A stretch of DNA of 64,000 nt from Pseudanabaena frigida (lineage in GTDB: Bacteria; Cyanobacteriota; Cyanobacteriia; Pseudanabaenales; Pseudanabaenaceae). The stretch lies in the NCBI GenBank assembly GCA_003242085.1, contig QBML01000001.1, positions 186,001 through 250,000 on the forward strand, given 5' to 3'. Under the pieces are notes generated by a model, which was not told where the DNA came from, did not search any database, and saw only the letters and a program-made list of their open reading frames with translations. The translations under genes were made by a program, and so were the position numbers. Shown one piece after another: positions 1-64,000 of this stretch; the first letter of the stretch is position 1, and each line of letters starts with the position of its first letter.

Positions 1-503
1 ATCGCAGCGCTCAGCGCTTGCTGATTCGGGCTGATGGTACGCAAATTAAATCTTTGCGCGATATGATTGGCAAGCGGGTTGGGGTTGTAGCAAATAGTGG
101 TGGCGCGGCGATCGCGGAAACCTATAATAAAAATAGGGGTAACGCCATTCGTTTATTTTCATCAAGAGATCTAGATCGGATGGTTATCCAATTACGTGAT
201 CGTCAACTTGATGCGATGATTCTTGATGAACCTGTTGCAGTATGGCAGATACGAAACAATCCTAACTTTATAATTGTCGGTGAGCCTTTAATTCCGATTC
301 GTTTAGTAGCGATCGTCAACAAAGATGACGTTTCACTCAAAAAAGCGGTAGATAAGGCTTTAACTGAGATGCTTCAAGACGGTAAACTCGAACAGATACT
401 TAAGAGGTGGAACCTGTGGGAAAGCCAGAAAACTTTAAAATCAACAAAGGTCTTGCCAGCTACGGTATTAGCGATCATTACGCCGTACTCGGTTTACCAA
501 TGA
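1..503 (+). CDS. periplasmic solute-binding protein, family 3 (3' part only)
   Basis: The reading frame is open to the left edge, so only the C-terminal ~167 residues are present. The fragment shows the second lobe of a bacterial extracellular solute-binding protein family 3: a GKRVGVVANSG stretch, then a D-R-Q-L-D-A-M-I-L-D segment that usually contacts the hinge, and the usual end with DGKLEQILKRWNLW. Such proteins bind amino acids or similar polar solutes in the periplasm for an ABC importer, or act as sensor modules. No permease or ATPase partner is visible. The last ~30 codons overlap the next gene and run past the normal end of the family, so the true C-terminus may be unusual. Substrate is unknown. 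Confidence 0.8.
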   Translation, partial: RSAQRLLIRADGTQIKSLRDMIGKRVGVVANSGGAAIAETYNKNRGNAIRLFSSRDLDRMVIQLRDRQLDAMILDEPVAVWQIRNNPNFIIVGEPLIPIRLVAIVNKDDVSLKKAVDKALTEMLQDGKLEQILKRWNLWESQKTLKSTKVLPATVLAIITPYSVYQ

Positions 504-1312
504 CAACCGATGCCGCTCAAATCCGTAAAAAATTTCTCAAGCTTGCCAAAATCTTACATCCCGATGTATTTGGCAGAACTCCCGAAGAAAAAGAGACTGC
601 CACTAAATATTTTTCGAAGATGGTTAGTCCTGCCTATCAATTGCTTAACCATGATCGCGAGCGGGGAGAATATTTAGCAACATTAAGAATGTTTGCTCAA
701 AGCAAAAAGCAAAAAGAAGAAGCTCTCACCCTCAGCTCAGAAATAGCTCAGAAGCTATATCGAATCCCCCATGAAATTACTTACAAGCAATATGTCGAGC
801 AAGTTGCTCCCAAGCAATACGATTCTCTAGAGTCAATTTTGGAATATACATCGACTCTCAGCGAGTTAAATCTCGTGTATTTAATTACCCAATCTAGCCT
901 CAGCTTTACTACAGGCAGTAGTGCTGCATCTGCGGCTCCGATCGCAAGCGCAAATGGGAATACAGTTTCAAATCCTGCCCCCCAACCCGCACAATCTCCA
1001 GCTCTGCGGAATCTGAATATGGCAGAGCTATTCATTACTAAGAAGCAATGGACTGATGCTCTCAAGGAACTAATTAATGCTGAAAAGCTCGATCCTAATA
1101 ATGCTAAAGTCTACGCTCTTAAGGGCTTGGTACAAATGAATCAAAATGCAGCCGCGATCGCTAAAGCTAGTTTTCAAAAAGCACTCAAACTCGATCCAAA
1201 AGAGCCAACTGCACTCAAATATCTCAGCCAAGTAAATACCGCAGCACAGCCAAAAGCTCCTGAAAAGCAGCCAGAAAAGAAAGGTGGACTATTTGGTTGG
1301 GGTAAAAAATAA
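416..1312 (+). CDS. J-domain and TPR protein
   Basis: The N-terminus holds a J domain (DHYAVLGLP, then KILHPDVFGR with the HPD tripeptide needed to stimulate Hsp70). The C-terminal part, after an Ala/Pro/Asn-rich linker, has TPR-like helices (MAELFITKKQWTDALKELIN, AKVYALKGLVQMNQ) and ends in a basic GLFGWGKK tail. I chose GTG 416 because AAGAGG at 402-407 sits eight bases upstream; GTG 407 is possible. The start lies inside the preceding gene, an overlap of 88 bp in another frame, which suggests translational coupling. Likely a cochaperone that recruits DnaK to a client; the client is unknown. The family is common in cyanobacteria. Confidence 0.85.
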   Translation: MGKPENFKINKGLASYGISDHYAVLGLPMTTDAAQIRKKFLKLAKILHPDVFGRTPEEKETATKYFSKMVSPAYQLLNHDRERGEYLATLRMFAQSKKQKEEALTLSSEIAQKLYRIPHEITYKQYVEQVAPKQYDSLESILEYTSTLSELNLVYLITQSSLSFTTGSSAASAAPIASANGNTVSNPAPQPAQSPALRNLNMAELFITKKQWTDALKELINAEKLDPNNAKVYALKGLVQMNQNAAAIAKASFQKALKLDPKEPTALKYLSQVNTAAQPKAPEKQPEKKGGLFGWGKK

Positions 1313-1342
1313 ATCATGAAGTTTCTCGCTATGGAACATCAA

Positions 1343-1400
1343 TAAAACCTAAATTTTTAGGAGATGGGATTTACCTATCTTCTAAAATTTGGGTTTATCT
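1343..1400 (+). terminator. imperfect hairpin after the J-domain gene
   Basis: TAAAACCTAAATTTTTAGGA pairs imperfectly with TTCTAAAATTTGGGTTTA further right. It lies about 30 bp after the stop codon and probably ends transcription. A second weak pair (AGCCCA at about 1417 with TGGGCT at about 1435) follows. Confidence 0.5.
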
Positions 1401-1446
1401 CAAGACAGTAGGCAAAGCCCACAAAGTCAAATTTGGGCTTTAAAAG

Positions 1447-2493
1447 GTGGTTTTTGGTCACTTTAGATACAGCGAGGCAAAAAACTTGGATTTCCGCAGA
1501 CTAAAATACTATCGCCATAATTCACTCATTCTCGTCGCTAGTGGCGATCTCCATCTCATATCGAGTATTTCTGAAGTTTTAGCCGCGGAAAAATATAATT
1601 GCATCACCGAAACCAGTGGTGAGAAAGCATGGGAAATAATTCTACAAAAGAAACCAGCGATTGTCATTGCTGATTGGACAATTCTCGACGTTTCAGGTTT
1701 AGCACTTTGCCATCGCGTCAAATCTAACCTCAAACATCCCGAACTGATAGCAACTTACTTCATCTTAATTGTTGAGGCGCTTAACTCTAAACAACGTGAA
1801 ATTGGTCTTGAAACAGGAGCAGATGAGTTTCTCAGCAATCCTATTGATAACACAGAACTCAAGACAAGATTGCGGTCGGGCTTACGGGTAAATGCTTTGA
1901 TGCAGTCCTTAATATGGACAAATCAAAGATTGCTAGCCCAAAACGACTTACTAGATGCACTTACATTATCCGATCCTTTGACTAAGGTGCTCAACGAGCA
2001 GGCTTTTGCAGAAGTTACACCCAAAATGATGCAGCAATTCAAAGGATTTGGTGCATATAAAAGCTATGGATTTCTGAGTGTATTGATCGTTGATATTGAT
2101 AAGTTCACCCAAATCATCGAGTCCTATGGCGCTCAAATTGGCGATGAGACAGTTAAAGCGATCGCTGGAAGATTGAACCATAGTTGTGCGGCGAATAGTT
2201 TGATCTATCGCTGCGGTCTTGATGAGTTTGCTTGTGTCACTCCTCACACCGATGCGGAAAGTTGCCAGAAGCTTGCCAACGATCTTTTTGCAAGTATTCG
2301 CAGTCATCCGATTGCTGTTTCGTCGGGGTTACTATTTCCGATGACCATCAGTATTGGTGGTGTAGTCAAATCCTTAGAACATAATAATGACCCAAGTGAT
2401 ATTAATTTTGCCGATCTTGTATCTCTATCGAAGCGTTCTCTTCTACAAGCGCAAAAGTCAGGTGGAGATCGCGCCTACATCGAAGAAGTCTAG
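1447..2493 (+). CDS. response regulator with degenerate GGDEF domain
   Basis: Residues ~25-145 form a receiver domain with the phospho-acceptor candidate D76 in AIVIADWTILD. The conserved lysine of receivers is replaced by Asn131 (LSNPID). Residues ~170-345 match a diguanylate cyclase fold (LSDPLTKVLN, VLIVDIDKF), but the active-site GG(D/E)EF reads GLDEF at 257-261, so cyclase activity is doubtful. It may bind GTP or c-di-GMP-related ligands or act as a protein-protein output. GTG 1447 gives the longest product; a later TTG start near codon 14 is possible. The stop codon shares CTAG with the stop of the convergent ABC ATPase gene. Confidence 0.8.
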   Translation: MVFGHFRYSEAKNLDFRRLKYYRHNSLILVASGDLHLISSISEVLAAEKYNCITETSGEKAWEIILQKKPAIVIADWTILDVSGLALCHRVKSNLKHPELIATYFILIVEALNSKQREIGLETGADEFLSNPIDNTELKTRLRSGLRVNALMQSLIWTNQRLLAQNDLLDALTLSDPLTKVLNEQAFAEVTPKMMQQFKGFGAYKSYGFLSVLIVDIDKFTQIIESYGAQIGDETVKAIAGRLNHSCAANSLIYRCGLDEFACVTPHTDAESCQKLANDLFASIRSHPIAVSSGLLFPMTISIGGVVKSLEHNNDPSDINFADLVSLSKRSLLQAQKSGGDRAYIEEV

Positions 2494-3488
2494 TCTTTAT
2501 GGCGAGAAGCTTTAATTTGCTCGATAAAAAATTCCTCTAAAGTCTGACGCGCTAGTTCGATCGCAATCGCCTTACCGCCAACACTAGATATATATGTCAA
2601 AAACTCTGGTAAGTCCTTAGCCAACTGTCCATGCCAAGTATCACCCTGAAAAATGAGATGCTCTAACCAAGGACGCAACTCCGCCTCGCTACATCCGTGA
2701 CCGCTGACCTGATAAGACTGCTCAGTCCCAAGCAAATCATTTAATGTCCCCATCGCCACCAGTTCTCCCTTGTTAAGGATACCAATGCGATCACAAATCA
2801 ACTCCACATCAGACAAAATATGGCTATTAAAAAATACAGTTTTACCTTGTTTTTTGAGCATCAAAATAATTTCGCGAACCTGATAGCGACCGACGGGATC
2901 GAGACCAGACATCGGCTCATCTAAAAACACGACTTCGGGATCGTTGATCAAAGCTTGAGCAACACCAATTCTTTGCACCATCCCTTTTGAATATTGGCGT
3001 AACTGCTTTTTGCGAGCGACTGACTGCGAAAGTCCTACTAGATCGAGGAGATCGGCGATTCTCTGACGGCGTAATGATGGCGCAACCCCAAACAAACTAC
3101 CAATAAAATCAAGTAGTTCCCATCCTGTCAAATAGTCGTAATAATAAGCATTTTCAGGTAAATAGCCAATTGATTTCTTCGCAGTGCGATCGCCAAGAGG
3201 ATATCCTAAAATTTCACCACTCCCCGAAGTTGGCTGTACGATACCCAACAGAATTTTTAATAATGTAGTTTTACCAGCACCATTTGGACCTAATACACCA
3301 AAGGTTTCGCCTTTGTGAATGGTTAGCGAAAAACTTTGCAAAGAACTAATTTTTTGATTTAGCCAAAAGCCAGTACGATAGGTTTTGCTTAAGCCGTGAG
3401 CCACAATGGCATTGCTTTGAATAATTTGTTGCTGGGATTCGTTAGTCAATACTTCTACCATATCTGCGATCGAAGCTGCAAAGTTCAT
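2490..3488 (-). CDS. ABC transporter ATP-binding protein
   Basis: An ABC-2 type ATPase: Walker A GPNGAGKTT, signature YSKGMVQRIG in place of the usual LSGGQ, Walker B VVFLDEPMSGLDP and an H-loop FNSHILSD. The ~90 residues after the core fit the C-terminal extension seen in exporters of the drug/lipid/polysaccharide type. No permease gene is next to it, so the transported substrate cannot be inferred. The start was set at the first ATG (3488); ATG 3461 (MVEVLTN) is also reasonable because similarity to the family starts after it. The gene converges on the GGDEF-like gene, their stop codons overlapping by four bases. Confidence 0.85.
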   Translation of the reverse strand: MNFAASIADMVEVLTNESQQQIIQSNAIVAHGLSKTYRTGFWLNQKISSLQSFSLTIHKGETFGVLGPNGAGKTTLLKILLGIVQPTSGSGEILGYPLGDRTAKKSIGYLPENAYYYDYLTGWELLDFIGSLFGVAPSLRRQRIADLLDLVGLSQSVARKKQLRQYSKGMVQRIGVAQALINDPEVVFLDEPMSGLDPVGRYQVREIILMLKKQGKTVFFNSHILSDVELICDRIGILNKGELVAMGTLNDLLGTEQSYQVSGHGCSEAELRPWLEHLIFQGDTWHGQLAKDLPEFLTYISSVGGKAIAIELARQTLEEFFIEQIKASRHKD

Positions 3489-3708
3489 TCTGTAGAACAC
3501 TATTTTAAATCACTATTCACCTTACTCAGCAAATATAGCGATCGGTTCTCCCAGACAGGCAATTGATGGATGCATAAGCTTGTTGCTGTGAAATCGTCAT
3601 AGATTGCAAATACAGAAAAGGCAAAAGTCGTTGCTTGTATTGCATATATTTGTTTACGTATAACCTATACAATATAGCCAAATGAGGCTATAAAGCGCCC
3701 AGCTAGCT

Positions 3709-4755
3709 ATGAGTAATCTTTTCTTGCTGCCCCAGAATCCAAGTAAAAAGGAGCGCTTTGCTGCTTCTTGGGAATATTTGCTAGAAAATATTCAAGATCT
3801 GGGTCAGGAGTTCGTTGATTTTTTGACACAGCGATCGGGGAAACAAAGTTCTACCTTTGTTAGAGCTATTAGTCATCCTTTTTTTTCGTCAGACATACAG
3901 CCTGATTTGGCTTTGGAATGTCAAGACTTTGACATTATCTGCGATCACAGGCTCGAAAGTGAAACAAGTAAACACTCGCTAGATATTTACTTGGATATAG
4001 CTAAGTTGCAGACAAAGCCAACCTACGTTGCGTTGATTAGCAACAGTTATTGTCTAATCGAGCCAGATATTTTAGATAGTGATGCTGCCAAAAAGCATTA
4101 TCTTCAGCCACGAGATAATGTTAATTCTTCAATGCCATATTTTTGTTGGCAAGATGTATATGCACTTGTCACGCAGAAGCAGGAGCATCTTGCCCATGAA
4201 TTTGCTGAATACATGCATTTCATGGATATGCAGCCTTGGCAACATAGTATATGGGGAGATCTATTTCTAAATCCTGAGACGGCAACAAGGTTTAGTCAAC
4301 AGTGGTTGGCTACCATCGTTTATCTACAAGAGTTGGAGATATCATCCAAACGCAGTGGCTATAGTTCTTTAGAAGTTTCCTATCCTTTGCCTTGGTTGCA
4401 GTTGTTATACATGTATGCAGCAAGATCGATACAGCATAATAATCTACAGTCTGTCAGTCCCTATCTTGTCGCTACAGTTTGGGTGAAGGGGGATGAGGCT
4501 AATCAGATTCGTTCTTTTCAGGGGATATCCGATCAGTTTACCCTGCCAGAAAATAATGAAGTTATCGTTGAGATTAGAGCAAGCTTGGCTGATGGCTTAT
4601 GGATTTTGAAAACTGGTAGTCGTCCCAAGCTAGCTGCAACATATTACACATCCCTCGATCGCATCGTATCGGCGGATAGTAGGCGGATGCAGCAAAACTT
4701 ATTAGCTTTTACTAAAGCGGTTCTTGCCCATGCCAAAAGTATGAGCTCTCAATAA
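3709..4755 (+). CDS. protein of unknown function
   Basis: A 348-residue soluble protein that I do not recognise. It starts at an ATG in MSNLFLLPQNPSKKERFAAS and has no signal peptide or membrane segment. Residues ~65-110 (PDLALECQDFDIICDHRLE, then LDIYLDIA and YVALISN) have the alternating hydrophobic strand and acidic pattern of a PD-(D/E)XK nuclease-like core, but a clear D...ExK triad is not visible, so this is only a hint. It lies between two divergently placed ABC ATPase genes without obvious functional link. A large palindromic repeat follows about 60 bp after the stop. Confidence 0.6.
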   Translation: MSNLFLLPQNPSKKERFAASWEYLLENIQDLGQEFVDFLTQRSGKQSSTFVRAISHPFFSSDIQPDLALECQDFDIICDHRLESETSKHSLDIYLDIAKLQTKPTYVALISNSYCLIEPDILDSDAAKKHYLQPRDNVNSSMPYFCWQDVYALVTQKQEHLAHEFAEYMHFMDMQPWQHSIWGDLFLNPETATRFSQQWLATIVYLQELEISSKRSGYSSLEVSYPLPWLQLLYMYAARSIQHNNLQSVSPYLVATVWVKGDEANQIRSFQGISDQFTLPENNEVIVEIRASLADGLWILKTGSRPKLAATYYTSLDRIVSADSRRMQQNLLAFTKAVLAHAKSMSSQ

Positions 4756-4816
4756 TATAGCTATCACTCAAAGTGTAGCTGCGCCTTAACTCCCTATATA
4801 GATTAGCCACTTGTCT

Positions 4817-4887
4817 TAGGACATAAAACCCAAGAATTGATTGGCGGCGCAGAGCGCCGCCAATCAATTCTTGGGTTTTATGTCCTA
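4817..4887. repeat. perfect 34-bp-arm palindrome, class A (type copy)
   Basis: Bases 4817-4850 pair exactly with 4854-4887 around the loop AGA. The outer part reads TAGGACATAAAACCC, the inner part next to the loop GGCGGCGC, and the part between them, AAGAATTGATT, is not shared with other copies. Left flank TAGCCACTTGTCT and right flank ACTTGGCGACAGCTATAA recur at other class A copies. With the class B palindrome that follows at 4936 it fills nearly all of the 4756-5042 spacer. Confidence 0.9.
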
Positions 4888-4935
4888 GTACACTTGGCGA
4901 CAGCTATAACACCAATTACCGATCGATCGAACCAC

Positions 4936-4984
4936 AATAAAAACCTTAAAAGTATTGTTTAACAACACTTTTAAGGTTTTTATT
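4936..4984. repeat. palindrome, class B
   Basis: AATAAAAACCTTAAAAGT at 4936-4953 pairs perfectly with 4967-4984. After one mismatch the inner part TTGTT pairs with AACAA. The right flank TTGGTTTAGATTTGAGCGC, then CAAGCGCTTT, is nearly the same as the right flank of the copy at 54439, whose arms differ in sequence. It lies downstream of the minus-strand ABC ATPase gene and could also end its transcript. Confidence 0.85.
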
Positions 4985-5042
4985 GGTTTAGATTTGAGCG
5001 CCAAGCGCTTTAAAAGTGGCGACAGCTAACAGCTACATGTTG

Positions 5043-5936
5043 TTAAACATTTCGTGTCACTTCGACATAAATATTTTCAAGGCGGACAGGCTGACGCACG
5101 ATCGAGTCAATTTTAATGCCATCAAATTGTTCTAAAATCTCCTTTAATTCCATTGCCCTTGGCAGCCAAAAAGCTAACTCTCTCCCATAATGACGAAATT
5201 CATATCCAAGTTCGATCGCTCTAGCGATCGCCAAATCTTCAGTGGAAGTACAAACAAGGACTATTTCTTTAGCTGGTACATATTGGCGCAGTTCTTCAAG
5301 ATTCCCCTCAGCTAGCAAACTTCCTTGCTTAATAATCCCAATGCGCTGACAGAGGCGCTCGGCTTCATCTAGCATGTGGGTTGTCAGTAAAATTGCTGTA
5401 TCTTGACTGCGCAAATTACGAATTAATTCCCAAATTTCATACCTAGCTTCGATATCAAGCCCCGTAGTAGGTTCATCTAATATGACTAATTGAGGCTGAT
5501 GCACAAGGGCGATCGCCATACTCAGGCGGCGTTGCATTCCACCACTCAGATTATCAGCAATACTTTTAGCGCGATCGCTCAGTCCAACCAAGTCGAGACA
5601 GTACCGTGCTTGCTTACGGCACATTTCGTCACTGAGTCCATAGAGTTGACCGAAAAATCGTAGATTTTCTTCACAGGTTAAACTCTTATAAAAAATATTT
5701 TCCTGTGGAGCAACGCCAATCAGAGATCTCGATGCCCCTGATGAATTTTGACCATTCATCGTAATGATGCCGCTATCAGACTGGATTAGACCACAGAGAA
5801 TACTAATTGTTGTAGTTTTACCAGCCCCATTTGGACCTAGCAACCCATACACTTCACCTGATTGGATAGCAAAGCTCAAGTCCTGCAAAACTTGCTTCTT
5901 TCCATAAGATTTACAGATTTTGCGAACCTCTAGCAC
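5043..5936 (-). CDS. ABC transporter ATP-binding protein
   Basis: A second stand-alone ABC-2 type ATPase of the multidrug/Na+ exporter group: Walker A GPNGAGKTT, signature LSGGMQRRLS, Walker B LVILDEPTTGLD and H-loop LTTHMLDEAERLC. The C-terminal ~80 residues carry the small domain seen in this group. I set the start at GTG 5936 (VLEVRKICKSYG), where family similarity begins; a TTG at 5978 would add 14 residues. The product is membrane associated only through a permease partner, and none is encoded nearby. The substrate is unknown. Confidence 0.85.
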   Translation of the reverse strand: MLEVRKICKSYGKKQVLQDLSFAIQSGEVYGLLGPNGAGKTTTISILCGLIQSDSGIITMNGQNSSGASRSLIGVAPQENIFYKSLTCEENLRFFGQLYGLSDEMCRKQARYCLDLVGLSDRAKSIADNLSGGMQRRLSMAIALVHQPQLVILDEPTTGLDIEARYEIWELIRNLRSQDTAILLTTHMLDEAERLCQRIGIIKQGSLLAEGNLEELRQYVPAKEIVLVCTSTEDLAIARAIELGYEFRHYGRELAFWLPRAMELKEILEQFDGIKIDSIVRQPVRLENIYVEVTRNV

Positions 5937-6094
5937 AAATATATTTAACTCTTTGAAGTAATGCCTAAAGTATAGCAATCACCATTACAATATAAAGTCC
6001 AAAAAGTAAAGGCGATGAATATCACCTTTATAGCAATAGCCATTTTAGTTAAGATAAAGAGCTCCAAAATCGACGCAAAACGCCGTCTTTTCGG

Positions 6095-8530
6095 CTAATA
6101 CTGCAAGATCGCGTACTCACCCTGAGGCAATAGTAAAGTAGACTCAATCTGATTCTTAACCAATGGACTAACGTATTCAGCATGATTTAAGCATTCAACC
6201 AAAAGCTTATTGGCATCATGGTATGTTCGCAAAATCTTCAACTGATTCTCGCTAAATTGCCATTCTTGAGAACTCTTACGATGCAGAACAATAAGGCTGC
6301 GTAACTTTTTTGACCAATCCAAACCCTTGGCTTGCCACCATTTGGCAAACTTCTCACGATCTTTATGGGGATCGGGAAATTTTTGACGTAAGAATTGTAA
6401 ACCTTTACGTAAATCTGGTTCGAGATTGCAAGCCAATTCTAAAACAGGATGGTTGGCAAAATATAAGGCTAAGTCGAGATTTAGAGCCAGATTAATCGTG
6501 TAGTCGATATCTACCTCTGTTTCCATGGTGTTATCAATTCCCATAGATCGCATTCTGGCACGTTCTAAAGAGCGGGAATGGGCGATGTCTAGTGCCCTAG
6601 CACGATCGAGAGAGCGGGTATTTTCTAGATCGATATCTAGATACAAAGCCCGAATCGTGACGGCTTTGTATGGGGTTTGGATTTGAATTGACTGCTGATT
6701 AACCCATGTCAAAAATGACTGTAGGTGAGGATCTTTGACCACGAGTTCGTCAATTTTACGCTTCATCATTTGCAACATGAGATCGGCTTGTTGAGAAATG
6801 CTGACTGTCATTACGATTACCCCGTGCCAGCGTTTGAGATAAATCCGCTCCAGCAAATATTTTTGAGCTGCCGTAGGATTACTATTAGCAATTCGATAAG
6901 CCGCAAGGTAGTCATGCAAGGTCGTATGAGAGAGGCAATGAATGCCTTTGGCACGTTCAATCAACAAACTATGTTGCCATTTAAGAGTTTGAAAGAGGAG
7001 ATCGCTATCAATTGCAAGATGAGACAAACTACGACTTGATGCAATACAAGCCTGAAAGTCATCTTCAAGTTGATTGTTTTGCCATACATAGCCATGACGA
7101 TCGAGTGACACGATCGCTACGTAGGAGAGGAGATCTTGTTTCTGAGAAACCGATAGTGCTTGATTAGTAGAACTTGGCAAGCATTTAGTCTGCTCCCATG
7201 TGGTCAACTGCAAGTTTAAAATTTCTTGGTAAAAGTTAGGTTTGAGATATTCATAACTATTGAAGACGTTGCAGAGATGTGTAAGAAAAAGTGGGTTGCC
7301 CACAATTTCAGTCAAAGGTTGATTTGTAGCAAGTAGTTGTTGAAATTTTTCGTGTTTTTTGGGCTTTTGGGGGCAAGTAAGCTGAAACCATTTACTTGCA
7401 AATGCAGTTATTTGAGATTCTTGAAAAGGGGCAATTTCTAAAGCTTGAAATGACTCAAGAATATGGGCATAGATAGGATTGCGAGTAGCAAATACCATCC
7501 GATTTTGAGGATAGCGATCGCTAAAGTTTAAAATTTTCTGAGCAATTACATCGCGATGACGATCTGGTAATTCATCGAAACCATCCCAAAGTAATAATAA
7601 ACGTCCTTCTTTAAGCAAATCCTCCAAAGCTTTTATATTTAGATATTCATCCGCCAGTCCATAATTAACAATCTGGGTTTGCAACCATGTCAATGGATCG
7701 TTTAATGAATAATCAACACCACGTGAATCATCAAACGAAACCAGCGATCGCAATGGCAAAAATATAGGCAAGTAGTTTGGTAGTAGATCTCCCTTAATGC
7801 AAGCTGTTGCCCAATACTTAAGTAATACTGTTTTACCTGCTCCTAATCCACCAACCAACAAAATATTTTTGTGTTCTTCTAAAGCCTGATTTGCAGGAAT
7901 TTTGGGCGGCTGGAGCTTAGCCAAGTAAAAGCGATCGTATTGTTCGGGTAATACATTTGTGAAAGCTTCATTGAGATCAATGTGTTGACTACTCGCTGCA
8001 TTAGTAAAGATATGACAATCTACATATAAGTCCTTTAAAGAAAGTGGGGCGTTAACATCAATTACCCTTAGGCGATCGCATTGACGTATTAGCCCAGAAG
8101 CAATATTTTGACGTAGCAAATTCAATGATTTATCCACGCTCATCTGTAAATCCACAGATAAATTACCACTCAAATTTTGATTTGAATTTAAGGGTAATTC
8201 AATATTGTTGAGAATCGGCGAATCTTCTTTAACGGATAGTGTTGAGTTATTTTTATAAACATCTCCGTCAGTATTTTCGAGCTTAGAATTTACTTTTTCT
8301 ATCTTCTCTAGTGATTTTTGGTGAGAGTTCAAAGAAATATTTAGCTTTTCACAAACTAGGTCGTAGGTATTTCTATCAACAATTTCTCCATTCAAAAAGT
8401 TCTCGATTAACTGTACTGCAAGACCGAGTTCTCCCGCCAACTGTAGTGGGGTATATCCCCTGCTCGATATTTCATTGTTAGCTTGGCTAAGAATATCTGA
8501 AGGTGCTCTCAGCATTAATGCTGCAACCAT
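6095..8530 (-). CDS. NACHT-domain NTPase with N-terminal HTH-like region
   Basis: An 811-residue STAND NTPase. Residues ~20-65 resemble a helix-turn-helix (YTPLQLAGELGLAVQLIENF). A low-complexity linker follows, then NACHT: Walker A GGLGAGKT at 227-234, Walker B LLLLWDGFDE at 311-320 and sensor RMVFATRNP. About residues 630-670 hold short Arg/Leu/Ala/Asp repeats (RSLDRARALDIAHSRSLERA). The C-terminal ~110 residues (WQFSENQLKILRTYHDANKLL, ending ESTLLLP) match the conserved helical domain of cyanobacterial NACHT proteins. GAGG nine bases before ATG 8530 supports the start. NACHT proteins act as signal switches, and some bacterial ones give phage defence; no effector domain is obvious here, so the role is open. 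Confidence 0.85.
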   Translation of the reverse strand: MVAALMLRAPSDILSQANNEISSRGYTPLQLAGELGLAVQLIENFLNGEIVDRNTYDLVCEKLNISLNSHQKSLEKIEKVNSKLENTDGDVYKNNSTLSVKEDSPILNNIELPLNSNQNLSGNLSVDLQMSVDKSLNLLRQNIASGLIRQCDRLRVIDVNAPLSLKDLYVDCHIFTNAASSQHIDLNEAFTNVLPEQYDRFYLAKLQPPKIPANQALEEHKNILLVGGLGAGKTVLLKYWATACIKGDLLPNYLPIFLPLRSLVSFDDSRGVDYSLNDPLTWLQTQIVNYGLADEYLNIKALEDLLKEGRLLLLWDGFDELPDRHRDVIAQKILNFSDRYPQNRMVFATRNPIYAHILESFQALEIAPFQESQITAFASKWFQLTCPQKPKKHEKFQQLLATNQPLTEIVGNPLFLTHLCNVFNSYEYLKPNFYQEILNLQLTTWEQTKCLPSSTNQALSVSQKQDLLSYVAIVSLDRHGYVWQNNQLEDDFQACIASSRSLSHLAIDSDLLFQTLKWQHSLLIERAKGIHCLSHTTLHDYLAAYRIANSNPTAAQKYLLERIYLKRWHGVIVMTVSISQQADLMLQMMKRKIDELVVKDPHLQSFLTWVNQQSIQIQTPYKAVTIRALYLDIDLENTRSLDRARALDIAHSRSLERARMRSMGIDNTMETEVDIDYTINLALNLDLALYFANHPVLELACNLEPDLRKGLQFLRQKFPDPHKDREKFAKWWQAKGLDWSKKLRSLIVLHRKSSQEWQFSENQLKILRTYHDANKLLVECLNHAEYVSPLVKNQIESTLLLPQGEYAILQY

Positions 8531-8839
8531 ATCCTAATTCCTCGTTTTTAAAATAGCTACATCTCAGAGTAAAAACTACTTTTCTGATATAGCAAACAAC
8601 TTTTTATCAATTTCATTAAAACAAAAAACTAATAGTTAATGAAATCGCAAACTACTTTAAACAGCATTATTATTGATTTATTTTATCAGTAATACTTTAA
8701 CGATTAAGATAAACAGATATTCTCATTTTTTTATTACTCCCTTATCAGTCCTGTACCTACACAATATTTTTGTAGTCAATTTCTTGATTAGGATGACATA
8801 ATTTCAAAAAAGCTCAAATATTAAAAGAAGTTCATCCAA
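8531..8839. other. AT-rich divergent promoter region
   Basis: About 300 bp between the divergent NACHT and glucokinase genes. It is AT rich and must hold promoters for both. I see one inverted repeat, ATTTCATTAA at 8610-8619 with TTAATGAAAT at 8636-8645 (16-nt spacer), possibly an operator. AAGAAG at 8825-8830 is the ribosome site for the glucokinase gene. No open frame of note. Confidence 0.5.
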
Positions 8840-9544
8840 GTGAGTTTATCAACTTTAGCTATTGATGTTGGTGCAAGTAGTATCAAAGCGATCATACTGC
8901 AAGATAATGGTATTAGTACTTCAACGAGATCCCATATTCCAACTCCTCATCCAGCTTCTCCTGACATCATAATTTCGGCGTTAGTTGATTTGATTGCCGC
9001 ACAGGATGAATACGATCGCATTTCGATTGGGTTTCCAAGCGTAGTTGAAAATGGGGTTACAAGAGGAGCAATCAATTTACATCCTGATTGGGATGGCTTT
9101 CCATTGGCTCAAGTATTGCAATCTAAATTAGGCAAACCAATTCGAATTGCTAATGATGCTGATGTACAGGGTTGTGGGGCAATTATAGGACAAGGCGTAG
9201 AATTAGCGATCACTCTTGGAACTGGTTTCGGCTCTTCTCTATTTCTCAATGGTAAGCTTTTACCCAACCTCGAAATCGGTCAACATATTTTTTGCGATCG
9301 CGAAACTTACGAAGATCGATTAGGGCAAAATGCTCTCGATCGAATTGGTGTGGAAGTATGGAATATCAGACTACTAGAGGCGATCTTGACACTCTACAAA
9401 CTATTTAATTACGATCGCCTCTACATTGGCGGCGGAAATTCTCGCTTAGTGTCTATTGATTTACCGCAAAATTTAGCTGACAAAGTGAAGATCGTTTCCA
9501 ATGATTTAGGATTGATTGGCGGACTTGCGTTGTGGCAGTCATAA
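8840..9544 (+). CDS. ROK-family glucokinase, polyphosphate-glucokinase-like
   Basis: The N-terminus shows the phosphate-binding loop LAIDVGASSIKAI and the middle shows ANDADVQGCG followed by LGTGFGSSLF and LLPNLEIGQH. This order and spacing (GTG-x-GS, then PN-x-E-x-G-x-H) are typical of polyphosphate glucokinases, which phosphorylate glucose with polyphosphate or ATP in the cytosol. The 234-residue length also fits. The zinc-binding cysteine cluster of other ROK proteins is absent, as in this subgroup. The start is GTG 8840 with AAGAAG ten bases upstream. A perfect hairpin with a T-run follows the stop at once. Donor preference cannot be told from sequence. Confidence 0.85.
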   Translation: MSLSTLAIDVGASSIKAIILQDNGISTSTRSHIPTPHPASPDIIISALVDLIAAQDEYDRISIGFPSVVENGVTRGAINLHPDWDGFPLAQVLQSKLGKPIRIANDADVQGCGAIIGQGVELAITLGTGFGSSLFLNGKLLPNLEIGQHIFCDRETYEDRLGQNALDRIGVEVWNIRLLEAILTLYKLFNYDRLYIGGGNSRLVSIDLPQNLADKVKIVSNDLGLIGGLALWQS

Positions 9545-9549
9545 AGCAG

Positions 9550-9592
9550 TCATAAAAAAGATTCAATGCTTTGCATTGAATCTTTTTTATGA
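9550..9592 (+). terminator. intrinsic terminator of the glucokinase gene
   Basis: Arms of 20 bp, 9550-9569 and 9573-9592, with loop TTT. The right arm contains TCTTTTTTAT, giving the T-run, and the left arm contains the matching A-run, so it could work on both strands. Confidence 0.85.
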
Positions 9593-9626
9593 TAAATAAA
9601 CATAGTTCCAATCTCTAAAATAAGAT

Positions 9627-9767
9627 TTGTCAACACATTTTCTCCTGACAAGATTTGGTGATTATCCAAAATTTCAACGGGTTGCCCTTGGCGATGACTT
9701 GCTACGCGCTTGTATTATCGATAGTTTGAAAGTTCATGATTTTTGTTACTCCATTCCCAACGAATGA
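9627..9767 (+). pseudogene. possible 46-codon coding remnant
   Basis: The frame from TTG 9627 to TGA 9765-9767 reads like a real protein C-terminus (TRFGDYPKFQRVALGDD, then LLRACIIDSLKVHDFCYSI, ending PNE). It is preceded by an in-frame TAA and has no good ribosome site. The composition is unlike the surrounding spacer. I read it as the 3' remnant of a lost gene or a very small gene; its family is not recognised. The stop codon abuts the palindrome at 9766. Confidence 0.35.
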
Positions 9768-9802
9768 TTAGTTATGCGAGGCTTAGCCTCGCATAACTAA
9801 TC
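9766..9802. terminator. hairpin between glucokinase and rel genes
   Basis: Arms of 18 bp, GATTAGTTATGCGAGGCT at 9766-9783 and its complement at 9785-9802, around a single T. It sits 23 bp downstream of the rel stop codon and probably ends the rel transcript on the minus strand. Confidence 0.75.
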
Positions 9803-9825
9803 TCAACAATTCTGGCGATTGATGC

Positions 9826-12102
9826 TTATTCAGCAACGAATCGACAGACGGAAAGAGTGTCACACATTTTATTGATTTGACTACAAACGCGATCGAATTG
9901 GCTGCGATCGCTAATATCAATGCTCAGATCGATAATTGCAGCCTTACCTTTTTTAGTTTGGACATTAGCACGGCGCACATTAATTTTGTTGTCGGATAGA
10001 CGAGTCAAAATATCCCGCAACACTCCCACTCGATCGATCGTTTCTACGCGAATATCGATCGGATAAGTTAATACTTGATCGTTTTCTTTACGCTGGTTCC
10101 AAGCCACATGCAACAGGCGATCGTTAGGAATATTCGCTAAATTAGCACAATCATTGCGATGAATCGTAATGCCACGACTACTACCCAAAGCCACAATTCC
10201 CGTAATCGGCTCGCCTGGGAGAGGAGCGCAACAACCAGCGATCGAATAAACCATACCCTCTAGTCCTAAAATTGGCGACTTAGAACTACTATTGTGAGCA
10301 GCTGGTTCATGGCGAGATTCAAACTTCTGCGGATTGAAATAACGCTCATTATGATTATTTTCACGGAGTTTATTGACTACCGCATTAACTGAAGTTTCAC
10401 CATAGCCAATACCCGCGATCAAATCCTCAACATTGTGATAGTTGCAGCGCTCTGCTAGTTTCTGCATTTGATCGGACTTTAGCAGTGCCTCTAAGCCATT
10501 TTTGCCCAGTTCGCGCTCTAAAGCACTGCGCCCTAAAGCTAGATTTTCATCACGGCGCGATCGTTTAAACCATTGCCGAATTCTACTTTTAGCTGAATTT
10601 GTGGCAACAAAATTAATCCAATCAGTGCTGGGATGAGCATTATTTTGAGTAAGGATCGTGACAATATCGCCATGCTTGAGTGGGCGCTGCAACGGAACCA
10701 TCACATTATTAACTAATGCCCCAGAGCAATGGTTACCAACTTCGGTATGGACACGATAGGCAAAATCTACAGGTGTGGAGCCACGAGGCAAGCAATACAC
10801 ATCTCCCTTCGGACTAAATACATAGACTTCGCTATCAAATAAATCTTCTTTGACGCTATCTAAATATTCCTGAGGATCTTTAAGCTCGCGCTGCCATTCG
10901 ACCAACTGACGTAGCCAAGTAAACTTTTGATCGTCTCCCTTGAGTGGCTTACTATTGGAATTACTTTCCTTATACTTCCAATGGGCAGCAATTCCATAGT
11001 CAGCAATATGATGCATCTCCCATGTACGAATCTGTACCTCAACAGGTTGCCCCTTAGGACCAATTACCGCTGTGTGTAGAGATTGATAGCGGTTAGGTTT
11101 GGGTAACCCAATGTAGTCTTTAAATCTTCCAGGGATCGGACAAAAATGATCGTGGACAACGGCAAGGACGCGATAACACTCTTCTTTAGTATTTACGATT
11201 ACTCGTACTGCCTGAATATCGTAAATCTCGTTGTATTGTTTCTTCTGGCGTTCCATTTTACGGAAAATGCCATACAGATGTTTTGGTCTACCACTAATTT
11301 CAAAATCTTCTATTTCCATCGCTTCTAGGCGATCGCCTAACACACGAGTCACCTCTACCAACTGTTCTTGTCGGCTCTCGCGAGTTTCAGTAACCAGAGA
11401 TTCCATCATCTGATACTGCTCTGGCTCAATATATTTAAAGGCAATATCTTCCAATTCCCACTTGATTTGCCCTAAACCCAGACGATTAGCCAAAGGTGCA
11501 AAAATTTCTCTGGTTTCTCTAGAAATTAATATTTGTTTTTCTGGGCGCAGATGCTCTAAAGTTCGCATATTGTGCAAGCGATCGGCAAGCTTAACGATAA
11601 TTACGCGAATATCCTGTGCCATCGCTAGAAACATGCGACGGAAGTTTTCAGCTTGACTCTCAGTTTTACTCTCAAAACTTAACTTCGATAATTTGGTCAC
11701 CCCTTCAACCAACTGTCGAACTTCTTTCCCAAATTTTTCTTCAATTTGATCGCAAGATACCTCCGTATCCTCGACCACGTCATGCAAAAATCCTGCGGCA
11801 ATCATGGCATTGCTGCCACCTAAATCTTTTAAAATTGCAGCAACGGCAATCGGATGTAATATGTAGGGTTCCCCCGAAGCCCGACATTGACCATCATGCA
11901 AACGATAGGCAAAATCCAAAGCACGACAAACTACATCTTCATCATCTAAACATTCTCCCCTCTGTGATTTTTCCCAACCACTTCTCAACCAGTCAGGAAT
12001 CCACGCATCCACCACTGAATCGCATTCTCTCGCCTTTTCATAATCTAGCGACTGACCTAGACGATCTACTGGAGCTTCAGCTAATAATGTCATCGGAGTC
12101 AT
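9826..12102 (-). CDS. rel: bifunctional (p)ppGpp synthetase/hydrolase
   Basis: A full-length Rel/SpoT protein of 758 residues. The hydrolase domain shows YILHPIAVA, the HD pair at 107-108 (GFLHDVVEDTE) and LADRLHNMRTLEHL. The synthetase domain shows RPKHLYGIFRK, GRFKDYIGLPKPNRYQSLHT (RFKD, the form found in bifunctional enzymes) and VEVQIRTWEMH. TGS (VYVFSPKGDVYCLPRG) and a C-terminal ACT domain (IRVETIDRVGVLRDILTRL) follow. It makes and degrades ppGpp in the stringent response to starvation or darkness. AAGG upstream of ATG 12102 supports the start. It is the only alarmone enzyme in the window. Confidence 0.95.
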   Translation of the reverse strand: MTPMTLLAEAPVDRLGQSLDYEKARECDSVVDAWIPDWLRSGWEKSQRGECLDDEDVVCRALDFAYRLHDGQCRASGEPYILHPIAVAAILKDLGGSNAMIAAGFLHDVVEDTEVSCDQIEEKFGKEVRQLVEGVTKLSKLSFESKTESQAENFRRMFLAMAQDIRVIIVKLADRLHNMRTLEHLRPEKQILISRETREIFAPLANRLGLGQIKWELEDIAFKYIEPEQYQMMESLVTETRESRQEQLVEVTRVLGDRLEAMEIEDFEISGRPKHLYGIFRKMERQKKQYNEIYDIQAVRVIVNTKEECYRVLAVVHDHFCPIPGRFKDYIGLPKPNRYQSLHTAVIGPKGQPVEVQIRTWEMHHIADYGIAAHWKYKESNSNSKPLKGDDQKFTWLRQLVEWQRELKDPQEYLDSVKEDLFDSEVYVFSPKGDVYCLPRGSTPVDFAYRVHTEVGNHCSGALVNNVMVPLQRPLKHGDIVTILTQNNAHPSTDWINFVATNSAKSRIRQWFKRSRRDENLALGRSALERELGKNGLEALLKSDQMQKLAERCNYHNVEDLIAGIGYGETSVNAVVNKLRENNHNERYFNPQKFESRHEPAAHNSSSKSPILGLEGMVYSIAGCCAPLPGEPITGIVALGSSRGITIHRNDCANLANIPNDRLLHVAWNQRKENDQVLTYPIDIRVETIDRVGVLRDILTRLSDNKINVRRANVQTKKGKAAIIDLSIDISDRSQFDRVCSQINKMCDTLSVCRFVAE

Positions 12103-12300
12103 ATGTTTTCGCCTTAGCAGAGATATTTATTAAGAATTCCATAACCCTATTTTAAACTTTATGTCAATTATGCTGTTTTGTCTTTATAATTTGTGCTAAA
12201 AAACACAAATTATTAAAAAATCACAAAGTTATAGCAATTAATATTAAAAATTATCAGCAAAGCTTCGCTCAGCTTTTAATTTCTCAGTTTTTGACGATTT

Positions 12301-12741
12301 TCAAATAATGACAGGCTTGCTCGATCGATCGATCCGTTTGCACAGAGTTAAACGATGGGTATTGCTATCCCAATGCACGTGCTCGAAGATTTTTCGTAAT
12401 ATGTAAAAGCCCCTGCCACACTCCAAATCATGGCAAGGAGTTGGTTCATCCTGACCTGAGCAACCAGAGGATTGTAAATCGAGTCCTTGATCGGTAATAA
12501 CCCACCAGTACATTTGCGAAACTATTGAAAATTTCACAGTGATCTGTTTGCATGGATCGAGGGAATTACCATGTTTTACTGCATTCACCAATGCTTCCTG
12601 CAAACCCAGTCTTAACTCTGGCTGCCATTCAGACGGTACTTCGTCTAGCAGCAGATCTAAAACTGGGGCAAGATAGAGGGTTGAAGTAAAACTGAGATTA
12701 CTCCACTTTCGTCCTACTGGACGGACAGGTGTCACAATCAC
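12301..12741 (-). CDS. RsbW-like ATP-binding anti-sigma regulator
   Basis: A 146-residue GHKL ATPase domain without other domains: the N box EALVNAVKHGN (Asn53), a G1 box DQGLD at ~84-88 and a G2 box GRGFYIL at ~109-115. The length and stand-alone layout fit serine/threonine kinases of the RsbW/SpoIIAB type, which phosphorylate anti-sigma-factor antagonists. The insert SSGCSGQDEPTPCHDLEC holds three cysteines and is unusual; it may bind metal or respond to redox. The start is GTG 12741 (GTGATTGTG); no strong ribosome site is visible. No partner STAS protein, phosphatase or sigma factor is nearby. Confidence 0.8.
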   Translation of the reverse strand: MIVTPVRPVGRKWSNLSFTSTLYLAPVLDLLLDEVPSEWQPELRLGLQEALVNAVKHGNSLDPCKQITVKFSIVSQMYWWVITDQGLDLQSSGCSGQDEPTPCHDLECGRGFYILRKIFEHVHWDSNTHRLTLCKRIDRSSKPVII

Positions 12742-12908
12742 GCCCTTTTAGCTCCTCTGAGTAACTGCTGAAGTCTGTATTTGTGGTTTTTGAAAAGGAA
12801 AGCTTTGTGCTAATCGCTTAACTACATAACCAACTAAATCAATTAAATTCACGATCGCCATACAATAGACTTAGTTCTATTCTAGCGAAAAAATCTTTCT
12901 TCAGAAGT

Positions 12909-14738
12909 ATGACCTTTACGCAACGCAAAATTTCTCCCTTTAATCCCACCGAAAACACGCGCACAATGGGCAAAGGGATGAGAGCCGCAGTTTTATTTTT
13001 GTTAGGCGTACTGGTACTAATTGGGATTTTAGGTGGACGACTTTTTTATTTGCAACTGATTGAGGGCGATCGCAATCAGCAACTTGCTGAAAATAATCGG
13101 ATTCGGCTAATTGCCAAACCTCCAGAAAGAGGACGGCTATTCGATCGCAAAGGCAATATTTTTGCCTCAAGTCGATTGGCACATGTGGTTTATCTCTGGC
13201 CGATCGCTCAACCCAAGGAAAAATGGCAACCAATCATCGATCGTCTAGCCGAATTAATGGGTGTTTCCGCGCAAACCATTACCGATAAGCTTGAGCAAGA
13301 GGGTTATAACTCACCAAATCTCGTGCGTGTTTCAACCGCCATTAGCCCTAAATTGGTGACAATCCTCTCCGAGCATAGCCTCGAATTGACAGGTGTCAAA
13401 GTTGAACCTGAAGCAGTGCGTTACTATCCCAATGGCGATGTCGCCGCCCATTTACTAGGTTATACAGGTGAGTTAACGGCTGAAGAATTGCCAAAGTTAC
13501 GCGAAAAAGGTTATCGCCCTGGGGATGTAATTGGTAAATCGGGCGTGGAATATGCTTTTGAAAATATGCTGCGCGGCGAATGGGGTGGTCAACAGGTAGA
13601 AGTCGATGCCTTCGGCAAGGTATTGCGCATTTTAGGTCAAAAGCCCCCTAAAGCAGGTAACGCCGTAAAATTAACAGTCGATCTAGATCTAGAAAAAGCC
13701 GTCGAAAAGATTTTAGGCGATCGGCAAGGCGGAATTGTGGCAATGAATCCTAACAATGGTGAAATATTGGCTATGGTGAGCCATCCTGCTTACGATCCGA
13801 ATTTATTCTCAGGCAAAATTTCGGAAGCAACATGGCAACGCTTGCAAGAAAAGGATCATCCTTTCATCAATCGCACCTTACAGGTATATCCACCAGCTAG
13901 TACTTTTAAGGTTGTAACCATGACTGCGGGGCTGGAAAGCAAAAAATTTAACCCAAGCGATGTCCTAGCGACTTACCCATATCTTGATGTAGGTGGATTC
14001 CAATTCTGGGATCACAATAAAGCTGGTTTTGGCACAATTGGTTTCTATGAAGCGATGGCATATAGCAGTAATACTTTCTTTGGGCAGGTCGGTATGCGGG
14101 TAGGTGAGAGGACTCTTGCCGAATGGTCTCGCAAATATGGTTATGGAGAATATTCAGGAATCGAACTCAAAGCTGAGGAGACTAAAGGTACTGTTCCCGA
14201 CCCAGAATGGAAACAGAAAGTCATTGGTGAACCTTGGTATGTGGGTAACACCCTCAATATGTCAATTGGACAGGGTGATGTGCAGGCCAATTTGATACAG
14301 GTCTCAATGATGACATCTAGTGTTGCTAATGGTGGCTTTAAGATCAAGCCACATTTACTACTTGAAGATAATGATGCGAGGGAGTGGCGACAATCTCTTG
14401 ATATATCTCCAGTCACTTTAGAGGCTTTAAGAAAGGCTCTAAAGTCAGTCTTTGATTTTGGGACAGCCTCATCTTTAAATTCCGCAGAAATTTCAATGGC
14501 AGGTAAATCTGGCACAGCCCAAGATCCACCGCGTCCCAACCATGCTTGGTTTACTTTGTATGCGCCCTTCGAGAAACCCGAAATTGTCGTAACTGTGTTT
14601 GCAGAAAATGCTGGTGGTGGTGGTGGTAGTGCGATCGCTGCTCCTTTGGCAGTTCAGACCGTTGAGGCTTATATGCAAATCAAACAACAACCCAACTCAC
14701 CTAATAATCCACCTGTTCTCATCCCAAGCCAAAATTAG
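12909..14738 (+). CDS. mrdA: penicillin-binding protein 2, elongation transpeptidase
   Basis: A class B PBP of 609 residues. One membrane helix at ~25-48 (AAVLFLLGVLVLIGILGG) anchors it; the pedestal follows with PPERGRLFDRKGN. Transpeptidase motifs are the catalytic S331 in PPASTFK, SSN at 386-388 and KSGT at 533-536. The order and size match PBP2, which cross-links peptidoglycan on the side wall with RodA and MreBCD (mreBCD is at 26 kb). The C-terminus ends with an Asn/Pro-rich tail. A perfect 21-bp hairpin follows the stop by one base. Confidence 0.93.
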   Translation: MTFTQRKISPFNPTENTRTMGKGMRAAVLFLLGVLVLIGILGGRLFYLQLIEGDRNQQLAENNRIRLIAKPPERGRLFDRKGNIFASSRLAHVVYLWPIAQPKEKWQPIIDRLAELMGVSAQTITDKLEQEGYNSPNLVRVSTAISPKLVTILSEHSLELTGVKVEPEAVRYYPNGDVAAHLLGYTGELTAEELPKLREKGYRPGDVIGKSGVEYAFENMLRGEWGGQQVEVDAFGKVLRILGQKPPKAGNAVKLTVDLDLEKAVEKILGDRQGGIVAMNPNNGEILAMVSHPAYDPNLFSGKISEATWQRLQEKDHPFINRTLQVYPPASTFKVVTMTAGLESKKFNPSDVLATYPYLDVGGFQFWDHNKAGFGTIGFYEAMAYSSNTFFGQVGMRVGERTLAEWSRKYGYGEYSGIELKAEETKGTVPDPEWKQKVIGEPWYVGNTLNMSIGQGDVQANLIQVSMMTSSVANGGFKIKPHLLLEDNDAREWRQSLDISPVTLEALRKALKSVFDFGTASSLNSAEISMAGKSGTAQDPPRPNHAWFTLYAPFEKPEIVVTVFAENAGGGGGSAIAAPLAVQTVEAYMQIKQQPNSPNNPPVLIPSQN

Positions 14739-14783
14739 CAAAAGAGTAAATCACAGCGCAAAGCGCTGTGATTTACTCTTTTG
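14739..14783. terminator. hairpin after mrdA
   Basis: Perfect 21-bp arms, 14739-14759 and 14763-14783, loop AAA. The right arm ends CTCTTTTG. It lies directly after the mrdA stop codon. Confidence 0.85.
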
Positions 14784-14804
14784 TTAGCTATTTCATCACT
14801 ATGT

Positions 14805-14850
14805 AACAAAAAAGCAAGGGTAATTTATAAATTACCCTTGCTTTTTTGTT
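14805..14850 (-). terminator. hairpin after ilvC
   Basis: A perfect 46-bp dyad with no unpaired loop: 14805-14827 pairs with 14828-14850. On the minus strand the stem ends in a run of T. It lies 14 bp beyond the ilvC stop codon. Confidence 0.85.
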
Positions 14851-14863
14851 TGCTTGGTAAAAA

Positions 14864-15937
<1,074 letters not shown>

Positions 15938-16112
15938 TCAAACACTTTTCCTAGTCTAACAAAAATCGTCCCTCTAAAGAAATAAATTTATCGCGATCGC
16001 CTAACGCTTCATCTAATGCGATCGCAATCTCGCGTCTAAATCAAAGATTTGTCAATAAATCTAGTGCCTCGGCGAGCAAACAATAATTCAGATACTGCAA
16101 AGTACCCATCAG

Positions 16113-18119
16113 TTATCGTTCGTGTTTGCCGACAGAATAATTAATCGCGTAGCTCCAACTTAGCAAACGCAGCCATAGGCGCGGATTAGTGGGTTCCAAC
16201 CAAGATTGGCTACTACGTATAAGTTGAGGTAGCCATCTACCCAACAGAGCATTGGCAAAAGAGCTGCGCGTAAATGCCCCGTAGCTAGATAGCCATTTCA
16301 GTAAATCTCTTGTACCTGCCATTTCCAAAATCCAGATAATAAGGCGAGGATTTTTAAAAGCTGCAATTAGCGCAAGACGATTAAACATTAACCAGTTGAG
16401 GCGATCTTTGATAAAGCGATCGCTGACTGCTTGTGGCTCATCAGCTAATAAACCAAAGAAAGTATTCAGCATAGAGTTAACCCGCTCTGGCGGTAAATGC
16501 ATTCCTGTTGGAACCATCATTCCTTTAGAGAATAGCCATGTAACTGCGATGTTACTTTGATAGGCGTTGATTTGGTTAAGGTCTTCGGCTCTAAGTAAAT
16601 CATGTTTTAGAGCTGTATCGAGTAGGGTTGCTAAACGTGGCAAATTGCGAACTAAAGAACCAAAACCAGTAAAGACTAGAGGAGATTGTAAAGAAGCCGC
16701 ATCACCGATCGCTAAGATTCGATCGTATGACCATTTTTTTGAATTCTCATTAAGGCTGTAGTGTCCAGTAATGTAACCAAAAGTCGCCTTCTTCCAAACC
16801 AGTTTTTCCATATCACAACGGCGATATTCAGGCAGGATCGTGAAGAAGTCTTCATACATTTCCAATAACGATCCTGGGTTTTCAGGATGAACTTGGTGAT
16901 AGTGGAAGAGGTAAATAGTTAGTTCTTTCTCTTCAGCGGGGAAGAGTTCCCAAATCAATTGTCGTCCTCGCGAAATATCGCCATGACTAAATAGAACATC
17001 ACCATATTTAGAGTCCCATACAGATTGATCGATTCCTTCTAAAACTGCGCCAACGGTAGGACAAACACTATCAAAGGCTTGTCCAGCATTAATCTGTTGC
17101 GCGATCGTCGAAGCCGAACCCATTGCATCAATTACTAATCTTGTTGTAATTGTAATGAGTGAACCAGTTTCAAGATTTTTAGCAAATACTTCTGCTCCTC
17201 GATCGCTAATAATTACTTTCTCAAACTCAGTGCGATCGCAAATTACAGCACCGTACTGATGCAATTTTTTGCTGCAAACTTCTAATAATCGATTAGTATC
17301 AATCGCAATATTCAGAACTGTGGGTGTATGTAAAACCTTTGATTTGAGGTGTGGTGGATTGTTACTATCAAAGAACTTATTAAATCCATCCACATACTCA
17401 GCCGTAATCATGCTCTCAAACTCATCTTTGGTAAAGAGTCCAAAGTCAATCAGATTTTGAAATTCGGCGCGGGAAATATTCCATTCACGATTCATCCTTC
17501 CGAAGGGAATCCGCTCCACCAAGCATACGCGGTAGCCTAACTTCGCCATCATTGCTGCATGGATAGCGCCTAAAGCTCCGCCAAGATAAACAATGTCATA
17601 TTGCAGATCTTGCTCCACAGGACTTGATGGAGATTCCCGAAACACCACTGGTTTCGGAGTCTCAGGAGATTTTACGCTTTCGCGCCATCGCTTTTCCCAC
17701 CAATAAACACGATTCAGGTCATACTCACCATTTGGAATACGTTGAAAGAATTTGACCGTGAGTGGATATTCCTCGGCTAATGCTTCAAAAATCGATTGAT
17801 TTGGCGCGATCGCTTGTGGTTGTTTGAACTCATAGGGGAAAGCCTGCCGTGCTGCCTTGGTCAGATGGTCGAGAAATTCTTTCTCCCCATCCATGACCTC
17901 ATCCGACCATCGGAATACTTTTAGGTAAGTAGTACGTTGTAATGTCCAGACAAATACTGATAATTGCGCGATCGCTCCTGAGCGATTTTGGCGATCGAGG
18001 ATAAAGCCATGCTTAACAACGGATTTTTTCCCAAAGGGAGGTTGGTACTCAGTCTGGAGCCATGTTTTCACGGCTGCAACTTGAGGCGTAGGAATCTCGA
18101 TGTAAAGTAACTGCTGCAT
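16113..18119 (-). CDS. cruA: flavoprotein lycopene cyclase, CruA type
   Basis: A 668-residue FAD-dependent protein. A ~180-residue N-terminal extension precedes the dinucleotide loop IVYLGGALGAIHAAMMAKLG, followed by the diagnostic NREWNISRAEFQNL of CruA/CruP cyclases, then an FAD-contact segment RILAIGDAASLQSPLVFTGFG. Such enzymes cyclise lycopene to carotenes; CruA is the active cyclase in green sulfur bacteria and some cyanobacteria, whereas CruP is shorter and linked to oxidative stress. The long N-terminus favours CruA, but the CruP alternative is not excluded. No crtL-type cyclase is in the window. The gene stands alone. Confidence 0.8.
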   Translation of the reverse strand: MQQLLYIEIPTPQVAAVKTWLQTEYQPPFGKKSVVKHGFILDRQNRSGAIAQLSVFVWTLQRTTYLKVFRWSDEVMDGEKEFLDHLTKAARQAFPYEFKQPQAIAPNQSIFEALAEEYPLTVKFFQRIPNGEYDLNRVYWWEKRWRESVKSPETPKPVVFRESPSSPVEQDLQYDIVYLGGALGAIHAAMMAKLGYRVCLVERIPFGRMNREWNISRAEFQNLIDFGLFTKDEFESMITAEYVDGFNKFFDSNNPPHLKSKVLHTPTVLNIAIDTNRLLEVCSKKLHQYGAVICDRTEFEKVIISDRGAEVFAKNLETGSLITITTRLVIDAMGSASTIAQQINAGQAFDSVCPTVGAVLEGIDQSVWDSKYGDVLFSHGDISRGRQLIWELFPAEEKELTIYLFHYHQVHPENPGSLLEMYEDFFTILPEYRRCDMEKLVWKKATFGYITGHYSLNENSKKWSYDRILAIGDAASLQSPLVFTGFGSLVRNLPRLATLLDTALKHDLLRAEDLNQINAYQSNIAVTWLFSKGMMVPTGMHLPPERVNSMLNTFFGLLADEPQAVSDRFIKDRLNWLMFNRLALIAAFKNPRLIIWILEMAGTRDLLKWLSSYGAFTRSSFANALLGRWLPQLIRSSQSWLEPTNPRLWLRLLSWSYAINYSVGKHER

Positions 18120-18171
18120 GGTTAAATCAATATCTTCAGTGTTCTAATTTTGGCATATATCGTGATTTGGA

Positions 18172-18840
18172 TCAGATTCGCAAGTTTTCTAACTGCGTAA
18201 TCCATTGATTAAAGTGTAGACATTTTTCTCTAATGCTTGCCAAACCAATTTTCTGGACTATCAAAGATCCAGCAGATACTTTTTCGTAAGTAGGAACAAA
18301 TTGGAAAATTCTTTTAGAAGGAGCAGTAGTTGCACCTTGGTTGATTAGTTCAGGAGAAGAAAAACTATGACAAACATTTGATAACTCTTGAATTTCTTGC
18401 TCATAGTCAGGAAATCTTTCTGATAATTTTTCTGGTTGTACAAGAATTAAAGTTTCAAATTCATGCAATTGAATATAGGGTGTAAACCTTGGATCATTAA
18501 TATCATCAAAAAAAGCATTTTCAAGACATTCAATTTTTTGATAATACTCTAGATTCTTGGCTTCATCAAATTTTGGGAAATCATTAGGTAATGCGTACAA
18601 ATCTAACATGGTTGTAAATCTTGCATCCTCAGATTTATCTTGCTTTAACCAGAGAGTGATATCCTTTTTTACTTTTTCATAACTAGTTAATCCTCCTCGA
18701 TACACTTTATTTTTAGTTCGTTTTGTTGTAATGCTATGGACAGATGTAGAAATATTAAAATATCCTAAGTGTTCAGCTAAAATTGTATTTACAAATTCTT
18801 CTTCTGTCTGACCTTCTGCAATAACATGTAAACGAATCAT
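18172..18840 (-). CDS. DUF4276 (TOPRIM-like) protein, partner of AAA ATPase
   Basis: A 222-residue protein that matches DUF4276. The start MIRLHVIAEGQTEEEFV carries E9 and acidic residues in the position of the TOPRIM glutamate; LDLYALPNDFP (D80, D87) and LHEFETLILVQPEKL (126-129 HEFE) follow. These fit a TOPRIM-related nuclease fold, an inference from pattern only. Its ATG overlaps the stop of the ATPase gene by one base (TGATG on the minus strand), so the two are translated together. In other genomes such pairs are often in defence islands; here the neighbours are housekeeping genes. Possible alternative: an RNA- or DNA-maintenance role. Confidence 0.8.
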   Translation of the reverse strand: MIRLHVIAEGQTEEEFVNTILAEHLGYFNISTSVHSITTKRTKNKVYRGGLTSYEKVKKDITLWLKQDKSEDARFTTMLDLYALPNDFPKFDEAKNLEYYQKIECLENAFFDDINDPRFTPYIQLHEFETLILVQPEKLSERFPDYEQEIQELSNVCHSFSSPELINQGATTAPSKRIFQFVPTYEKVSAGSLIVQKIGLASIREKCLHFNQWITQLENLRI

Positions 18841-20042
18841 CAGCTAGGTCTCCCGCCAATTACATTTTTATTCCATAGTTCAGACAATGAGTATTCTTCT
18901 AGCCAATCTTCTAAATCTTCTACAACTAATCTTTTAAAAGAAGATTCTCGGTCATTTCTTTCAACAACAATAATATCTTCTGGCTCAAAACAATCTACTA
19001 ATAATGGTGATTGAGTCGCTAAAATTACTTGACAACGATTAGAAACACTATTAATTAAGCTACCGATAATATTAATAGCATAGGGATGTAATCCTAATTC
19101 TGGCTCATCTAAAATTAAAACATTAGGCAGCGTATCAGGAGGCTGTAATAAAAGCGTTACTAAAGCCATTGCTCTTAATGTTCCATCCGATGCTTGATAT
19201 GGACTAAATATCAAATCAGTTCCCTTTTCTCTCCATTGCAAAAGAATTGTATTTCCCACTGGTGCTAGTACAAAATCATCAAAAAATGGTGCAATTTGCG
19301 AAAGCGTTTCTACGATTCTTTGATAATAACGAGGCTCATTATCTCTAATCCTTAGAAGAAATGGCGCTAAATTACCAGCATCTTCTTTAAGTCGTTGGTT
19401 ATCGTCAATACTCCATCTCTGCTTAAATCGTGCAGTTTGAGATGTGTCATGAAACTGGTGAGTCTCAAAGCTTTGTATTAGATAAAATATATCTGTAGAA
19501 ATCTGATTGCCTAAGTTTATATCATCAATTAATCGTGATTCTTTATGCCCAGCATCTAATGATTTCCAAGTTGCTAAGCCACTAAAAGGGCTTATATCTA
19601 TATTTCCTGAATTATCAGAATAGTTTCTTTGTATGGCAGTTCTTAGATTATTACTTCTGACATTTAATAACCCCTGACCTGTCGAATTACTATAAATATT
19701 ACGTCGATACTTTTCTTCAGCAAATATAAATGTATCTGATGCAGCGTAAAAAAGCCTAAAGAAATAATCATTTTTGCTTGAAGTAGTCTCAAAGTTAAGC
19801 TCGGCTTCTATCTGTGGAGTAACAGCAGATCCGTCAAAAAGAAAAGAGCTTGCCCCCCCTGATTGCCCAACAAAAAACTGCAATTGGCCATTGCGTTGTA
19901 TCATCCAACGCAATAGCTTAAAAAAAGAAATAAAATTAGATTTACCTGAACCATTCGCGCCAATTAAAACGTTGATGGGAGATAAATCTAAATCTAGTTC
20001 TTTAATTGATTTAAAGCCTTTAATGCTGATGTGTTTAAGCAT
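18840..20042 (-). CDS. AAA/SMC-like ATPase of OLD/AbiL-type
   Basis: A 400-residue RecF/OLD-like ATPase. The start MLKHISIKGFKSIKEL leads into Walker A GANGSGKSN (28-36). The ABC-like signature is YQASDGTLRAMALVTLL, Walker B VLILDEPELGLHPYAI, and a last motif ATQSPLLVDCFEPEDI holds the switch histidine-equivalent Gln/Ser. No nuclease domain is fused, and the DUF4276 protein downstream probably supplies it. Architecture resembles two-gene ATPase/TOPRIM systems such as AbiLi/AbiLii and RloAB, and the single-gene OLD proteins. It sits between cruA and an M16 peptidase gene. ATG 20042 is the only good start. Confidence 0.85.
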   Translation of the reverse strand: MLKHISIKGFKSIKELDLDLSPINVLIGANGSGKSNFISFFKLLRWMIQRNGQLQFFVGQSGGASSFLFDGSAVTPQIEAELNFETTSSKNDYFFRLFYAASDTFIFAEEKYRRNIYSNSTGQGLLNVRSNNLRTAIQRNYSDNSGNIDISPFSGLATWKSLDAGHKESRLIDDINLGNQISTDIFYLIQSFETHQFHDTSQTARFKQRWSIDDNQRLKEDAGNLAPFLLRIRDNEPRYYQRIVETLSQIAPFFDDFVLAPVGNTILLQWREKGTDLIFSPYQASDGTLRAMALVTLLLQPPDTLPNVLILDEPELGLHPYAINIIGSLINSVSNRCQVILATQSPLLVDCFEPEDIIVVERNDRESSFKRLVVEDLEDWLEEYSLSELWNKNVIGGRPS

Positions 20043-20063
20043 GGCGATCGCCCAATTTCACAC

Positions 20064-21395
20064 TTAGGGTTTGACAATCAAAATACCGTAGGCATCAGGA
20101 TTGAGGTATTTGCGAACGGCGGCTTGGATGTCCTCTTTGGTGATCGATTTAATCAAATCGGGATAATTTAAAGCTGGCTCTAGCGAACCGACAATGCGAT
20201 CGTAATAACCATAGATACCTGCGCGTTCCTTCGGTGATTCATTACCAAAGATAAAGCGATTACTGACTTGAACGCGAATCTTGGCTAGTTCCTCATCAGT
20301 AACGAGAGTTTCGTGCAATTGCAAAATATGTTCGCGAATTGCTTGCTCCACGATCGCCACATCCTCAACATTCAACTTGGCAAATACTTGAAATGTTCCT
20401 TGCCAGCGCATTGCCGAGTTACTCACTGAAATGTGATCGACGATGCGCCGGTTTTCGCGCAAGTCTTGCACCATCCGTGAAGTACGTCCGCTGCCGAGAA
20501 TATTCGCCAGAATGCTCAATGGATAGGTTTCCTCTAGTTCCACTAACCCAGGCACGCGCCAAGTCATGCTCAGTCTTGCTTGTTTGAGACTGCTATCAAC
20601 TACTTCGCGCCGCACAATTGCATCAAAAGGCAATTCAGGCTTATAGGTACGAGGTGTCGGTTTATCCGCGATCGCTTGTCCCTCGAAATAATCAGCAATC
20701 ACGCCAATCATTTCCGAAACTGGCAAATTACCAACAACGGCGATCGTCATATTTTGAGGTGCGTACCATTGACGGTGAAACGAGCGCATTTGCTCGGAGG
20801 TGACGTTTTCAATCACATCTACTGGCCCTAGTACCGCTCGACGATAGGGCAAATTCTCATAGACTAATTCCGAAATATGCCGATAAATACGACGATCGGG
20901 GTTATCGTCACTGCGTCTGATTTCTTCTAAGACCACATGACGTTCGCGCTGGAATTCTTCATCAGGAATACTCGCTTTAAGCACGATGTCTAATTGCAAT
21001 GGCGCGAGCTTAGCAAAATCTTTGGGCGCAACGTTGATATAGAAATGAGTGTAGTCTTGGCTAGTTGCTGCATTTGTGTTACCACCATGAGACTCGATCG
21101 CTCTTTCAAATTCGCCTAAGCCAAGGCGATCGCTCCCTTTGAAAACCATATGTTCCAAAAAATGCGCCATACCGTTGATTTCGTTGCTTTCAACAGCAGA
21201 GCCAACATCAACCCAAACACTTAGATTGACCGCATCAACGGGAATCTGCTCGGCAATGATCTTAATCCCATTAGGAAGGATATGTTGAGTAGGCGCAGTA
21301 GAGACTGACTCATTTTTAACTTCTGTAGCTCGATCGATTGGATTTCGATCGAGATCAGCTACATCTAACCGACACGGAATGACGATCGCTGGCAT
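20064..21395 (-). CDS. M16 family zinc metallopeptidase
   Basis: A 443-residue peptidase of the mitochondrial-processing-peptidase type. The inverted zinc motif HFLEH lies at 78-82 and the third ligand is in VVLEEIRR (E157/E158). The R/Y pair of the substrate site appears near SFHRQWYAPQNMTIAVVGN. The 37-residue N-terminus before the family core has no signal peptide, so it is cytosolic or peripheral. Cyanobacterial homologues degrade short peptides. It starts at ATG 21395 and ends 22 bp before the ATPase gene on the same strand, without clear coupling. Confidence 0.9.
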   Translation of the reverse strand: MPAIVIPCRLDVADLDRNPIDRATEVKNESVSTAPTQHILPNGIKIIAEQIPVDAVNLSVWVDVGSAVESNEINGMAHFLEHMVFKGSDRLGLGEFERAIESHGGNTNAATSQDYTHFYINVAPKDFAKLAPLQLDIVLKASIPDEEFQRERHVVLEEIRRSDDNPDRRIYRHISELVYENLPYRRAVLGPVDVIENVTSEQMRSFHRQWYAPQNMTIAVVGNLPVSEMIGVIADYFEGQAIADKPTPRTYKPELPFDAIVRREVVDSSLKQARLSMTWRVPGLVELEETYPLSILANILGSGRTSRMVQDLRENRRIVDHISVSNSAMRWQGTFQVFAKLNVEDVAIVEQAIREHILQLHETLVTDEELAKIRVQVSNRFIFGNESPKERAGIYGYYDRIVGSLEPALNYPDLIKSITKEDIQAAVRKYLNPDAYGILIVKP

Positions 21396-21623
21396 GGCAA
21401 AATTAAGGGTTTTACTAAATTTTTAACTAAAAAAGCAGAATCAAATTTTTTATGTCAGATTTATTTTGTATCGGGATGGTTAGCACCAAGTGTCACCATC
21501 TTTATGTTATTTAAAATCAGCAAGACATGCTGAGGTTAGGTATGTCCAAACCCCATCACACTTTACAAAAACTAGTCTAGAAGTTAAGTAGTAATATATT
21601 TGCGAGGCAAAACTAATTAATAC

Positions 21624-22652
21624 TTACATTCTTTCCAGCTCTTGCAACTTGTAGTATGCTTCCCACAATGGCAAGCTAGAAGTATCTTCTAGCATAGCAG
21701 CAAAATCATAAGACTCTTGGTAAGCGGCGCGTGCTTTTGGCAGATTTCCAAAAGATAAGTACAAATCACCTAGATATCGCTGTACAACAGCTGCCGTTTC
21801 TCGTTCTCCCATCACCAATGCCAAGCTAGAACGATTTTGTAATAATTCTTCAATTCGATAAAAGTTAGGAACTTCAAGATACGCAGCAATCAAGCGATCG
21901 CTGGCAAAAGCCATCAGGGGGGAATTACGATATTGCCGAGCGATCGTCAACGCCATGCCATAGTCTTTAATCGCAGCTTTGTAGTTATCCAAAGCCATCA
22001 AGCTATCACCACTATTAACGTAGACGTAGCCTTCACCAATCGCTTCACGAAGTGGATATCTTGCAATTGACGCATAGTAAAGCTTGATCGCTGCAAAATG
22101 ATTGCCATAGCGACTAGAAATTAATCCCTTGCTATTCAAGGCGATCGCCGTATTCAGACCTTGATCGTTTTTAAGTGCTAGTTCGAGCGTTTCTTTGTTC
22201 AGTTTTGCGGCGGGCTCCAACTTGTTTTGAGCAATCTCAAAACTTACCAAGTTATTAGAACTTTCTAGCTTCGCCCCGTTATCCTGCAATGTATTGGCAT
22301 AACGGATCCTTTGGCGAGTTGTATCTTGAGCGGGATTTTTTGCCCCCATCAGTTCATAGGCATCACTCACTCGCGCCAGAGTGTAGGAAATTGCCGATTG
22401 ATCGTTGACGCGACGATAATAACCGATCGCATAAAGCCAAGTTTTGATTGCCTCGCGGGGCTTACCATCTTTGAGTTGGACATAGCCCAGATCGAGCAAG
22501 CGATCGGCTTCATCGCGTACCGCTCGGTTTTCTGGATTTACTATCGTTGCTTGTGCCTGTGTGGGCATCGGTACCACAATTGCCCCCACAAAGGCCGCTA
22601 AGATCGTCGCCCCAAGATTAGCAAATGACATTCTCTGACGCTTTTTATACAT
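21624..22652 (-). CDS. secreted TPR protein
   Basis: A signal peptide (basic start MYKKRQR, hydrophobic LGATILAAFVGAIVV, cleavage after PTQAQA) precedes about seven helix pairs of TPR type, for example AREAIKTWLYAIGYYRRVND, TAIALNSKGLISSRYG and AAVVQRYLGDLYLSFGN. It likely acts as a protein-binding scaffold in the periplasm or thylakoid lumen. GAGGATGTAGGGAT before ATG 22652 supports the start. The partner and pathway are unknown. Confidence 0.8.
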   Translation of the reverse strand: MYKKRQRMSFANLGATILAAFVGAIVVPMPTQAQATIVNPENRAVRDEADRLLDLGYVQLKDGKPREAIKTWLYAIGYYRRVNDQSAISYTLARVSDAYELMGAKNPAQDTTRQRIRYANTLQDNGAKLESSNNLVSFEIAQNKLEPAAKLNKETLELALKNDQGLNTAIALNSKGLISSRYGNHFAAIKLYYASIARYPLREAIGEGYVYVNSGDSLMALDNYKAAIKDYGMALTIARQYRNSPLMAFASDRLIAAYLEVPNFYRIEELLQNRSSLALVMGERETAAVVQRYLGDLYLSFGNLPKARAAYQESYDFAAMLEDTSSLPLWEAYYKLQELERM

Positions 22653-22745
22653 ATCCCTACATCCTCACCAAAAGGTGCACACATTGTAGCGACATAAAAG
22701 CAATTTTTTCTAGAAGTTTTCTGACATTTTCTGACATTTCCCAAA

Positions 22746-22778
22746 ATAGAGTGGCGGCTTGAAGCGCCGCCACTCTAT
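22746..22778. repeat. palindrome with GGCGGC core
   Basis: ATAGAGTGGCGGC at 22746-22758 pairs with 22766-22778, loop TTGAAGC. The inner GGCGGC resembles class A but the AAAACCC outer parts are missing; it may be a short derivative. It lies between the divergent TPR and Uma2 genes. Confidence 0.75.
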
Positions 22779-22824
22779 GGCTAAGGCTTTGATATAATTT
22801 AGGCTAACCATTTTGAGGAAATCT

Positions 22825-23462
22825 ATGATTACACTCACTCACTCAAAATCTGGTTCAGAACTAGAGCGAGAGCAAAAACTAGAGCTAAATTTGACCAATT
22901 TTTAGAGCGATGTCCTGAGGATGGTCGCTATGAATTAGTAGATGGCAAAATGGTAAAAATCTTAGCAACCAGAATTCATTACGATGTGGCTGGCTTAATC
23001 ATGGATGCGATGAAGGATGAAGTTAAGCAACTCCAGTTAAATTATGTCGCTAATGATGTTGCGGCGGTTTTAACTACCAATAAAAGAGGTAAAGAACAGG
23101 GTCGGCATCCAGATGTCAATGTCATTAATCGGGATGTTTGGCGCAGCGATCGCCAAAATCATCGGGGCATCCGCGAACCAATTCAGCTTGCCGTTGAAGT
23201 GGTATCTACCAATTGGGAAGATGATTATATTGATAAGCTCGAAGAATACGAACGTTTAGGAATTCCTGAGTACTGGATTGTTGATTATTTAGCGATTGGT
23301 TCTCGCGACTACCTAGGCGATCCGAAGATCCCTTCTGTGTTGATATTTACCTTAGATACAGAAGCTAAGTACCAACTGACAAGATTTCAAAACAGCGATC
23401 GCTTAATTTCTCCAACCTTTCCAGAATTAAATCTCACCGTCGCACAAATTATGGCTGCGTAA
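22825..23462 (+). pseudogene. Uma2-family endonuclease gene with N-terminal frameshift
   Basis: The C-terminal ~170 codons are a good Uma2/DUF820 protein (PD-(D/E)XK fold): RHPDVNVI, QLAVEVVSTNWEDDYIDKLEEY, GIPEYWIVDY. Family N-terminal sequence is also present upstream (KFDQFLERCPEDGRYELVDGKMV), in the same frame, but the only start with a ribosome site (GAGG before ATG 22825, MITLTHSKSGSELER) is in a different frame and hits TAG after 26 codons. One extra A in the run of five at about 22877 would join them. Translation from ATG 22950 would drop the N-terminal part. Either a mutated gene, a slippage site or a sequencing error. Confidence 0.8.
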
Positions 23463-23469
23463 GTCACAT

Positions 23470-24669
23470 TTAAGTCACACTTAAAACTAAACCTTTAAGA
23501 TATGCACCTTCAGAATGGAAAATACTGGTCGGATGATCGGCTGGATGGGTTAAATGGTGTAAAACTTTAATTGTTCGCCCTGACTCGATCGCGGCGGCAG
23601 TAACTGCTCCTGTAAAATTCTCCACATTTACCACTTGCGAACAGGAAAAAGTAAACAGCATTCCACCACTTTTTAATTTAGAAAGCGCTTGTAAATTCAA
23701 CCTCTTATAGGCTTGCATCGCTGAGTGTCGCGCTGACAAACTCTTCGCAAAGGCAGGCGGATCGAGCACGATCGCTTCATAGTCAGAGTCACAATGCTTC
23801 AGAAAATCAAACACATCGCCCGTAAAAGAAGTATGCGTTGCTTGACGCTCAACATCAAAGTTTGCCGCAATATTCCGATCTGTCCATTCCATCGCCTTCA
23901 CAGAACTATCGATCGAATGAACTTCTTTTGCGCCTCCTGCCACTGCATAAACTGAAAATCCACCCGAGTAGCAGAAGGTATTTAAAACTTTTTTGCCAGT
24001 GGAATAATGCCCAAACAAGCGGCGGTTTTCGCGTTGATCTAAGAAAAATCCTGTTTTTTGTCCCCTTTCCCAATCAACAATAAAGCGATGTCCATATTCC
24101 AAAATTTCGGCACTATCATCAGATCTTTCGCCAATCAGTAAGCCATCTTGAGACTGAGTTTGTGATTTGCGGGAGAGCGTCGCCGAACTTTTGTCATAAA
24201 CCGCTTGTAAGCGATCGCCATAGATCTCTTTGAGTATTTCCGCAATTTCTTGACGATAACGATATGTCCCTAAGGAATGACATTGTAAAACGGCAGTATC
24301 ATCATACATATCGATAATTAATCCTGCTAGACCGTCCCCTTCAGAATTAATTAATCGATAGCAATTTGTCTCTACATTATCGATTAATCCCAATTGCTTT
24401 CTGAGAACAAATGCTTGCTTTAGGCGATCTCGTAACAACTGTTGCATCGTTTCTACAGGCTGGAACGACAGCACTTTGATCGCAATACTGCCCAATCCCC
24501 ATAGGCCCATCGCCAAAAATTTCCCATCTTCGCTATAAGCTTCAACCAAGTCGCCATCATTTACTTCTCCTTGAATTCTGGCGATCGCGCCCGAAAAAAC
24601 CCAAGGATGAAAACGCTGAACCGCATCGACTTTTTTGCGATGGATTATCGCACGGGGCAACGATGACAT
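23470..24669 (-). CDS. class I SAM-dependent 23S rRNA methyltransferase, RlmI-like
   Basis: The N-terminal PUA domain (RFHPWVFSGAIARI, GDLVEAYSEDGKFLAMG) and an RFM-like fold precede the SAM site VLNTFCYSGGFSVYAVAGGA and the catalytic block DPPAFAKS, then MLFTFSCSQVVN with the cysteine used by m5C enzymes. This matches RlmI, which makes m5C at position 1962 of 23S rRNA in E. coli. The start was placed at ATG 24669 (MSSLPRAIIHRKK), where family similarity begins. It converges on the Uma2 gene, with only seven bases between the stops. Confidence 0.88.
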   Translation of the reverse strand: MSSLPRAIIHRKKVDAVQRFHPWVFSGAIARIQGEVNDGDLVEAYSEDGKFLAMGLWGLGSIAIKVLSFQPVETMQQLLRDRLKQAFVLRKQLGLIDNVETNCYRLINSEGDGLAGLIIDMYDDTAVLQCHSLGTYRYRQEIAEILKEIYGDRLQAVYDKSSATLSRKSQTQSQDGLLIGERSDDSAEILEYGHRFIVDWERGQKTGFFLDQRENRRLFGHYSTGKKVLNTFCYSGGFSVYAVAGGAKEVHSIDSSVKAMEWTDRNIAANFDVERQATHTSFTGDVFDFLKHCDSDYEAIVLDPPAFAKSLSARHSAMQAYKRLNLQALSKLKSGGMLFTFSCSQVVNVENFTGAVTAAAIESGRTIKVLHHLTHPADHPTSIFHSEGAYLKGLVLSVT

Positions 24670-24710
24670 AGCTAATAACTTATAAGTGAGACAGGGTGCT
24701 AACCATAACA

Positions 24711-24767
24711 TAGAAAGTAGAGTGATGCCGCTACTTTCTTAGAAGATAGTGCAGCCACTACTTTCTA
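24711..24767. repeat. imperfect palindrome TAGAAAGTAG ... CTACTTTCTA
   Basis: TAGAAAGTAG at 24711-24720 pairs with CTACTTTCTA at 24758-24767; an internal CTACTTTCTTAGAA gives an alternative fold. The same outer arm sequence occurs at 39419 and 62005. It lies in the divergent promoter region of the methyltransferase and Fur genes. Confidence 0.6.
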
Positions 24768-24826
24768 GTTTTTAGCGAATATGCCTTTTGTGTTATTCTC
24801 AAGAAGCTATCGTTATTGATAATGCT

Positions 24827-25288
24827 ATGACTTCTGCGGAGACCACCTATTCACCTGAATCCCTTAAGGCTGAACTTAACTCAAAAGGTTGTCGCATGAC
24901 ACCGCAGCGCGAGGTGATTTTAAGTACATTCCAGACATTACCTGAAGGCGAACATTTGAGTGCTGAAGATCTGTACGAACGACTCAAAGCTCAGGGGGAA
25001 AATATTAGTCTTTCGACAATTTATCGTACTGTGAAAATGATGGCGCGGATGGGGATTTTGCGCGAACTAGAACTTACCGAAGATCATAAACATTACGAAA
25101 TTAATCAACCCAAACCTCATCATCATCATCATTTAGTCTGTGTTAAGACCAATCGTGTAATTGAGTTCAAAAACGATCAGATTCTCACTATTAGCAAGAA
25201 AGTTGCTGACAAATATGGTTTCTCAGTTCTAGATTGCCAACTCACTATTATTGGAGTTAGTCCTGAAGGACAGCGATCGATCTTTTAG
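24827..25288 (+). CDS. Fur-family transcriptional regulator, lacking CxxC pairs
   Basis: A 153-residue Fur-like repressor with a winged helix (GCRMTPQREVILSTF, LSLSTIYRTVKMM with the DNA-reading YRTV) and the metal region PKPHHHHHLVC. In the family this cysteine usually starts a CxxC that holds a structural zinc; here it reads CVKT (105-108), and the second CxxC region reads SPEG (145-148). Overall similarity seems nearest to FurB/Zur-like proteins, but this is from memory. The start ATG 24827 was chosen over an upstream TTG because the family begins there. The stop lies inside a bidirectional hairpin. Confidence 0.85.
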   Translation: MTSAETTYSPESLKAELNSKGCRMTPQREVILSTFQTLPEGEHLSAEDLYERLKAQGENISLSTIYRTVKMMARMGILRELELTEDHKHYEINQPKPHHHHHLVCVKTNRVIEFKNDQILTISKKVADKYGFSVLDCQLTIIGVSPEGQRSIF

Positions 25289-25326
25289 TTAAATAAAAAG
25301 GGTGCTTTGCATCCTTTTTATTTAAC
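25288..25326. terminator. bidirectional terminator between Fur and SRPBCC genes
   Basis: Arms of 18 bp, 25288-25305 and 25309-25326, with one mismatch and loop TTT. It begins at the last base of the Fur stop and covers the stop of the convergent gene, so both transcripts can end here. Confidence 0.85.
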
Positions 25327-25768
25327 TTGCTTTAGCAAAATCTTCTTGTGCATAAATTTTAAATCTGTCTAAATCTGCTTGCAAAGTAGATTCAACAACT
25401 TGACCCAAAAATAAATTATCCATGATTTGCCCGATCGCGGGAATCGCATAGGAAATGCTTAATTTCACGATTGTCATGTTATTAGGGCGACCATAAAACC
25501 TTACAGCACCGCGATTTGGCAAACCGCCAATCGACTGCCATTGAATTATTTGGTTGGGAATTTGTTTGAGAATTCGAGATTTCCAAGTGAAAGTTAAGCC
25601 ATTTGTTCCGAGTTTCCAAGCAGACACTTCAGGATCGTCCGTAACTACTACAGAGTCAATCCACTTCATCCAACGGGGCATTGCTTGCAAATCTGACCAC
25701 AACGACCAAGCATATTCCACAGGAATAGCTACTTCAGTTTGGACGGTATGTTCTAGCCAATCACTCAT
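25322..25768 (-). CDS. SRPBCC (START-like) family protein
   Basis: A 148-residue protein with the polyketide cyclase/START-like pattern: TVQTEVAIPVEYAWSLWSDL, MPRWMKWIDSV, then NQIIQWQSIGG and VESTLQADLDRFK. The family forms a hydrophobic pocket that binds lipids, pigments or other ligands; in cyanobacteria members are thought to act in envelope or chlorophyll/quinone biology. No ligand can be named. It starts at ATG 25768 and converges with the Fur gene, sharing its terminator. Confidence 0.8.
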   Translation of the reverse strand: MSDWLEHTVQTEVAIPVEYAWSLWSDLQAMPRWMKWIDSVVVTDDPEVSAWKLGTNGLTFTWKSRILKQIPNQIIQWQSIGGLPNRGAVRFYGRPNNMTIVKLSISYAIPAIGQIMDNLFLGQVVESTLQADLDRFKIYAQEDFAKAS

Positions 25769-25884
25769 TGAATAATCATTAATTGTTACAAAGTTTTACT
25801 TATATCAATCATATAACAAACTCTAATATCACGGTTTCTTGGCGATCGCTACCAGCCAAAGTAAAGGTTATTTTAGCGATCGGC

Positions 25885-25937
25885 GAACCTCAAAGAGAGA
25901 AGCGGCACAAAGCTCTGCGACTCCCTTTGAGGTTTAA
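25885..25937. repeat. imperfect palindrome upstream of mreB
   Basis: GAACCTCAAAG pairs with CTTTGAGGTTT; the inner part (GAGAAGCGGCAC ... CTCTGCGACTCC) pairs only in part. It looks like a decayed member of the palindrome set. The rest of the 25769-26058 spacer must hold the mreB promoter; GGAAGAG lies before its GTG start. Confidence 0.5.
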
Positions 25938-26058
25938 GTTTTTTCCTAGATTAAAAATACAAGACTTTCGGAATAGTTAAGAAGACTAGACTAAGTGACA
26001 ACAATCGTAATAAAATGTTATGACGATATAGCTAGTTTGACCACTGGAAGAGTTTACT

Positions 26059-27084
26059 GTGGGTTTATTACGCCATTTTACAAAAGACATCGGCATTGAC
26101 CTCGGTACTGCCAACACACTCATTTATGTGTCTGGTGAAGGTATTGTTCTGCAAGAGCCATCAGTTGTCGCAATCGATCAACGAGATAAAACTGCCTATG
26201 CAGTTGGTAACGAAGCTAATAAAATGATCGGTCGCACACCCGGTGACATCATTGCAGTCCGTCCTCTTAAGGACGGTGTGATAGCAGACTTTGACTCGGC
26301 TGAGTTAATGTTGCGTTCGTTCATTCAGAAAGTTAAAAAAGGTGTTTTTAATCCTCGCATAGCCATCGGAATTCCTAGCGGTGTAACAGGAGTTGAATGG
26401 CGCGCTGTCATGGATGCTGCTCGTCGTGCTGGGGCTAGTGAAGTTTACCCAATTGATGAGCCGATTGCCGCAGCGATCGGTGCAGGACTTCCCGTGACCG
26501 AAGCAACAGGTAACATGATTATTGACATCGGTGGCGGCACAACCGAAGTTGCAGTAATGAGTTTGCAGGGGATCGTATTGAGTGAGTCGGTCAGAGTTGC
26601 TGGCGACGAACTCAGCGAAGCAATCATGAAGTACATGAAAACAGTACACAACCTAGTTGTTGGTGAACGTACTTCTGAAGAAATCAAAATCAAAATTGGA
26701 TCTGCCTATCCAATCAAAGAAGAAACTTCTATGGAAGTTCGCGGCTTGCACTTGCTGTCGGGATTACCCCGCACAGTCACAGTAAAGTCATCCGAGATTC
26801 GTGAAAGTATGAGTGAGCCTTTGTCAGTAATTATTGAAGCTGTCAAACGAACCCTAGAGCGCACTCCGCCTGAACTTGCGGCTGATATTATCGATCGCGG
26901 CATTATGCTGGCTGGTGGTGGAGCAATGCTTAATGGCATTGATACTTTAATTAGTCACGAAACAGGTATTGTTACGCACATTGCACCAGCACCCCTCGAC
27001 TGCGTAGTCATTGGAGCTGGTCGAGTACTAGAAGACTACAAGAATCTCGGTCGTGTATTAACTAGTCGCTTGAAAAGTTTATAG
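26059..27084 (+). CDS. mreB: rod shape-determining actin homologue MreB
   Basis: A complete 341-residue MreB: phosphate-1 loop IGIDLGTANTLIYV, phosphate-2 MIIDIGGGTTEVAVMS, adenosine motif GIMLAGGGAMLNGI and connect-2 region. It forms membrane-bound filaments that guide side-wall synthesis. Start is GTG 26059 with GGAAGAG upstream. The first gene of mreBCD; mreC follows after 11 bp. The MreB ATP-binding residues all look intact. Confidence 0.96.
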   Translation: MGLLRHFTKDIGIDLGTANTLIYVSGEGIVLQEPSVVAIDQRDKTAYAVGNEANKMIGRTPGDIIAVRPLKDGVIADFDSAELMLRSFIQKVKKGVFNPRIAIGIPSGVTGVEWRAVMDAARRAGASEVYPIDEPIAAAIGAGLPVTEATGNMIIDIGGGTTEVAVMSLQGIVLSESVRVAGDELSEAIMKYMKTVHNLVVGERTSEEIKIKIGSAYPIKEETSMEVRGLHLLSGLPRTVTVKSSEIRESMSEPLSVIIEAVKRTLERTPPELAADIIDRGIMLAGGGAMLNGIDTLISHETGIVTHIAPAPLDCVVIGAGRVLEDYKNLGRVLTSRLKSL

Positions 27085-27095
27085 GTAAATTTTTC

Positions 27096-27842
27096 ATGGA
27101 TTCAATTCGTAGTTGGTGGGAGCGCTACAGCTTTCAGACTGCTGTTGTTACTGCTGGGATCGGTTTAGCGTGGGTTATACGCCAAACTCAAGGTGTAGCG
27201 ATTATGGAAACTTATCAATTTCTAAGTCGCCCTTTCCAGTCAAGCGTATCAAAACAGGAGTTATTGCAAGATGCTCAAGTGAGAGAATTGCGCTATAGGT
27301 TGACTGAGCTAGAATCGCAAAACCAACAGATGAAAGAGCTTCTGAAAGTGCGAGTTACTCCCACTGAAGCTGGCGTTTGGACTACAGTAATCGGTCGAGG
27401 AGCTGATTCTTGGTGGAATCAGATTCTAATCGATCGGGGTAGCTCCGATGGTATTAAGGCGGGCGCAGTCGCTGTAGCACCTGGAGGGTTAGTAGGTCGG
27501 GTCACCCATGTATCACCTCATAGCAGTCAAATTTTGCTAATTAGCGATCCTAATAGTCAAATTGGGGTTGTTGTGAGCCGAAGTCGCTACACTGGAATGC
27601 TGAAAGGACAGAGTCAAAATACAGCTATATTAGAGTTCTTTGAGCGAGATCCTGACGTTAAAGTCGGAGATATTGTCCATACTTCGCAATTTAGTACTCT
27701 TTTTCCAGAGAATGTACCAGTTGGTCGGATCAAATCGATTAATCTCGATAAGCAGCCATCTCCCGAAGCGATCGTTGAATTTTCTACTCCCCTAGGGCTA
27801 TTAGAGTATGTAAAGGTATATCCTTTTCAAGAGAAGCTATAA
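27096..27842 (+). CDS. mreC: rod shape-determining protein MreC
   Basis: 248 residues with a short cytosolic N-terminus, one membrane segment (TAVVTAGIGLAWVI), a coiled coil at ~65-90 (VRELRYRLTELESQNQQMKE) and the double beta-barrel (VIGRGADSWWNQILIDRGSSDG, GLVGRVTHVSPHSSQILLISD). MreC links MreB and PBP2 in the periplasm. It is close behind mreB in the same operon. Confidence 0.93.
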   Translation: MDSIRSWWERYSFQTAVVTAGIGLAWVIRQTQGVAIMETYQFLSRPFQSSVSKQELLQDAQVRELRYRLTELESQNQQMKELLKVRVTPTEAGVWTTVIGRGADSWWNQILIDRGSSDGIKAGAVAVAPGGLVGRVTHVSPHSSQILLISDPNSQIGVVVSRSRYTGMLKGQSQNTAILEFFERDPDVKVGDIVHTSQFSTLFPENVPVGRIKSINLDKQPSPEAIVEFSTPLGLLEYVKVYPFQEKL

Positions 27843-27930
27843 ATTAAAGCTGGATAAAATAGAGCTAAAAACTCCAAAATTGGTCTTGCAAGGAAACGCT
27901 TGCCATGTCAAATAAATAAATCTCAATACA

Positions 27931-28476
27931 ATGTTGAATCGCAAGGTTTCCTTATCAACGAAGTTTTTGAACTGGGCGGTGACAATCGGTTCGGTATCAA
28001 TATGTACTTTGGCGATGTATACGCGATTCCCAGGAATGACATTGATGGGGATTGCCCCAAATTGGTTGCTAATCTGGTTGGTTACATGGAGCGTAAATCG
28101 TCCTGTCATCTTATCAGTAATGGCGGGGATTGCTTTGGGAATGCTACAGGATGGGATGACGTTTACTGATAGCAAAGTTGCCCCCACACATGCATTAGGT
28201 TTAGCGATCGCTGGAGGCATTACTGCGCTTCTACAAAAGCAGAGGTACATACAAGAAGATTTTATTTCAGTCGCTTTAATCGTGTTTGGAATGGCTGTAA
28301 TTGTTGAAACAATGCACGCTATACAACTAACGTTCATGGGAGCAGGAATGAGTAATGTTTGGACTTTACAACAACGAATTGCTCTCAGTTCCGCGATTTT
28401 GAGTAGTTTATGGTCACCTGCGATTTACTTTCCTCTCAGCCGCTGGTGGCGATCGCTAGAAAGAAAAGAAGAGTAG
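27931..28476 (+). CDS. mreD: rod shape-determining protein MreD
   Basis: A 181-residue integral membrane protein with about five helices, for example PNWLLIWLVTWSV, VILSVMAGIALGMLQDGM and VALIVFGMAVIVE, in the place of mreD after mreBC. Sequence is poorly conserved in this family, so the call rests on position, length and topology. The 88-bp gap to mreC holds no obvious terminator. The last helix region ends with PLSRWWRSLERK. Confidence 0.88.
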   Translation: MLNRKVSLSTKFLNWAVTIGSVSICTLAMYTRFPGMTLMGIAPNWLLIWLVTWSVNRPVILSVMAGIALGMLQDGMTFTDSKVAPTHALGLAIAGGITALLQKQRYIQEDFISVALIVFGMAVIVETMHAIQLTFMGAGMSNVWTLQQRIALSSAILSSLWSPAIYFPLSRWWRSLERKEE

Positions 28477-28500
28477 GCTTCGGCTTCGCTCAGTCAACGA
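28477..28500. repeat. class C repeat fragment
   Basis: GGCTTCGGCTTCGCTCAGTC directly after the mreD stop resembles one arm of the longer repeat at 41658 (GGCTTC ... CTCAG ... GAAGCC). Only one arm is present. Confidence 0.4.
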
Positions 28501-28571
28501 TTTTACTCCGAGTAGTTAATCTAATCCTCCAACAATAATCTCGGATCGCTCTACAGAAATAATGAATAAAA

Positions 28572-30041
28572 ATGGAACATCTATTTTTAGGTTTAGCGAT
28601 CGCCTTGGTAATTGGATTTGAGTTTGTCAATGGATTTCATGACACTGCTAATGCAGTTGCAACTGTTATTTACACGAATACTCTAAAACCTATTTATGCA
28701 GTTGTATGGTCGGGAATTTGGAATTTGCTTGGGGTTCTGACTTCTAGCGGCGCAGTTGCCTTTGCGATTATTTCTCTATTACCCGTGGAATTAGTGATTA
28801 ATGGAAATGTAGAGCAAAGTACAGTGATGGTTTTAGCTTTACTGATTTCCGCAATTATCTGGAATTTAGGAACTTGGTATTTGGGGTTACCAGTTTCTAG
28901 CACGCATAGCTTGATTGGCTCAATTACGGGAATTGCGATCGCTAATTCTCTATCGAATCCTAACCTATCAGACGATCGTATTTGGTGGAGCAGCATCAAT
29001 TGGAGCAAGATGCAGGAAATATTAACGTCTCTTGTAATTTCTCCATTGTTAGGATTTTGCGGAGCGGCAATATTATTTCTTATTGCAAAGGCTCTAATTA
29101 AGAAAGAAGAACTCTATTCCGCACCCGCAGAAAATATTCCATCTCTTGGTGTTCGGGCATTACTTATTTTGACCTGCACGGGGGTTAGCTTTGCTCATGG
29201 CTCTAACGATGGGCAGAAGGGCATGGGACTAATGATGTTGATCTTAGTATGGCTGTTACCAAGCTTTTTTGCTTTAAATATGCATACTAGTCCACAAGCG
29301 ATCGCTGAACTAGTAGCCAGATCGCATTCAGTTATTCCCATATTAGAGACACAGATAAAAGGAACTTCTACCGATCGGCAATCTTTTGAGAATAGCTTGG
29401 AAGAACTTACGAGATTTTTGCAGCCTCAAGGTCAACTAAATGAAAATACTTGGCGATCGCTTATATCAGAAAGTCAAGCGATCGCCCATCAGTTTTCTGT
29501 AGATAATAGTTTTGAACTCATTTCCGAAAGCGATCGCCGTCAATTGAGGAATGATGCATATCTCATTGCTAACACAATTACCAAACTAGAAAAACAAAAC
29601 CAATTAAATACTTTCGATCGTCAAGACTTATTAATCGACTATAGAAATCAACTAGACAAAATCACGAAATTTATTCCTTATTGGGTAAAGATAGCGATTG
29701 CTCTTTCTTTAGGTCTTGGAACGATGATTGGATGGCAACGAATAGTCGTAACGGTAGGAGAAAAAATTGGGAATGAGCATCTTAATTATGCCCAAGGAGC
29801 TACCGCCGAGCTAGTCACAATGACAACTATCGTTGCTGCTGACTACGTCGGACTGCCAGTTAGCACCACACACATACTCTCTTCAGGTATTGCAGGCTCA
29901 ATGGTAGCCAATCGAGCTGGCTTACAGATTGATACTTTAAAAAATTTATTGCTGGCTTGGTTATTAACTTTACCAAGTTGCATTCTGCTTGGTTTTGCAA
30001 CTTACTCGATTGGTCTATTTGTGACTCAGAAATTTATTTAA
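28572..30041 (+). CDS. PiT-family inorganic phosphate transporter
   Basis: A 489-residue membrane protein with the inverted PHO4 repeats: GFHDTANAVAT in the first half and VSFAHGSNDGQKGMGL near the middle, with LPVSSTHSLIGSI and LPVSTTHILSSGI as the repeated STH loops. A ~120-residue soluble loop lies between helices at ~245-365. It imports phosphate (or metal phosphate) with H+ or Na+ at low affinity. No PhoU-like partner is next to it. ATG 28572 is the only well-placed start. Confidence 0.92.
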   Translation: MEHLFLGLAIALVIGFEFVNGFHDTANAVATVIYTNTLKPIYAVVWSGIWNLLGVLTSSGAVAFAIISLLPVELVINGNVEQSTVMVLALLISAIIWNLGTWYLGLPVSSTHSLIGSITGIAIANSLSNPNLSDDRIWWSSINWSKMQEILTSLVISPLLGFCGAAILFLIAKALIKKEELYSAPAENIPSLGVRALLILTCTGVSFAHGSNDGQKGMGLMMLILVWLLPSFFALNMHTSPQAIAELVARSHSVIPILETQIKGTSTDRQSFENSLEELTRFLQPQGQLNENTWRSLISESQAIAHQFSVDNSFELISESDRRQLRNDAYLIANTITKLEKQNQLNTFDRQDLLIDYRNQLDKITKFIPYWVKIAIALSLGLGTMIGWQRIVVTVGEKIGNEHLNYAQGATAELVTMTTIVAADYVGLPVSTTHILSSGIAGSMVANRAGLQIDTLKNLLLAWLLTLPSCILLGFATYSIGLFVTQKFI

Positions 30042-30212
30042 AGCCGAAAAATAGAAAAGGCTTTAGCATACTTGCTATTTTCTGGCTTTAAGTTGCAATT
30101 CTAACGATCAAAACTGCTAAATTTAATTAATAATTAAGGTAAGAGTGTAATTAAAATTACCTTTATCTGCTGTTTTTTAGATCTTTGTTAAGCTAAGCCC
30201 CCCGTAAATCAT

Positions 30213-30902
30213 ATGCCTAAAAAGTCCACAGTTATTTCCCCCTCGATCCTGTCTGCTGACTTTAGCCGTTTGGGCGACGACATTCGTGCAGTTGATGCGG
30301 CGGGTGCAGATTGGATTCACGTTGATGTGATGGATGGTCACTTTGTCCCAAATATCACAATTGGGCCATTAATCGTTTCGGCGATTCGTCCTGTCACTAC
30401 TAAAATTTTAGATGTGCATTTGATGATTACTGAGCCAGAAAGATATGTACCTGACTTTGCGAAGGCTGGTGCAGATATCATCACTGTTCATGCTGAGCAC
30501 ACAGCTTGCCCTCACTTACATCGCAATCTTTGCCAAATCAAAGAACTCGGCAAAATGGCAGGTGTTTCGCTCAATCCTTCGACTCCTTTGAGCTTTATCG
30601 AGTATGTTCTCGATCTTTGCGACTTGGTCTTGATCATGAGCGTTAACCCCGGATTTGGTGGTCAGAGCTTTATTCCTAACGTGATTCCTAAAATTGCGAA
30701 GTTGCGTCAAATGTGTGACGATCGCGGTCTCGATCCTTGGATCGAGGTTGATGGCGGTCTGAAGGCAAATAACACTTGGCAAGTTTTGGAAGCTGGTGCT
30801 AATGCGATCGTGGCTGGTTCGGCAGTGTTTAATGCTCCTGACTATGCTGAAGCAATCAAAGGTATTCGCAACAGCAAGCGTCCTGAGTTAGTTACTGCTT
30901 AA
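30213..30902 (+). CDS. rpe: ribulose-phosphate 3-epimerase
   Basis: A 229-residue TIM-barrel enzyme interconverting ribulose 5-phosphate and xylulose 5-phosphate in the Calvin and pentose phosphate pathways. Visible motifs are [31 protein letters not shown] (metal ligands), [19 protein letters not shown] and [10 protein letters not shown]. Length and motifs are complete. It stands alone, with its own terminator. Confidence 0.95.
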
Positions 30903-30957
30903 TTACTTAAAAGGGTTTGTGTAGCAACCTAAATTAGTAGCACCAACTATCACATAA

Positions 30958-31012
30958 CTCCAAACAAAAGAAACCTTAACTAGATTTTAGTTAAGGTTTC
31001 TTTTGTTTGGAG
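30958..31012 (+). terminator. terminator hairpin after rpe
   Basis: Perfect 24-bp arms, 30958-30981 and 30989-31012, with a 7-nt loop. The right arm contains TTTCTTTTGTTTGG. It lies 55 bp after the rpe stop; the class A palindrome at 31075 follows, so 30903-31227 is otherwise gene free. Confidence 0.85.
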
Positions 31013-31074
31013 AATAGTCACCTACTTTAACAGTGAATCTTTTATAGCTATAGCCACTTGTATTAGGACAAATC

Positions 31075-31129
31075 AAAACCCAAATATTGTGAGGCGGCGC
31101 TTCGCGCCGCCTCACAATATTTGGGTTTT
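31075..31129. repeat. palindrome, class A
   Basis: Perfect 26-bp arms, 31075-31100 and 31104-31129, loop TTC. The outer part is AAAACCC, the variable part AAATATTGTGA, the inner part GGCGGCGC. Left flank TATAGCCACTTGTATTAGGACA and right flank TATGTCCC, then GGCTAGCTACAGCTATA, match other copies. Confidence 0.9.
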
Positions 31130-31227
31130 ATGTCCCGATATGGCTAGCTACAGCTATATAACTAAGAGAAGAAGATTTTGCTCGCATCCTATTTTAATAG
31201 CTAACTTATCAGTAAAAAAATATATAA

Positions 31228-32364
31228 CTAGTGCTTGCTAGCTTCAGTTTCACAAGCTTTTTGAATGAGCGGAGCAAGCTGATCGAGATCGTTGATTGAT
31301 GATATATACACTCTTGTTGCAGCACTACCAATGTGACCTGAACAATCTTGCACTTCTAAATTATTGGCGAGTGGTTTTGTCTCCTCTAACGGCAGCCTAA
31401 CAATGATATTTTTCTTTTTGTTTGAAAAGTATAGACGAACAAACCACCATGTTGAATTACCAAGGTGAATACTGAAATAGGAAGCAGTATCTTTGTGACT
31501 AATTTCTGGCTTACAAAAAGATTGAATTTTTGCAAAAGCCTCTAGTTCTTCAGGTGTGGTAATGATTTTGCTTGCGGATGTTTCTGTAGAGTCAATCGGA
31601 GGATCTAATGTTATTTCTGTAAGGGATACTTCTGGTTCAGCTTGGATTTCTTGGTTTAGCGATATAGAAATCAAATCTACTAAGCTATTTTGAATTGACT
31701 TTTTAACAATTGGCTTGAATTTCTCAATAACATTTTTAGTGATGCGACTATCTGTAAGGTTTGCTGCACCAAGTAAGAGGCGAATAAAGTCTTCAGACGG
31801 ATTGCGTAATAGTTCACTAACTTGCTTGGTTATGCCTTTGGTATAAACAATTTCTTCAGCATGATAAGTTATAGCGGCTGGATCAAAGTTATCTCTGTGA
31901 AAGAACTTAAGGTTTTCAAGATCTTTAGGTGTGTAGTCAAGTATGTTGAAAGAGAAAAAAGGATCTTCGTCCATAATATTTTCTGCACGTAGATCCGTGA
32001 AAAAACGATACTCTTTACCATTTGTGACTATGCCGACTTTAGCAGTTTCTGTCCAAGTGAAGTAACGACGTAGCTGTCCGTCGTGACTAACTAATTTTTC
32101 GTTGACAGCTTTGGCTTCAACTACCATAACTACAGCATTATTTAGGCGAATAGCATAGTCAACCTTCTCAAACTGTCCCGCTCTTTTAGTGGCAGCATCA
32201 CTTATATATTCAGGCTTTACTTCAGTTGGATCGTAAATGTCGTAGCCAAGGCTAGTAAAAAAAGGAAGGATGAGCGCTTGCTTGGTCGCTTCTTCTCCTT
32301 GTATGTGCTCAAGACGTTTGCGTACTTGCTCCGATAGCTTGGCAATATCTTCAGTAAAAGCCAT
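31228..32364 (-). CDS. stand-alone HsdR-N-like nuclease-domain protein
   Basis: The first ~160 residues match the N-terminal nuclease domain of type I restriction subunit R: EEATKQALILPFFTSLGYDIY, then a PD-(D/E)XK core with D69 (FEKVDYAI) and E83-A-K85 (VVEAKAVNEK). No helicase domain follows; instead there is a ~90-residue helical region and a C-terminal domain with WWFVRLYFS and IIVRLPLEE that I do not recognise. No hsdM or hsdS gene is nearby. Such proteins are widespread in bacteria and phages and their role is unknown; a defence or DNA-repair function is plausible. ATG 32364 follows no clear ribosome site. Confidence 0.8.
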   Translation of the reverse strand: MAFTEDIAKLSEQVRKRLEHIQGEEATKQALILPFFTSLGYDIYDPTEVKPEYISDAATKRAGQFEKVDYAIRLNNAVVMVVEAKAVNEKLVSHDGQLRRYFTWTETAKVGIVTNGKEYRFFTDLRAENIMDEDPFFSFNILDYTPKDLENLKFFHRDNFDPAAITYHAEEIVYTKGITKQVSELLRNPSEDFIRLLLGAANLTDSRITKNVIEKFKPIVKKSIQNSLVDLISISLNQEIQAEPEVSLTEITLDPPIDSTETSASKIITTPEELEAFAKIQSFCKPEISHKDTASYFSIHLGNSTWWFVRLYFSNKKKNIIVRLPLEETKPLANNLEVQDCSGHIGSAATRVYISSINDLDQLAPLIQKACETEASKH

Positions 32365-32605
32365 AGAAATTAAACCTCAGTAATATTATAAAATCATCCT
32401 AAAATATGTGAAATTAGCTGATCCCATTTAATATTTTTATCGTATCACTAAGTATCTTGTAAGAGTATTGCTGTGTTTATCGCTGGTAATAAAAGATTAA
32501 TTATCGTGATCGTGCTTTAAGTAATAAATTGAATTCACAATTGACAAAGGTATAGTTTCTCCTCTACCTACAAATTAGAAGAGAAGACAATAAATTTTCT
32601 TGCGT

Positions 32606-32652
32606 CTTAAAAGAGAAGAAGCCTCGCAAAGCGAGGCTTCTTCTCTTTTAAG
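32606..32652. terminator. terminator hairpin at the end of mscS
   Basis: Perfect 22-bp arms, 32606-32627 and 32631-32652, loop AAA. The mscS stop (32648-32650) is inside one arm. Confidence 0.85.
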
Positions 32653-33463
32653 ATTGACGAATTTGGAAATGTTGTTGTGGAACGGGAAATCCTAATTCAC
32701 TAAAGCATTCACGAATTACTCGATTGGTGTCAAAGTAAACTTGCCAGTAGTGAGTATTGTTGCAGAAAGGACGTACTGCTAGCTCTGGCCCCATCGGAGT
32801 GAAGTGGAGAATTTCAATTACGGGCGCTGGATTACTGAGCACATTGGGAATATTGGCAATCCGCTCCTGAAGAACGCGCACGGCTTCATTGTGATTGACC
32901 GAGTGATCTAATTGCACCTGAATATTAACGCGACGATAATCATTAGCTGAGAAGTTTTGAATATTTTCGGAAAAAAGCTTGTTATTGCCAATAATCGTGC
33001 GAACGTTATCGGCAGTATTAATGGTAGTTACAAACAGACCAATTTCAACGACAGTACCTGAAATACCTGCGGCTGAAATAAAATCACCAACTTGGAATGG
33101 GCGCAAAATAATCAGGAATACGCCTGCGGCAAAGTTAGCTAATAAGCCACTCCAAGCTGCCCCGATCGCGACACCAGCCGCAGCTAACAACGCTGCAAAA
33201 GACGTAGTCTCAATACCAAAGTAACCAAGAATTGCGACTACTAAAATGACATTTAATAGTACGGCGATGCTGGAATTTAGATAACTGATCAACGTGGGAT
33301 CGATACGCTGATTTTTGAGGGCGCGAGATGTGAGATTGACAGCAATATCAATGAGTTTACGACCAACAAACCAGAGGATGATCGCGGCAATAACTTTAAA
33401 TGCAGCTCCAGCCAGCAGATTTAAGTTAGCTGTAATAACGTTTTAAATCGTTGTGGGATCCAT
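32648..33463 (-). pseudogene. mscS: small-conductance mechanosensitive channel, nonsense codon near start
   Basis: From ATG 33463, with AAGGAG 13 bases upstream, the frame reads MDPTTI and then TAA (33443-33445). It resumes in the same frame with NVITANLNLLAGAAF and continues through a full MscS: the first helix, the pore helix ALLAAAGVAIGAAWSGLLANFAAG, and the beta and C-terminal domains. Without the TAA the protein would be 271 residues, normal for MscS. No ATG, GTG or TTG follows the stop until TTG 33292, which would lose the first transmembrane helix. A single change such as CAA to TAA explains this. It would make the channel inactive unless the stop is read through. Confidence 0.85.
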
Positions 33464-33612
33464 ACTATACGGGGTTTCTCCTTTTAAATCAGTAAGGTAT
33501 GCGTCGGTATTATTCATTGACAATCATAGATTCTGACTTATGCTGGGGTCAATTTTATGGATTTCATTAGTTTATTAGGTATAGCAGTACCCAGTTATGT
33601 TTGGACAAAAGC

Positions 33613-33665
33613 AAAACCCAGAAGTGAGTTGCGGCGCTTCGCTCCGCAACTCACTTCTGGGTTTT
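33613..33665. repeat. palindrome, class A
   Basis: Arms of 22 bp, 33613-33634 and 33644-33665, plus inner pairing with one mismatch around TTC. The outer part is AAAACCC, the variable part AGAAGTGAGTT, the inner part GCGGCGC. Left flank TATAGCAGTACC and TTGGACA, right flank TATGTC, then ACTTGGCTATAGCT. A shorter hairpin (TTGTGTCGC with GCGACACAA, 33718-33746) follows. These are all I see in the 33464-33819 spacer. Confidence 0.9.
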
Positions 33666-33819
33666 ATGTCTTAACTTACTTGGCTATAGCTCAGCATAAT
33701 TGAAACCCAAAACCAAATTGTGTCGCTAGCTAAGTGGGCGACACAATAGTTATCCCGCTGGCGTTGCCCCATTTGTGCTGACAAAGCGATAACATCATCA
33801 CAGATGCCGAGGTAAATTT

Positions 33820-34215
33820 ATGAGCCGTTACTCTAAACGCGATCGCAAAATCGAAACCCCAGATCAGATATCTCGCGACTCTACAAAAGAGCGAATTGAG
33901 ATGTTTTTTTGTTTGATACCTGTGTTTGGGTTAATCCCCTCGGCGATCGCCTTAGTCCGTCAGAGAAGCAGTCGTAAGGTACGCGATGTCAGCCAAGTAG
34001 CGATCGCTTTGATGATTGCTTGGGCGATCTCTTATAGTGCGATGGGCGGTGCGCCAACAGAAGGCGAAGCAATTCAAGTTACCTCGGAATTGATTAAAGC
34101 ATCATTGAGTTCGGGCTATTTTGCGCTCTGTATGTATTTGATGTATCGCTTATATCGCCATCAAGCGATCGCCCTACCTTGGTTAAAAGAAAATTCAGAA
34201 CATAAGCAACCATAA
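33820..34215 (+). CDS. small membrane protein of unknown function
   Basis: A 131-residue protein with a charged N-terminus (MSRYSKRDRKIETPDQIS) and about three hydrophobic segments: MFFCLIPVFGLIPSAIALV, VAIALMIAWAISYSAMGG and ALCMYLMYRLYRHQAIALP. It has no recognised family motif. It lies upstream of mscL on the same strand, 113 bp away, but a hairpin between suggests separate transcripts. Confidence 0.65.
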   Translation: MSRYSKRDRKIETPDQISRDSTKERIEMFFCLIPVFGLIPSAIALVRQRSSRKVRDVSQVAIALMIAWAISYSAMGGAPTEGEAIQVTSELIKASLSSGYFALCMYLMYRLYRHQAIALPWLKENSEHKQP

Positions 34216-34265
34216 TTAACAAAAAGGGATCAAAAGCACGATAATTAGAACCTATTTATTTAGAG

Positions 34266-34302
34266 TTGTAATAGGTTGTGCTTCACACCTCCCATTACAA
34301 CC
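34266..34302 (+). promoter_or_regulatory. hairpin in the mscL leader
   Basis: GTTGTAAT pairs with ATTACAAC and the inner AGGTTGTG with CACACCT, about 27 bp before the mscL ATG. It could be a leader structure or the terminator of the gene before it. Confidence 0.45.
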
Positions 34303-34328
34303 AGATGTAATTTAAGGAGAAATATTCT

Positions 34329-34751
34329 ATGGCTTCACAAAATACTAGACGTGCCGCTGGTGGTTTTATCAGAGACTTTCAAGCATTTATTTTGAAAGGA
34401 AATGTGATCGACTTAGCAGTTGCGGTGATTATTGGTGGCGCTTTTGGCAAAATTGTTACATCTTTGATTGAGGACATCATCACCCCTTTGCTTCTGAATC
34501 CAGCACTCAAGGCTGCCAATGTTGAAGATTTAGCAAAACTCCAAATCAACGGTATTAAATATGGTGTATTTCTTGCCTCGGTGATTAATTTCCTAGTTAT
34601 CGCCTTTGTAATCTTCTTAATCATTCGTTCTTTTGAGTCAATGAAGCGGAAAGAAGTGCGAGAAGAAGCGATCGCTGAAGTCAAGCCCGATCCTCAAGAG
34701 CGTTTAACTTTGGCAGTCGAACGTTTAGCTGAAGTGATGGAATCCAAATAG
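34329..34751 (+). CDS. mscL: large-conductance mechanosensitive channel
   Basis: A 140-residue MscL with two membrane helices: FILKGNVIDLAVAVIIGGAFGKIVTSL (pore helix with Gly/Ala packing) and FLASVINFLVIAFVIFLIIR, and a short charged C-terminal helix. It opens under high membrane tension to release solutes after osmotic downshock. Ribosome site AAGGAG lies 11 bases before ATG 34329. With mscS broken nearby it may be the main turgor valve from this region. Confidence 0.95.
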   Translation: MASQNTRRAAGGFIRDFQAFILKGNVIDLAVAVIIGGAFGKIVTSLIEDIITPLLLNPALKAANVEDLAKLQINGIKYGVFLASVINFLVIAFVIFLIIRSFESMKRKEVREEAIAEVKPDPQERLTLAVERLAEVMESK

Positions 34752-34788
34752 AATGAGAGTGGGCGGTTCATGCCCACTTTCATTCTAT
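34748..34788 (+). terminator. terminator hairpin after mscL
   Basis: Arms of 17 bp, 34748-34764 and 34772-34788, with one mismatch. The mscL stop codon is inside the left arm. Confidence 0.75.
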
Positions 34789-34823
34789 TGATTGAAAAAA
34801 TATTTCTAAACTGCTCGCATATC

Positions 34824-35849
34824 ATGCCATTTAGACAATTCACAAAAAAAATCCACCGTTCTTTATTCATATCTTGCGTAATTTTAGGAATTGCTATTGG
34901 TATCCATTCTTGCGTTAGTCCTAATCCTAGTAATGACAAAAAGCCTGAAGAGGCTAGGTCACCTGTTCCAATTTTTTTGTTTATCCAATCTTCTCCCGAT
35001 GGCAAGACTATTGAGGGAATTGTGCCATCGGATCTTGTAGAGCAATTCGGTAGTTTGGATCGGGTGATTCAATCGATACCTGTGGGAAGTATGTTTTCGT
35101 TGATGCAGTTTGGGAAACCGCTAGGCAAGTTTCAAGTTAGCTCGGTGCGAGGTTCAGATGCTTTTGGAGCGATCGCTAGTTTTAAGGTGCAAGCACCTAA
35201 TGAAGGCGAAAAAAATCAATCTGCCAAAGGATTCGATCCTACGGTATTGCGTCAGCCCAATTTAACGATTGTGGCAAGCGATCGCGTTAGCAATACTAAG
35301 GATCGCACGTACTTCTTTAACTGTCCCAATAAAATTCAGCCTCTCGTACTGGAAAAATCGCGCAGTTTATTTCTTAAATTGGGTGCAAATCAAGCCGCAG
35401 TTTCTCAAGTGGCGATCGCTTCACTTGTATGTGCCGATATTGACGGTGATAACCAGCCTGAGATCGTCGCAGGATTGCGTCTTGATAATTCGCTCCGTCC
35501 CGCAGGATACGATCCTCAATTATGGAAAGACTTTTTATCGCGCCCTGCTTTAGAGCGACAAGAATACAGCATGTTAGTAATGCTACGCAAATCTCCAAAC
35601 GGCGATTGGAATGCGGAACCGATTTTGACTCATACGCGAGCGCTTTCCTATGTTAATGACAGTGTTAGTAGTTACGCGCTCTATGGCATTCAAGAAGTAA
35701 ATGGCGATCTCTATCCTGAGATTGTTGTCCAAGAAATTGGCTTAAATTCCCTAGATGTAAGAGTGCTTACACCAAATATAGACACACAAGGCAAATGGCA
35801 ATGGCGCAGCTATTATCAAAATCAGCGATCGCTAAATATTGTCCAATAA
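34824..35849 (+). CDS. probable lipoprotein with calcium-binding-like repeat
   Basis: The start was set at ATG 34824 (MPFRQFTKKIHRSLF), giving a basic N-terminus, a hydrophobic stretch (ISCVILGIAIGI) and a lipobox-like HSC, then a Ser/Pro/Lys linker; an earlier TTG/ATG frame would precede the signal. Near residue 205 a DxDGDxxxE motif (ADIDGDNQPEIVAG) resembles FG-GAP/dockerin calcium loops, and a second, NGDLYPEIVVQ, follows. I cannot name a function; it is probably anchored to a membrane in the periplasm. Confidence 0.65.
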   Translation: MPFRQFTKKIHRSLFISCVILGIAIGIHSCVSPNPSNDKKPEEARSPVPIFLFIQSSPDGKTIEGIVPSDLVEQFGSLDRVIQSIPVGSMFSLMQFGKPLGKFQVSSVRGSDAFGAIASFKVQAPNEGEKNQSAKGFDPTVLRQPNLTIVASDRVSNTKDRTYFFNCPNKIQPLVLEKSRSLFLKLGANQAAVSQVAIASLVCADIDGDNQPEIVAGLRLDNSLRPAGYDPQLWKDFLSRPALERQEYSMLVMLRKSPNGDWNAEPILTHTRALSYVNDSVSSYALYGIQEVNGDLYPEIVVQEIGLNSLDVRVLTPNIDTQGKWQWRSYYQNQRSLNIVQ

Positions 35850-35876
35850 AAAAACAGCACTAAGTGCTGTTTTTTT
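35848..35876 (+). terminator. intrinsic terminator
   Basis: AAAAAAACAGCAC at 35848-35860 pairs with GTGCTGTTTTTTT at 35864-35876, loop TAA. It starts inside the stop codon of the lipoprotein gene and ends in a T-run. Confidence 0.9.
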
Positions 35877-35926
35877 ACGTTAGTTAGGCGCATCGCGCTA
35901 TACAGTAAAAAGAAAATCGTTTTGCT

Positions 35927-37174
35927 ATGCCTTTAGAAAATTCCATTGCGTATCCTGTTCTCTACAAACAGGTTCAGATTCTTGACGCAGATTCATCTTC
36001 AACTATTTCAGAAGCTTTTGCAGATGTATTCATAGATCGCGATCGCCAAATTCATATTGACTTCGATCGCAGTCAGATTCCCCAACAGACAAGTATTTAT
36101 GAGCAATCAGGCATCGTTTTAGGTGTAGGTGCGATCGATCTTTATAGTACCAGCGGAGAGCCAGGGCATGAGTCTAGAGAAACTATTCCTGAGCTTGTTC
36201 GCGCGGCTCAAAATGGTGGTTTCGCCACCGTCGGTATTTTGCCCAATACCCAACCCGCGATCGATGATATTGCAGCCTTAGAATTCTGGCGTAATGTGCG
36301 TCGTAATCATGCTGATATTCTTAAACCTTGGGGTGCAATTACCAAAGGTCTAGAAGGCAAACAGCTTACAGATATGTCTGAGCTAGCAGAATCGGTGATT
36401 GGCTTTACCGACGGCAAAGCAATATCTAATCTTCTGTTAGTACGTCGAGCAATGGAATATATCAAACCATTGGGCAAGCCGATCGCCCTATTTCCCCAAA
36501 ATCCCGACCTCGCTGGTAGCGGTGTAATTCGAGAAGGGAAATGGTCATTGCAATATGGCATGACTGGCTATCCCGCTGCCGCCGAGACTTCGGCTCTAGC
36601 CGCTTTAATTGAGTTGGTACGCCTTACCAAAACACCCACACATTTCATGCGAATTTCCACAGCTCAAAGTGTAGAACTAATTGCTCAATCTAAAAATGAT
36701 GGATTGCCCATAACAGCCAGTACGACTTGGTTGCATCTCTGCCATTGCGATCGCGATTTAGATACCTACGATCCTAACCTGCGCCTCATGCCACCTTTGG
36801 GTAGCGAAGCCGATCGCCTCGCGCTAATTGCAGGTATTCGTTCGGGAGCGATTGATGCGATCGCGATCGACCACACTCCCTGTGCCTATGAGGAAAAAGT
36901 CGTTCCCTTTGAGGTTGCGCCTGTCGGTGCGATCGGTTTGGAATTTGCAATTCCTGTACTTTGGCAAAGTTTAGTGACCACAGGATTACTAACTGCGCGT
37001 GAATTATGGAAGGCTCTAAGCATTAATCCTGCGAAAATCCTTGGACTCGCTCAACCGCAACTTGCAACTATGTTCGATCCAAACTTGGAATGGTTAGCTG
37101 ATGCTAAAGCGATCGCTTCCCAAGCCCACAATAGCAATTACATAGGGCGATCGTTAATTGGCAAAGTCCTATAG
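35927..37174 (+). CDS. dihydroorotase homologue lacking metal ligands
   Basis: A 415-residue amidohydrolase of class I dihydroorotase type (GGFATVGILPNTQPAIDD, YGMTGYPAAAETSALAALIELV, AIDAIAIDHTPCAYEEKVVPF). The metal site is missing: DxHxHxR is DLYSTSGEPG (71-80), the downstream HxxHxS is HFMRIS, the VTPHHL region reads STTWLH, and the DHAPH motif is DHTPC. Enzyme activity in pyrimidine synthesis is therefore unlikely. Similar proteins are annotated as dihydroorotase in other cyanobacteria, so a separate role or a structural role with aspartate carbamoyltransferase is possible. A standard PyrC must be elsewhere. Confidence 0.8.
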   Translation: MPLENSIAYPVLYKQVQILDADSSSTISEAFADVFIDRDRQIHIDFDRSQIPQQTSIYEQSGIVLGVGAIDLYSTSGEPGHESRETIPELVRAAQNGGFATVGILPNTQPAIDDIAALEFWRNVRRNHADILKPWGAITKGLEGKQLTDMSELAESVIGFTDGKAISNLLLVRRAMEYIKPLGKPIALFPQNPDLAGSGVIREGKWSLQYGMTGYPAAAETSALAALIELVRLTKTPTHFMRISTAQSVELIAQSKNDGLPITASTTWLHLCHCDRDLDTYDPNLRLMPPLGSEADRLALIAGIRSGAIDAIAIDHTPCAYEEKVVPFEVAPVGAIGLEFAIPVLWQSLVTTGLLTARELWKALSINPAKILGLAQPQLATMFDPNLEWLADAKAIASQAHNSNYIGRSLIGKVL

Positions 37175-37241
37175 CAATCTGAAATGAGTTGTAAAAGACT
37201 CAATAATCTGTCGAAGGCTGTTACAACTCATTTCAGATTGC
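37174..37241 (+). terminator. hairpin after the dihydroorotase homologue
   Basis: Arms of 21 bp, 37174-37194 and 37221-37241, with a 26-nt loop. It begins at the last base of the stop codon. Confidence 0.75.
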
Positions 37242-37304
37242 AATATTAGATTAGATAGAACCGTAAAACGACAATTTGAGCGATCGCATGTGCGCCCGCG
37301 TTAG

Positions 37305-37427
37305 GTAATTTGGAAATATCAAGAGCATGAAATCTACCCAGACGCATTAATTGAGCTTACTCCTACGTCCGCGTATCAAATTCCTGCTCGTGGTGATTTT
37401 GCGAATGATTTGGGAACAGATGATTGA
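37305..37427 (+). pseudogene. possible 40-codon coding remnant
   Basis: The frame between TAG 37302 and TGA 37425 reads WKYQEHEIYPDALIELT, then PTSAYQIPARGDFANDLG, which looks like a true protein end. No start codon is present in this frame, so it is likely the 3' end of a decayed gene. The family is not recognised. Confidence 0.3.
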
Positions 37428-37469
37428 ACTTATTTGAATCCAACATCCTTACTCACCAAATAGAGAAGT

Positions 37470-38765
37470 TTATAAAACGCGCAACACAGTAGGGATACTA
37501 TGTAATGTTGGTAACTCACGAATGGACGCGATCGCCTGTTGGAAATTATACTCGCTCACTTTTTGAGTTACTACGACAATTTCGGCTAAGCCATCATGAA
37601 CTGTTGTCTTTTGTAAAATCGCATTCAAGCTCACATGATGCTTGCCAAAGGCAGTACCAAGATCGCCAATTACGCCAGGCTTGTCATGGGTAAGCAACCT
37701 TGCATAGAACTGAGTCACGGTCTTTGCGATTGGTGCGATTTTGGCATAATGTTCGTGGGAACAGCCCATTAATTGATTGACTTGATTGGGCATCGATTTC
37801 AATGCTGCTACAACATTAATGATGTCGGCAACTACCGCGCTAGCTGTAGCTCCTGCGCCAGCACCAGGCCCTGAAAATACGACTTCGCCGATAGGATCTC
37901 CCTCAATCCGAACGGCATTGGTCACACCGTGAATATTGGCAAGAGGATGCTGAATTGGGATCAAAGTGGGATGTACGCGAATTTCGAGGTTACTTTCATC
38001 CTCCGTTTTGGTTCGTCTCGCAATACCTAATAGCTTAATCGTAAAGCCTAGCTCTTTTGCATATCCAATATCGGCACTAGTGATTGAGCGGATACCTTCG
38101 CGATAAATATCTTCAAGTTTGACGCGATCGCCAAAAGCCAGACTAGCTAAAATTGCCATCTTATCCGCCGCATCATAGCCATCAACGTCCGCAGTTGGAT
38201 CGGCTTCGGCATAGCCTAACTGTTGTGCCTCAGCAAGGGTTGCATCAAAATCCGCTCCTTCAAAATACATCCGACTGAGAATGTAATTAGTCGTGCCATT
38301 GACGATTCCCGTCAACTCACTGATACGATTACCACCGAGGCTTTGCTTTAGAGCTTGGATTACTGGAATACCACCACATGCAGCAGCTTCAAGCATTACG
38401 TATACGCCTTTTTGTTTGGCTGCGGTGAAAATTTCATTACCATGTCTGGCAATCACTGCTTTGTTTGCTGTGACAATATGCTTACCGTTGGCGATCGCTT
38501 TCAAAATCAAACTCTTCGCTGGTTCGATCCCACCAATAACTTCAACCACAATATCGATCTCAGAATCGCTAACAATTGACTCTAAATCATCTGTGACAGT
38601 ACTAGAAGCGATCGCTACATCTCTTTGCTTAGATAGCGATCGCACGCCTACGAGAGCAATTTCGATATCAGGAAGCAAGGGATGACGCCCCGCAGGGTCT
38701 TGAAAAATTTTGGCAACACCAGAGCCAACCGTTCCTAATCCGAGAAGTCCAACTTTATATGTCAC
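37470..38765 (-). CDS. hom: homoserine dehydrogenase
   Basis: 431 residues reducing aspartate semialdehyde to homoserine for Thr, Met and Ile synthesis. Visible are the NAD loop LLGLGTVGSGVAKI, the catalytic block GIVNGTTNYILSRM and YAEADPTADVDGYDAADK, and a C-terminal ACT domain (LLTHDKPGVIGDLGTAFGKH) for feedback by threonine. ATG 38765 starts the protein with no upstream extension. Single gene. Confidence 0.95.
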   Translation of the reverse strand: MTYKVGLLGLGTVGSGVAKIFQDPAGRHPLLPDIEIALVGVRSLSKQRDVAIASSTVTDDLESIVSDSEIDIVVEVIGGIEPAKSLILKAIANGKHIVTANKAVIARHGNEIFTAAKQKGVYVMLEAAACGGIPVIQALKQSLGGNRISELTGIVNGTTNYILSRMYFEGADFDATLAEAQQLGYAEADPTADVDGYDAADKMAILASLAFGDRVKLEDIYREGIRSITSADIGYAKELGFTIKLLGIARRTKTEDESNLEIRVHPTLIPIQHPLANIHGVTNAVRIEGDPIGEVVFSGPGAGAGATASAVVADIINVVAALKSMPNQVNQLMGCSHEHYAKIAPIAKTVTQFYARLLTHDKPGVIGDLGTAFGKHHVSLNAILQKTTVHDGLAEIVVVTQKVSEYNFQQAIASIRELPTLHSIPTVLRVL

Positions 38766-38840
38766 AGTCTTAATTTATTTTGATTTTCTTCAATTTCTAT
38801 TAGCTTTTATTGTAGTTTTTTTGGGGACGCGATGAATTTT

Positions 38841-38895
38841 AAAACCCAGAAAGTAAAAGGGGGCGCGAAGCGCCCCCTTTTACTTTCTGGGTTTT
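38841..38895. repeat. palindrome, class A
   Basis: Perfect 26-bp arms, 38841-38866 and 38870-38895, loop GAA. Outer part AAAACCC, variable part AGAAAGTAAAA, inner part GGGGGCGC. It lacks the TATAGC flanks. It lies between the divergently placed hom promoter and the DUF1830 gene end. Confidence 0.9.
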
Positions 38896-38909
38896 GATAA
38901 AGTCTAGGT

Positions 38910-39260
38910 TTAAGCAGCTACAGCAAATACGTCTTGAGAATCTCTGGCTATTTCTTTAGCGGTCATTAGATTTTGATTTCTATCTATGCCTGTTGTAATG
39001 GCTAGTTGCTGGCAAGGAATTGTGTCAGCGTGAACTGAACCACACATTGAACTTTCGTGAACTTCTAACAGTGAGTCTTCCAATGCCATAAACTGAATGC
39101 ATTGATTTGGAAAGACAGATTTCTCAAAAAAAGATACATTAGTTTGAGAGATCCGAATAATTTGAGTAGTTTCGCTTTCGTTGCGATAAATACAGGTTAA
39201 TTGATTAAGTTGATCTTCTAAGGCTTTTGAGTTAATTTTACGCGATTGAATATTAAACAT
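38910..39260 (-). CDS. DUF1830 family protein
   Basis: A 116-residue cyanobacterial protein. The middle part (LTCIYRNESETTQIIRIS, then FEKSVFPNQCIQFMALEDSLLEVHE and SVHADTIPCQQL) follows the DUF1830 pattern with the conserved CY.N, FE..VFP.Q and SDTIPC-like end. Function is unknown. The C-terminal ~30 residues (NQNLMTAKEIARDSQDVF) extend beyond the family core. It starts at ATG 39260. Confidence 0.75.
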   Translation of the reverse strand: MFNIQSRKINSKALEDQLNQLTCIYRNESETTQIIRISQTNVSFFEKSVFPNQCIQFMALEDSLLEVHESSMCGSVHADTIPCQQLAITTGIDRNQNLMTAKEIARDSQDVFAVAA

Positions 39261-39406
39261 TTTTTTAACCTTTGATTAGCCGCAAACTTTGACATTTCGT
39301 GATCCCAGAGTAAATTATCGTCCCATGACTATCAGTGATATAGCGCACATATTCCAAGTTTCTTAACCTTTGGGATCGCTGATTCGGATTGAGTTATCGA
39401 GGCTGC

Positions 39407-39469
39407 AAATCAAACTCTAGAAAGTAAAAGCGGCATTTAATGCCGCTTTTACTTTCTAGAGTTTGATTT
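39407..39469. repeat. perfect palindrome with TAGAAAGTAAAAG arms
   Basis: 31-bp arms around T 39438, with no mismatch. The inner part is GCGGCATT and the arm contains CTAGAAAGTAAAAG, close to the arm of the class A copy at 38841, so it is probably a relative with different outer ends. It lies about 33 bp downstream of the next minus-strand gene and may end it. Confidence 0.85.
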
Positions 39470-39501
39470 ATTTGCGATCGTAACGCTCAAAAATAATTAA
39501 G

Positions 39502-40182
39502 TTAATTTGCAATTTTTTGCGATCGCTTAACCATATATTTAGTCAAATCCACAAACGAGTCGCGTCGCAAATAAGGATAATCACCAATCCAAAAATTGTA
39601 TTGTGGAATATAAGCGTCTGAAGTTTGGCGGCTAACCCTACCAAAGCGGCGATCGTTGGAAAACAGCAGCATATAAACTGTTTGGTTAACCTTTATGCGC
39701 TTAAGTTCTCTCCTCATCGGTAATCGTAAAGTAGTTACGAACTCAGTTTCATCACCAAGCTCAATATTCAAGAAGCTTTCAGCATCGTAACTAACATCCA
39801 TTCTGCCCCGTGAATTGACCTTCTCAGCGCGAGCAAGCACTTCTTGAGAAACGTAAACATCTAAAACTTCAGCTTGCCAGAAACCACAATAAGCAAAGCG
39901 CCGCAACTTAGCATTGCGAATACTAGCCATTACTACGGGTTCCAACATCCAGTACACCCCTCCCAAAGCAGCACATACAAACATCGCTAAAGCGGCAAAG
40001 CTACTAGGACTATTTTCATTAACCCGATTGTAGAGGATGGTGAAAATAATCACGCTAGCGATCGAAATGGCAATGCGACGGAATACACTCTGACCATCGC
40101 CCCAATAGTATTGATACTGTTCAGAAGTGGGTACAGCGGGGATTAGTTCGTCAAAATTTTTACGCTTGAGTGGGGTAATCAT
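39502..40182 (-). CDS. conserved cyanobacterial membrane protein of unknown function
   Basis: 226 residues. The N-terminal ~35 (MITPLKRKNFDELIP, QYQYYWGDGQSVFRR) lead into two membrane helices (IAISIASVIIFTILY and FAALAMFVCAALGGVYWM). The rest (NAKLRRFAYCGFWQAEVLDVY, GDETEF, IPQYNFWIGDYPYLRRDSF) is a conserved soluble region. I recognise the family from other cyanobacteria, where it is sometimes named phosphate ABC transporter permease without support; it lacks permease features. Function unknown. Confidence 0.75.
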   Translation of the reverse strand: MITPLKRKNFDELIPAVPTSEQYQYYWGDGQSVFRRIAISIASVIIFTILYNRVNENSPSSFAALAMFVCAALGGVYWMLEPVVMASIRNAKLRRFAYCGFWQAEVLDVYVSQEVLARAEKVNSRGRMDVSYDAESFLNIELGDETEFVTTLRLPMRRELKRIKVNQTVYMLLFSNDRRFGRVSRQTSDAYIPQYNFWIGDYPYLRRDSFVDLTKYMVKRSQKIAN

Positions 40183-40250
40183 AATCTCTATTAGTGTGGG
40201 TTACGGCTACGCCTAACCTAATATAGCAATGCAAGTTTTGCTCAGCATAT

Positions 40251-40305
40251 AAAACCCAAAAGATGAGTGGCGGCACGAAGTGCCGCCACTCATCTTTTGG
40301 GTTTT
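40251..40305. repeat. palindrome, class A
   Basis: Perfect 26-bp arms, 40251-40276 and 40280-40305, loop GAA. Outer part AAAACCC, variable part AAAAGATGAGT, inner part GGCGGCAC. The left flank ATAGCAATGCAAGTTTTGCTC is shared with the copy at 56495. Confidence 0.9.
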
Positions 40306-40347
40306 GAATTGATTTTAGGGTTTTCAGCACCGCAGTTGTTGAAAACC

Positions 40348-41631
40348 CTAAAATCGTTTTGCGAGTAATGCAGCACCATAAGCAGCCTCAGTTTGCAAAG
40401 AATCCTGCATGGGAACTCGTAAATAGCGATCGCGTATTTTTGTCCATATCTGATTTTTTGCCCCACCACCTGCTGTATAAATCTGCTTAATTGGTGAAGC
40501 TCCTAACTCTTGTAAAAGTTCATAGCCTCGTGCTTCGATCCTTGCCATACTCTCAAGTAAGCCATGCAAAAATTCTACAGGATCGTCAGGTCTTGGCTCT
40601 AAGCAAGGCTGTAAATTAGGATCGTTAATCGGAAAGCGATCGCCAACTTTGGGTAAAGGATAATAATCTAGCGGACAAGGAACATTGGGATTGATACGAT
40701 CGCCTAATGATTCTGAGAGTTCTAATAATTGCGTATCCGTAAAAAATTGGCGTAGCACTGCCCCGCCGACATTAGATGCCCCACCGACTAACCATAGACA
40801 CCCCAAAATTGGATGCTCAAAGCGATGGCTGTAAATCCCATAACGAGCATCATTGATTGGGCGATCGCTTAAAATTTTCAGCACCATCGTCGAGCCTAAC
40901 GAAGTAACTGCTGTACCGATTTCAGGTGTCACTGTACCGACACAAGCTAAAAAAGCAGCATTACTGTCAGTTGTTCCCGCACCAATCTTGCAATCTAATG
41001 GTAAACCTAACTTCAAGGTGATCTCTTCTTGAATAATCCCCACAGAGATACTAGGAGTAAGAGCTTCAGGTAAAACTATTGCAGGATTTTTTAAAGCCCA
41101 ATCTTGTAACCAATCGGGATAGCGCAAAAGTAGCGGATCGTAGCCAAGCTTCAGGGCATTGTGATAATCACTTATCCCTAACTTGCCGTGCAGCAGATAA
41201 CCCAGCCAATCCGCTTGATGTAAAAAATAAAGTTTTCTTGAGGGCTTCCCAAAATATTTAACTAGTGAAATTAATTTCGCAAAGCTCGAAGTAGCACTAA
41301 TAACTAAATGTTGAGCTGGTGCGATTTTCTTTACATGCTCTATAAATTCAACTTCACAGGCATCGCTATAAATCATTGGAGGCGCGATCGCTTTGCCAGT
41401 GCGATCGCATATTAAAACTGTTGCCGAAGTCCCATCAATTATTATTTTTCGTATATTTTGTCTGATTTCATTCGGAACTGCAGAAATAACTTCATAAAGT
41501 GAATTCTGCCATGTTTCACAGTCACGAATTTCATAGTCATGTCGAGTGACCGCACGGGCTACTCCTTGCTCATCAATAGCGATCGCCCTTGCCCCTGAAG
41601 TCCCAAAATCAATTCCTAAAAAGTAATTCAT
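40348..41631 (-). CDS. FGGY-family sugar kinase, D-ribulokinase/xylulokinase-like
   Basis: 427 residues with the FGGY phosphate loops FLGIDFGTSGARAIAID and GAGTTDSNAAFLACVG, TSLGSTMVLKIL, and the adenosine motif AGGGAKNQIWTKIRDRYL. Cyanobacterial and plant-plastid members of this length form a small branch for which D-ribulose has been proposed as the substrate; xylulose is the usual annotation. It would act in the cytosol to recover pentoses into the Calvin cycle. Start ATG 41631. Substrate not certain. Confidence 0.8.
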   Translation of the reverse strand: MNYFLGIDFGTSGARAIAIDEQGVARAVTRHDYEIRDCETWQNSLYEVISAVPNEIRQNIRKIIIDGTSATVLICDRTGKAIAPPMIYSDACEVEFIEHVKKIAPAQHLVISATSSFAKLISLVKYFGKPSRKLYFLHQADWLGYLLHGKLGISDYHNALKLGYDPLLLRYPDWLQDWALKNPAIVLPEALTPSISVGIIQEEITLKLGLPLDCKIGAGTTDSNAAFLACVGTVTPEIGTAVTSLGSTMVLKILSDRPINDARYGIYSHRFEHPILGCLWLVGGASNVGGAVLRQFFTDTQLLELSESLGDRINPNVPCPLDYYPLPKVGDRFPINDPNLQPCLEPRPDDPVEFLHGLLESMARIEARGYELLQELGASPIKQIYTAGGGAKNQIWTKIRDRYLRVPMQDSLQTEAAYGAALLAKRF

Positions 41632-41657
41632 ATCGCAATCTTAAATAATATATGAAA

Positions 41658-41739
41658 GGCTTCGACATTTCGGCAAACTCAGCGCATCGCCTAGCCCAGA
41701 CAAAGACTAAGCCTCCGTTGACTGAGCAATGCTGAAGCC
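41658..41739. repeat. imperfect palindrome, class C
   Basis: GGCTTCGACATTTCGGCAAA at the left pairs imperfectly with the right arm GACTGAGCAATGCTGAAGCC. A similar arrangement occurs at 56230-56299 and one arm at 28477. It fills most of the 41632-41849 spacer. Confidence 0.5.
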
Positions 41740-41849
41740 CAAGATTCTCACAAACAATTTAGAACAGCTATATAAATCTTGAAGTATGTCTTAGCCTATG
41801 AACAGCCATCTCTTTGCACTTATCGGGCATAGACTAAGCCATCAAAAAA

Positions 41850-42254
41850 TTATTTGTGCTTGAGAGGAATATATTTTTCCAAACAAGTTCTTAGCATTTT
41901 TACATCAAATAAAACTGGCAAGAAATGAATGCTTTTTACTTCTTTAAAATAGAATAGAACAGGAAAAGCAAACCAAAAGACTTGCCAATCCTGCCATTCT
42001 TGATATGGGAAAGTACGAAACTTTTCTTGAGATCGATAAACCTCTAAATCTGTTGCGGTAAACACTAAACGAATGGTTGCAGCTTGATAAACTAAAAACA
42101 ATCCAAAAATTGAAACCACTCCAGCAGCAATTGGTTGAACCAAAATAAGTGGTAATCCTGCAAACACAAGTACGGCAGGTATTGCATAGTTTGGGCTTAA
42201 TTCTGTAGTCTGTGATGCAATATTTGGATCTACAAATGGATTTGAAGCAGTCAT
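41850..42254 (-). CDS. DUF3119 family membrane protein
   Basis: 134 residues. Two adjacent membrane helices (AIPAVLVFAGLPLILV and AAGVVSIFGLFLVYQA) are followed by RLVFTATDLEVYRSQEKFR, FPYQEWQDWQVFWFAFPVLFYF and SIHFLPVLFD, which match the cyanobacterial and plastid DUF3119 family (PH-like soluble part). Function unknown. ATG 42254; no partner. Confidence 0.8.
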   Translation of the reverse strand: MTASNPFVDPNIASQTTELSPNYAIPAVLVFAGLPLILVQPIAAGVVSIFGLFLVYQAATIRLVFTATDLEVYRSQEKFRTFPYQEWQDWQVFWFAFPVLFYFKEVKSIHFLPVLFDVKMLRTCLEKYIPLKHK

Positions 42255-42431
42255 AGTGATTTCAATGATTTATTTCTATCTATAGATATACATTTAACTC
42301 TAAATCTATGGCTACTTTATTGAAGTGATACGATGAATACTATTAAGCCAAAATAACGCACTTTTAGTTAGTTTATTCTTAATTTAGTGTGTCTTTGGCA
42401 AGCTACCATAATATCTAAACAAGCTTAGGAA

Positions 42432-42668
42432 ATGTCTATGAACTTATCCTCAACAGCGAATGAATTGACTCTCCCTTTGCACGAAGCAGCAAAAGACCCT
42501 AAGGTCTGGAGTCATCTCAAACAGGCGATCGCCACAAGTTCAGGATTTGACAAATGGCAGAGATCCCGCCTTGTCGAACCTAAAGATGTTTTAGCTCTAC
42601 AAGAGAGCGTTCTAGACGACCTCGTGCGTAGCTACTTACGTGAGACACTAGAAACGTTAGCGTATTAA
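42432..42668 (+). CDS. small conserved protein upstream of nblB-like gene
   Basis: 78 residues, mostly helical: DPKVWSHLKQAIATSSGFDKW and VLDDLVRSYLRETLETLAY. No recognised domain. It ends directly before the HEAT-repeat gene, and a possible start TTG of that gene follows the stop with no gap, so they probably form one unit. The last residues (RETLETL) resemble those at the start of the next protein, a chance similarity or a duplication. Confidence 0.6.
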   Translation: MSMNLSSTANELTLPLHEAAKDPKVWSHLKQAIATSSGFDKWQRSRLVEPKDVLALQESVLDDLVRSYLRETLETLAY

Positions 42669-43361
42669 TTGCGAGATTTTCTTGTGAGCGAAACATTAGA
42701 AACTCAGTTTGAAACTTTAAGAGAGCAACTAGGTGCGGATGACATGGGTATTCGAATGAAAGCCCTTCACGCTAGTCGCTCTCTTCCCATTTCTGAGAGA
42801 TTTACTTTACTATCAAGTGCGGCAAACGACCCCTATGCCCGTATTCGTTATGATGCCGTTAGCCAAATTGGTACAGTTGGCACTGTAGATTTACAAAAGT
42901 CTTTTGAAATTTTAAGCGATCGCTTATTTGTCGATCCCGAACTTGATGTACGGGCAGCAGCTGCGGCTTCACTTGGCTCACTACAACTTACTCAATCGTT
43001 TGATATTCTCAAAACTGCGTACGAGTCCACTAATGATTGGATGTTTCAGTTTAGTATTGTTGCCGCGATCGGCGAACTGGGAGCACCTCAAGGATTTGAT
43101 TTCCTAGCCCAAGCTTTACAAAGCCCTAATGAGCTTGTAAAAATAGCAGCGATCGGTTCCCTAGGCGATCTAGGCAATCAACAAGCCATTCCGCTGTTAC
43201 TGCCCCTAATTGAAGATCCTGATTGGCAAGTTCGACATCGTGTTTCCCAGTCTCTTGCTCATCTCGGCGGTGCAGAAGCCAAGGCTGGCTTGGAGAAACT
43301 AGCTAACGATCCGATGCCCCAGGTTTCTGAAGCAACGCGATCGCTACTAGCCTCAATGTAA
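42669..43361 (+). CDS. nblB: HEAT-repeat protein, NblB type
   Basis: 230 residues made of about six HEAT/PBS-lyase repeats, such as DPYARIRYDAVSQIGTVG, DPELDVRAAAAASLGSLQ and DPDWQVRHRVSQSLAHLGG. Length and repeat order agree with NblB, which takes part in phycobilisome breakdown under nutrient stress; other HEAT proteins (CpcE/F lyases) are longer. TTG 42669 and GTG 42684 are both possible starts. A hairpin follows at 43403. Confidence 0.75.
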   Translation: MRDFLVSETLETQFETLREQLGADDMGIRMKALHASRSLPISERFTLLSSAANDPYARIRYDAVSQIGTVGTVDLQKSFEILSDRLFVDPELDVRAAAAASLGSLQLTQSFDILKTAYESTNDWMFQFSIVAAIGELGAPQGFDFLAQALQSPNELVKIAAIGSLGDLGNQQAIPLLLPLIEDPDWQVRHRVSQSLAHLGGAEAKAGLEKLANDPMPQVSEATRSLLASM

Positions 43362-43402
43362 TTTTCGCCAAACTACGAAGAAATTTATTACGAATCACTT
43401 AC

Positions 43403-43444
43403 AAAAAACAATGAGAGGTACTTTTGCACCTCTCATTGTTTTTT
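43403..43444 (+). terminator. terminator hairpin after nblB
   Basis: Arms of 17 bp, AAAAAACAATGAGAGGT at 43403-43419 and its complement at 43428-43444, ending in a T-run. Confidence 0.85.
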
Positions 43445-43466
43445 AATTTTATTCAACTAATGCGGT

Positions 43467-43497
43467 AAACATCCAACTTCGGAGAGGCTGGATGTTT
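43467..43497 (-). terminator. hairpin downstream of the porin
   Basis: AAACATCCA at 43467-43475 pairs with TGGATGTTT at 43489-43497, close beyond the porin stop (43511). The minus strand side continues with A/T-rich sequence. Confidence 0.55.
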
Positions 43498-43510
43498 GTT
43501 TAACCAAATT

Positions 43511-45166
43511 CTAGAAGGAGAATGTGGTACGAATAACACCAACAGTAGCAGTACCATTAGCACTATCGCTGCCTTGGTTGAACACAAAGAATACACCAGG
43601 AGTGATACTAATATTCTTAGAAACACGGAAGCGGTAGAAAGCTTCGAGTTGATAAGGAGTATTAGCACTACCTTGTGCAGAACCAGTTACGCTGGTTCTA
43701 AGTAAAGGCTGACCAAAAGAAATCGCAGCAAGATCGCCTTCAGTGAATAAATCCTTACCAGAGATAGCTGCTAACCAGCTAGTAAAAGTTGTACCAGCAG
43801 TCGTTGTACCAGTAGCGTTAGCAAAAGTGTACGAACCCCATGTATTAAATGAGAACTTCTTGGTGATATCCCAGACTAAACTGCCAACTACAGTATCAGT
43901 GTTAATACCACTTACTCCAAGTGCATTCAACGCACTCAAGCCAAAAGTGTCAACGTTTAAGCCAGAGCTTAGAGTATTACCAACAGTGTAGGCACGAGCA
44001 TAACCAATACCAAGAGTGAGTGAGTCAATAGGCTGAGCAACAAGCTGAGCAGCAAGTTTAGTATCTTGACCAGTTACACCACCTTGACCAGTAGCGGAAG
44101 CAGGATTAGATGCACTATACAGTAATTCAAGTCTAGCTTTATCATTGAATTTGAAGGTCAAACCAGCGATTGCTAATCCATTATCGCGACTACTAGAAGC
44201 GATACGGATCAAAGGATTAAAACGTCCGAAACGAGAAACTGTACCTTGAGAATCACTTTCTATAGGGTTCAATGGACTAAGTACGTCTTCAGGAGCGCCG
44301 ATTGGTGCAATGTAAGCAGTGATGCTATCCCCAACTGGGAACTTGTAGTACAAGCGATTGATCTCAAAGTTATTAGCAGCACTACCACTATATCCAAACC
44401 CATCAAAAGAAAGTCGTGTACTGTTACCGTTTGCATTTTGACCAACAAGATCTCTGTATTGACCTGTGTTACTTGCTTGTAAACGAGTTCTCAACAAATC
44501 CTTACCAGTAAAACTGGTGTCTAAGTTAAGGCGCACGCGATAGCTGAAGGTTGTATTGGTTTTGTCAACGCCAGTTGCGGTAGTACCATCTGAAGCAGCA
44601 GCTAGACCAAAGATTGCTTCGCCGCGTAGCTTGGTGGTGGTGGAGAACTGTTGTGCTTCGAGCTTAGCGGTCTTAGCATCGAGAGCATCTACACGACCGC
44701 GAAGAGTTGCTAGTTCAGCTGCAAATTCTTCTTGAAGCTTTTGTAAAGTAGCGAGGTCTTCTTTGCTAACCTTGTCAGCCAAACCTGCGGAAATGATTTC
44801 GTTGATTTTGTCTAAACAAGCATTCAAACCTGCAGCAAACTCGTAGCGGCTGGTTGCTTGTTTGCCACGGAAAGTGCGATCGGGGTAACCAGCGATACAA
44901 CCGTAGCGCTCTACCAAGGATTGCAATGCGGTGAAAGCCCAATCAGTAGGCTTGACGTCGCTGAGTTGAGATACTGAGGTAACGTTTTGAGCAACAGCGC
45001 TAGGACGTAACTGTACTTGTTCGACAAGAGCGTCAGCATTGACAGATTTTGTAGAGTTCTGTGTTTCTGCGTTAGCAGATCCGCTGATAATTGCAGAAGC
45101 TGCAATAGCAGCAGAAATTACTACTGGAGTAACAATGCTGTAATTTTTCCCTAAAAACTTAGACAT
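43511..45166 (-). CDS. SLH/OprB-type outer membrane iron-uptake porin
   Basis: 551 residues. A signal peptide (VVISAAIAASAIISGSANA) is followed by an SLH domain (VSQLSDVKPTDWAFTALQSL, RYGCIAGYPDRTFRG), a coiled coil (DLATLQKLQEEFAAELATL) and a ~400-residue beta-barrel of the OprB carbohydrate-selective porin type ending in TTFSF with the terminal Phe. It sits in the outer membrane, the SLH part binding peptidoglycan-linked polysaccharide. Homologues pass inorganic ions and iron. GAGGAA lies about ten bases before ATG 45166. Confidence 0.9.
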   Translation of the reverse strand: MSKFLGKNYSIVTPVVISAAIAASAIISGSANAETQNSTKSVNADALVEQVQLRPSAVAQNVTSVSQLSDVKPTDWAFTALQSLVERYGCIAGYPDRTFRGKQATSRYEFAAGLNACLDKINEIISAGLADKVSKEDLATLQKLQEEFAAELATLRGRVDALDAKTAKLEAQQFSTTTKLRGEAIFGLAAASDGTTATGVDKTNTTFSYRVRLNLDTSFTGKDLLRTRLQASNTGQYRDLVGQNANGNSTRLSFDGFGYSGSAANNFEINRLYYKFPVGDSITAYIAPIGAPEDVLSPLNPIESDSQGTVSRFGRFNPLIRIASSSRDNGLAIAGLTFKFNDKARLELLYSASNPASATGQGGVTGQDTKLAAQLVAQPIDSLTLGIGYARAYTVGNTLSSGLNVDTFGLSALNALGVSGINTDTVVGSLVWDITKKFSFNTWGSYTFANATGTTTAGTTFTSWLAAISGKDLFTEGDLAAISFGQPLLRTSVTGSAQGSANTPYQLEAFYRFRVSKNISITPGVFFVFNQGSDSANGTATVGVIRTTFSF

Positions 45167-45947
45167 TAGAATTATTATTCCTCACAACATAATTACTATA
45201 CACTTATGCCGAATAAATGTAGCAAGAATAGCAGTAAAAAGTTAAGTGTTGTCTAACACATTAGCATTACAAATACAAACAAGCCTTAATCATCTATTTC
45301 ATACAGTAATTCCAAATTTTTTGTAAAAATGCGCCTCTTCTGGACGAGCTTCCACAAACCAAAAATCAACAAAATAATTTAAGATGACAATCCTAACGCT
45401 ACAGCAATCCTAAATTAAAACCAAGGAATAGAAAATTCGAAACCTCAAAGTTTTTAGACTTTAAAACAAAATCAATTTAGAAAATATTTGCTGTAGCAAT
45501 TGGGCTAAAATACTGTTGAGTAGGGGAAAACGATACAAGCTAACTCTGCAAATTCGTAAGCTACCCAAATCCCATGAACATAGCAACAAAGTAGATCTAG
45601 ACTTTCTGTAGAGATCGTCGAAGTTTCCCTTGGAATGTTACTCTTCAGTCTGTAAAAGTAAATATGCGTCTCGATCCATATCTCCTATACATACTGTAAT
45701 GTGAGTCTGTAATGACATTACAAACTATCAAGGGCATCTCAAGATAGATAGATCGACTCCTTAGGTTTCGTTTTGATGAGTCGAATCTTGCGGAGTCAAT
45801 GGTCTGTAGTTTGTATCGAAATCTTCACTTTCGATATGTCAAGACGTTGAGTCTCTATTTCTGATCTGTATTTGTAGACCGTTGTTTTTGTTACCCTCTC
45901 GTTCGATCTAATTTGCTCACCTTAAACAATCGCTCGACATTCGCCTC
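45167..45947. other. 781-bp spacer without gene
   Basis: A long divergent spacer between the porin and RNase-like genes. I see no coding frame, palindrome of the other classes or tRNA. GTAATG-N-CATTAC near 45712-45724 is a short inverted repeat. The base composition is balanced and not repetitive, so a promoter-rich region or an unannotated small RNA is possible. Confidence 0.4.
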
Positions 45948-48254
45948 ATGGAATTCTCGATTAATCAACTGTTAGATAACTTCTCTGATGACAAGCTAGT
46001 TACGCCTAAAGCAATCGAAAAAAAACTTGGAATTGGCGACGACAATAAAAGCGTTCGTAAGCTCCAAGTTGCCCTTGATGCTCTCGAAAAAATTGGCATT
46101 CTTGAAAAAGACAAAGGACGCTACCGCCGCATTCACGAAGAAGGTTTGGTGGAGGGTCGGCTGCGCTGTTCAAGCAAAGGTTTTTGCTTTGCAATTCAAG
46201 ATGTAGAGGGCGCTGAAGATATATATGTTCGCGAGAGTCGTTTGAGTAATGCTTGGAATGGCGATCGCGTATTAGTACGAGTTACCAAAGACGGCGTAAG
46301 GCGAAGATCTCCTGAGGGTGAAGTGCGCCTGATCCTCGAACGTTCAAATCCGACTTTACTTTCGACGGTAAAGTTAACCGATGATAGTTATCGGGCAGTG
46401 CCACTGGACGATCGACTTTTATTTGAAGTTGAGCTAGTTCCAGACGAGGAAACTCCGGATCTCAGCGTGGCAAATGGGAAATTAGTCCATCTGGAAATGG
46501 TGAGATTTTCCTTAGGCAATCATTTACCTATGGGGCGAATCTTACAGATTTTAGGGGATGATGCCGAATCAACTAATGATATCGACTTAGTATGCTGCAA
46601 ACACAACTTGCCAAGACGATTTAGCGCTAAGGCTCTAACTGCGGCAGCAAGCTTACCGAGGGGGGTCAGAAAAGCCGATCTCAAACATCGCCTCGATTTG
46701 CGTAAAACTCTAACGGTAAGAATTGGCAATGCTGCTGCGATTTCGATTGTTCGAGTGGAAACTGGCTGGGAATTGGGCGTACATATTCCTGACGTAGCAA
46801 CTTATGTTACTTCTGGATCGCCTCTGGACTTAGAAGCGCGCAAACGCCTACGGTCATTTTTCTTGGGCGACACGATCTTGCCGATGCTCCCTGAAATGAA
46901 TGTATTTAATCAACCTGAATACCTGACAATGTCAGTGTTGATTAAATTAGATGATGAAGGCAATATGCTTTCATTCGAAATTCAACCTTCAGCGGTTTTG
47001 GTTCGTGCCAATTTGAGTTATCAGAGAGCACAACAAATCCTTGATGGCAAAGTAACTGTTGATGAGGATGCACCCAGTCAAGAAATTGATACTGAAGTTG
47101 AAGAGTTAGTTCATTTGATTGCGAAGATTGGAGGGCTACTACAAGAGCGCTCCAATGCTATCAGACTAGTATTGCCACAAATACCTTCTCAGGAGGCTGA
47201 TGAGGGAGTGAGAGGGGTCACAGTCGTTCCCTTCTCCTTGCCGATCTCTGGCACTGTGACAGAGATAATGATTTTGGCGAATAGAGCGATATCTTCTCAT
47301 TTGCAATCCTTAGCAATTCCTGCTATCTACCTACGCCAAATTCCACCCGATCAAGGAAAAATTGACGATTGGACGAAGTTACTAGAAAGCATGGGTATTT
47401 CTGCTCAGTTAGAAAATCCCGAGCAGATTCAAGTTTCAGATTTGCATCAAATCTTGCAACAGATCGATTCGATCGAACAAGATGCCACTCGAGATATTCT
47501 CAAATACTTATTGCTGTCAATGTTTAAGACTAATGAGTATGTGCTTACTCCTTCGCTCCATTTTGGTTTGGGTTTGCTCGACCAACCTTATGCTCACGGG
47601 GTATTTCCACAAAATCATTATGGAGATTTGCTGGTTCAACGCACTTTACATACAGTATTTGAAGAGGGTCGCGATCGGCGTAGTATTCGTATTAAGGATG
47701 GGGTAAATCTTCGAAGCTCTAGCGCTCACGGTCAAGTAAACTGGAGTGTTTTACCTCCAGATACCGAGCGGCAGTTAATTGAGGATTTGGAATCAGTTTT
47801 GCCAAAGCTCAATCAAGCTGATGCTTTGTATCACCGTTCAATTTCTGACCTCGATGGATTGCGTAAAGCGGAATTTATGCGATCGCATACTGGTGAAAAC
47901 TTCTACGGCATCATCACTAGCGTTCAGTCCTATGGTTTCTTTGTGGAAATTGAGTCCCTATTAGTTGAGGGATTGGTACATGTCAGTTCCCTTAAAGATG
48001 ACTGGTATGAGTTTCCATTAATTAACGGTAAGGGTAGAGCAAGAGCTTCAACTTTGTTAGTTGGTCGTCGTAGCGGTCGTCAATACTGTTTGGGCGATCG
48101 CGTCGAAGTGCAGGTGAAAGGGGTAGATTACTATCGCCAGCAAATCGATCTAGTTGCAGTTGTAGTTCCCGAACTCGAACGTGATTCGACTGTTAATGAT
48201 TCGGAGGTTGATTTAGAAATCCCTGAGGAAATCGATACAGAGAGCATAGAATAA
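45948..48254 (+). CDS. RNase II/R-like protein without catalytic acidic cluster
   Basis: 768 residues. An RNase R type winged helix (MEFSINQLLDNFSDDKLVTP), a cold-shock-like domain (GRLRCSSKGFCFAIQD), an RNB-like domain (KHRLDLRKTLTVRI, WELGVHIPDVATYV, DTILPMLPEMNVF, LVRANLSYQRA) and an S1 domain (ENFYGIITSVQSYGFFVEIES). The stretch that should carry the metal-binding DxxxxxDxDD cluster reads IGNAAAISI, with no Asp. Activity as a 3'-5' exonuclease is thus unlikely; it may bind RNA or regulate. It is not unique to judge whether this loss is general in cyanobacteria. Stop codon lies in a hairpin. Confidence 0.85.
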   Translation: MEFSINQLLDNFSDDKLVTPKAIEKKLGIGDDNKSVRKLQVALDALEKIGILEKDKGRYRRIHEEGLVEGRLRCSSKGFCFAIQDVEGAEDIYVRESRLSNAWNGDRVLVRVTKDGVRRRSPEGEVRLILERSNPTLLSTVKLTDDSYRAVPLDDRLLFEVELVPDEETPDLSVANGKLVHLEMVRFSLGNHLPMGRILQILGDDAESTNDIDLVCCKHNLPRRFSAKALTAAASLPRGVRKADLKHRLDLRKTLTVRIGNAAAISIVRVETGWELGVHIPDVATYVTSGSPLDLEARKRLRSFFLGDTILPMLPEMNVFNQPEYLTMSVLIKLDDEGNMLSFEIQPSAVLVRANLSYQRAQQILDGKVTVDEDAPSQEIDTEVEELVHLIAKIGGLLQERSNAIRLVLPQIPSQEADEGVRGVTVVPFSLPISGTVTEIMILANRAISSHLQSLAIPAIYLRQIPPDQGKIDDWTKLLESMGISAQLENPEQIQVSDLHQILQQIDSIEQDATRDILKYLLLSMFKTNEYVLTPSLHFGLGLLDQPYAHGVFPQNHYGDLLVQRTLHTVFEEGRDRRSIRIKDGVNLRSSSAHGQVNWSVLPPDTERQLIEDLESVLPKLNQADALYHRSISDLDGLRKAEFMRSHTGENFYGIITSVQSYGFFVEIESLLVEGLVHVSSLKDDWYEFPLINGKGRARASTLLVGRRSGRQYCLGDRVEVQVKGVDYYRQQIDLVAVVVPELERDSTVNDSEVDLEIPEEIDTESIE

Positions 48255-48299
48255 TCTAGCTTGGCTGGAGTAATGCTCCAGCCAAGCTAGATTATTCTA
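48247..48299 (+). terminator. terminator hairpin after the RNase-like gene
   Basis: Perfect 24-bp arms, 48247-48270 and 48276-48299, loop TAATG. The left arm includes the stop codon. Confidence 0.85.
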
Positions 48300-48343
48300 G
48301 TTAGTATTCCAGTTTATTTACTCATTTCTTCGAGTTCTCCACC

Positions 48344-50392
48344 ATGTCGCTTTCCCGCCTACTGGTGACAGTCTTAAATCGTCTTCAGCCATCTGCGGAG
48401 ACGGTAATGCTCGTGTCTGCGATCGCTGTGGGCGTAATCAGCGGTACTGGGGTAACCCTATTTCGAAAGCTGATTTTATTCACTCAAGAATTCTATTGGC
48501 ATGAGTTAGCAATTGTTCTCAGTGCAAAATTGCATTGGTTAATATTATTTATTCCGATGCTGGGGGCATTAGTTGTCAATGTCTTAAGATACAGACTAGA
48601 TCGGGCAGAAGCTTCAGTTTCTGTAAAATTACAATCATCCGCTCGTGATATTGGACAATTGTCTTTTTCACAGGTTCCACTTAAAACTGTGGCGGCGGCA
48701 CTATCACTTGGGGCTGGCGCTTCACTTGGACCCGAAGGCCCCAGCGTTGAACTCGGTAGTAATATTGGCTCTTTGCTAGGGCAAATGATGCAATTTTCTA
48801 GCGAACGGATTCGGCTGTTGATTGGTGCAGGGGGAGCGGCTGGTTTAGCGGCTGGGTTTAATGCGCCGATCGCAGGTGTATTTTTTGCTCTGGAGGTGTT
48901 GCTGCGCGACTCCTATCGCACCAATAAATCTAGTCCTAATTCTGATGTCAGCGTTGTAGTTATCGCATCAGTCATTTCAGCATTAGTTTCTCAGATTAGC
49001 CTAGGCGAGCGTCCTGCTTTTAGCTTACCTGTCTATGAGGTGAGGAGCTATTGGGAATTGCCACTATATTTGGGTTTGGGGGTACTAGCTAGTGCTGTTG
49101 CGCTGATGTTTACCCGTGCAGTTAAACTAGCCCAGAAATTTTTTGCTGGAGAATGGTCGATCGCCCCATTCATGAAAAATCTTCCCATGCCAGTTAAGCT
49201 GCTAATTGGCGGACTATGCGTAGGAATTATTGCGTTAACTTTTCCTGAAGCAATCGGGATTGGCTATGAAACGGTGGAATCAATTTTGCAAGATACCCCC
49301 TTCACCATTCCTTTGCTAGCTATTTTATTAGCAATCAAGCTTTTATTAACAGCGATAAGTTCCGCTAGTGGTTTTGTGGGAGGGATTTTCGCACCTTCGA
49401 TTTTTTTAGGTGCCGTGCTGGGTAGTTTATATGGTCAGGCGATCGCTAGTGTTTTACCAACTTCAATTCCGATCGCTGCCTCTCCTGCCTATGCCTTGGT
49501 AGGTATGGCAGCAGTTCTCGCTGGAACTGTCCGCGCTCCATTAACATCAGTCTTGTTGTTATTTGAAATGACTCGAGACTATCGTATCGTTTTACCTTTG
49601 ATGGCGGCAGTAGGACTTTGTGCATGGGTACTCGATCAGATCGATGCATCTAGAGGCGATCGGATGATTATGCAGTGGTCAGACTTACCAGCCGATATTG
49701 AAGTTCTCGAAAAAATTAAAATTGCAGAAGTAATGACTCTCAATCCTGCCTCTGTCAAATACTCAATGCCCTTACTCCAAGCCGCACAATTTATCACTAG
49801 TGGTTATCATCACAGCGCTCTAGTATTAGATGATGCCAACCATTTACAGGGTATTCTCACAACTCAAGATATTAAACGACTTATATCTGTATCTACTAGT
49901 GAACCACCACTAGAAGAAATGACGGTGCAAAACATTTGTACGAGTGAGGTAATCTACACATTTGCGGATGAATCCCTTGCAGAAGCGCTTAAACGTATGG
50001 CAACTAGGGATTTAAGACAGATGCCAGTAGTCGATCGCAACCATCCTAAGCGTGTTATTGGCATGGTCGATCGTCAAGCAATTACAACGGCCTATAACAC
50101 AGCGCTAACAAAACGAGCGATCGCTGCTAGAATTACAGCGATCAAACCGAATGCGCTATCAAATGTTGTCCCAGTAGTCACCAATGCGCTAAATAGCGCT
50201 AATGCTAGTGTTAATACTAATGCTAGTAATGGTAATAACCAGCGCAATGATGACAAGCAGCAAGATGAAAACTCTGCAAATAATGGTTCTAGCAACAATG
50301 GTAATGACAAAAGCATTGATAAAGACAATCCTCTAAAAAATAATTTAAAGAGAGAATTAGATATTCATAGCTCTGAGACGATTTCCTCCTAA
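48344..50392 (+). CDS. ClC-type chloride channel or exchanger with CBS pair
   Basis: 682 residues. Eighteen-helix ClC core with GAGASLGPEGPSVELG (gating Glu in GPEGP), GAAGLAAGFNAPIAGVFFALE and GGIFAPSIFLGAVLG (GxFxP). Two CBS domains follow (VMTLNPASVKYSMPLLQAA and ICTSEVIYTFADESLAEAL). The last ~75 residues are Asn/Ser/Asp-rich low complexity. It moves chloride in the inner or thylakoid membrane, either as channel or Cl-/H+ exchanger; the proton glutamate was not checked. ATG 48344. Confidence 0.9.
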   Translation: MSLSRLLVTVLNRLQPSAETVMLVSAIAVGVISGTGVTLFRKLILFTQEFYWHELAIVLSAKLHWLILFIPMLGALVVNVLRYRLDRAEASVSVKLQSSARDIGQLSFSQVPLKTVAAALSLGAGASLGPEGPSVELGSNIGSLLGQMMQFSSERIRLLIGAGGAAGLAAGFNAPIAGVFFALEVLLRDSYRTNKSSPNSDVSVVVIASVISALVSQISLGERPAFSLPVYEVRSYWELPLYLGLGVLASAVALMFTRAVKLAQKFFAGEWSIAPFMKNLPMPVKLLIGGLCVGIIALTFPEAIGIGYETVESILQDTPFTIPLLAILLAIKLLLTAISSASGFVGGIFAPSIFLGAVLGSLYGQAIASVLPTSIPIAASPAYALVGMAAVLAGTVRAPLTSVLLLFEMTRDYRIVLPLMAAVGLCAWVLDQIDASRGDRMIMQWSDLPADIEVLEKIKIAEVMTLNPASVKYSMPLLQAAQFITSGYHHSALVLDDANHLQGILTTQDIKRLISVSTSEPPLEEMTVQNICTSEVIYTFADESLAEALKRMATRDLRQMPVVDRNHPKRVIGMVDRQAITTAYNTALTKRAIAARITAIKPNALSNVVPVVTNALNSANASVNTNASNGNNQRNDDKQQDENSANNGSSNNGNDKSIDKDNPLKNNLKRELDIHSSETISS

Positions 50393-50443
50393 AATTTAGT
50401 CAGCAATTGTCTTAATCTAGTAACTAGCCCAAACAAGGATGTC

Positions 50444-51034
50444 ATGAATAGCGAAGAAATACTAATTGAATTTGTGGCAAATGCCGATCTTGCCAATGGT
50501 CAATCGATCAAAGCGATTAGCACCAGTAAGGTCAAAGACAGCATTCAGCGACTTGCTAGTCTAGTGCAACAAATTGCCTCTGAAAGTTCTCCCAGTCAAG
50601 CCAATGGGCTCGCTTTAGATGAAGTCGAAATTGCGATTAAGCTCACAGATTCGGGTGAAGCAATTTTGTTGGGTAACGGACAAAGCAATGGGACAATGAC
50701 TTTACGATTTCGCCGCCCTAGCAGTACGGCTATTGCCAGTGGAGAGATATCATCAACTTCAGCGCCATCACTCATATCTAGTTCAGGGGTAAACTACACC
50801 AAGTTAAAAGCTTTGCTATCCAATGCAAAATGGCAGGAAGCAAACCAAGAAACATGGAATGTGATGTGTCAAGCCGCCCGCAAAAATATTGGCTCGGTAT
50901 TATCACCTGATGACATTAAGCAAGTTTCTTGTGATGATTTGCAAATCATCGATAGTTTGTGGAAACAGCACAGTCAAGATCGTTATGGATTTAGCGCTCA
51001 AAATCAAATCTATATGTCATCAATTCTCGGATAA
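50444..51034 (+). CDS. GUN4-domain protein with Tco1/Pepco-like N-terminus
   Basis: 196 residues. The C-terminal half (YTKLKALLSNAKWQEANQET, CDDLQIIDSLWKQHSQDRYGF) is a GUN4 domain, which binds tetrapyrroles; stand-alone GUN4 activates Mg-chelatase. The N-terminal ~95 (IEFVANAD, LALDEVEIAIKLTDSGEAIL, TMTLRFRRPSS) resembles the Tco1 or Pepco domain seen in bacterial conflict or signalling proteins near NACHT/trypsin genes. AAGGATGTC before ATG 50444 sets the start. It precedes an Hpt gene by 81 bp on the same strand. A sensor or effector-linked adaptor role is plausible. Confidence 0.75.
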   Translation: MNSEEILIEFVANADLANGQSIKAISTSKVKDSIQRLASLVQQIASESSPSQANGLALDEVEIAIKLTDSGEAILLGNGQSNGTMTLRFRRPSSTAIASGEISSTSAPSLISSSGVNYTKLKALLSNAKWQEANQETWNVMCQAARKNIGSVLSPDDIKQVSCDDLQIIDSLWKQHSQDRYGFSAQNQIYMSSILG

Positions 51035-51115
51035 ACAAACCAAGATTGGTTGCGAGTTATGTCACTGCCACTAGTCTTGATAAATCAAAACTGCAAATTT
51101 TAAGGGGTTAACATC

Positions 51116-52279
51116 ATGGATCAGGATAAGCAAAAGCAGATTACGATGTACTTCATTGAAGAAGCAAAGGAACATCTGCAAACAATTGAATCAGGGCTCC
51201 TGGATTTGCAATCGCTGATGGGGAATACTGAATCGGTCAATGAAATATTTCGCGCAGCTCACTCGATTAAAGGTGGCGCAGCGATGCTTGGGTTTAGTAG
51301 CATTCAACATGTTGCTCACAACTTTGAAGATTATTTCAAGGTTATGCGTGAGAATACTAATTTTCAGGTAGACCAGCATCTCCAGACACTTTTTTTACAA
51401 GCATTTGATAAGTTGCAAGAGCTGGTAGAACTTCTCCAAAGTCCCTATGGACTGACGAAAGATGCTGTCGATGGCATCATGGCAGGTTCAGATCAAATTT
51501 TTGCTAATCTTAAAGCCCATCTTCAAAATTTGATTTCTGGCAAACAAACCGAAACTAAAACGCAGGTTATGCCTAAGGCTACAGCTAAGGCAACCAATAA
51601 GCCCGATACAAGGGTAATGTTGGGAGTTTTTCAGTCTGAAGTTCCTCTCAAATTACGGAATATGCTTGAGTTATTCAAGCAGCCAGATAGCCCTCGCAGT
51701 CGCCAAAACCTAGAAGGTATCTGCTCTCAGCTTCAGGAAATAGGCGATCGCTTTGGTCTAGAACCTTGGACGACGATGGTTCAGTCAGTCAGTGCTGCTG
51801 TCTCCAATCCTAACAATCAATTTCGCGTTCTCGCGCCAATCCTGATTAAAGAAATAAAACAGGCTCAAGAGCAGGTATTAGCGCAGAGAGCAAACGATAT
51901 TAGGGCTTCACAGCAGTTACTGCAACTGATATCTGCGGATATCTCTGGAAAACTTTCAACTCCAAAAGTCGCGGTTGGTGCTACGACTGGTTCTTCTGGT
52001 AATACATCATCTGACGAAGTAAGTAAGATCTTTGGTGCGGTGATTGAAGAAGATAAAGCAATGAAAGGTTGGCAAACCTTCGGCGATCGCGTCGGATGGA
52101 AACAAAATGGATCTTGGATTACATCCAATACTATACAATCTCAGCCTGCTCCTGACGGACATTTCCCAACACCTCTTTGGCTTGCAGCATGGCACCAAAC
52201 TAAAGATACAAAAGCTAAAGAGTTTCAGTCTCAGTACGCAACACTTTTAGCTAAAATTGCAAGCTGCAATTTACCTTGA
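51116..52279 (+). CDS. Hpt-domain protein
   Basis: 387 residues. The N-terminal ~115 are a histidine phosphotransfer domain with H49 in FRAAHSIKGGAAML, as in CheA P1. The rest has two helical stretches (VPLKLRNMLELFKQP and IKEIKQAQEQVLAQRANDI), which look like a repeated or CheA-P2-like helical part, then a linker and a C-terminal end with WLAAWHQTKD. There is no kinase domain, so phosphate must come from another protein. AAGGGG lies 10 bases before ATG 51116. Possible relay partner for a hybrid kinase such as the one at 56.6 kb. Confidence 0.8.
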   Translation: MDQDKQKQITMYFIEEAKEHLQTIESGLLDLQSLMGNTESVNEIFRAAHSIKGGAAMLGFSSIQHVAHNFEDYFKVMRENTNFQVDQHLQTLFLQAFDKLQELVELLQSPYGLTKDAVDGIMAGSDQIFANLKAHLQNLISGKQTETKTQVMPKATAKATNKPDTRVMLGVFQSEVPLKLRNMLELFKQPDSPRSRQNLEGICSQLQEIGDRFGLEPWTTMVQSVSAAVSNPNNQFRVLAPILIKEIKQAQEQVLAQRANDIRASQQLLQLISADISGKLSTPKVAVGATTGSSGNTSSDEVSKIFGAVIEEDKAMKGWQTFGDRVGWKQNGSWITSNTIQSQPAPDGHFPTPLWLAAWHQTKDTKAKEFQSQYATLLAKIASCNLP

Positions 52280-52351
52280 ATAGACTACTAATGTGTGGAT
52301 TACTCTGCTCTAAACCTACTAGCACGTATATATTTTTAAAGAGGGATTTAA

Positions 52352-54355
52352 GTGAGGAGTTTGTTTGCCGCAATTTTGGCTATTAGTGCCAGTACATCTG
52401 TTTTACCAGCGACCGCTTCTTCCATAAATGAGCCATCTAGCCGCGATTCTGCTAAACATCTAAGTACTTTGTCTACTCCGCTGAAGGTTAAAGGTAACGA
52501 CCAATATACATTCGCGCAACGTTCGGTCAACATTTCCAAACAAATACCTAACGATACAATTGGTATAGTGTTTCTTAACTTAGATAGAAGCGCTTGGAAA
52601 GATCTTGAACAGGTGCAATTGAATGCTCAAAATCCAATCTTAGCAATTGACAAATTGCTTGCATTCTTAGGGAAGCCTTCTCAATTCTCGATTGCTAATG
52701 ACGTTCAACCTTGGCTGGGGTCGGAAATTGCGATCGCTTTTTTGGCTAATACCGATAACAAAACCGATATCTCATTTGCGGCACTTTCTCCCGTCATAGA
52801 CGATCGGAAATTTGAGCTCTTCATCAGGAAGTTAAAAAAACTTGAATTACCGAAACCAACTGAAACCCTCTATCAAAATATAAAAATTCTAGAATGGCAG
52901 TTAGAAGAAACCGACGATCTTAAACCTGAAATCCCCAAAAAACAGACTGTGTCTAGGGATATGCGTTCTTTAGCACGCATTAAACAATCTCAAACATCAA
53001 ATGCAAACAAGTTAGCGCAAAAAAAGGATGCAGATCCCAATTCGGAAGAGTTGGATCGAATTCAGCCTAACTTCTCAGCTTTTAGCTTAAAGAGATTTGT
53101 AATTGCTAAGTTGCCTAGTGGAATTGCCGTAATTGCTACCGATCGCCAAGCAATTCAGAAGATGATCGATCTATCTGTTATTGATGCTCAAGGACAAATG
53201 TCATCTCTAGCTGATAATCAACTGTTTTTGCGATCGCTTAATAATCCATTATGGAATCGCTCTCTACTTGCAGGGTATGGAGATTATAAAAAGCTCGGAC
53301 AGATTTCAGAACTTTTAGCTGCCGATTTACCAGAGACTTCAGAAATCCCAGGATTTAGTCGTGATGAATATCTTCAAGGCTTGAAATACACTTTAAGTCA
53401 ATACAGTAGTTTTGATTTGTTTACTTGGATAACACCTAAAGGCGTACGAAGCCAGAGCAGTAGCTACTTCTCAGAGATTCGATCGCCCCAACCGAAGGAC
53501 ACAAAATCACGGGATCGTTTGCTATCATACTTGCCATCAAAAATTTATGGCTCGATTACCAGTCGCGATCTCAATCGTCAATGGCAGTGGTTTGTCGAAG
53601 AATCAAAACAGCAACCATCCTACAAAATCTTTGTCGAAGGATTGCGAATGCTCGCGCCTTTAATCGCGGGGTCTGGCTTAGATATTGATATTGAGAAGGA
53701 CATTATCTCTTGGATTGATGGTGAGTATTCGGTTGTAGTATTTCCAAGCGATCGCTCTCCTTTTAAAGAGATTGGAGTCGATCTCACAATTGGCTCATTA
53801 ATCCGTACATCAAAACCCGAAGCCGCAAATGCAGTTCTCGATAAATTGACCAAATACGCTACTAGTTTTGGGAAAGATTTTATTCAAGTCAAAAAGCGTC
53901 AAGTTGGGACTACTTTGATGACCAGTTTGGAATTCCCTGATGCACGTGAACGTGGAAAAACTCAGAGTATTTTTGCGTATGGTTGGCGAGATCGACAGAC
54001 TTTAATACTCACATTGGGTGCGAGTACAGCATCAGCATTTATCCCTATACCCAAGCCTTCTCTTGCAGAATCAGAAGATTTTCGTGAGGCGATCGCTGAT
54101 ATGCCACAACCCAATTTTGGTTATTTTTACCTCAATGTTAATGCGATCGCAAAACTTGGCGCTAACTTCTTCTTGTCAGAGTTAATTCCTTCACCCGATC
54201 TTCCTCCAAATTCTGATAGTCCCAACACATTATCGAAACCAAAGTTACCTGAACCAGTCCAGAAGTTTATAAATCAACTAGGTGGCGCTGTTTTTGTTTA
54301 TTCCGAAACTAACGATCGCTTCCAATCAGACGCTTTTCTCGGTCTTAAGCCATAG
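52352..54355 (+). CDS. DUF3352 family exported protein
   Basis: 667 residues. A signal peptide (LFAAILAISASTSVLPATAS) precedes a region with NDTIGIVFLNLDRSAWKDLE that marks the cyanobacterial DUF3352 family, then long alpha/beta stretches such as NPLWNRSLLAGYGDYKKLG and YFYLNVNAIAKLG. The function is unknown, probably extracytoplasmic. Start GTG 52352 follows AGAGGG. A hairpin lies downstream at 54439. Confidence 0.8.
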   Translation: MRSLFAAILAISASTSVLPATASSINEPSSRDSAKHLSTLSTPLKVKGNDQYTFAQRSVNISKQIPNDTIGIVFLNLDRSAWKDLEQVQLNAQNPILAIDKLLAFLGKPSQFSIANDVQPWLGSEIAIAFLANTDNKTDISFAALSPVIDDRKFELFIRKLKKLELPKPTETLYQNIKILEWQLEETDDLKPEIPKKQTVSRDMRSLARIKQSQTSNANKLAQKKDADPNSEELDRIQPNFSAFSLKRFVIAKLPSGIAVIATDRQAIQKMIDLSVIDAQGQMSSLADNQLFLRSLNNPLWNRSLLAGYGDYKKLGQISELLAADLPETSEIPGFSRDEYLQGLKYTLSQYSSFDLFTWITPKGVRSQSSSYFSEIRSPQPKDTKSRDRLLSYLPSKIYGSITSRDLNRQWQWFVEESKQQPSYKIFVEGLRMLAPLIAGSGLDIDIEKDIISWIDGEYSVVVFPSDRSPFKEIGVDLTIGSLIRTSKPEAANAVLDKLTKYATSFGKDFIQVKKRQVGTTLMTSLEFPDARERGKTQSIFAYGWRDRQTLILTLGASTASAFIPIPKPSLAESEDFREAIADMPQPNFGYFYLNVNAIAKLGANFFLSELIPSPDLPPNSDSPNTLSKPKLPEPVQKFINQLGGAVFVYSETNDRFQSDAFLGLKP

Positions 54356-54438
54356 GAAATTGGGTACTAAGGAATAATAGTGCTTTATGCTTTTTCCAAT
54401 TTATGGGTTTTGCAGCAATTACCGACCAATCTAAACAC

Positions 54439-54487
54439 AAGAAACATTTTGAAAGCGTTGCTAAGCAACACTTTCAAAATGTTTCTT
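54439..54487. repeat. palindrome, class B
   Basis: AAGAAACATTTTGAAAG at 54439-54455 pairs perfectly with 54471-54487; after a mismatch GTTGCT pairs with AGCAAC. The right flank TTGGTTTGGGTTTGAGCGC, then AAAGCGCT, is shared with the copy at 4936, though the arms differ. It lies between the DUF3352 and rdgB genes. Confidence 0.85.
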
Positions 54488-54551
54488 GGTTTGGGTTTGA
54501 GCGCAAAGCGCTGTAGTTACGATAAGATTGGTGAAAATGTTGGTTTTAAAA

Positions 54552-55163
54552 ATGTCTGATTTATCAGCTCAACTACAAAAATTAGTAATTGCAAGTGGTA
54601 ATACTGGCAAGGTAGAAGAGTTTCGTACTTATCTAGCTGACTTAGGAGTTACTCTTATAGCAAAACCCGATAGCATTGATGTCGAGGAAACAGGCACAAC
54701 TTTTATTGAGAATGCCCATCTCAAAGCCTCCCAAGTAGCGATCGCTACTAATGAATGGGCAATCGCCGATGACTCGGGATTAGAAGTAATAGCCCTTGGC
54801 GGTGCACCAGGCGTCTTGTCCGCAAGATATGCAAATACAGATAGCGATCGTATCAATCGAGTCCTAGAAGAACTTAACAGTACTTCTAATCGTGCTGCTC
54901 AGTTTGTATGCGCGATCGCGATCGCCTCCCCAGATGGAGCGATCGCCGCAGATGCAATTGGAATCTGTAAAGGAGAGATTGCAGAATTACCACGAGGCAT
55001 TGGTGGATTTGGATACGATCCAATTTTCCTAGTGCCAGAACTTCAGAAAACCTTTGCGGAAATTCTTCCTGAAGTTAAAGCTAAAATTAGTCATCGCGCC
55101 AAAGCTCTAGAAATTCTCCGTTCTAAATTAGAGTCACTGGTTGCTGCACATTATTCCTTGTAA
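54552..55163 (+). CDS. rdgB: RdgB/HAM1 non-canonical purine NTP pyrophosphatase
   Basis: 203 residues from ATG 54552 (MSDLSAQLQKLVIASG); two more codon starts precede it. The substrate loop SGNTGKVEEF, the metal motif WAIADDSGLEV and GIGGFGYDPIF are present. It hydrolyses ITP, dITP and XTP to keep them out of nucleic acid. The 3' end overlaps the convergent DHH gene by 41 bp. Confidence 0.93.
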   Translation: MSDLSAQLQKLVIASGNTGKVEEFRTYLADLGVTLIAKPDSIDVEETGTTFIENAHLKASQVAIATNEWAIADDSGLEVIALGGAPGVLSARYANTDSDRINRVLEELNSTSNRAAQFVCAIAIASPDGAIAADAIGICKGEIAELPRGIGGFGYDPIFLVPELQKTFAEILPEVKAKISHRAKALEILRSKLESLVAAHYSL

Positions 55164-56085
55164 TAATATCAATTAGCTCTTGTTTAACTTCTTCTGCACG
55201 CTCATTTTCAATTTGACAAGTACCTGCATTGGCGTGTCCGCCGCCTTCGTATCTCAACATCAGCTCACCAATATTAATTGGACAAGTGCGATTAATGACC
55301 GACTTACCAACAGCAAACACAGAGTTTTGCTGTTGTCTTCCCCACATCATATGTATAGAAATATTACACTCAGGGTACAGCGCATATACCATAAAGCGGT
55401 TACCAGCATAGATTGTTGATTCATTCTGCAAATTAACTATGACCAACTTGTCATGGACTTCTGCACAATGTTGAATCTGCTTTTTAAAGATTTCTTGCTG
55501 AACAAAATAAAGTTCTACCCGTTCCTTAATATTCGGAAGTTCCATAATTTCTTCAATGGTCATATTCCGACAAGCTTCTACTAGCTCCATCATCAATGCA
55601 TAGTTAGAAATCGTAAACTCACGGAATCTCCCTAGTCCTGTGCGTGAATCCATCAGAAAACTCAACAATACCCATCCTTTAGGGTGGAGAATATCCTCAA
55701 GATCGAACTGGGCAGAATCACATTTATCCACAGCTTGCATCATCGCTTGCGAAATCTGGGGAAACTTTAATTTGCCACCATAATAGTTATAAACAACTCT
55801 CGCTGCGGATGGGCATTCACCTTCAATAATATGATTCTCAGGTGTATCGTAGATTCTCATGGTTTCGCTCATATGATGATCGAAAATTAAATGAGCACCC
55901 TCGATATATGGCAAGTTAGTCAAAATATCGCGTTCGCAAACCTCTACCTTACCGTCTTGTACATCTTTAGGATGAACAAATAAGATCTCGTCGATCATAT
56001 TTAGCTCCTTAAGCAGAACGGCACTGACAACACCGTCAAAATCACTACGAGTAATTAGTCGATATTTTTTTGTTGCGGCTGACAT
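55123..56085 (-). CDS. DHH-family phosphoesterase
   Basis: 320 residues. The motifs are RSDFDGVVSAVLL, HLIFDHHMSE (DHH), VDKCDSAQF and a C-terminal DHHA1 region with GGGHANAGTCQIE. This matches the exopolyphosphatase-related/nanoRNase group; the exact substrate (pNpA, nanoRNA, c-di-AMP or polyphosphate) is open. The protein spans the domain fully. The gene starts at ATG 56085 and ends within rdgB on the other strand. Confidence 0.85.
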   Translation of the reverse strand: MSAATKKYRLITRSDFDGVVSAVLLKELNMIDEILFVHPKDVQDGKVEVCERDILTNLPYIEGAHLIFDHHMSETMRIYDTPENHIIEGECPSAARVVYNYYGGKLKFPQISQAMMQAVDKCDSAQFDLEDILHPKGWVLLSFLMDSRTGLGRFREFTISNYALMMELVEACRNMTIEEIMELPNIKERVELYFVQQEIFKKQIQHCAEVHDKLVIVNLQNESTIYAGNRFMVYALYPECNISIHMMWGRQQQNSVFAVGKSVINRTCPINIGELMLRYEGGGHANAGTCQIENERAEEVKQELIDIITRNNVQQPVTLI

Positions 56086-56363
56086 AATCTAATGCACCTG
56101 ATAATCATGTAAATATTATGGCTCTGAAAATAACTATAGCGCTTTGCGCTCTGACTAGGCTCGAATAATTTTAATAACATTTTTGGTGATACGGCACTTG
56201 CTGAGAAAAAATGTCCCGCCAAGTTTTATAGCTTCGACTGTACTCAGCTAACGTTGGTTAAGCGTAGCAATACACAAAGCTTGTCAAAGTGTCGGAGCCA
56301 CAGGTACTTTTACTTTAATTAATAGCAAGTCCCTATACAAAGTTTTGCACTTTCTCAAAGCCA

Positions 56364-56408
56364 AAAAAATTTGAAAGTGCTGCTTTGCAACACTTTCAAA
56401 TTTTTTTT
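56364..56408. repeat. palindrome, class B
   Basis: AAAAAAATTTGAAAGTG at 56364-56380 pairs with CACTTTCAAA and a T-run ending at 56408. A mismatch is followed by TGC paired with GCA. The right-hand CAACACTTT is shared with the copies at 4936 and 54439. Confidence 0.8.
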
Positions 56409-56494
56409 GTAATACATCAAGCCTAAACAAGCTGTGTTAAAAAATTGTTTTAGAGTATATATCAATGCAAGTTTTGCTCAGGACGTAAAACCCA

Positions 56495-56533
56495 AATAAA
56501 TAGAGGCGGTGCTTTGCACCGCCTCTATTTATT
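56495..56533. repeat. palindrome, class A (right end changed)
   Basis: Perfect 18-bp arms, 56495-56512 and 56516-56533, loop TTT. The inner part is GGCGGTGC. The left flank, with AATGCAAGTTTTGCTCAG and TAAAACCC, matches 40225-40257, but the right GGGTTTT is missing, replaced by GCTATAG. Confidence 0.85.
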
Positions 56534-56587
56534 GCTATAGAAATCAAGCTGCTAAATTCATCTGCTTATCTTCTGACACTTTAAGTT

Positions 56588-59500
56588 TTAAGCAGCAATT
56601 TTTTGTTGGAGGAATTGAGCAGTTCTCATAAACTCAAGTTCCAATTGTTGCAGAACTCCATCAACATCTTTAGACTTACCAGCATAATTATCAGTTTTAC
56701 AAACGCGGCTCAGTTCCTTGCAAATCACGACAAGTCTATCCGCACCTAAAGTACCACTTCCACCTCTAAGGGAATGATTCTCAAAACTAATTTTTTCAAA
56801 CTCTAATTGAACTAATGAATCTCGCATTTTAGCGATCGATCTTGTTGATTCAGCCAAATACGACTTAATGATTTCGGATAAAGCTTTTTTACTAATGCAT
56901 TGCTCTAGCATGGCCAGAGTAGAAGGATTAATTACTGAAAGCTCAGTAGCATAATTTTTATGTTGAAAATCAATATTGGGCGGAACAATCAACTCCTTAA
57001 TATCATCAGATCGAGCTTTTGTTGGTTCGATCAATCGATCTTTTGATACATCTAGATCTTCGGAGATCTGTCTACTACTGCGCTCTACTGGATTTTTAAT
57101 TAATTTTAGGCGATCGGAAACACGGTTTAAAGTAGTGATTAGTTCCTCAATTTCTAAAGGCTTAGTCAAATAATCATTCATTCCAGCAGATAAAGCAGTC
57201 TCACGAGATTCGCTAAAGGCATTAGCTGACAAACCGATAATCCAAGGGCTATGCTCCGATCGCTGTCTAATATGCTGGCAAGCCGTTAAACCATCCATAA
57301 TCGGCATTTGAATGTCCAAAAAGACTAGATCGTATGGTTGTCTCTCTAAAGCATTTATTGCCTCTAATCCATTGCCAACCACATCTCCTTGATACCCTAA
57401 ACGTTCTAGCATCAATAGAAAGATCTGCTGATTTACAGAGTTATCCTCAACAACTAAAATTTTAAAAGGATGCTTGCTAGCGAAGTTACTATCTACATTG
57501 AAAGATGGATATGAATTAGCCTTTTGCGTATCTGAACTTGTGAACAGTTCCAAAAACATTTTGTAAAGCTTTGATGAAGTAATTGGCTTTGTCAAATATC
57601 CAGAGAATTGAAGTCTCGGCGGAATATCTATACCTGCAATGGAAGTCATCAGAATAATCGGTAAATCAGGGAGTATCTCTTGAATTTTGCTAACAAATCC
57701 TACTATATCTATAGATAGTAGTTTACAATCAATTAAAATAGCATCAAAAGAGACTAATTCCAAATATTTTAGAGCTTCTACTTCAGTGCGTGTAAATTGA
57801 ATCACCATCCCCCACTCTTGCGAATACAGAAGGATAGCCCGTTGAGTTGTTTCGTTGTCATTGATAACGAGAATACACTTTTTATCTAGTTCAGGAGCGA
57901 TCGCTTGCGCTTCTGCTGCGATCGCTCGAGCACGAATGAAAAAGCTAAAAGTCGTTCCTTTACCAACTTCACTTACAACTTGAAGTTCCCCACCCATAAG
58001 CTTGCAAAGCTGCTTACAGATTGCTAATCCCAATCCTGTACCACCATATTGACGAGTGATCGAACTATCTGCTTGGCTAAAAGCTTTAAATAGCCTACTA
58101 ATCGCTTCAGGTGCAATACCGATACCAGTATCGCTCACTGTAAAATTTAATTGATATATATTTGAATCAGACTCCACCACAGTGGAATTTAACGTAACCA
58201 CAATTTCCCCTCTTTCAGTAAATTTGATCGCATTACTAATTAGATTTACTAAAACTTGTCTTAGGCGAGTAGAGTCGCCAATAATACGTTGAGGCACTTC
58301 TGTATCAATTAAGACTGATAGTTCTAAAAATTTTGCAGCAGTCTGAGATGACATCAAATAGAGCATCTCCTCAATACAGTTGCGTAAATCAAAGGGATGC
58401 TCTTCTAGCTCTATACTACCAGCCTCAATTTGAGAGAAATCAAGAATCTTATTAATCACCGATAGTAATACTTCTCCTCCTTGGCGAATGCCTGAGACAA
58501 ATTGTTGTTGTTGAGAAGAGAGCGATGTACTGCTTAAAAGTCCAGCCATCCCAATTACAGCATTCATCGGAGTGCGAATCTCGTGACTCATCGCTGCTAA
58601 AAACTCACTTTTGGCTTTATTTGAGGCTTCAGCTATTTTCGCAGCTGCCAGTTTTGCATCATTCTGCTTTTTTTCAGTGATATCTTCTACACTAACAACA
58701 AACTGAACAGGGTCGTTATTGATATCCCGCACTAGACTAACCCGACTAATTGCCTCAATTAGGTTCCCTTTTTTGTGAATATATTTTTTTTCTAAGATTG
58801 CACTTGATGATTCACCTGCAATCAATTTATTTAAGCAAGATATAGTCAGCTCGATAGAATCAGGATGAGTAATTTCCACAGCTTTTAATTGGAGTAGCTC
58901 CTCTGCAGAATAGCCGTATGTTTTGCAAATATCTTGATTAACAGTTAAGAACTTTCCTTCTAAATTGAGGGTTGCCATCCCCACAGGAGCATTATCAAAA
59001 GATATTCGGAGCAAGTCTTCACTGTGGCGTAGCTTCAGCTCACTATCCTGCAACTCAGTAACGCGTTGTTGTACTTTTTCTTCTAGAGAAGAGTTAAGCT
59101 TTTGCAGATTTTGATATAGTTCTGCTTGGTGGAGAGCGATCGCAAGTTGCACTGATAATTGTTGAAGTAGTCGCAAGTCTACATCTTCCCAATTACGGAC
59201 ATTCGAGCATTGATGTACGATTAATAGCCCCCAGAGAGATGAATCATTACGAGCTTTCGTATCATTAGAATATGGCAAAGATTCGGGTAAAAGAATTGGA
59301 ACTACTAGATTTGCCCTTACTTGAAACCGTTCCAATAGTTGAATATGACAAGAGCTTAAATTGGCATTATAAATATCGTTTGCAGCAAAAATTTTGCCTT
59401 CTCGGTAAGCACTACCTAAATTATCTCGAAAACAGGTATCAATAATATTGGCATGAATGCTTGCATCCCAAGGATGATCGACAGATTCAGCAACAATCGT

Positions 59501-60109
59501 GCCACTCATACTGGGATTGAATTTATAAATAACGGTGCGATCTGCATTCAAAAAAGTTTTGACATCTTGAACGATCGCCTCATAAATTTTATCTAGTTCT
59601 AAAGACTGCCTAACATGCTGTGCAATTTCGGAAATGAGAGCTTCTTGTTGCTGAGATCGCTCTAATTTCCGAAATAAGCTAATGCGCTCGAGAAGTCGAT
59701 GAATACTACTGCAGAATGAGACTGAATTAATCTCGTCTTTAATTAAATAATCTGCGGCTCCAAGTTTCATCGCTTTTGCAGCTAAGAGCCCATCTTTATA
59801 GCCAGTAAGCATAATTACTGGTAGTTTGGGATCGATAACGCCTTCGCTCATTATCTCCAAAAGCTTAAGCCCGTTACCGTCGCGCAAATCAAAATCAAGT
59901 ACGATTACATCAGGACTTTGCGATCGCCAAATATTTATACCTTCTTTGATACTGTCCGTCTCTAAAAACTGATAGTCATTAATTTTGTCAGATTGAATGT
60001 AGCGACGATAGATGGCGCGATCGCTTTCATTATCTTCCACAATCAAAACTTTTACTTGGCTGTGTAATAGTTGTGAATTATTGACATGACTATTTAAAGT
60101 GCTAGACAT
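56588..60109 (-). CDS. hybrid histidine kinase REC-GAF-PAS-HK-REC-REC-Hpt
   Basis: 1173 residues. Order: receiver (~18-130, D72), GAF (~160-335), PAS (~365-480), HisKA with H509 (MSHEIRTPMNAVIG), HATPase (~610-725, GGTGLGLAI), pseudo-receiver (~743-855, D794), receiver (~883-1000, D932 in FLDIQMP) and Hpt with H1112 (NHSLRGGSGTLGAD). All phospho-relay residues are present, so it can relay phosphate within itself. GAF and PAS suggest it senses a tetrapyrrole or small ligand; no chromophore Cys was found. No transmembrane segment, so it is cytosolic. No partner regulator is adjacent. Confidence 0.9.
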   Translation of the reverse strand: MSSTLNSHVNNSQLLHSQVKVLIVEDNESDRAIYRRYIQSDKINDYQFLETDSIKEGINIWRSQSPDVIVLDFDLRDGNGLKLLEIMSEGVIDPKLPVIMLTGYKDGLLAAKAMKLGAADYLIKDEINSVSFCSSIHRLLERISLFRKLERSQQQEALISEIAQHVRQSLELDKIYEAIVQDVKTFLNADRTVIYKFNPSMSGTIVAESVDHPWDASIHANIIDTCFRDNLGSAYREGKIFAANDIYNANLSSCHIQLLERFQVRANLVVPILLPESLPYSNDTKARNDSSLWGLLIVHQCSNVRNWEDVDLRLLQQLSVQLAIALHQAELYQNLQKLNSSLEEKVQQRVTELQDSELKLRHSEDLLRISFDNAPVGMATLNLEGKFLTVNQDICKTYGYSAEELLQLKAVEITHPDSIELTISCLNKLIAGESSSAILEKKYIHKKGNLIEAISRVSLVRDINNDPVQFVVSVEDITEKKQNDAKLAAAKIAEASNKAKSEFLAAMSHEIRTPMNAVIGMAGLLSSTSLSSQQQQFVSGIRQGGEVLLSVINKILDFSQIEAGSIELEEHPFDLRNCIEEMLYLMSSQTAAKFLELSVLIDTEVPQRIIGDSTRLRQVLVNLISNAIKFTERGEIVVTLNSTVVESDSNIYQLNFTVSDTGIGIAPEAISRLFKAFSQADSSITRQYGGTGLGLAICKQLCKLMGGELQVVSEVGKGTTFSFFIRARAIAAEAQAIAPELDKKCILVINDNETTQRAILLYSQEWGMVIQFTRTEVEALKYLELVSFDAILIDCKLLSIDIVGFVSKIQEILPDLPIILMTSIAGIDIPPRLQFSGYLTKPITSSKLYKMFLELFTSSDTQKANSYPSFNVDSNFASKHPFKILVVEDNSVNQQIFLLMLERLGYQGDVVGNGLEAINALERQPYDLVFLDIQMPIMDGLTACQHIRQRSEHSPWIIGLSANAFSESRETALSAGMNDYLTKPLEIEELITTLNRVSDRLKLIKNPVERSSRQISEDLDVSKDRLIEPTKARSDDIKELIVPPNIDFQHKNYATELSVINPSTLAMLEQCISKKALSEIIKSYLAESTRSIAKMRDSLVQLEFEKISFENHSLRGGSGTLGADRLVVICKELSRVCKTDNYAGKSKDVDGVLQQLELEFMRTAQFLQQKIAA

Positions 60110-60200
60110 TGACGGGTTTTAAGAACTGGATGTCCAATAAATTACATTATAAACACTTATCCTATGCATAGCCATCGCCACAATGCTTAGGACAAAACCA

Positions 60201-60248
60201 AAGCCAAGCTAAGAGAGACGATTCACATCGTCTCTCTTAGCTTGGCTT
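60201..60248. repeat. palindrome related to class A
   Basis: Perfect 21-bp arms, 60201-60221 and 60228-60248, loop TTCACA. The left flank ATAGCCATCGCCACAAT, then TTAGGACAAAACC, has the same TAGCC/TTAGGACA pattern as class A. It and the next one fill 60110-60419. Confidence 0.8.
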
Positions 60249-60268
60249 ATTAGCTAAACTGATAATCA

Positions 60269-60332
60269 GGACTCAAAACCTAAAATAGGGTTGCAGTCTA
60301 CCGAACCCTATTTTGAGTTTTGAGTTTGTCCT
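60269..60332. repeat. imperfect palindrome related to class A
   Basis: AGGACTCAAAACCTAAAATA pairs imperfectly with the arm ending GTTTGTCCT, and GGGTT pairs with AACCC around the loop. The right flank TAACATGTCTGGCAACTACAG resembles the class A right flank. Confidence 0.6.
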
Positions 60333-60419
60333 AACATGTCTGGCAACTACAGACTGTTTAGGCTTTATGTAGTGCAAGAAACTTTTTGAGAAAGCACAAA
60401 GCGCTGTAACAAATGCTTG

Positions 60420-60707
60420 TTAAGCCCAATCATCTTGTCCTTCATCTTGCGCCATATATACTTTACCGATCGCATGAATAGCTCTAGTTTTAGAAAATAG
60501 ACTCTCTTCAGTTAATTGCCAGTTATTCACGACTTTGATGAGATCGGACTGAATATCTCGCGCCCCAACAAATCCTTTATATCGAATTATTAGACGCGCG
60601 AGTTCAGCAAAATCGCGATTACTTGGCTTAGTCTGAGTCAACAATTCATTGAGTATTTGGCGATCTTTGGTGTACTGAGGATGTCTTTGATCTTTTGTTT
60701 CTGCCAT
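60420..60707 (-). CDS. DUF3288 family protein
   Basis: 95 residues from ATG 60707 (MAETKDQRHPQYTKDRQIL). The core (DFAELARLIIRYKGF, GARDIQSDLIKVV, SLFSKTRAIHA) follows the DUF3288 family, found in cyanobacteria and with unknown function. The alternative upstream start would lie in a hairpin, so the ATG is preferred. The gene follows the 387-residue gene on the same strand with a hairpin between. Confidence 0.8.
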   Translation of the reverse strand: MAETKDQRHPQYTKDRQILNELLTQTKPSNRDFAELARLIIRYKGFVGARDIQSDLIKVVNNWQLTEESLFSKTRAIHAIGKVYMAQDEGQDDWA

Positions 60708-60715
60708 AACTCGAA

Positions 60716-60748
60716 CACAAAAATCAGTGCTTTGCACTGATTTTGTTA
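60716..60748 (-). terminator. hairpin between the 387-aa gene and the DUF3288 gene
   Basis: AAAATCAGTGC at 60720-60730 pairs with GCACTGATTTT at 60734-60744, and flanking A/T runs extend it with one shift. It could partly end the upstream transcript, and it overlaps the stop of that gene (60746). Confidence 0.6.
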
Positions 60749-61909
60749 ATTCCTCAAAATAATTACTTCATCACCAGTTACTGGGCTACGAGCAATCAAA
60801 TGATTTTCGGCATCAGCAACTAATAATTTTTTGAAATTGAGCGATCGCGAGCGATTTTGCAAATCGGTTACTAATTGAGTTTGCTTACTAGGCTCTAATT
60901 GATACCATCCATCGCTAAGCGCTACAATCAAGCGCCCGCGCTTAAAGTTAGTCTGTACCGAACCAAGTAGAGATTCACCGTACTGATTTGCAACTTCCGA
61001 AACTTGAGTTTGAATTTTAGCGATCTGAATTTGCTCAGAAGTTAGAGGAGTATCACCACGTTCTGGCTTTACCAAATCGTTGACAGATGTTGGTGCCTTC
61101 TTTGAAATGTTGCTAACAGGAACTGGAGTTGCAGCTACTTTCTTAATGTTTTGACTATGAGCATGGGAAGGCTTCAGAATTAACAATAGTGAAAATAGAG
61201 TGACTAAAGCGATAGTCCCAGCACGCTTATCAAGAATGCGCTTAACTTCATCAGAAAGTGGAACCTGCACTGCAATACCGCTGATTGAGCGCCAAATTGG
61301 GGCAGTAGCCGTTACAGTCTTTTTCCAAGCATCGTTTTCCTGTAACTTTTCCCAAGAGTTGACCAAGGAAGGAGTAGAAGCTGCTTTAGCTGAAGCTTTT
61401 TGCCAAATATTTGTAGCGATCGGATCGAGCTTATCTACAGATAGCTGTAAAAATGCCAAAATCTTCGGGGTAACTTGCTCTTTGACAAATTTCCAAGCAA
61501 TTCCAAATTCCTGCTTGACCTGTGCTGCTAAAGGAGAGCTAGGTTCGGTTGATGCATTTAACAAAGCTGCTGCTTCACCAGTTGAATCTAGAGTTGTTTC
61601 GCTCTCTAAACTTTGTTGAAGTTTCGTTAAGGCAACAATCAAAGCAGCAATCGTCTTTGCAGATAGCACGCGACCAGTCTTTAAGGCTTTATCTAGATTT
61701 GGATTGGCTGGAGCTGCACTCGGCGTTTCGCCGTCAGTTGCAGACACATCCGATGAGGTTAACTTAGCTTGCAGGTTATGCAGTGCAGGAAGCAAACTTT
61801 TAACCAGCTTAAGTAATAACGCTTGCAACTGTGGCTGCGCCTTTACCCAAGCTTGCCCAACCTGCTTAGAAACGCCCTCAATTACCTCTTTAGTTTTGTT
61901 TTCTGTCAC
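60746..61909 (-). CDS. protein of unknown function with one membrane segment
   Basis: 387 residues. The N-terminal ~230 are helical and Ala/Leu/Ser/Thr-rich (QPQLQALLLKLVKSLLPALHN, AAALLNASTEPSSP), then one membrane helix (TIALVTLFSLLLIL), a Pro/Lys/Thr linker and a C-terminal domain with EVANQYGESLLGSVQTNF and GRLIVALSDGWYQL. Similar proteins occur in other cyanobacteria; I do not know a role. It is probably in the inner or thylakoid membrane. Confidence 0.7.
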   Translation of the reverse strand: MTENKTKEVIEGVSKQVGQAWVKAQPQLQALLLKLVKSLLPALHNLQAKLTSSDVSATDGETPSAAPANPNLDKALKTGRVLSAKTIAALIVALTKLQQSLESETTLDSTGEAAALLNASTEPSSPLAAQVKQEFGIAWKFVKEQVTPKILAFLQLSVDKLDPIATNIWQKASAKAASTPSLVNSWEKLQENDAWKKTVTATAPIWRSISGIAVQVPLSDEVKRILDKRAGTIALVTLFSLLLILKPSHAHSQNIKKVAATPVPVSNISKKAPTSVNDLVKPERGDTPLTSEQIQIAKIQTQVSEVANQYGESLLGSVQTNFKRGRLIVALSDGWYQLEPSKQTQLVTDLQNRSRSLNFKKLLVADAENHLIARSPVTGDEVIILRN

Positions 61910-62004
61910 ATCTGCCTCCTGTCACAATTCACATGATTGCCATGTAAAGTATCACAAATTTATGCAGTGAGGTTAACATATCTTGGCTGTTTCTCAGCAT
62001 ATCG

Positions 62005-62049
62005 CCTAGAAAGTAGAAACATTAGTAAGCACTGCTATTACTTTCTAGG
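62005..62049. repeat. palindrome with CCTAGAAAGTA arms
   Basis: CCTAGAAAGTA at 62005-62015 pairs with TACTTTCTAGG at 62039-62049. The arm core TAGAAAGTA is also at 24711 and 39419. It lies in the divergent spacer before the glycosyltransferase gene. Confidence 0.6.
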
Positions 62050-62159
62050 AACTGTATTGTGATAGATCCATAGTTGGTATAGTTAATTAAACTTAGTTAC
62101 TTAATACTTATCATTGCTTCTTTCATTTTCTCCTTAAACTCAAATATCACTTAAATACT

Positions 62160-63344
62160 ATGCGTATTCTCGCTCTAGCTTGGGAGTTTCCACCGCGTAT
62201 TATTGGAGGAATTTCTCGTCATGTAGCAGAGCTTTATCCTGAAGTTGTTAAGCGCGGGCATGAAGTATATCTAGTTACCGTTGCCGTTGAAGATCGACCA
62301 CTTGAAGAAGTTATCGATGGAATTCATTTGTATCGTATTCCAGTCGATCCCAACCATGATTTTTTTCAGTGGATTACGCAGATGAATGCAAATATGCTGA
62401 GCTTTGCACGATCTTTTTTGCCAGAAAATTCCATAGATTTAATCCATGCCCATGATTGGTTAGTTGAAGAAACCGCGATCGCCTTAACTGCTGAGTTTCA
62501 GATCCCCTTAGTAACCACCATTCATGCAACAGAATATGGTCGCTGTAATGGAATTCATAACGATACACAAAGATACATTCACCAAAAAGAAATTCGGCTG
62601 ACGCAAGCATCCCAAAGAGTAATTGTGTGTTCTGAGTATATGCGCGACGAGTTAAAGCGTGCGCTTGATTGCTCCCCAGAAAAAACTGATGTGGTTTATA
62701 ACGGTCTGAGTGGAGAGCGCTGGCAAAAAATCACTAACGCACATCAACTGGAATGCGATCGTGCAGCCCTACGTGAAAAATATGCATCGTATGAAGAGTA
62801 CATTATTTATTACGTAGGTCGCATCACTTACGAAAAGGGCATTTATGTATTACTAAATGCTATGCCCAAAGTACTCGCCGCCATGAACGATCGGGTACGT
62901 CTTGTGATTATCGGTACTGGTGACGCTTATTCAATCTTGTTACAACGCCAAGCTTGGGACTTAGGGATTTATCACAAGGTTCTATTTACGGGATTCATGG
63001 CAGATGATGAATTTTGGAGATTCCAGACGATCTCAAGCTGTGCCGTCTTTCCGAGTTTATACGAACCCTTTGGAATTGTCGCCCTCGAAAGCTTTGCTGC
63101 AAAAGTCCCTCTTGTTGTTTCAGATACAGGAGGTTTACCCGAAGTTGTGCGCCACGGAATCACAGGAATAGTCACTCAAGTTAATAACTCTGACTCATTA
63201 GCAGCAGGAATTATTGAGATTTTATGCAATCAGGAGTACGCCCAAGGTTTGGTGAGCAATGCTCAATCTGAATTAAAAGAGCGCTTTGCATGGGATCGAC
63301 TCGCAGAACAAACTGAAGCGACCTTTTTAAAACTTAGGAAATAG
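62160..63344 (+). CDS. GT4-family glycosyltransferase
   Basis: 394 residues with GT-B fold. N-terminal acceptor domain with WEFPPRIIGGISRHVAEL and LIHAHDWLV; C-terminal domain with YVGRITYEKGIYVLLNAM and the EX7E element EPFGIVALESF, then VSDTGGLPEVV. Retaining transfer from a nucleotide sugar is expected; GlgA-like glycogen synthase or a polysaccharide or glycolipid enzyme are all possible. ATG 62160 opens the protein at MRILALAWEFPP. The 3' end overlaps a small minus-strand gene by 11 bp. Confidence 0.85.
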   Translation: MRILALAWEFPPRIIGGISRHVAELYPEVVKRGHEVYLVTVAVEDRPLEEVIDGIHLYRIPVDPNHDFFQWITQMNANMLSFARSFLPENSIDLIHAHDWLVEETAIALTAEFQIPLVTTIHATEYGRCNGIHNDTQRYIHQKEIRLTQASQRVIVCSEYMRDELKRALDCSPEKTDVVYNGLSGERWQKITNAHQLECDRAALREKYASYEEYIIYYVGRITYEKGIYVLLNAMPKVLAAMNDRVRLVIIGTGDAYSILLQRQAWDLGIYHKVLFTGFMADDEFWRFQTISSCAVFPSLYEPFGIVALESFAAKVPLVVSDTGGLPEVVRHGITGIVTQVNNSDSLAAGIIEILCNQEYAQGLVSNAQSELKERFAWDRLAEQTEATFLKLRK

Positions 63345-63531
63345 AAAGTAGGATGTGCTTTCCTTCAAATACATGGCTTTTAACTTGTGAGGGATTGCGT
63401 AATACCGCTGGAGATGGCAAGAAAGATAAAAGCACAGTCAACAGAGTGATCGACACCATACTACCAATAAAAAACTTGGCAAACCATAATTCGCTGGAAT
63501 CAGGTTTGGGGTTTAAATTGTGAGACGACAT
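63334..63531 (-). CDS. small membrane protein, hypothetical
   Basis: 65 residues with a polar N-terminus (MSSHNLNPKPDSSELWFAK), one helix (FIGSMVSITLLTVLLSFLP) and a polar tail. It has AAG-rich sequence before ATG 63531. It converges with and overlaps the glycosyltransferase gene by 11 bp. No family is recognised; the length and topology make it credible, and it may be a small subunit or regulator. Confidence 0.5.
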   Translation of the reverse strand: MSSHNLNPKPDSSELWFAKFFIGSMVSITLLTVLLSFLPSPAVLRNPSQVKSHVFEGKHILLSIS

Positions 63532-63582
63532 AATAATGTTCTTACTTGAAAGGTTAATTGAAGATACGTAATTACAGACGAA

Positions 63583-63987
63583 TTAATTTACAAAAGGAGT
63601 CCCCCAAATAGACCAATTCTCCTTATTGAACGGGGATCGCCATTTTTCGATGAGGTTTCGTTCTAGCTGCTGTCGGGGGCGAGTTGCTAAAGGAGCATCC
63701 CACCAAAAAGTCATGATAACTTGAGTCGTTAGACTATGAGTGTTGTGAAGTTCTCGGTAGCGAAGAATATATCTCTTACAGTCATGAACACCTTTCCATC
63801 TTTTACTAGAACGGCATGTTTCACCTATGTACAATAGCACGGGTGAATGTAAAGAAGCATCTAAATCGACAACGAAGTATACACAAGCATCTCCGCGATC
63901 GGCACTTGGCAAGCGATAGAATTCCGCAGGTTGAATCGGCAGTTTAAAGGGATCAATTGCATGGGGATTGCAATGATTAGATGGCAT
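63583..63987 (-). CDS. GIY-YIG family nuclease-like protein
   Basis: 134 residues. The GIY-YIG pattern is seen as DACVYFVVD, then LLYIGETCRSSKRWKG (YIG and the Arg helix) and a later Glu in LERNLIEKW with NKENW. The family cuts DNA or acts in repair and mobile elements; this stand-alone form is common in cyanobacteria and of unknown role. The first motif varies (ACVYF for GIY), yet the catalytic Tyr, Arg and Glu appear kept. ATG 63987 lies close to the window edge. Confidence 0.75.
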   Translation of the reverse strand: MPSNHCNPHAIDPFKLPIQPAEFYRLPSADRGDACVYFVVDLDASLHSPVLLYIGETCRSSKRWKGVHDCKRYILRYRELHNTHSLTTQVIMTFWWDAPLATRPRQQLERNLIEKWRSPFNKENWSIWGTPFVN

Positions 63988-64000
63988 GTCAAATAGAGAG

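Follow-up and report, generated by a model that had tools for sequence, protein, structure and literature searches.

Quasipalindrome correction, or short-range template switching, is credited to Ripley 1982 (PMC7202029) and is described as a process in which the arms of an inverted repeat are made identical, the spacer between them inverts, and several compensatory changes arise per event (PMC7202029, PMC8794818, PMC8604942). The cases that these papers present come from E. coli reporters, yeast genes and rRNA genes. Bacterial MITEs, such as the cyanobacterial Nezha (PMC3733652; review PMC10969869), are described as short, non-coding and mostly intergenic elements with inverted-repeat ends and many copies. 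The hairpins reported here resemble both systems. They differ from the published cases of template switching in that the changes are found at orthologous hairpins, in a genus rich in dispersed mobile hairpins.

The window analyzed here is a stretch of 64,000 nucleotides of Pseudanabaena frigida (contig QBML01000001.1, positions 186,001 to 250,000), part of a genome assembly whose 67 contigs total 5.39 Mb. It contains six palindromes of one class, referred to as class A, all of which lie at the positions given by a first-pass annotation of the window. Copy 1 is a whole element, TATAGA...GCTATA, at 4797..4908, with a perfect stem of 34 bp (4817-4850 paired with 4854-4887) closed by the loop AGA (4851-4853). 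Its core, AAAACCC..GGGTTTT, spans 4825-4879, and its stem extends 8 bp beyond AAAACCC, with the short-type flank ATGTCCTA on both sides. Folded as DNA together with its flanks, this copy reaches −48.1 kcal/mol (z −14.5). Copy 2, a whole element TATAGC...GCTATA of 116 bp at 31043..31158, has a 26-bp perfect stem and a 3-nt loop in its core (31075-31129), while copy 3, an element TATAGC...GCTATA at 33580..33688, has a core at 33613-33665 whose stem is 25 bp long with one mismatch. Copy 4 consists of the core only (38841..38895; 26 bp perfect, 3-nt loop) and lies upstream of the gene for homoserine dehydrogenase (37470-38765, minus strand). Copy 5 (40222..40305) begins with the left end TATAGCAATGCAAG at 40222, followed by a core at 40251-40305 with a 26-bp perfect stem and a 3-nt loop, and its right end is unrecognizable. 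Finally, copy 6 (56458..56539) has a left end decayed to TATATC, an 18-bp perfect stem at 56495-56533, and GCTATA in place of the right outer arm.

These stems bear out the earlier claim that each arm pairs with its partner exactly or with one mismatch. AAAACCC had been placed outside every copy, which is correct in general and fails in copy 6, where the motif is found on the left side only (56487-56493) and the right stem meets GCTATA directly. The recurring flanks TATAGC and AGCTATA, also pointed out earlier, are real and turn out to be pieces of one larger element: copies 1-3 begin with TATAG at 4797, 31043 and 33580 and finish with GCTATA at 4908, 31158 and 33688, and one or both of these ends are absent in copies 4 and 5. 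The same window holds other long hairpins of different families at 4935-4985, 9550-9592, 14739-14850, 30958-31012, 32605-32653, 39407-39469, 48247-48299, 54438-54488 and 60201-60248.

The class A hairpin is the center of a MITE-like element, about 116 bp long with the ends TATAGC...GCTATA, which is probably mobile and non-autonomous. Alignment of 106 copies from three genomes (60, 29 and 17) places a 26-bp stem and 3-base loop at the center and shows conservation running outward, in all three genomes, as far as TATAGC at one end and GCTATA at the opposite end. The two ends occur together in 35 of the 106 copies, 22 of which, as judged by eye, consist of exactly 32 bases, the 55-base core and 29 bases, giving 116 bp. 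Across all sequence examined, 39 pairs of ends lie less than 130 bp apart, and 29 of these 39 span 110-119 bp. The ends are of two types, TATAGCAATGCAAG and TATAGCTRTMGCCA, with the consensus TATAGC(TRTMGCCA/AATGCAAG), and the flank consensus of the window's genome reads ...ctaggacaaatc and AtgtccTaagcaaaactt.... Just beyond the stem, 47 copies are classifiable on both sides (59 of the 106 are not), and 46 of these have asymmetric flanks, GACAAATC versus ATGTCC. The sole symmetric copy among the 47 is copy 1 of the window, whose short-type flank on both sides indicates a stem that has grown to 34 bp; another 34-bp hairpin of the same type lies at L061:269-339, outside the 47-copy set. Open reading frames of at least 100 aa contain 4 of the 106 copies and exclude 102; 2 of the 106 lie at the edge of the examined stretch, and the remainder occupy gaps of every orientation. 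The element is therefore short and non-coding with terminal inverted repeats, as a MITE is. Its flanks are common to copies genome-wide, a property on which the first-pass annotation had staked its reading. Separately, in 3 of the 35 two-ended elements the neighboring host DNA forms a perfect inverted repeat, such as gattta/taaatc, of 5 bases or more, as seen by eye (L026:955-1009, L026:3037-3091 and L031:1843-1897), where a hand calculation gives about 0.03 expected; either insertion at palindrome centers or palindromes extending outward would produce them.

The family is large in the window's genome. A full-pattern search that placed no constraint on the 11 middle bases of either arm and tolerated at most 2 mismatches returned 121 matches there (genome G000) and 0 for a reversed control, and the half-site pattern returned 81+84 matches versus 0+0. 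All 26 Pseudanabaena genomes searched contain the hairpin family, with 1-330 copies each (330 in G018, 205 in G004, 141 in G002 and 1 in G003). None was found in 12 further genomes of the order, which represent seven other genera, belong to the same taxonomic family and are in some cases less than 90% complete. The family is, as found so far, restricted to one cyanobacterial genus.

Copies vary in presence between related genomes. One G018 copy is absent from the orthologous G009 interval; the interval around the empty site differs in sequence, and the insertion point is not clean. Inspection by eye of 35 two-ended copies for target-site duplication revealed no consistent repeat past a possible TA. 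The sequence CATTGCAAA, which stands on both sides of the G018 insertion, was considered as a target duplication and rejected, as it is absent from the other copies. The end motifs may serve transposition by a transposase acting in trans. No IS with the element's ends was found at ten loci (2 PF13358, 5 PF01609 and 3 PF01797), and among 26 pairs of the same ends lying more than 150 bp apart, the 19 inspected by eye contained no longest reading frame resembling a transposase. A REP-associated transposase, the candidate proposed in the first-pass annotation, is not supported as the mobilizer of the family. Copy number does not track RAYT genes: G002, with 141 copies, has no match and G018, with 330, none over the cut-off, while G003, with a single copy, has 8 matches; matches over the cut-off occur in 11 of the 26 genomes, including G004 (205 copies) and G000 (121). 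Class A hairpins are absent from three Y1_Tnp loci, each about 3.3 kb long, and from the 3.4-kb locus of the one clear RAYT in the window's genome, L071 (G000:C33:33383-33832; NF047646, 186 bits). Distribution and neighborhood together speak against mobilization by RAYT (REP-transposase).

Two further observations concern the surroundings of the copies. An IS630-type element at L149:1420-2435, with its own 19-bp ends TATAGTAAATTCAAATAAG, is directly adjoined by a class A copy that is truncated, with the left end gone and the inner stem broken. In addition, G018:C23 and G004:C1 are 97% identical in a single gene and 94% identical across 32 kb, and 10 of 116 G018 hairpins were placeable on 266 kb of G004. 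That so few placed hairpins are common to the two genomes suggests frequent rearrangement.

The arms of the class A stem vary together. In a half-site test, the partner arm was excluded from the search and both strands were read, so that two half-sites are possible per hairpin; 151 half-sites were recovered, 149 with 60 nt downstream and two without. The variable middle is perfectly paired with its partner in 137 of the 149, with 1 mismatch in 7, 2 in 2, 4 in 2 and 6 in 1, whereas middles drawn at random from two different copies differ at 3-7 positions in about 73% of cases. This agrees with the earlier description of middles that differ in each copy yet match their own partner. Distinct middles that mismatch their partner at no more than 2 positions number 53, with lengths of 10 nt (3), 11 nt (45) or 12 nt (5), indicating that length changes are common to both arms. 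Among 83 distinct 26-bp stems, chosen by a finder that allowed up to 5 mismatches and hence biased upward in percentage paired, 284 cells changed on both sides, compared with 76.4 ± 6.2 in shuffled controls and 19-39 with slid partners, and both-sided changes occur at 17 of the 26 stem pairs. Related copies devoid of structure can exceed shuffles, an effect that the slid partners counter. The covariation exceeds both controls, and this was the second point on which the initial reading could have fallen.

Mismatches in the 83 flank-oriented stems comprise 30 A-C, 25 G-T and 34 others, which lie mostly in the outer stem; inner-stem mismatches include 20 A-C and 12 G-T. The mismatch rate is 0.8% in the stem middle, 5.1% in the inner stem and 8.3% in the outer stem. 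A reading of the low middle rate as a correction tract was discarded as confounded, the middle being AT-rich and 32 of the 34 inner mismatches being A-C or G-T.

Changes in place were followed in nine pairs of relatives at orthologous hairpins, identified through their flanking sequence, and counts were taken from three non-overlapping species pairs. The hairpins compared belong to several families, and entry required a near-perfect stem in one genome or more. That G015/G020 and G011/G019 are non-overlapping pairs is supported by 510 informative sites for the split versus 152 and 115 for the alternatives (21,732 shared sites). From 90 mapped rows in both directions across the three pairs, 30 were kept; the others had more than 10 gapped stem columns (23), fewer than 12 comparable pairs (4), more than 22% stem divergence (9) or more than 14 gaps (6), or were duplicates (18). 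The 30 hairpins contain 633 stem pairs, of which 564 are the same, 46 changed in one arm, 21 are compensated doubles and 2 are other doubles. Compensated doubles make up 21 of the 69 changed pairs (bootstrap over hairpins, 0.18-0.44), compared with 0-3 when partners are slid by 1-3 bases, and at least one is present in 12 of the 30 hairpins. Removal of one badly aligned hairpin leaves 29 hairpins with 537 same, 39 one-arm, 19 compensated and 0 other double pairs. Transversions account for 12 of the 21 doubles, showing that a G-U step is not required. The excess of one-arm changes over doubles (46 versus 21) indicates that correction is incomplete. A near-perfect stem demanded in one genome cannot alone produce differences in both arms of the other; the existence of the doubles is therefore independent of that choice.

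Singles to doubles stand at 30:7 in the eight loop-proximal pairs and 16:14 in the rest (Fisher p 0.019, three pairs), and at 76:22 versus 55:41 in the nine overlapping pairs (p 0.003). This modest contrast fits priming from the loop side.

Class A forms a small part of this sample: a simple test assigns class A ends to 5 of the 30 hairpins, one of them doubtful, giving a count of 4-5. Class A-like hairpins in the three pairs show 2 doubles and 3 singles next to 124 stem pairs without change. Relative to copy 4 of the window, the hairpin at the same place in L089 and L090 carries one A-T to G-C double and a different loop, and L087 shows further changes at this site, one pair completed and one half-completed. 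The in-place evidence for class A agrees with the rest but is small, and the weight comes from the other hairpin families. In G011 (L144, G011:C10 ~62030), the hairpin upstream of homoserine dehydrogenase lacks 8 loop-end bases, and its other arm sequence is as in the relatives.

Some loops of these hairpins are inverted. Three-base loops in the three disjoint pairs are the same in 10 cases, the exact reverse complement in 3 and otherwise different in 4 (n = 17), the inversions from independent pairs thus numbering only 3. The nine overlapping pairs give 20 same, 17 reverse complement, 14 other and 2 gapped (n = 53). Template switching is reported to leave the spacer exactly inverted between matching arms, both in yeast (PMC8604942) and in rRNA genes (PMC8794818). 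Two hallmarks of template switching are accordingly present in these genomes: homogenization of arms in place (21 of 69 changed pairs over several families, 2 of 5 in class A alone) and inversion of the spacer between matching arms (3 of 17, or 17 of 53 in the overlapping pairs).

We consider it likely that, as a whole, the palindromes represent a mobile element whose arms evolve in concert through template switching during replication. A polymerase at the hairpin would switch to the nascent or opposite strand, copy the other arm and return. Such template switching, or quasipalindrome correction, would act after insertion, on the element as on the other long hairpins of these genomes. A mutation in one arm would be either erased or transferred to the partner arm, which would give perfect stems with a drifting sequence, and a switch to the opposite strand would yield an inverted loop. 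The outer AAAACCC and the inner GGCGGCGC are presumably maintained by the mobilizing machinery, leaving the 11-base middle free. The doubles and inversions at orthologous sites point to template switching as the cause, and the same process appears to have shaped class A. A model with two parameters, mutation per site and correction per mismatch, fitted to four counts, gives a ratio of correction per mismatch to mutation per site of about 45 (34-60), a value that depends on stationarity and on hairpins picked for near-perfect stems; its log-likelihood gain over no correction is 81.5. Of the two causes put forward in the first-pass annotation, copying of one arm from the other is the better supported, through the in-place doubles, the transversions, the joint length changes and the loop inversion.

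The other of those causes, selection for pairing, is unlikely. It would have the hairpin act as RNA (a terminator or mRNA stabilizer) or as a DNA cruciform, with mismatches replaced by compensated states. Stem covariation is standard evidence for a functional RNA structure, and the 83 stems covary strongly. Terminator-like features are present on both strands at copies 31075 and 40251 and on one strand at copy 38841, with 33613 not among them, and gaps between convergent genes hold 23 of 60 copies in the window's genome, compared with 7 of the 31 window gaps of at least 100 bases. These terminator-like copies and the convergent lean make a local role possible. G018, in contrast, has no convergent excess (6 of 29), and copy number ranges from 1 to 330 among species. 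That 12 of the 21 in-place doubles are transversions also argues against selection, and exact loop inversion and joint indels are unexpected if it acts on point mutations. Flank-oriented mismatches show no G-U tolerance, a weak test as this orientation may not be that of the transcribed strand.

Arm copying could instead belong to transposition rather than take place at resident hairpins: the element would move as a hairpin or single strand, and fold-back synthesis would rebuild the second arm. This explanation, which we regard as improbable, draws on the comparison of paralogues. Minimum spanning trees of class A copies, with edges of up to 3 changed pairs, give doubles to singles in the middle of the stem (zero-based positions 7-17) of 27:3 in the window's genome, 5:1 in G018 and 6:0 in G004, more extreme than the 21:46 found in place over all families. 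Whole-stem ratios are milder (doubles/singles/others of 29/24/3, 6/11/0 and 7/2/0, respectively), however, and the trees blend inherited subfamilies with new changes; the extreme ratio in the middle may reflect such subfamilies, a lower mutability of its AT-rich sequence, or copying at transposition. Moreover, doubles and loop inversions occur at orthologous sites that have not moved, in unrelated hairpin families. A combined form, in which movement of a folded single strand rebuilds one arm at each move and arm copying is a transposition step as well as a replication error, is similarly doubtful. Were it true, heritable information would reside in one arm only, the stem sequence would be free, and perfect pairing would be a by-product of propagation. 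Recombination or gene conversion that swaps whole hairpins between copies is very improbable. Genomes with as many as hundreds of copies would offer partners, but the flanks and most of the stem keep their register, by eye, with one or a few pairs changed. In addition, one G015 hairpin has an arm form, GATTGATTTGTTG..., that is exact only at its own two arms in that draft genome, with related half-sites elsewhere; with no second exact source in the draft, copying from a paralogue is unlikely there.

Template switching in a mobile family would have consequences for how paired sequences are read. Strong covariation is here best explained by a mutational process, in a family whose copies number up to hundreds in a genome; covariation in repeats, or matching changes in two arms, is not necessarily a sign of selected function. 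The family also provides a natural and countable system for the speed of arm-to-arm correction relative to point mutation in wild bacteria. Rfam, searched at gathering scores, gave no matches in the window, and a literature search of titles and abstract openings, with subscription papers mostly outside its scope, found the repeat nowhere described. The statement that no named family fits stands within this scope of literature and Rfam. The mechanism, on the other hand, does have a name, template switching or quasipalindrome correction, and is already known; for the family and the evidence from orthologous sites, we did not find a description in the literature searched.

The closest relatives in print are most likely the small dispersed repeats of Nostoc. 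These repeats, from Elhai 2008, are reportedly very small mobile hairpins with compensatory changes, sometimes located inside minitransposons. They are said to be 21-27 nt long and confined to Nostoc relatives, a description that would set them apart from the present element. REPINs are likewise described as dispersed intergenic hairpins with conserved ends and a free spacer (PMC3116915). The element differs from them in its TATAGC...GCTATA ends, its conserved GC-rich loop-side part and a copy number that does not track RAYT genes, and the REPIN tag GTAG or CGTC next to the palindrome is absent from the flank consensus of the window's genome; the element is not a REPIN. MITEs, as represented by Nezha (PMC3733652), differ from the element in that it has a perfect central 26-bp stem and co-evolving arms, with no parent IS found. 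Similarities extend to organelles. In Nematomorpha mitochondria, coding palindromes are described as perfect inverted repeats with concerted arms, for which template switching is a possible cause; these lie within mitochondrial protein genes and do not form a dispersed element (PMC6649704). The repetitive hairpin elements of sponge mitochondria are dispersed and similar in size, and two of their types differ by "few complementary substitutions" (PMC2800124). Their stems are described as conserved and their loops as variable, whereas in the element of Pseudanabaena the middle of the stem is the most variable part.
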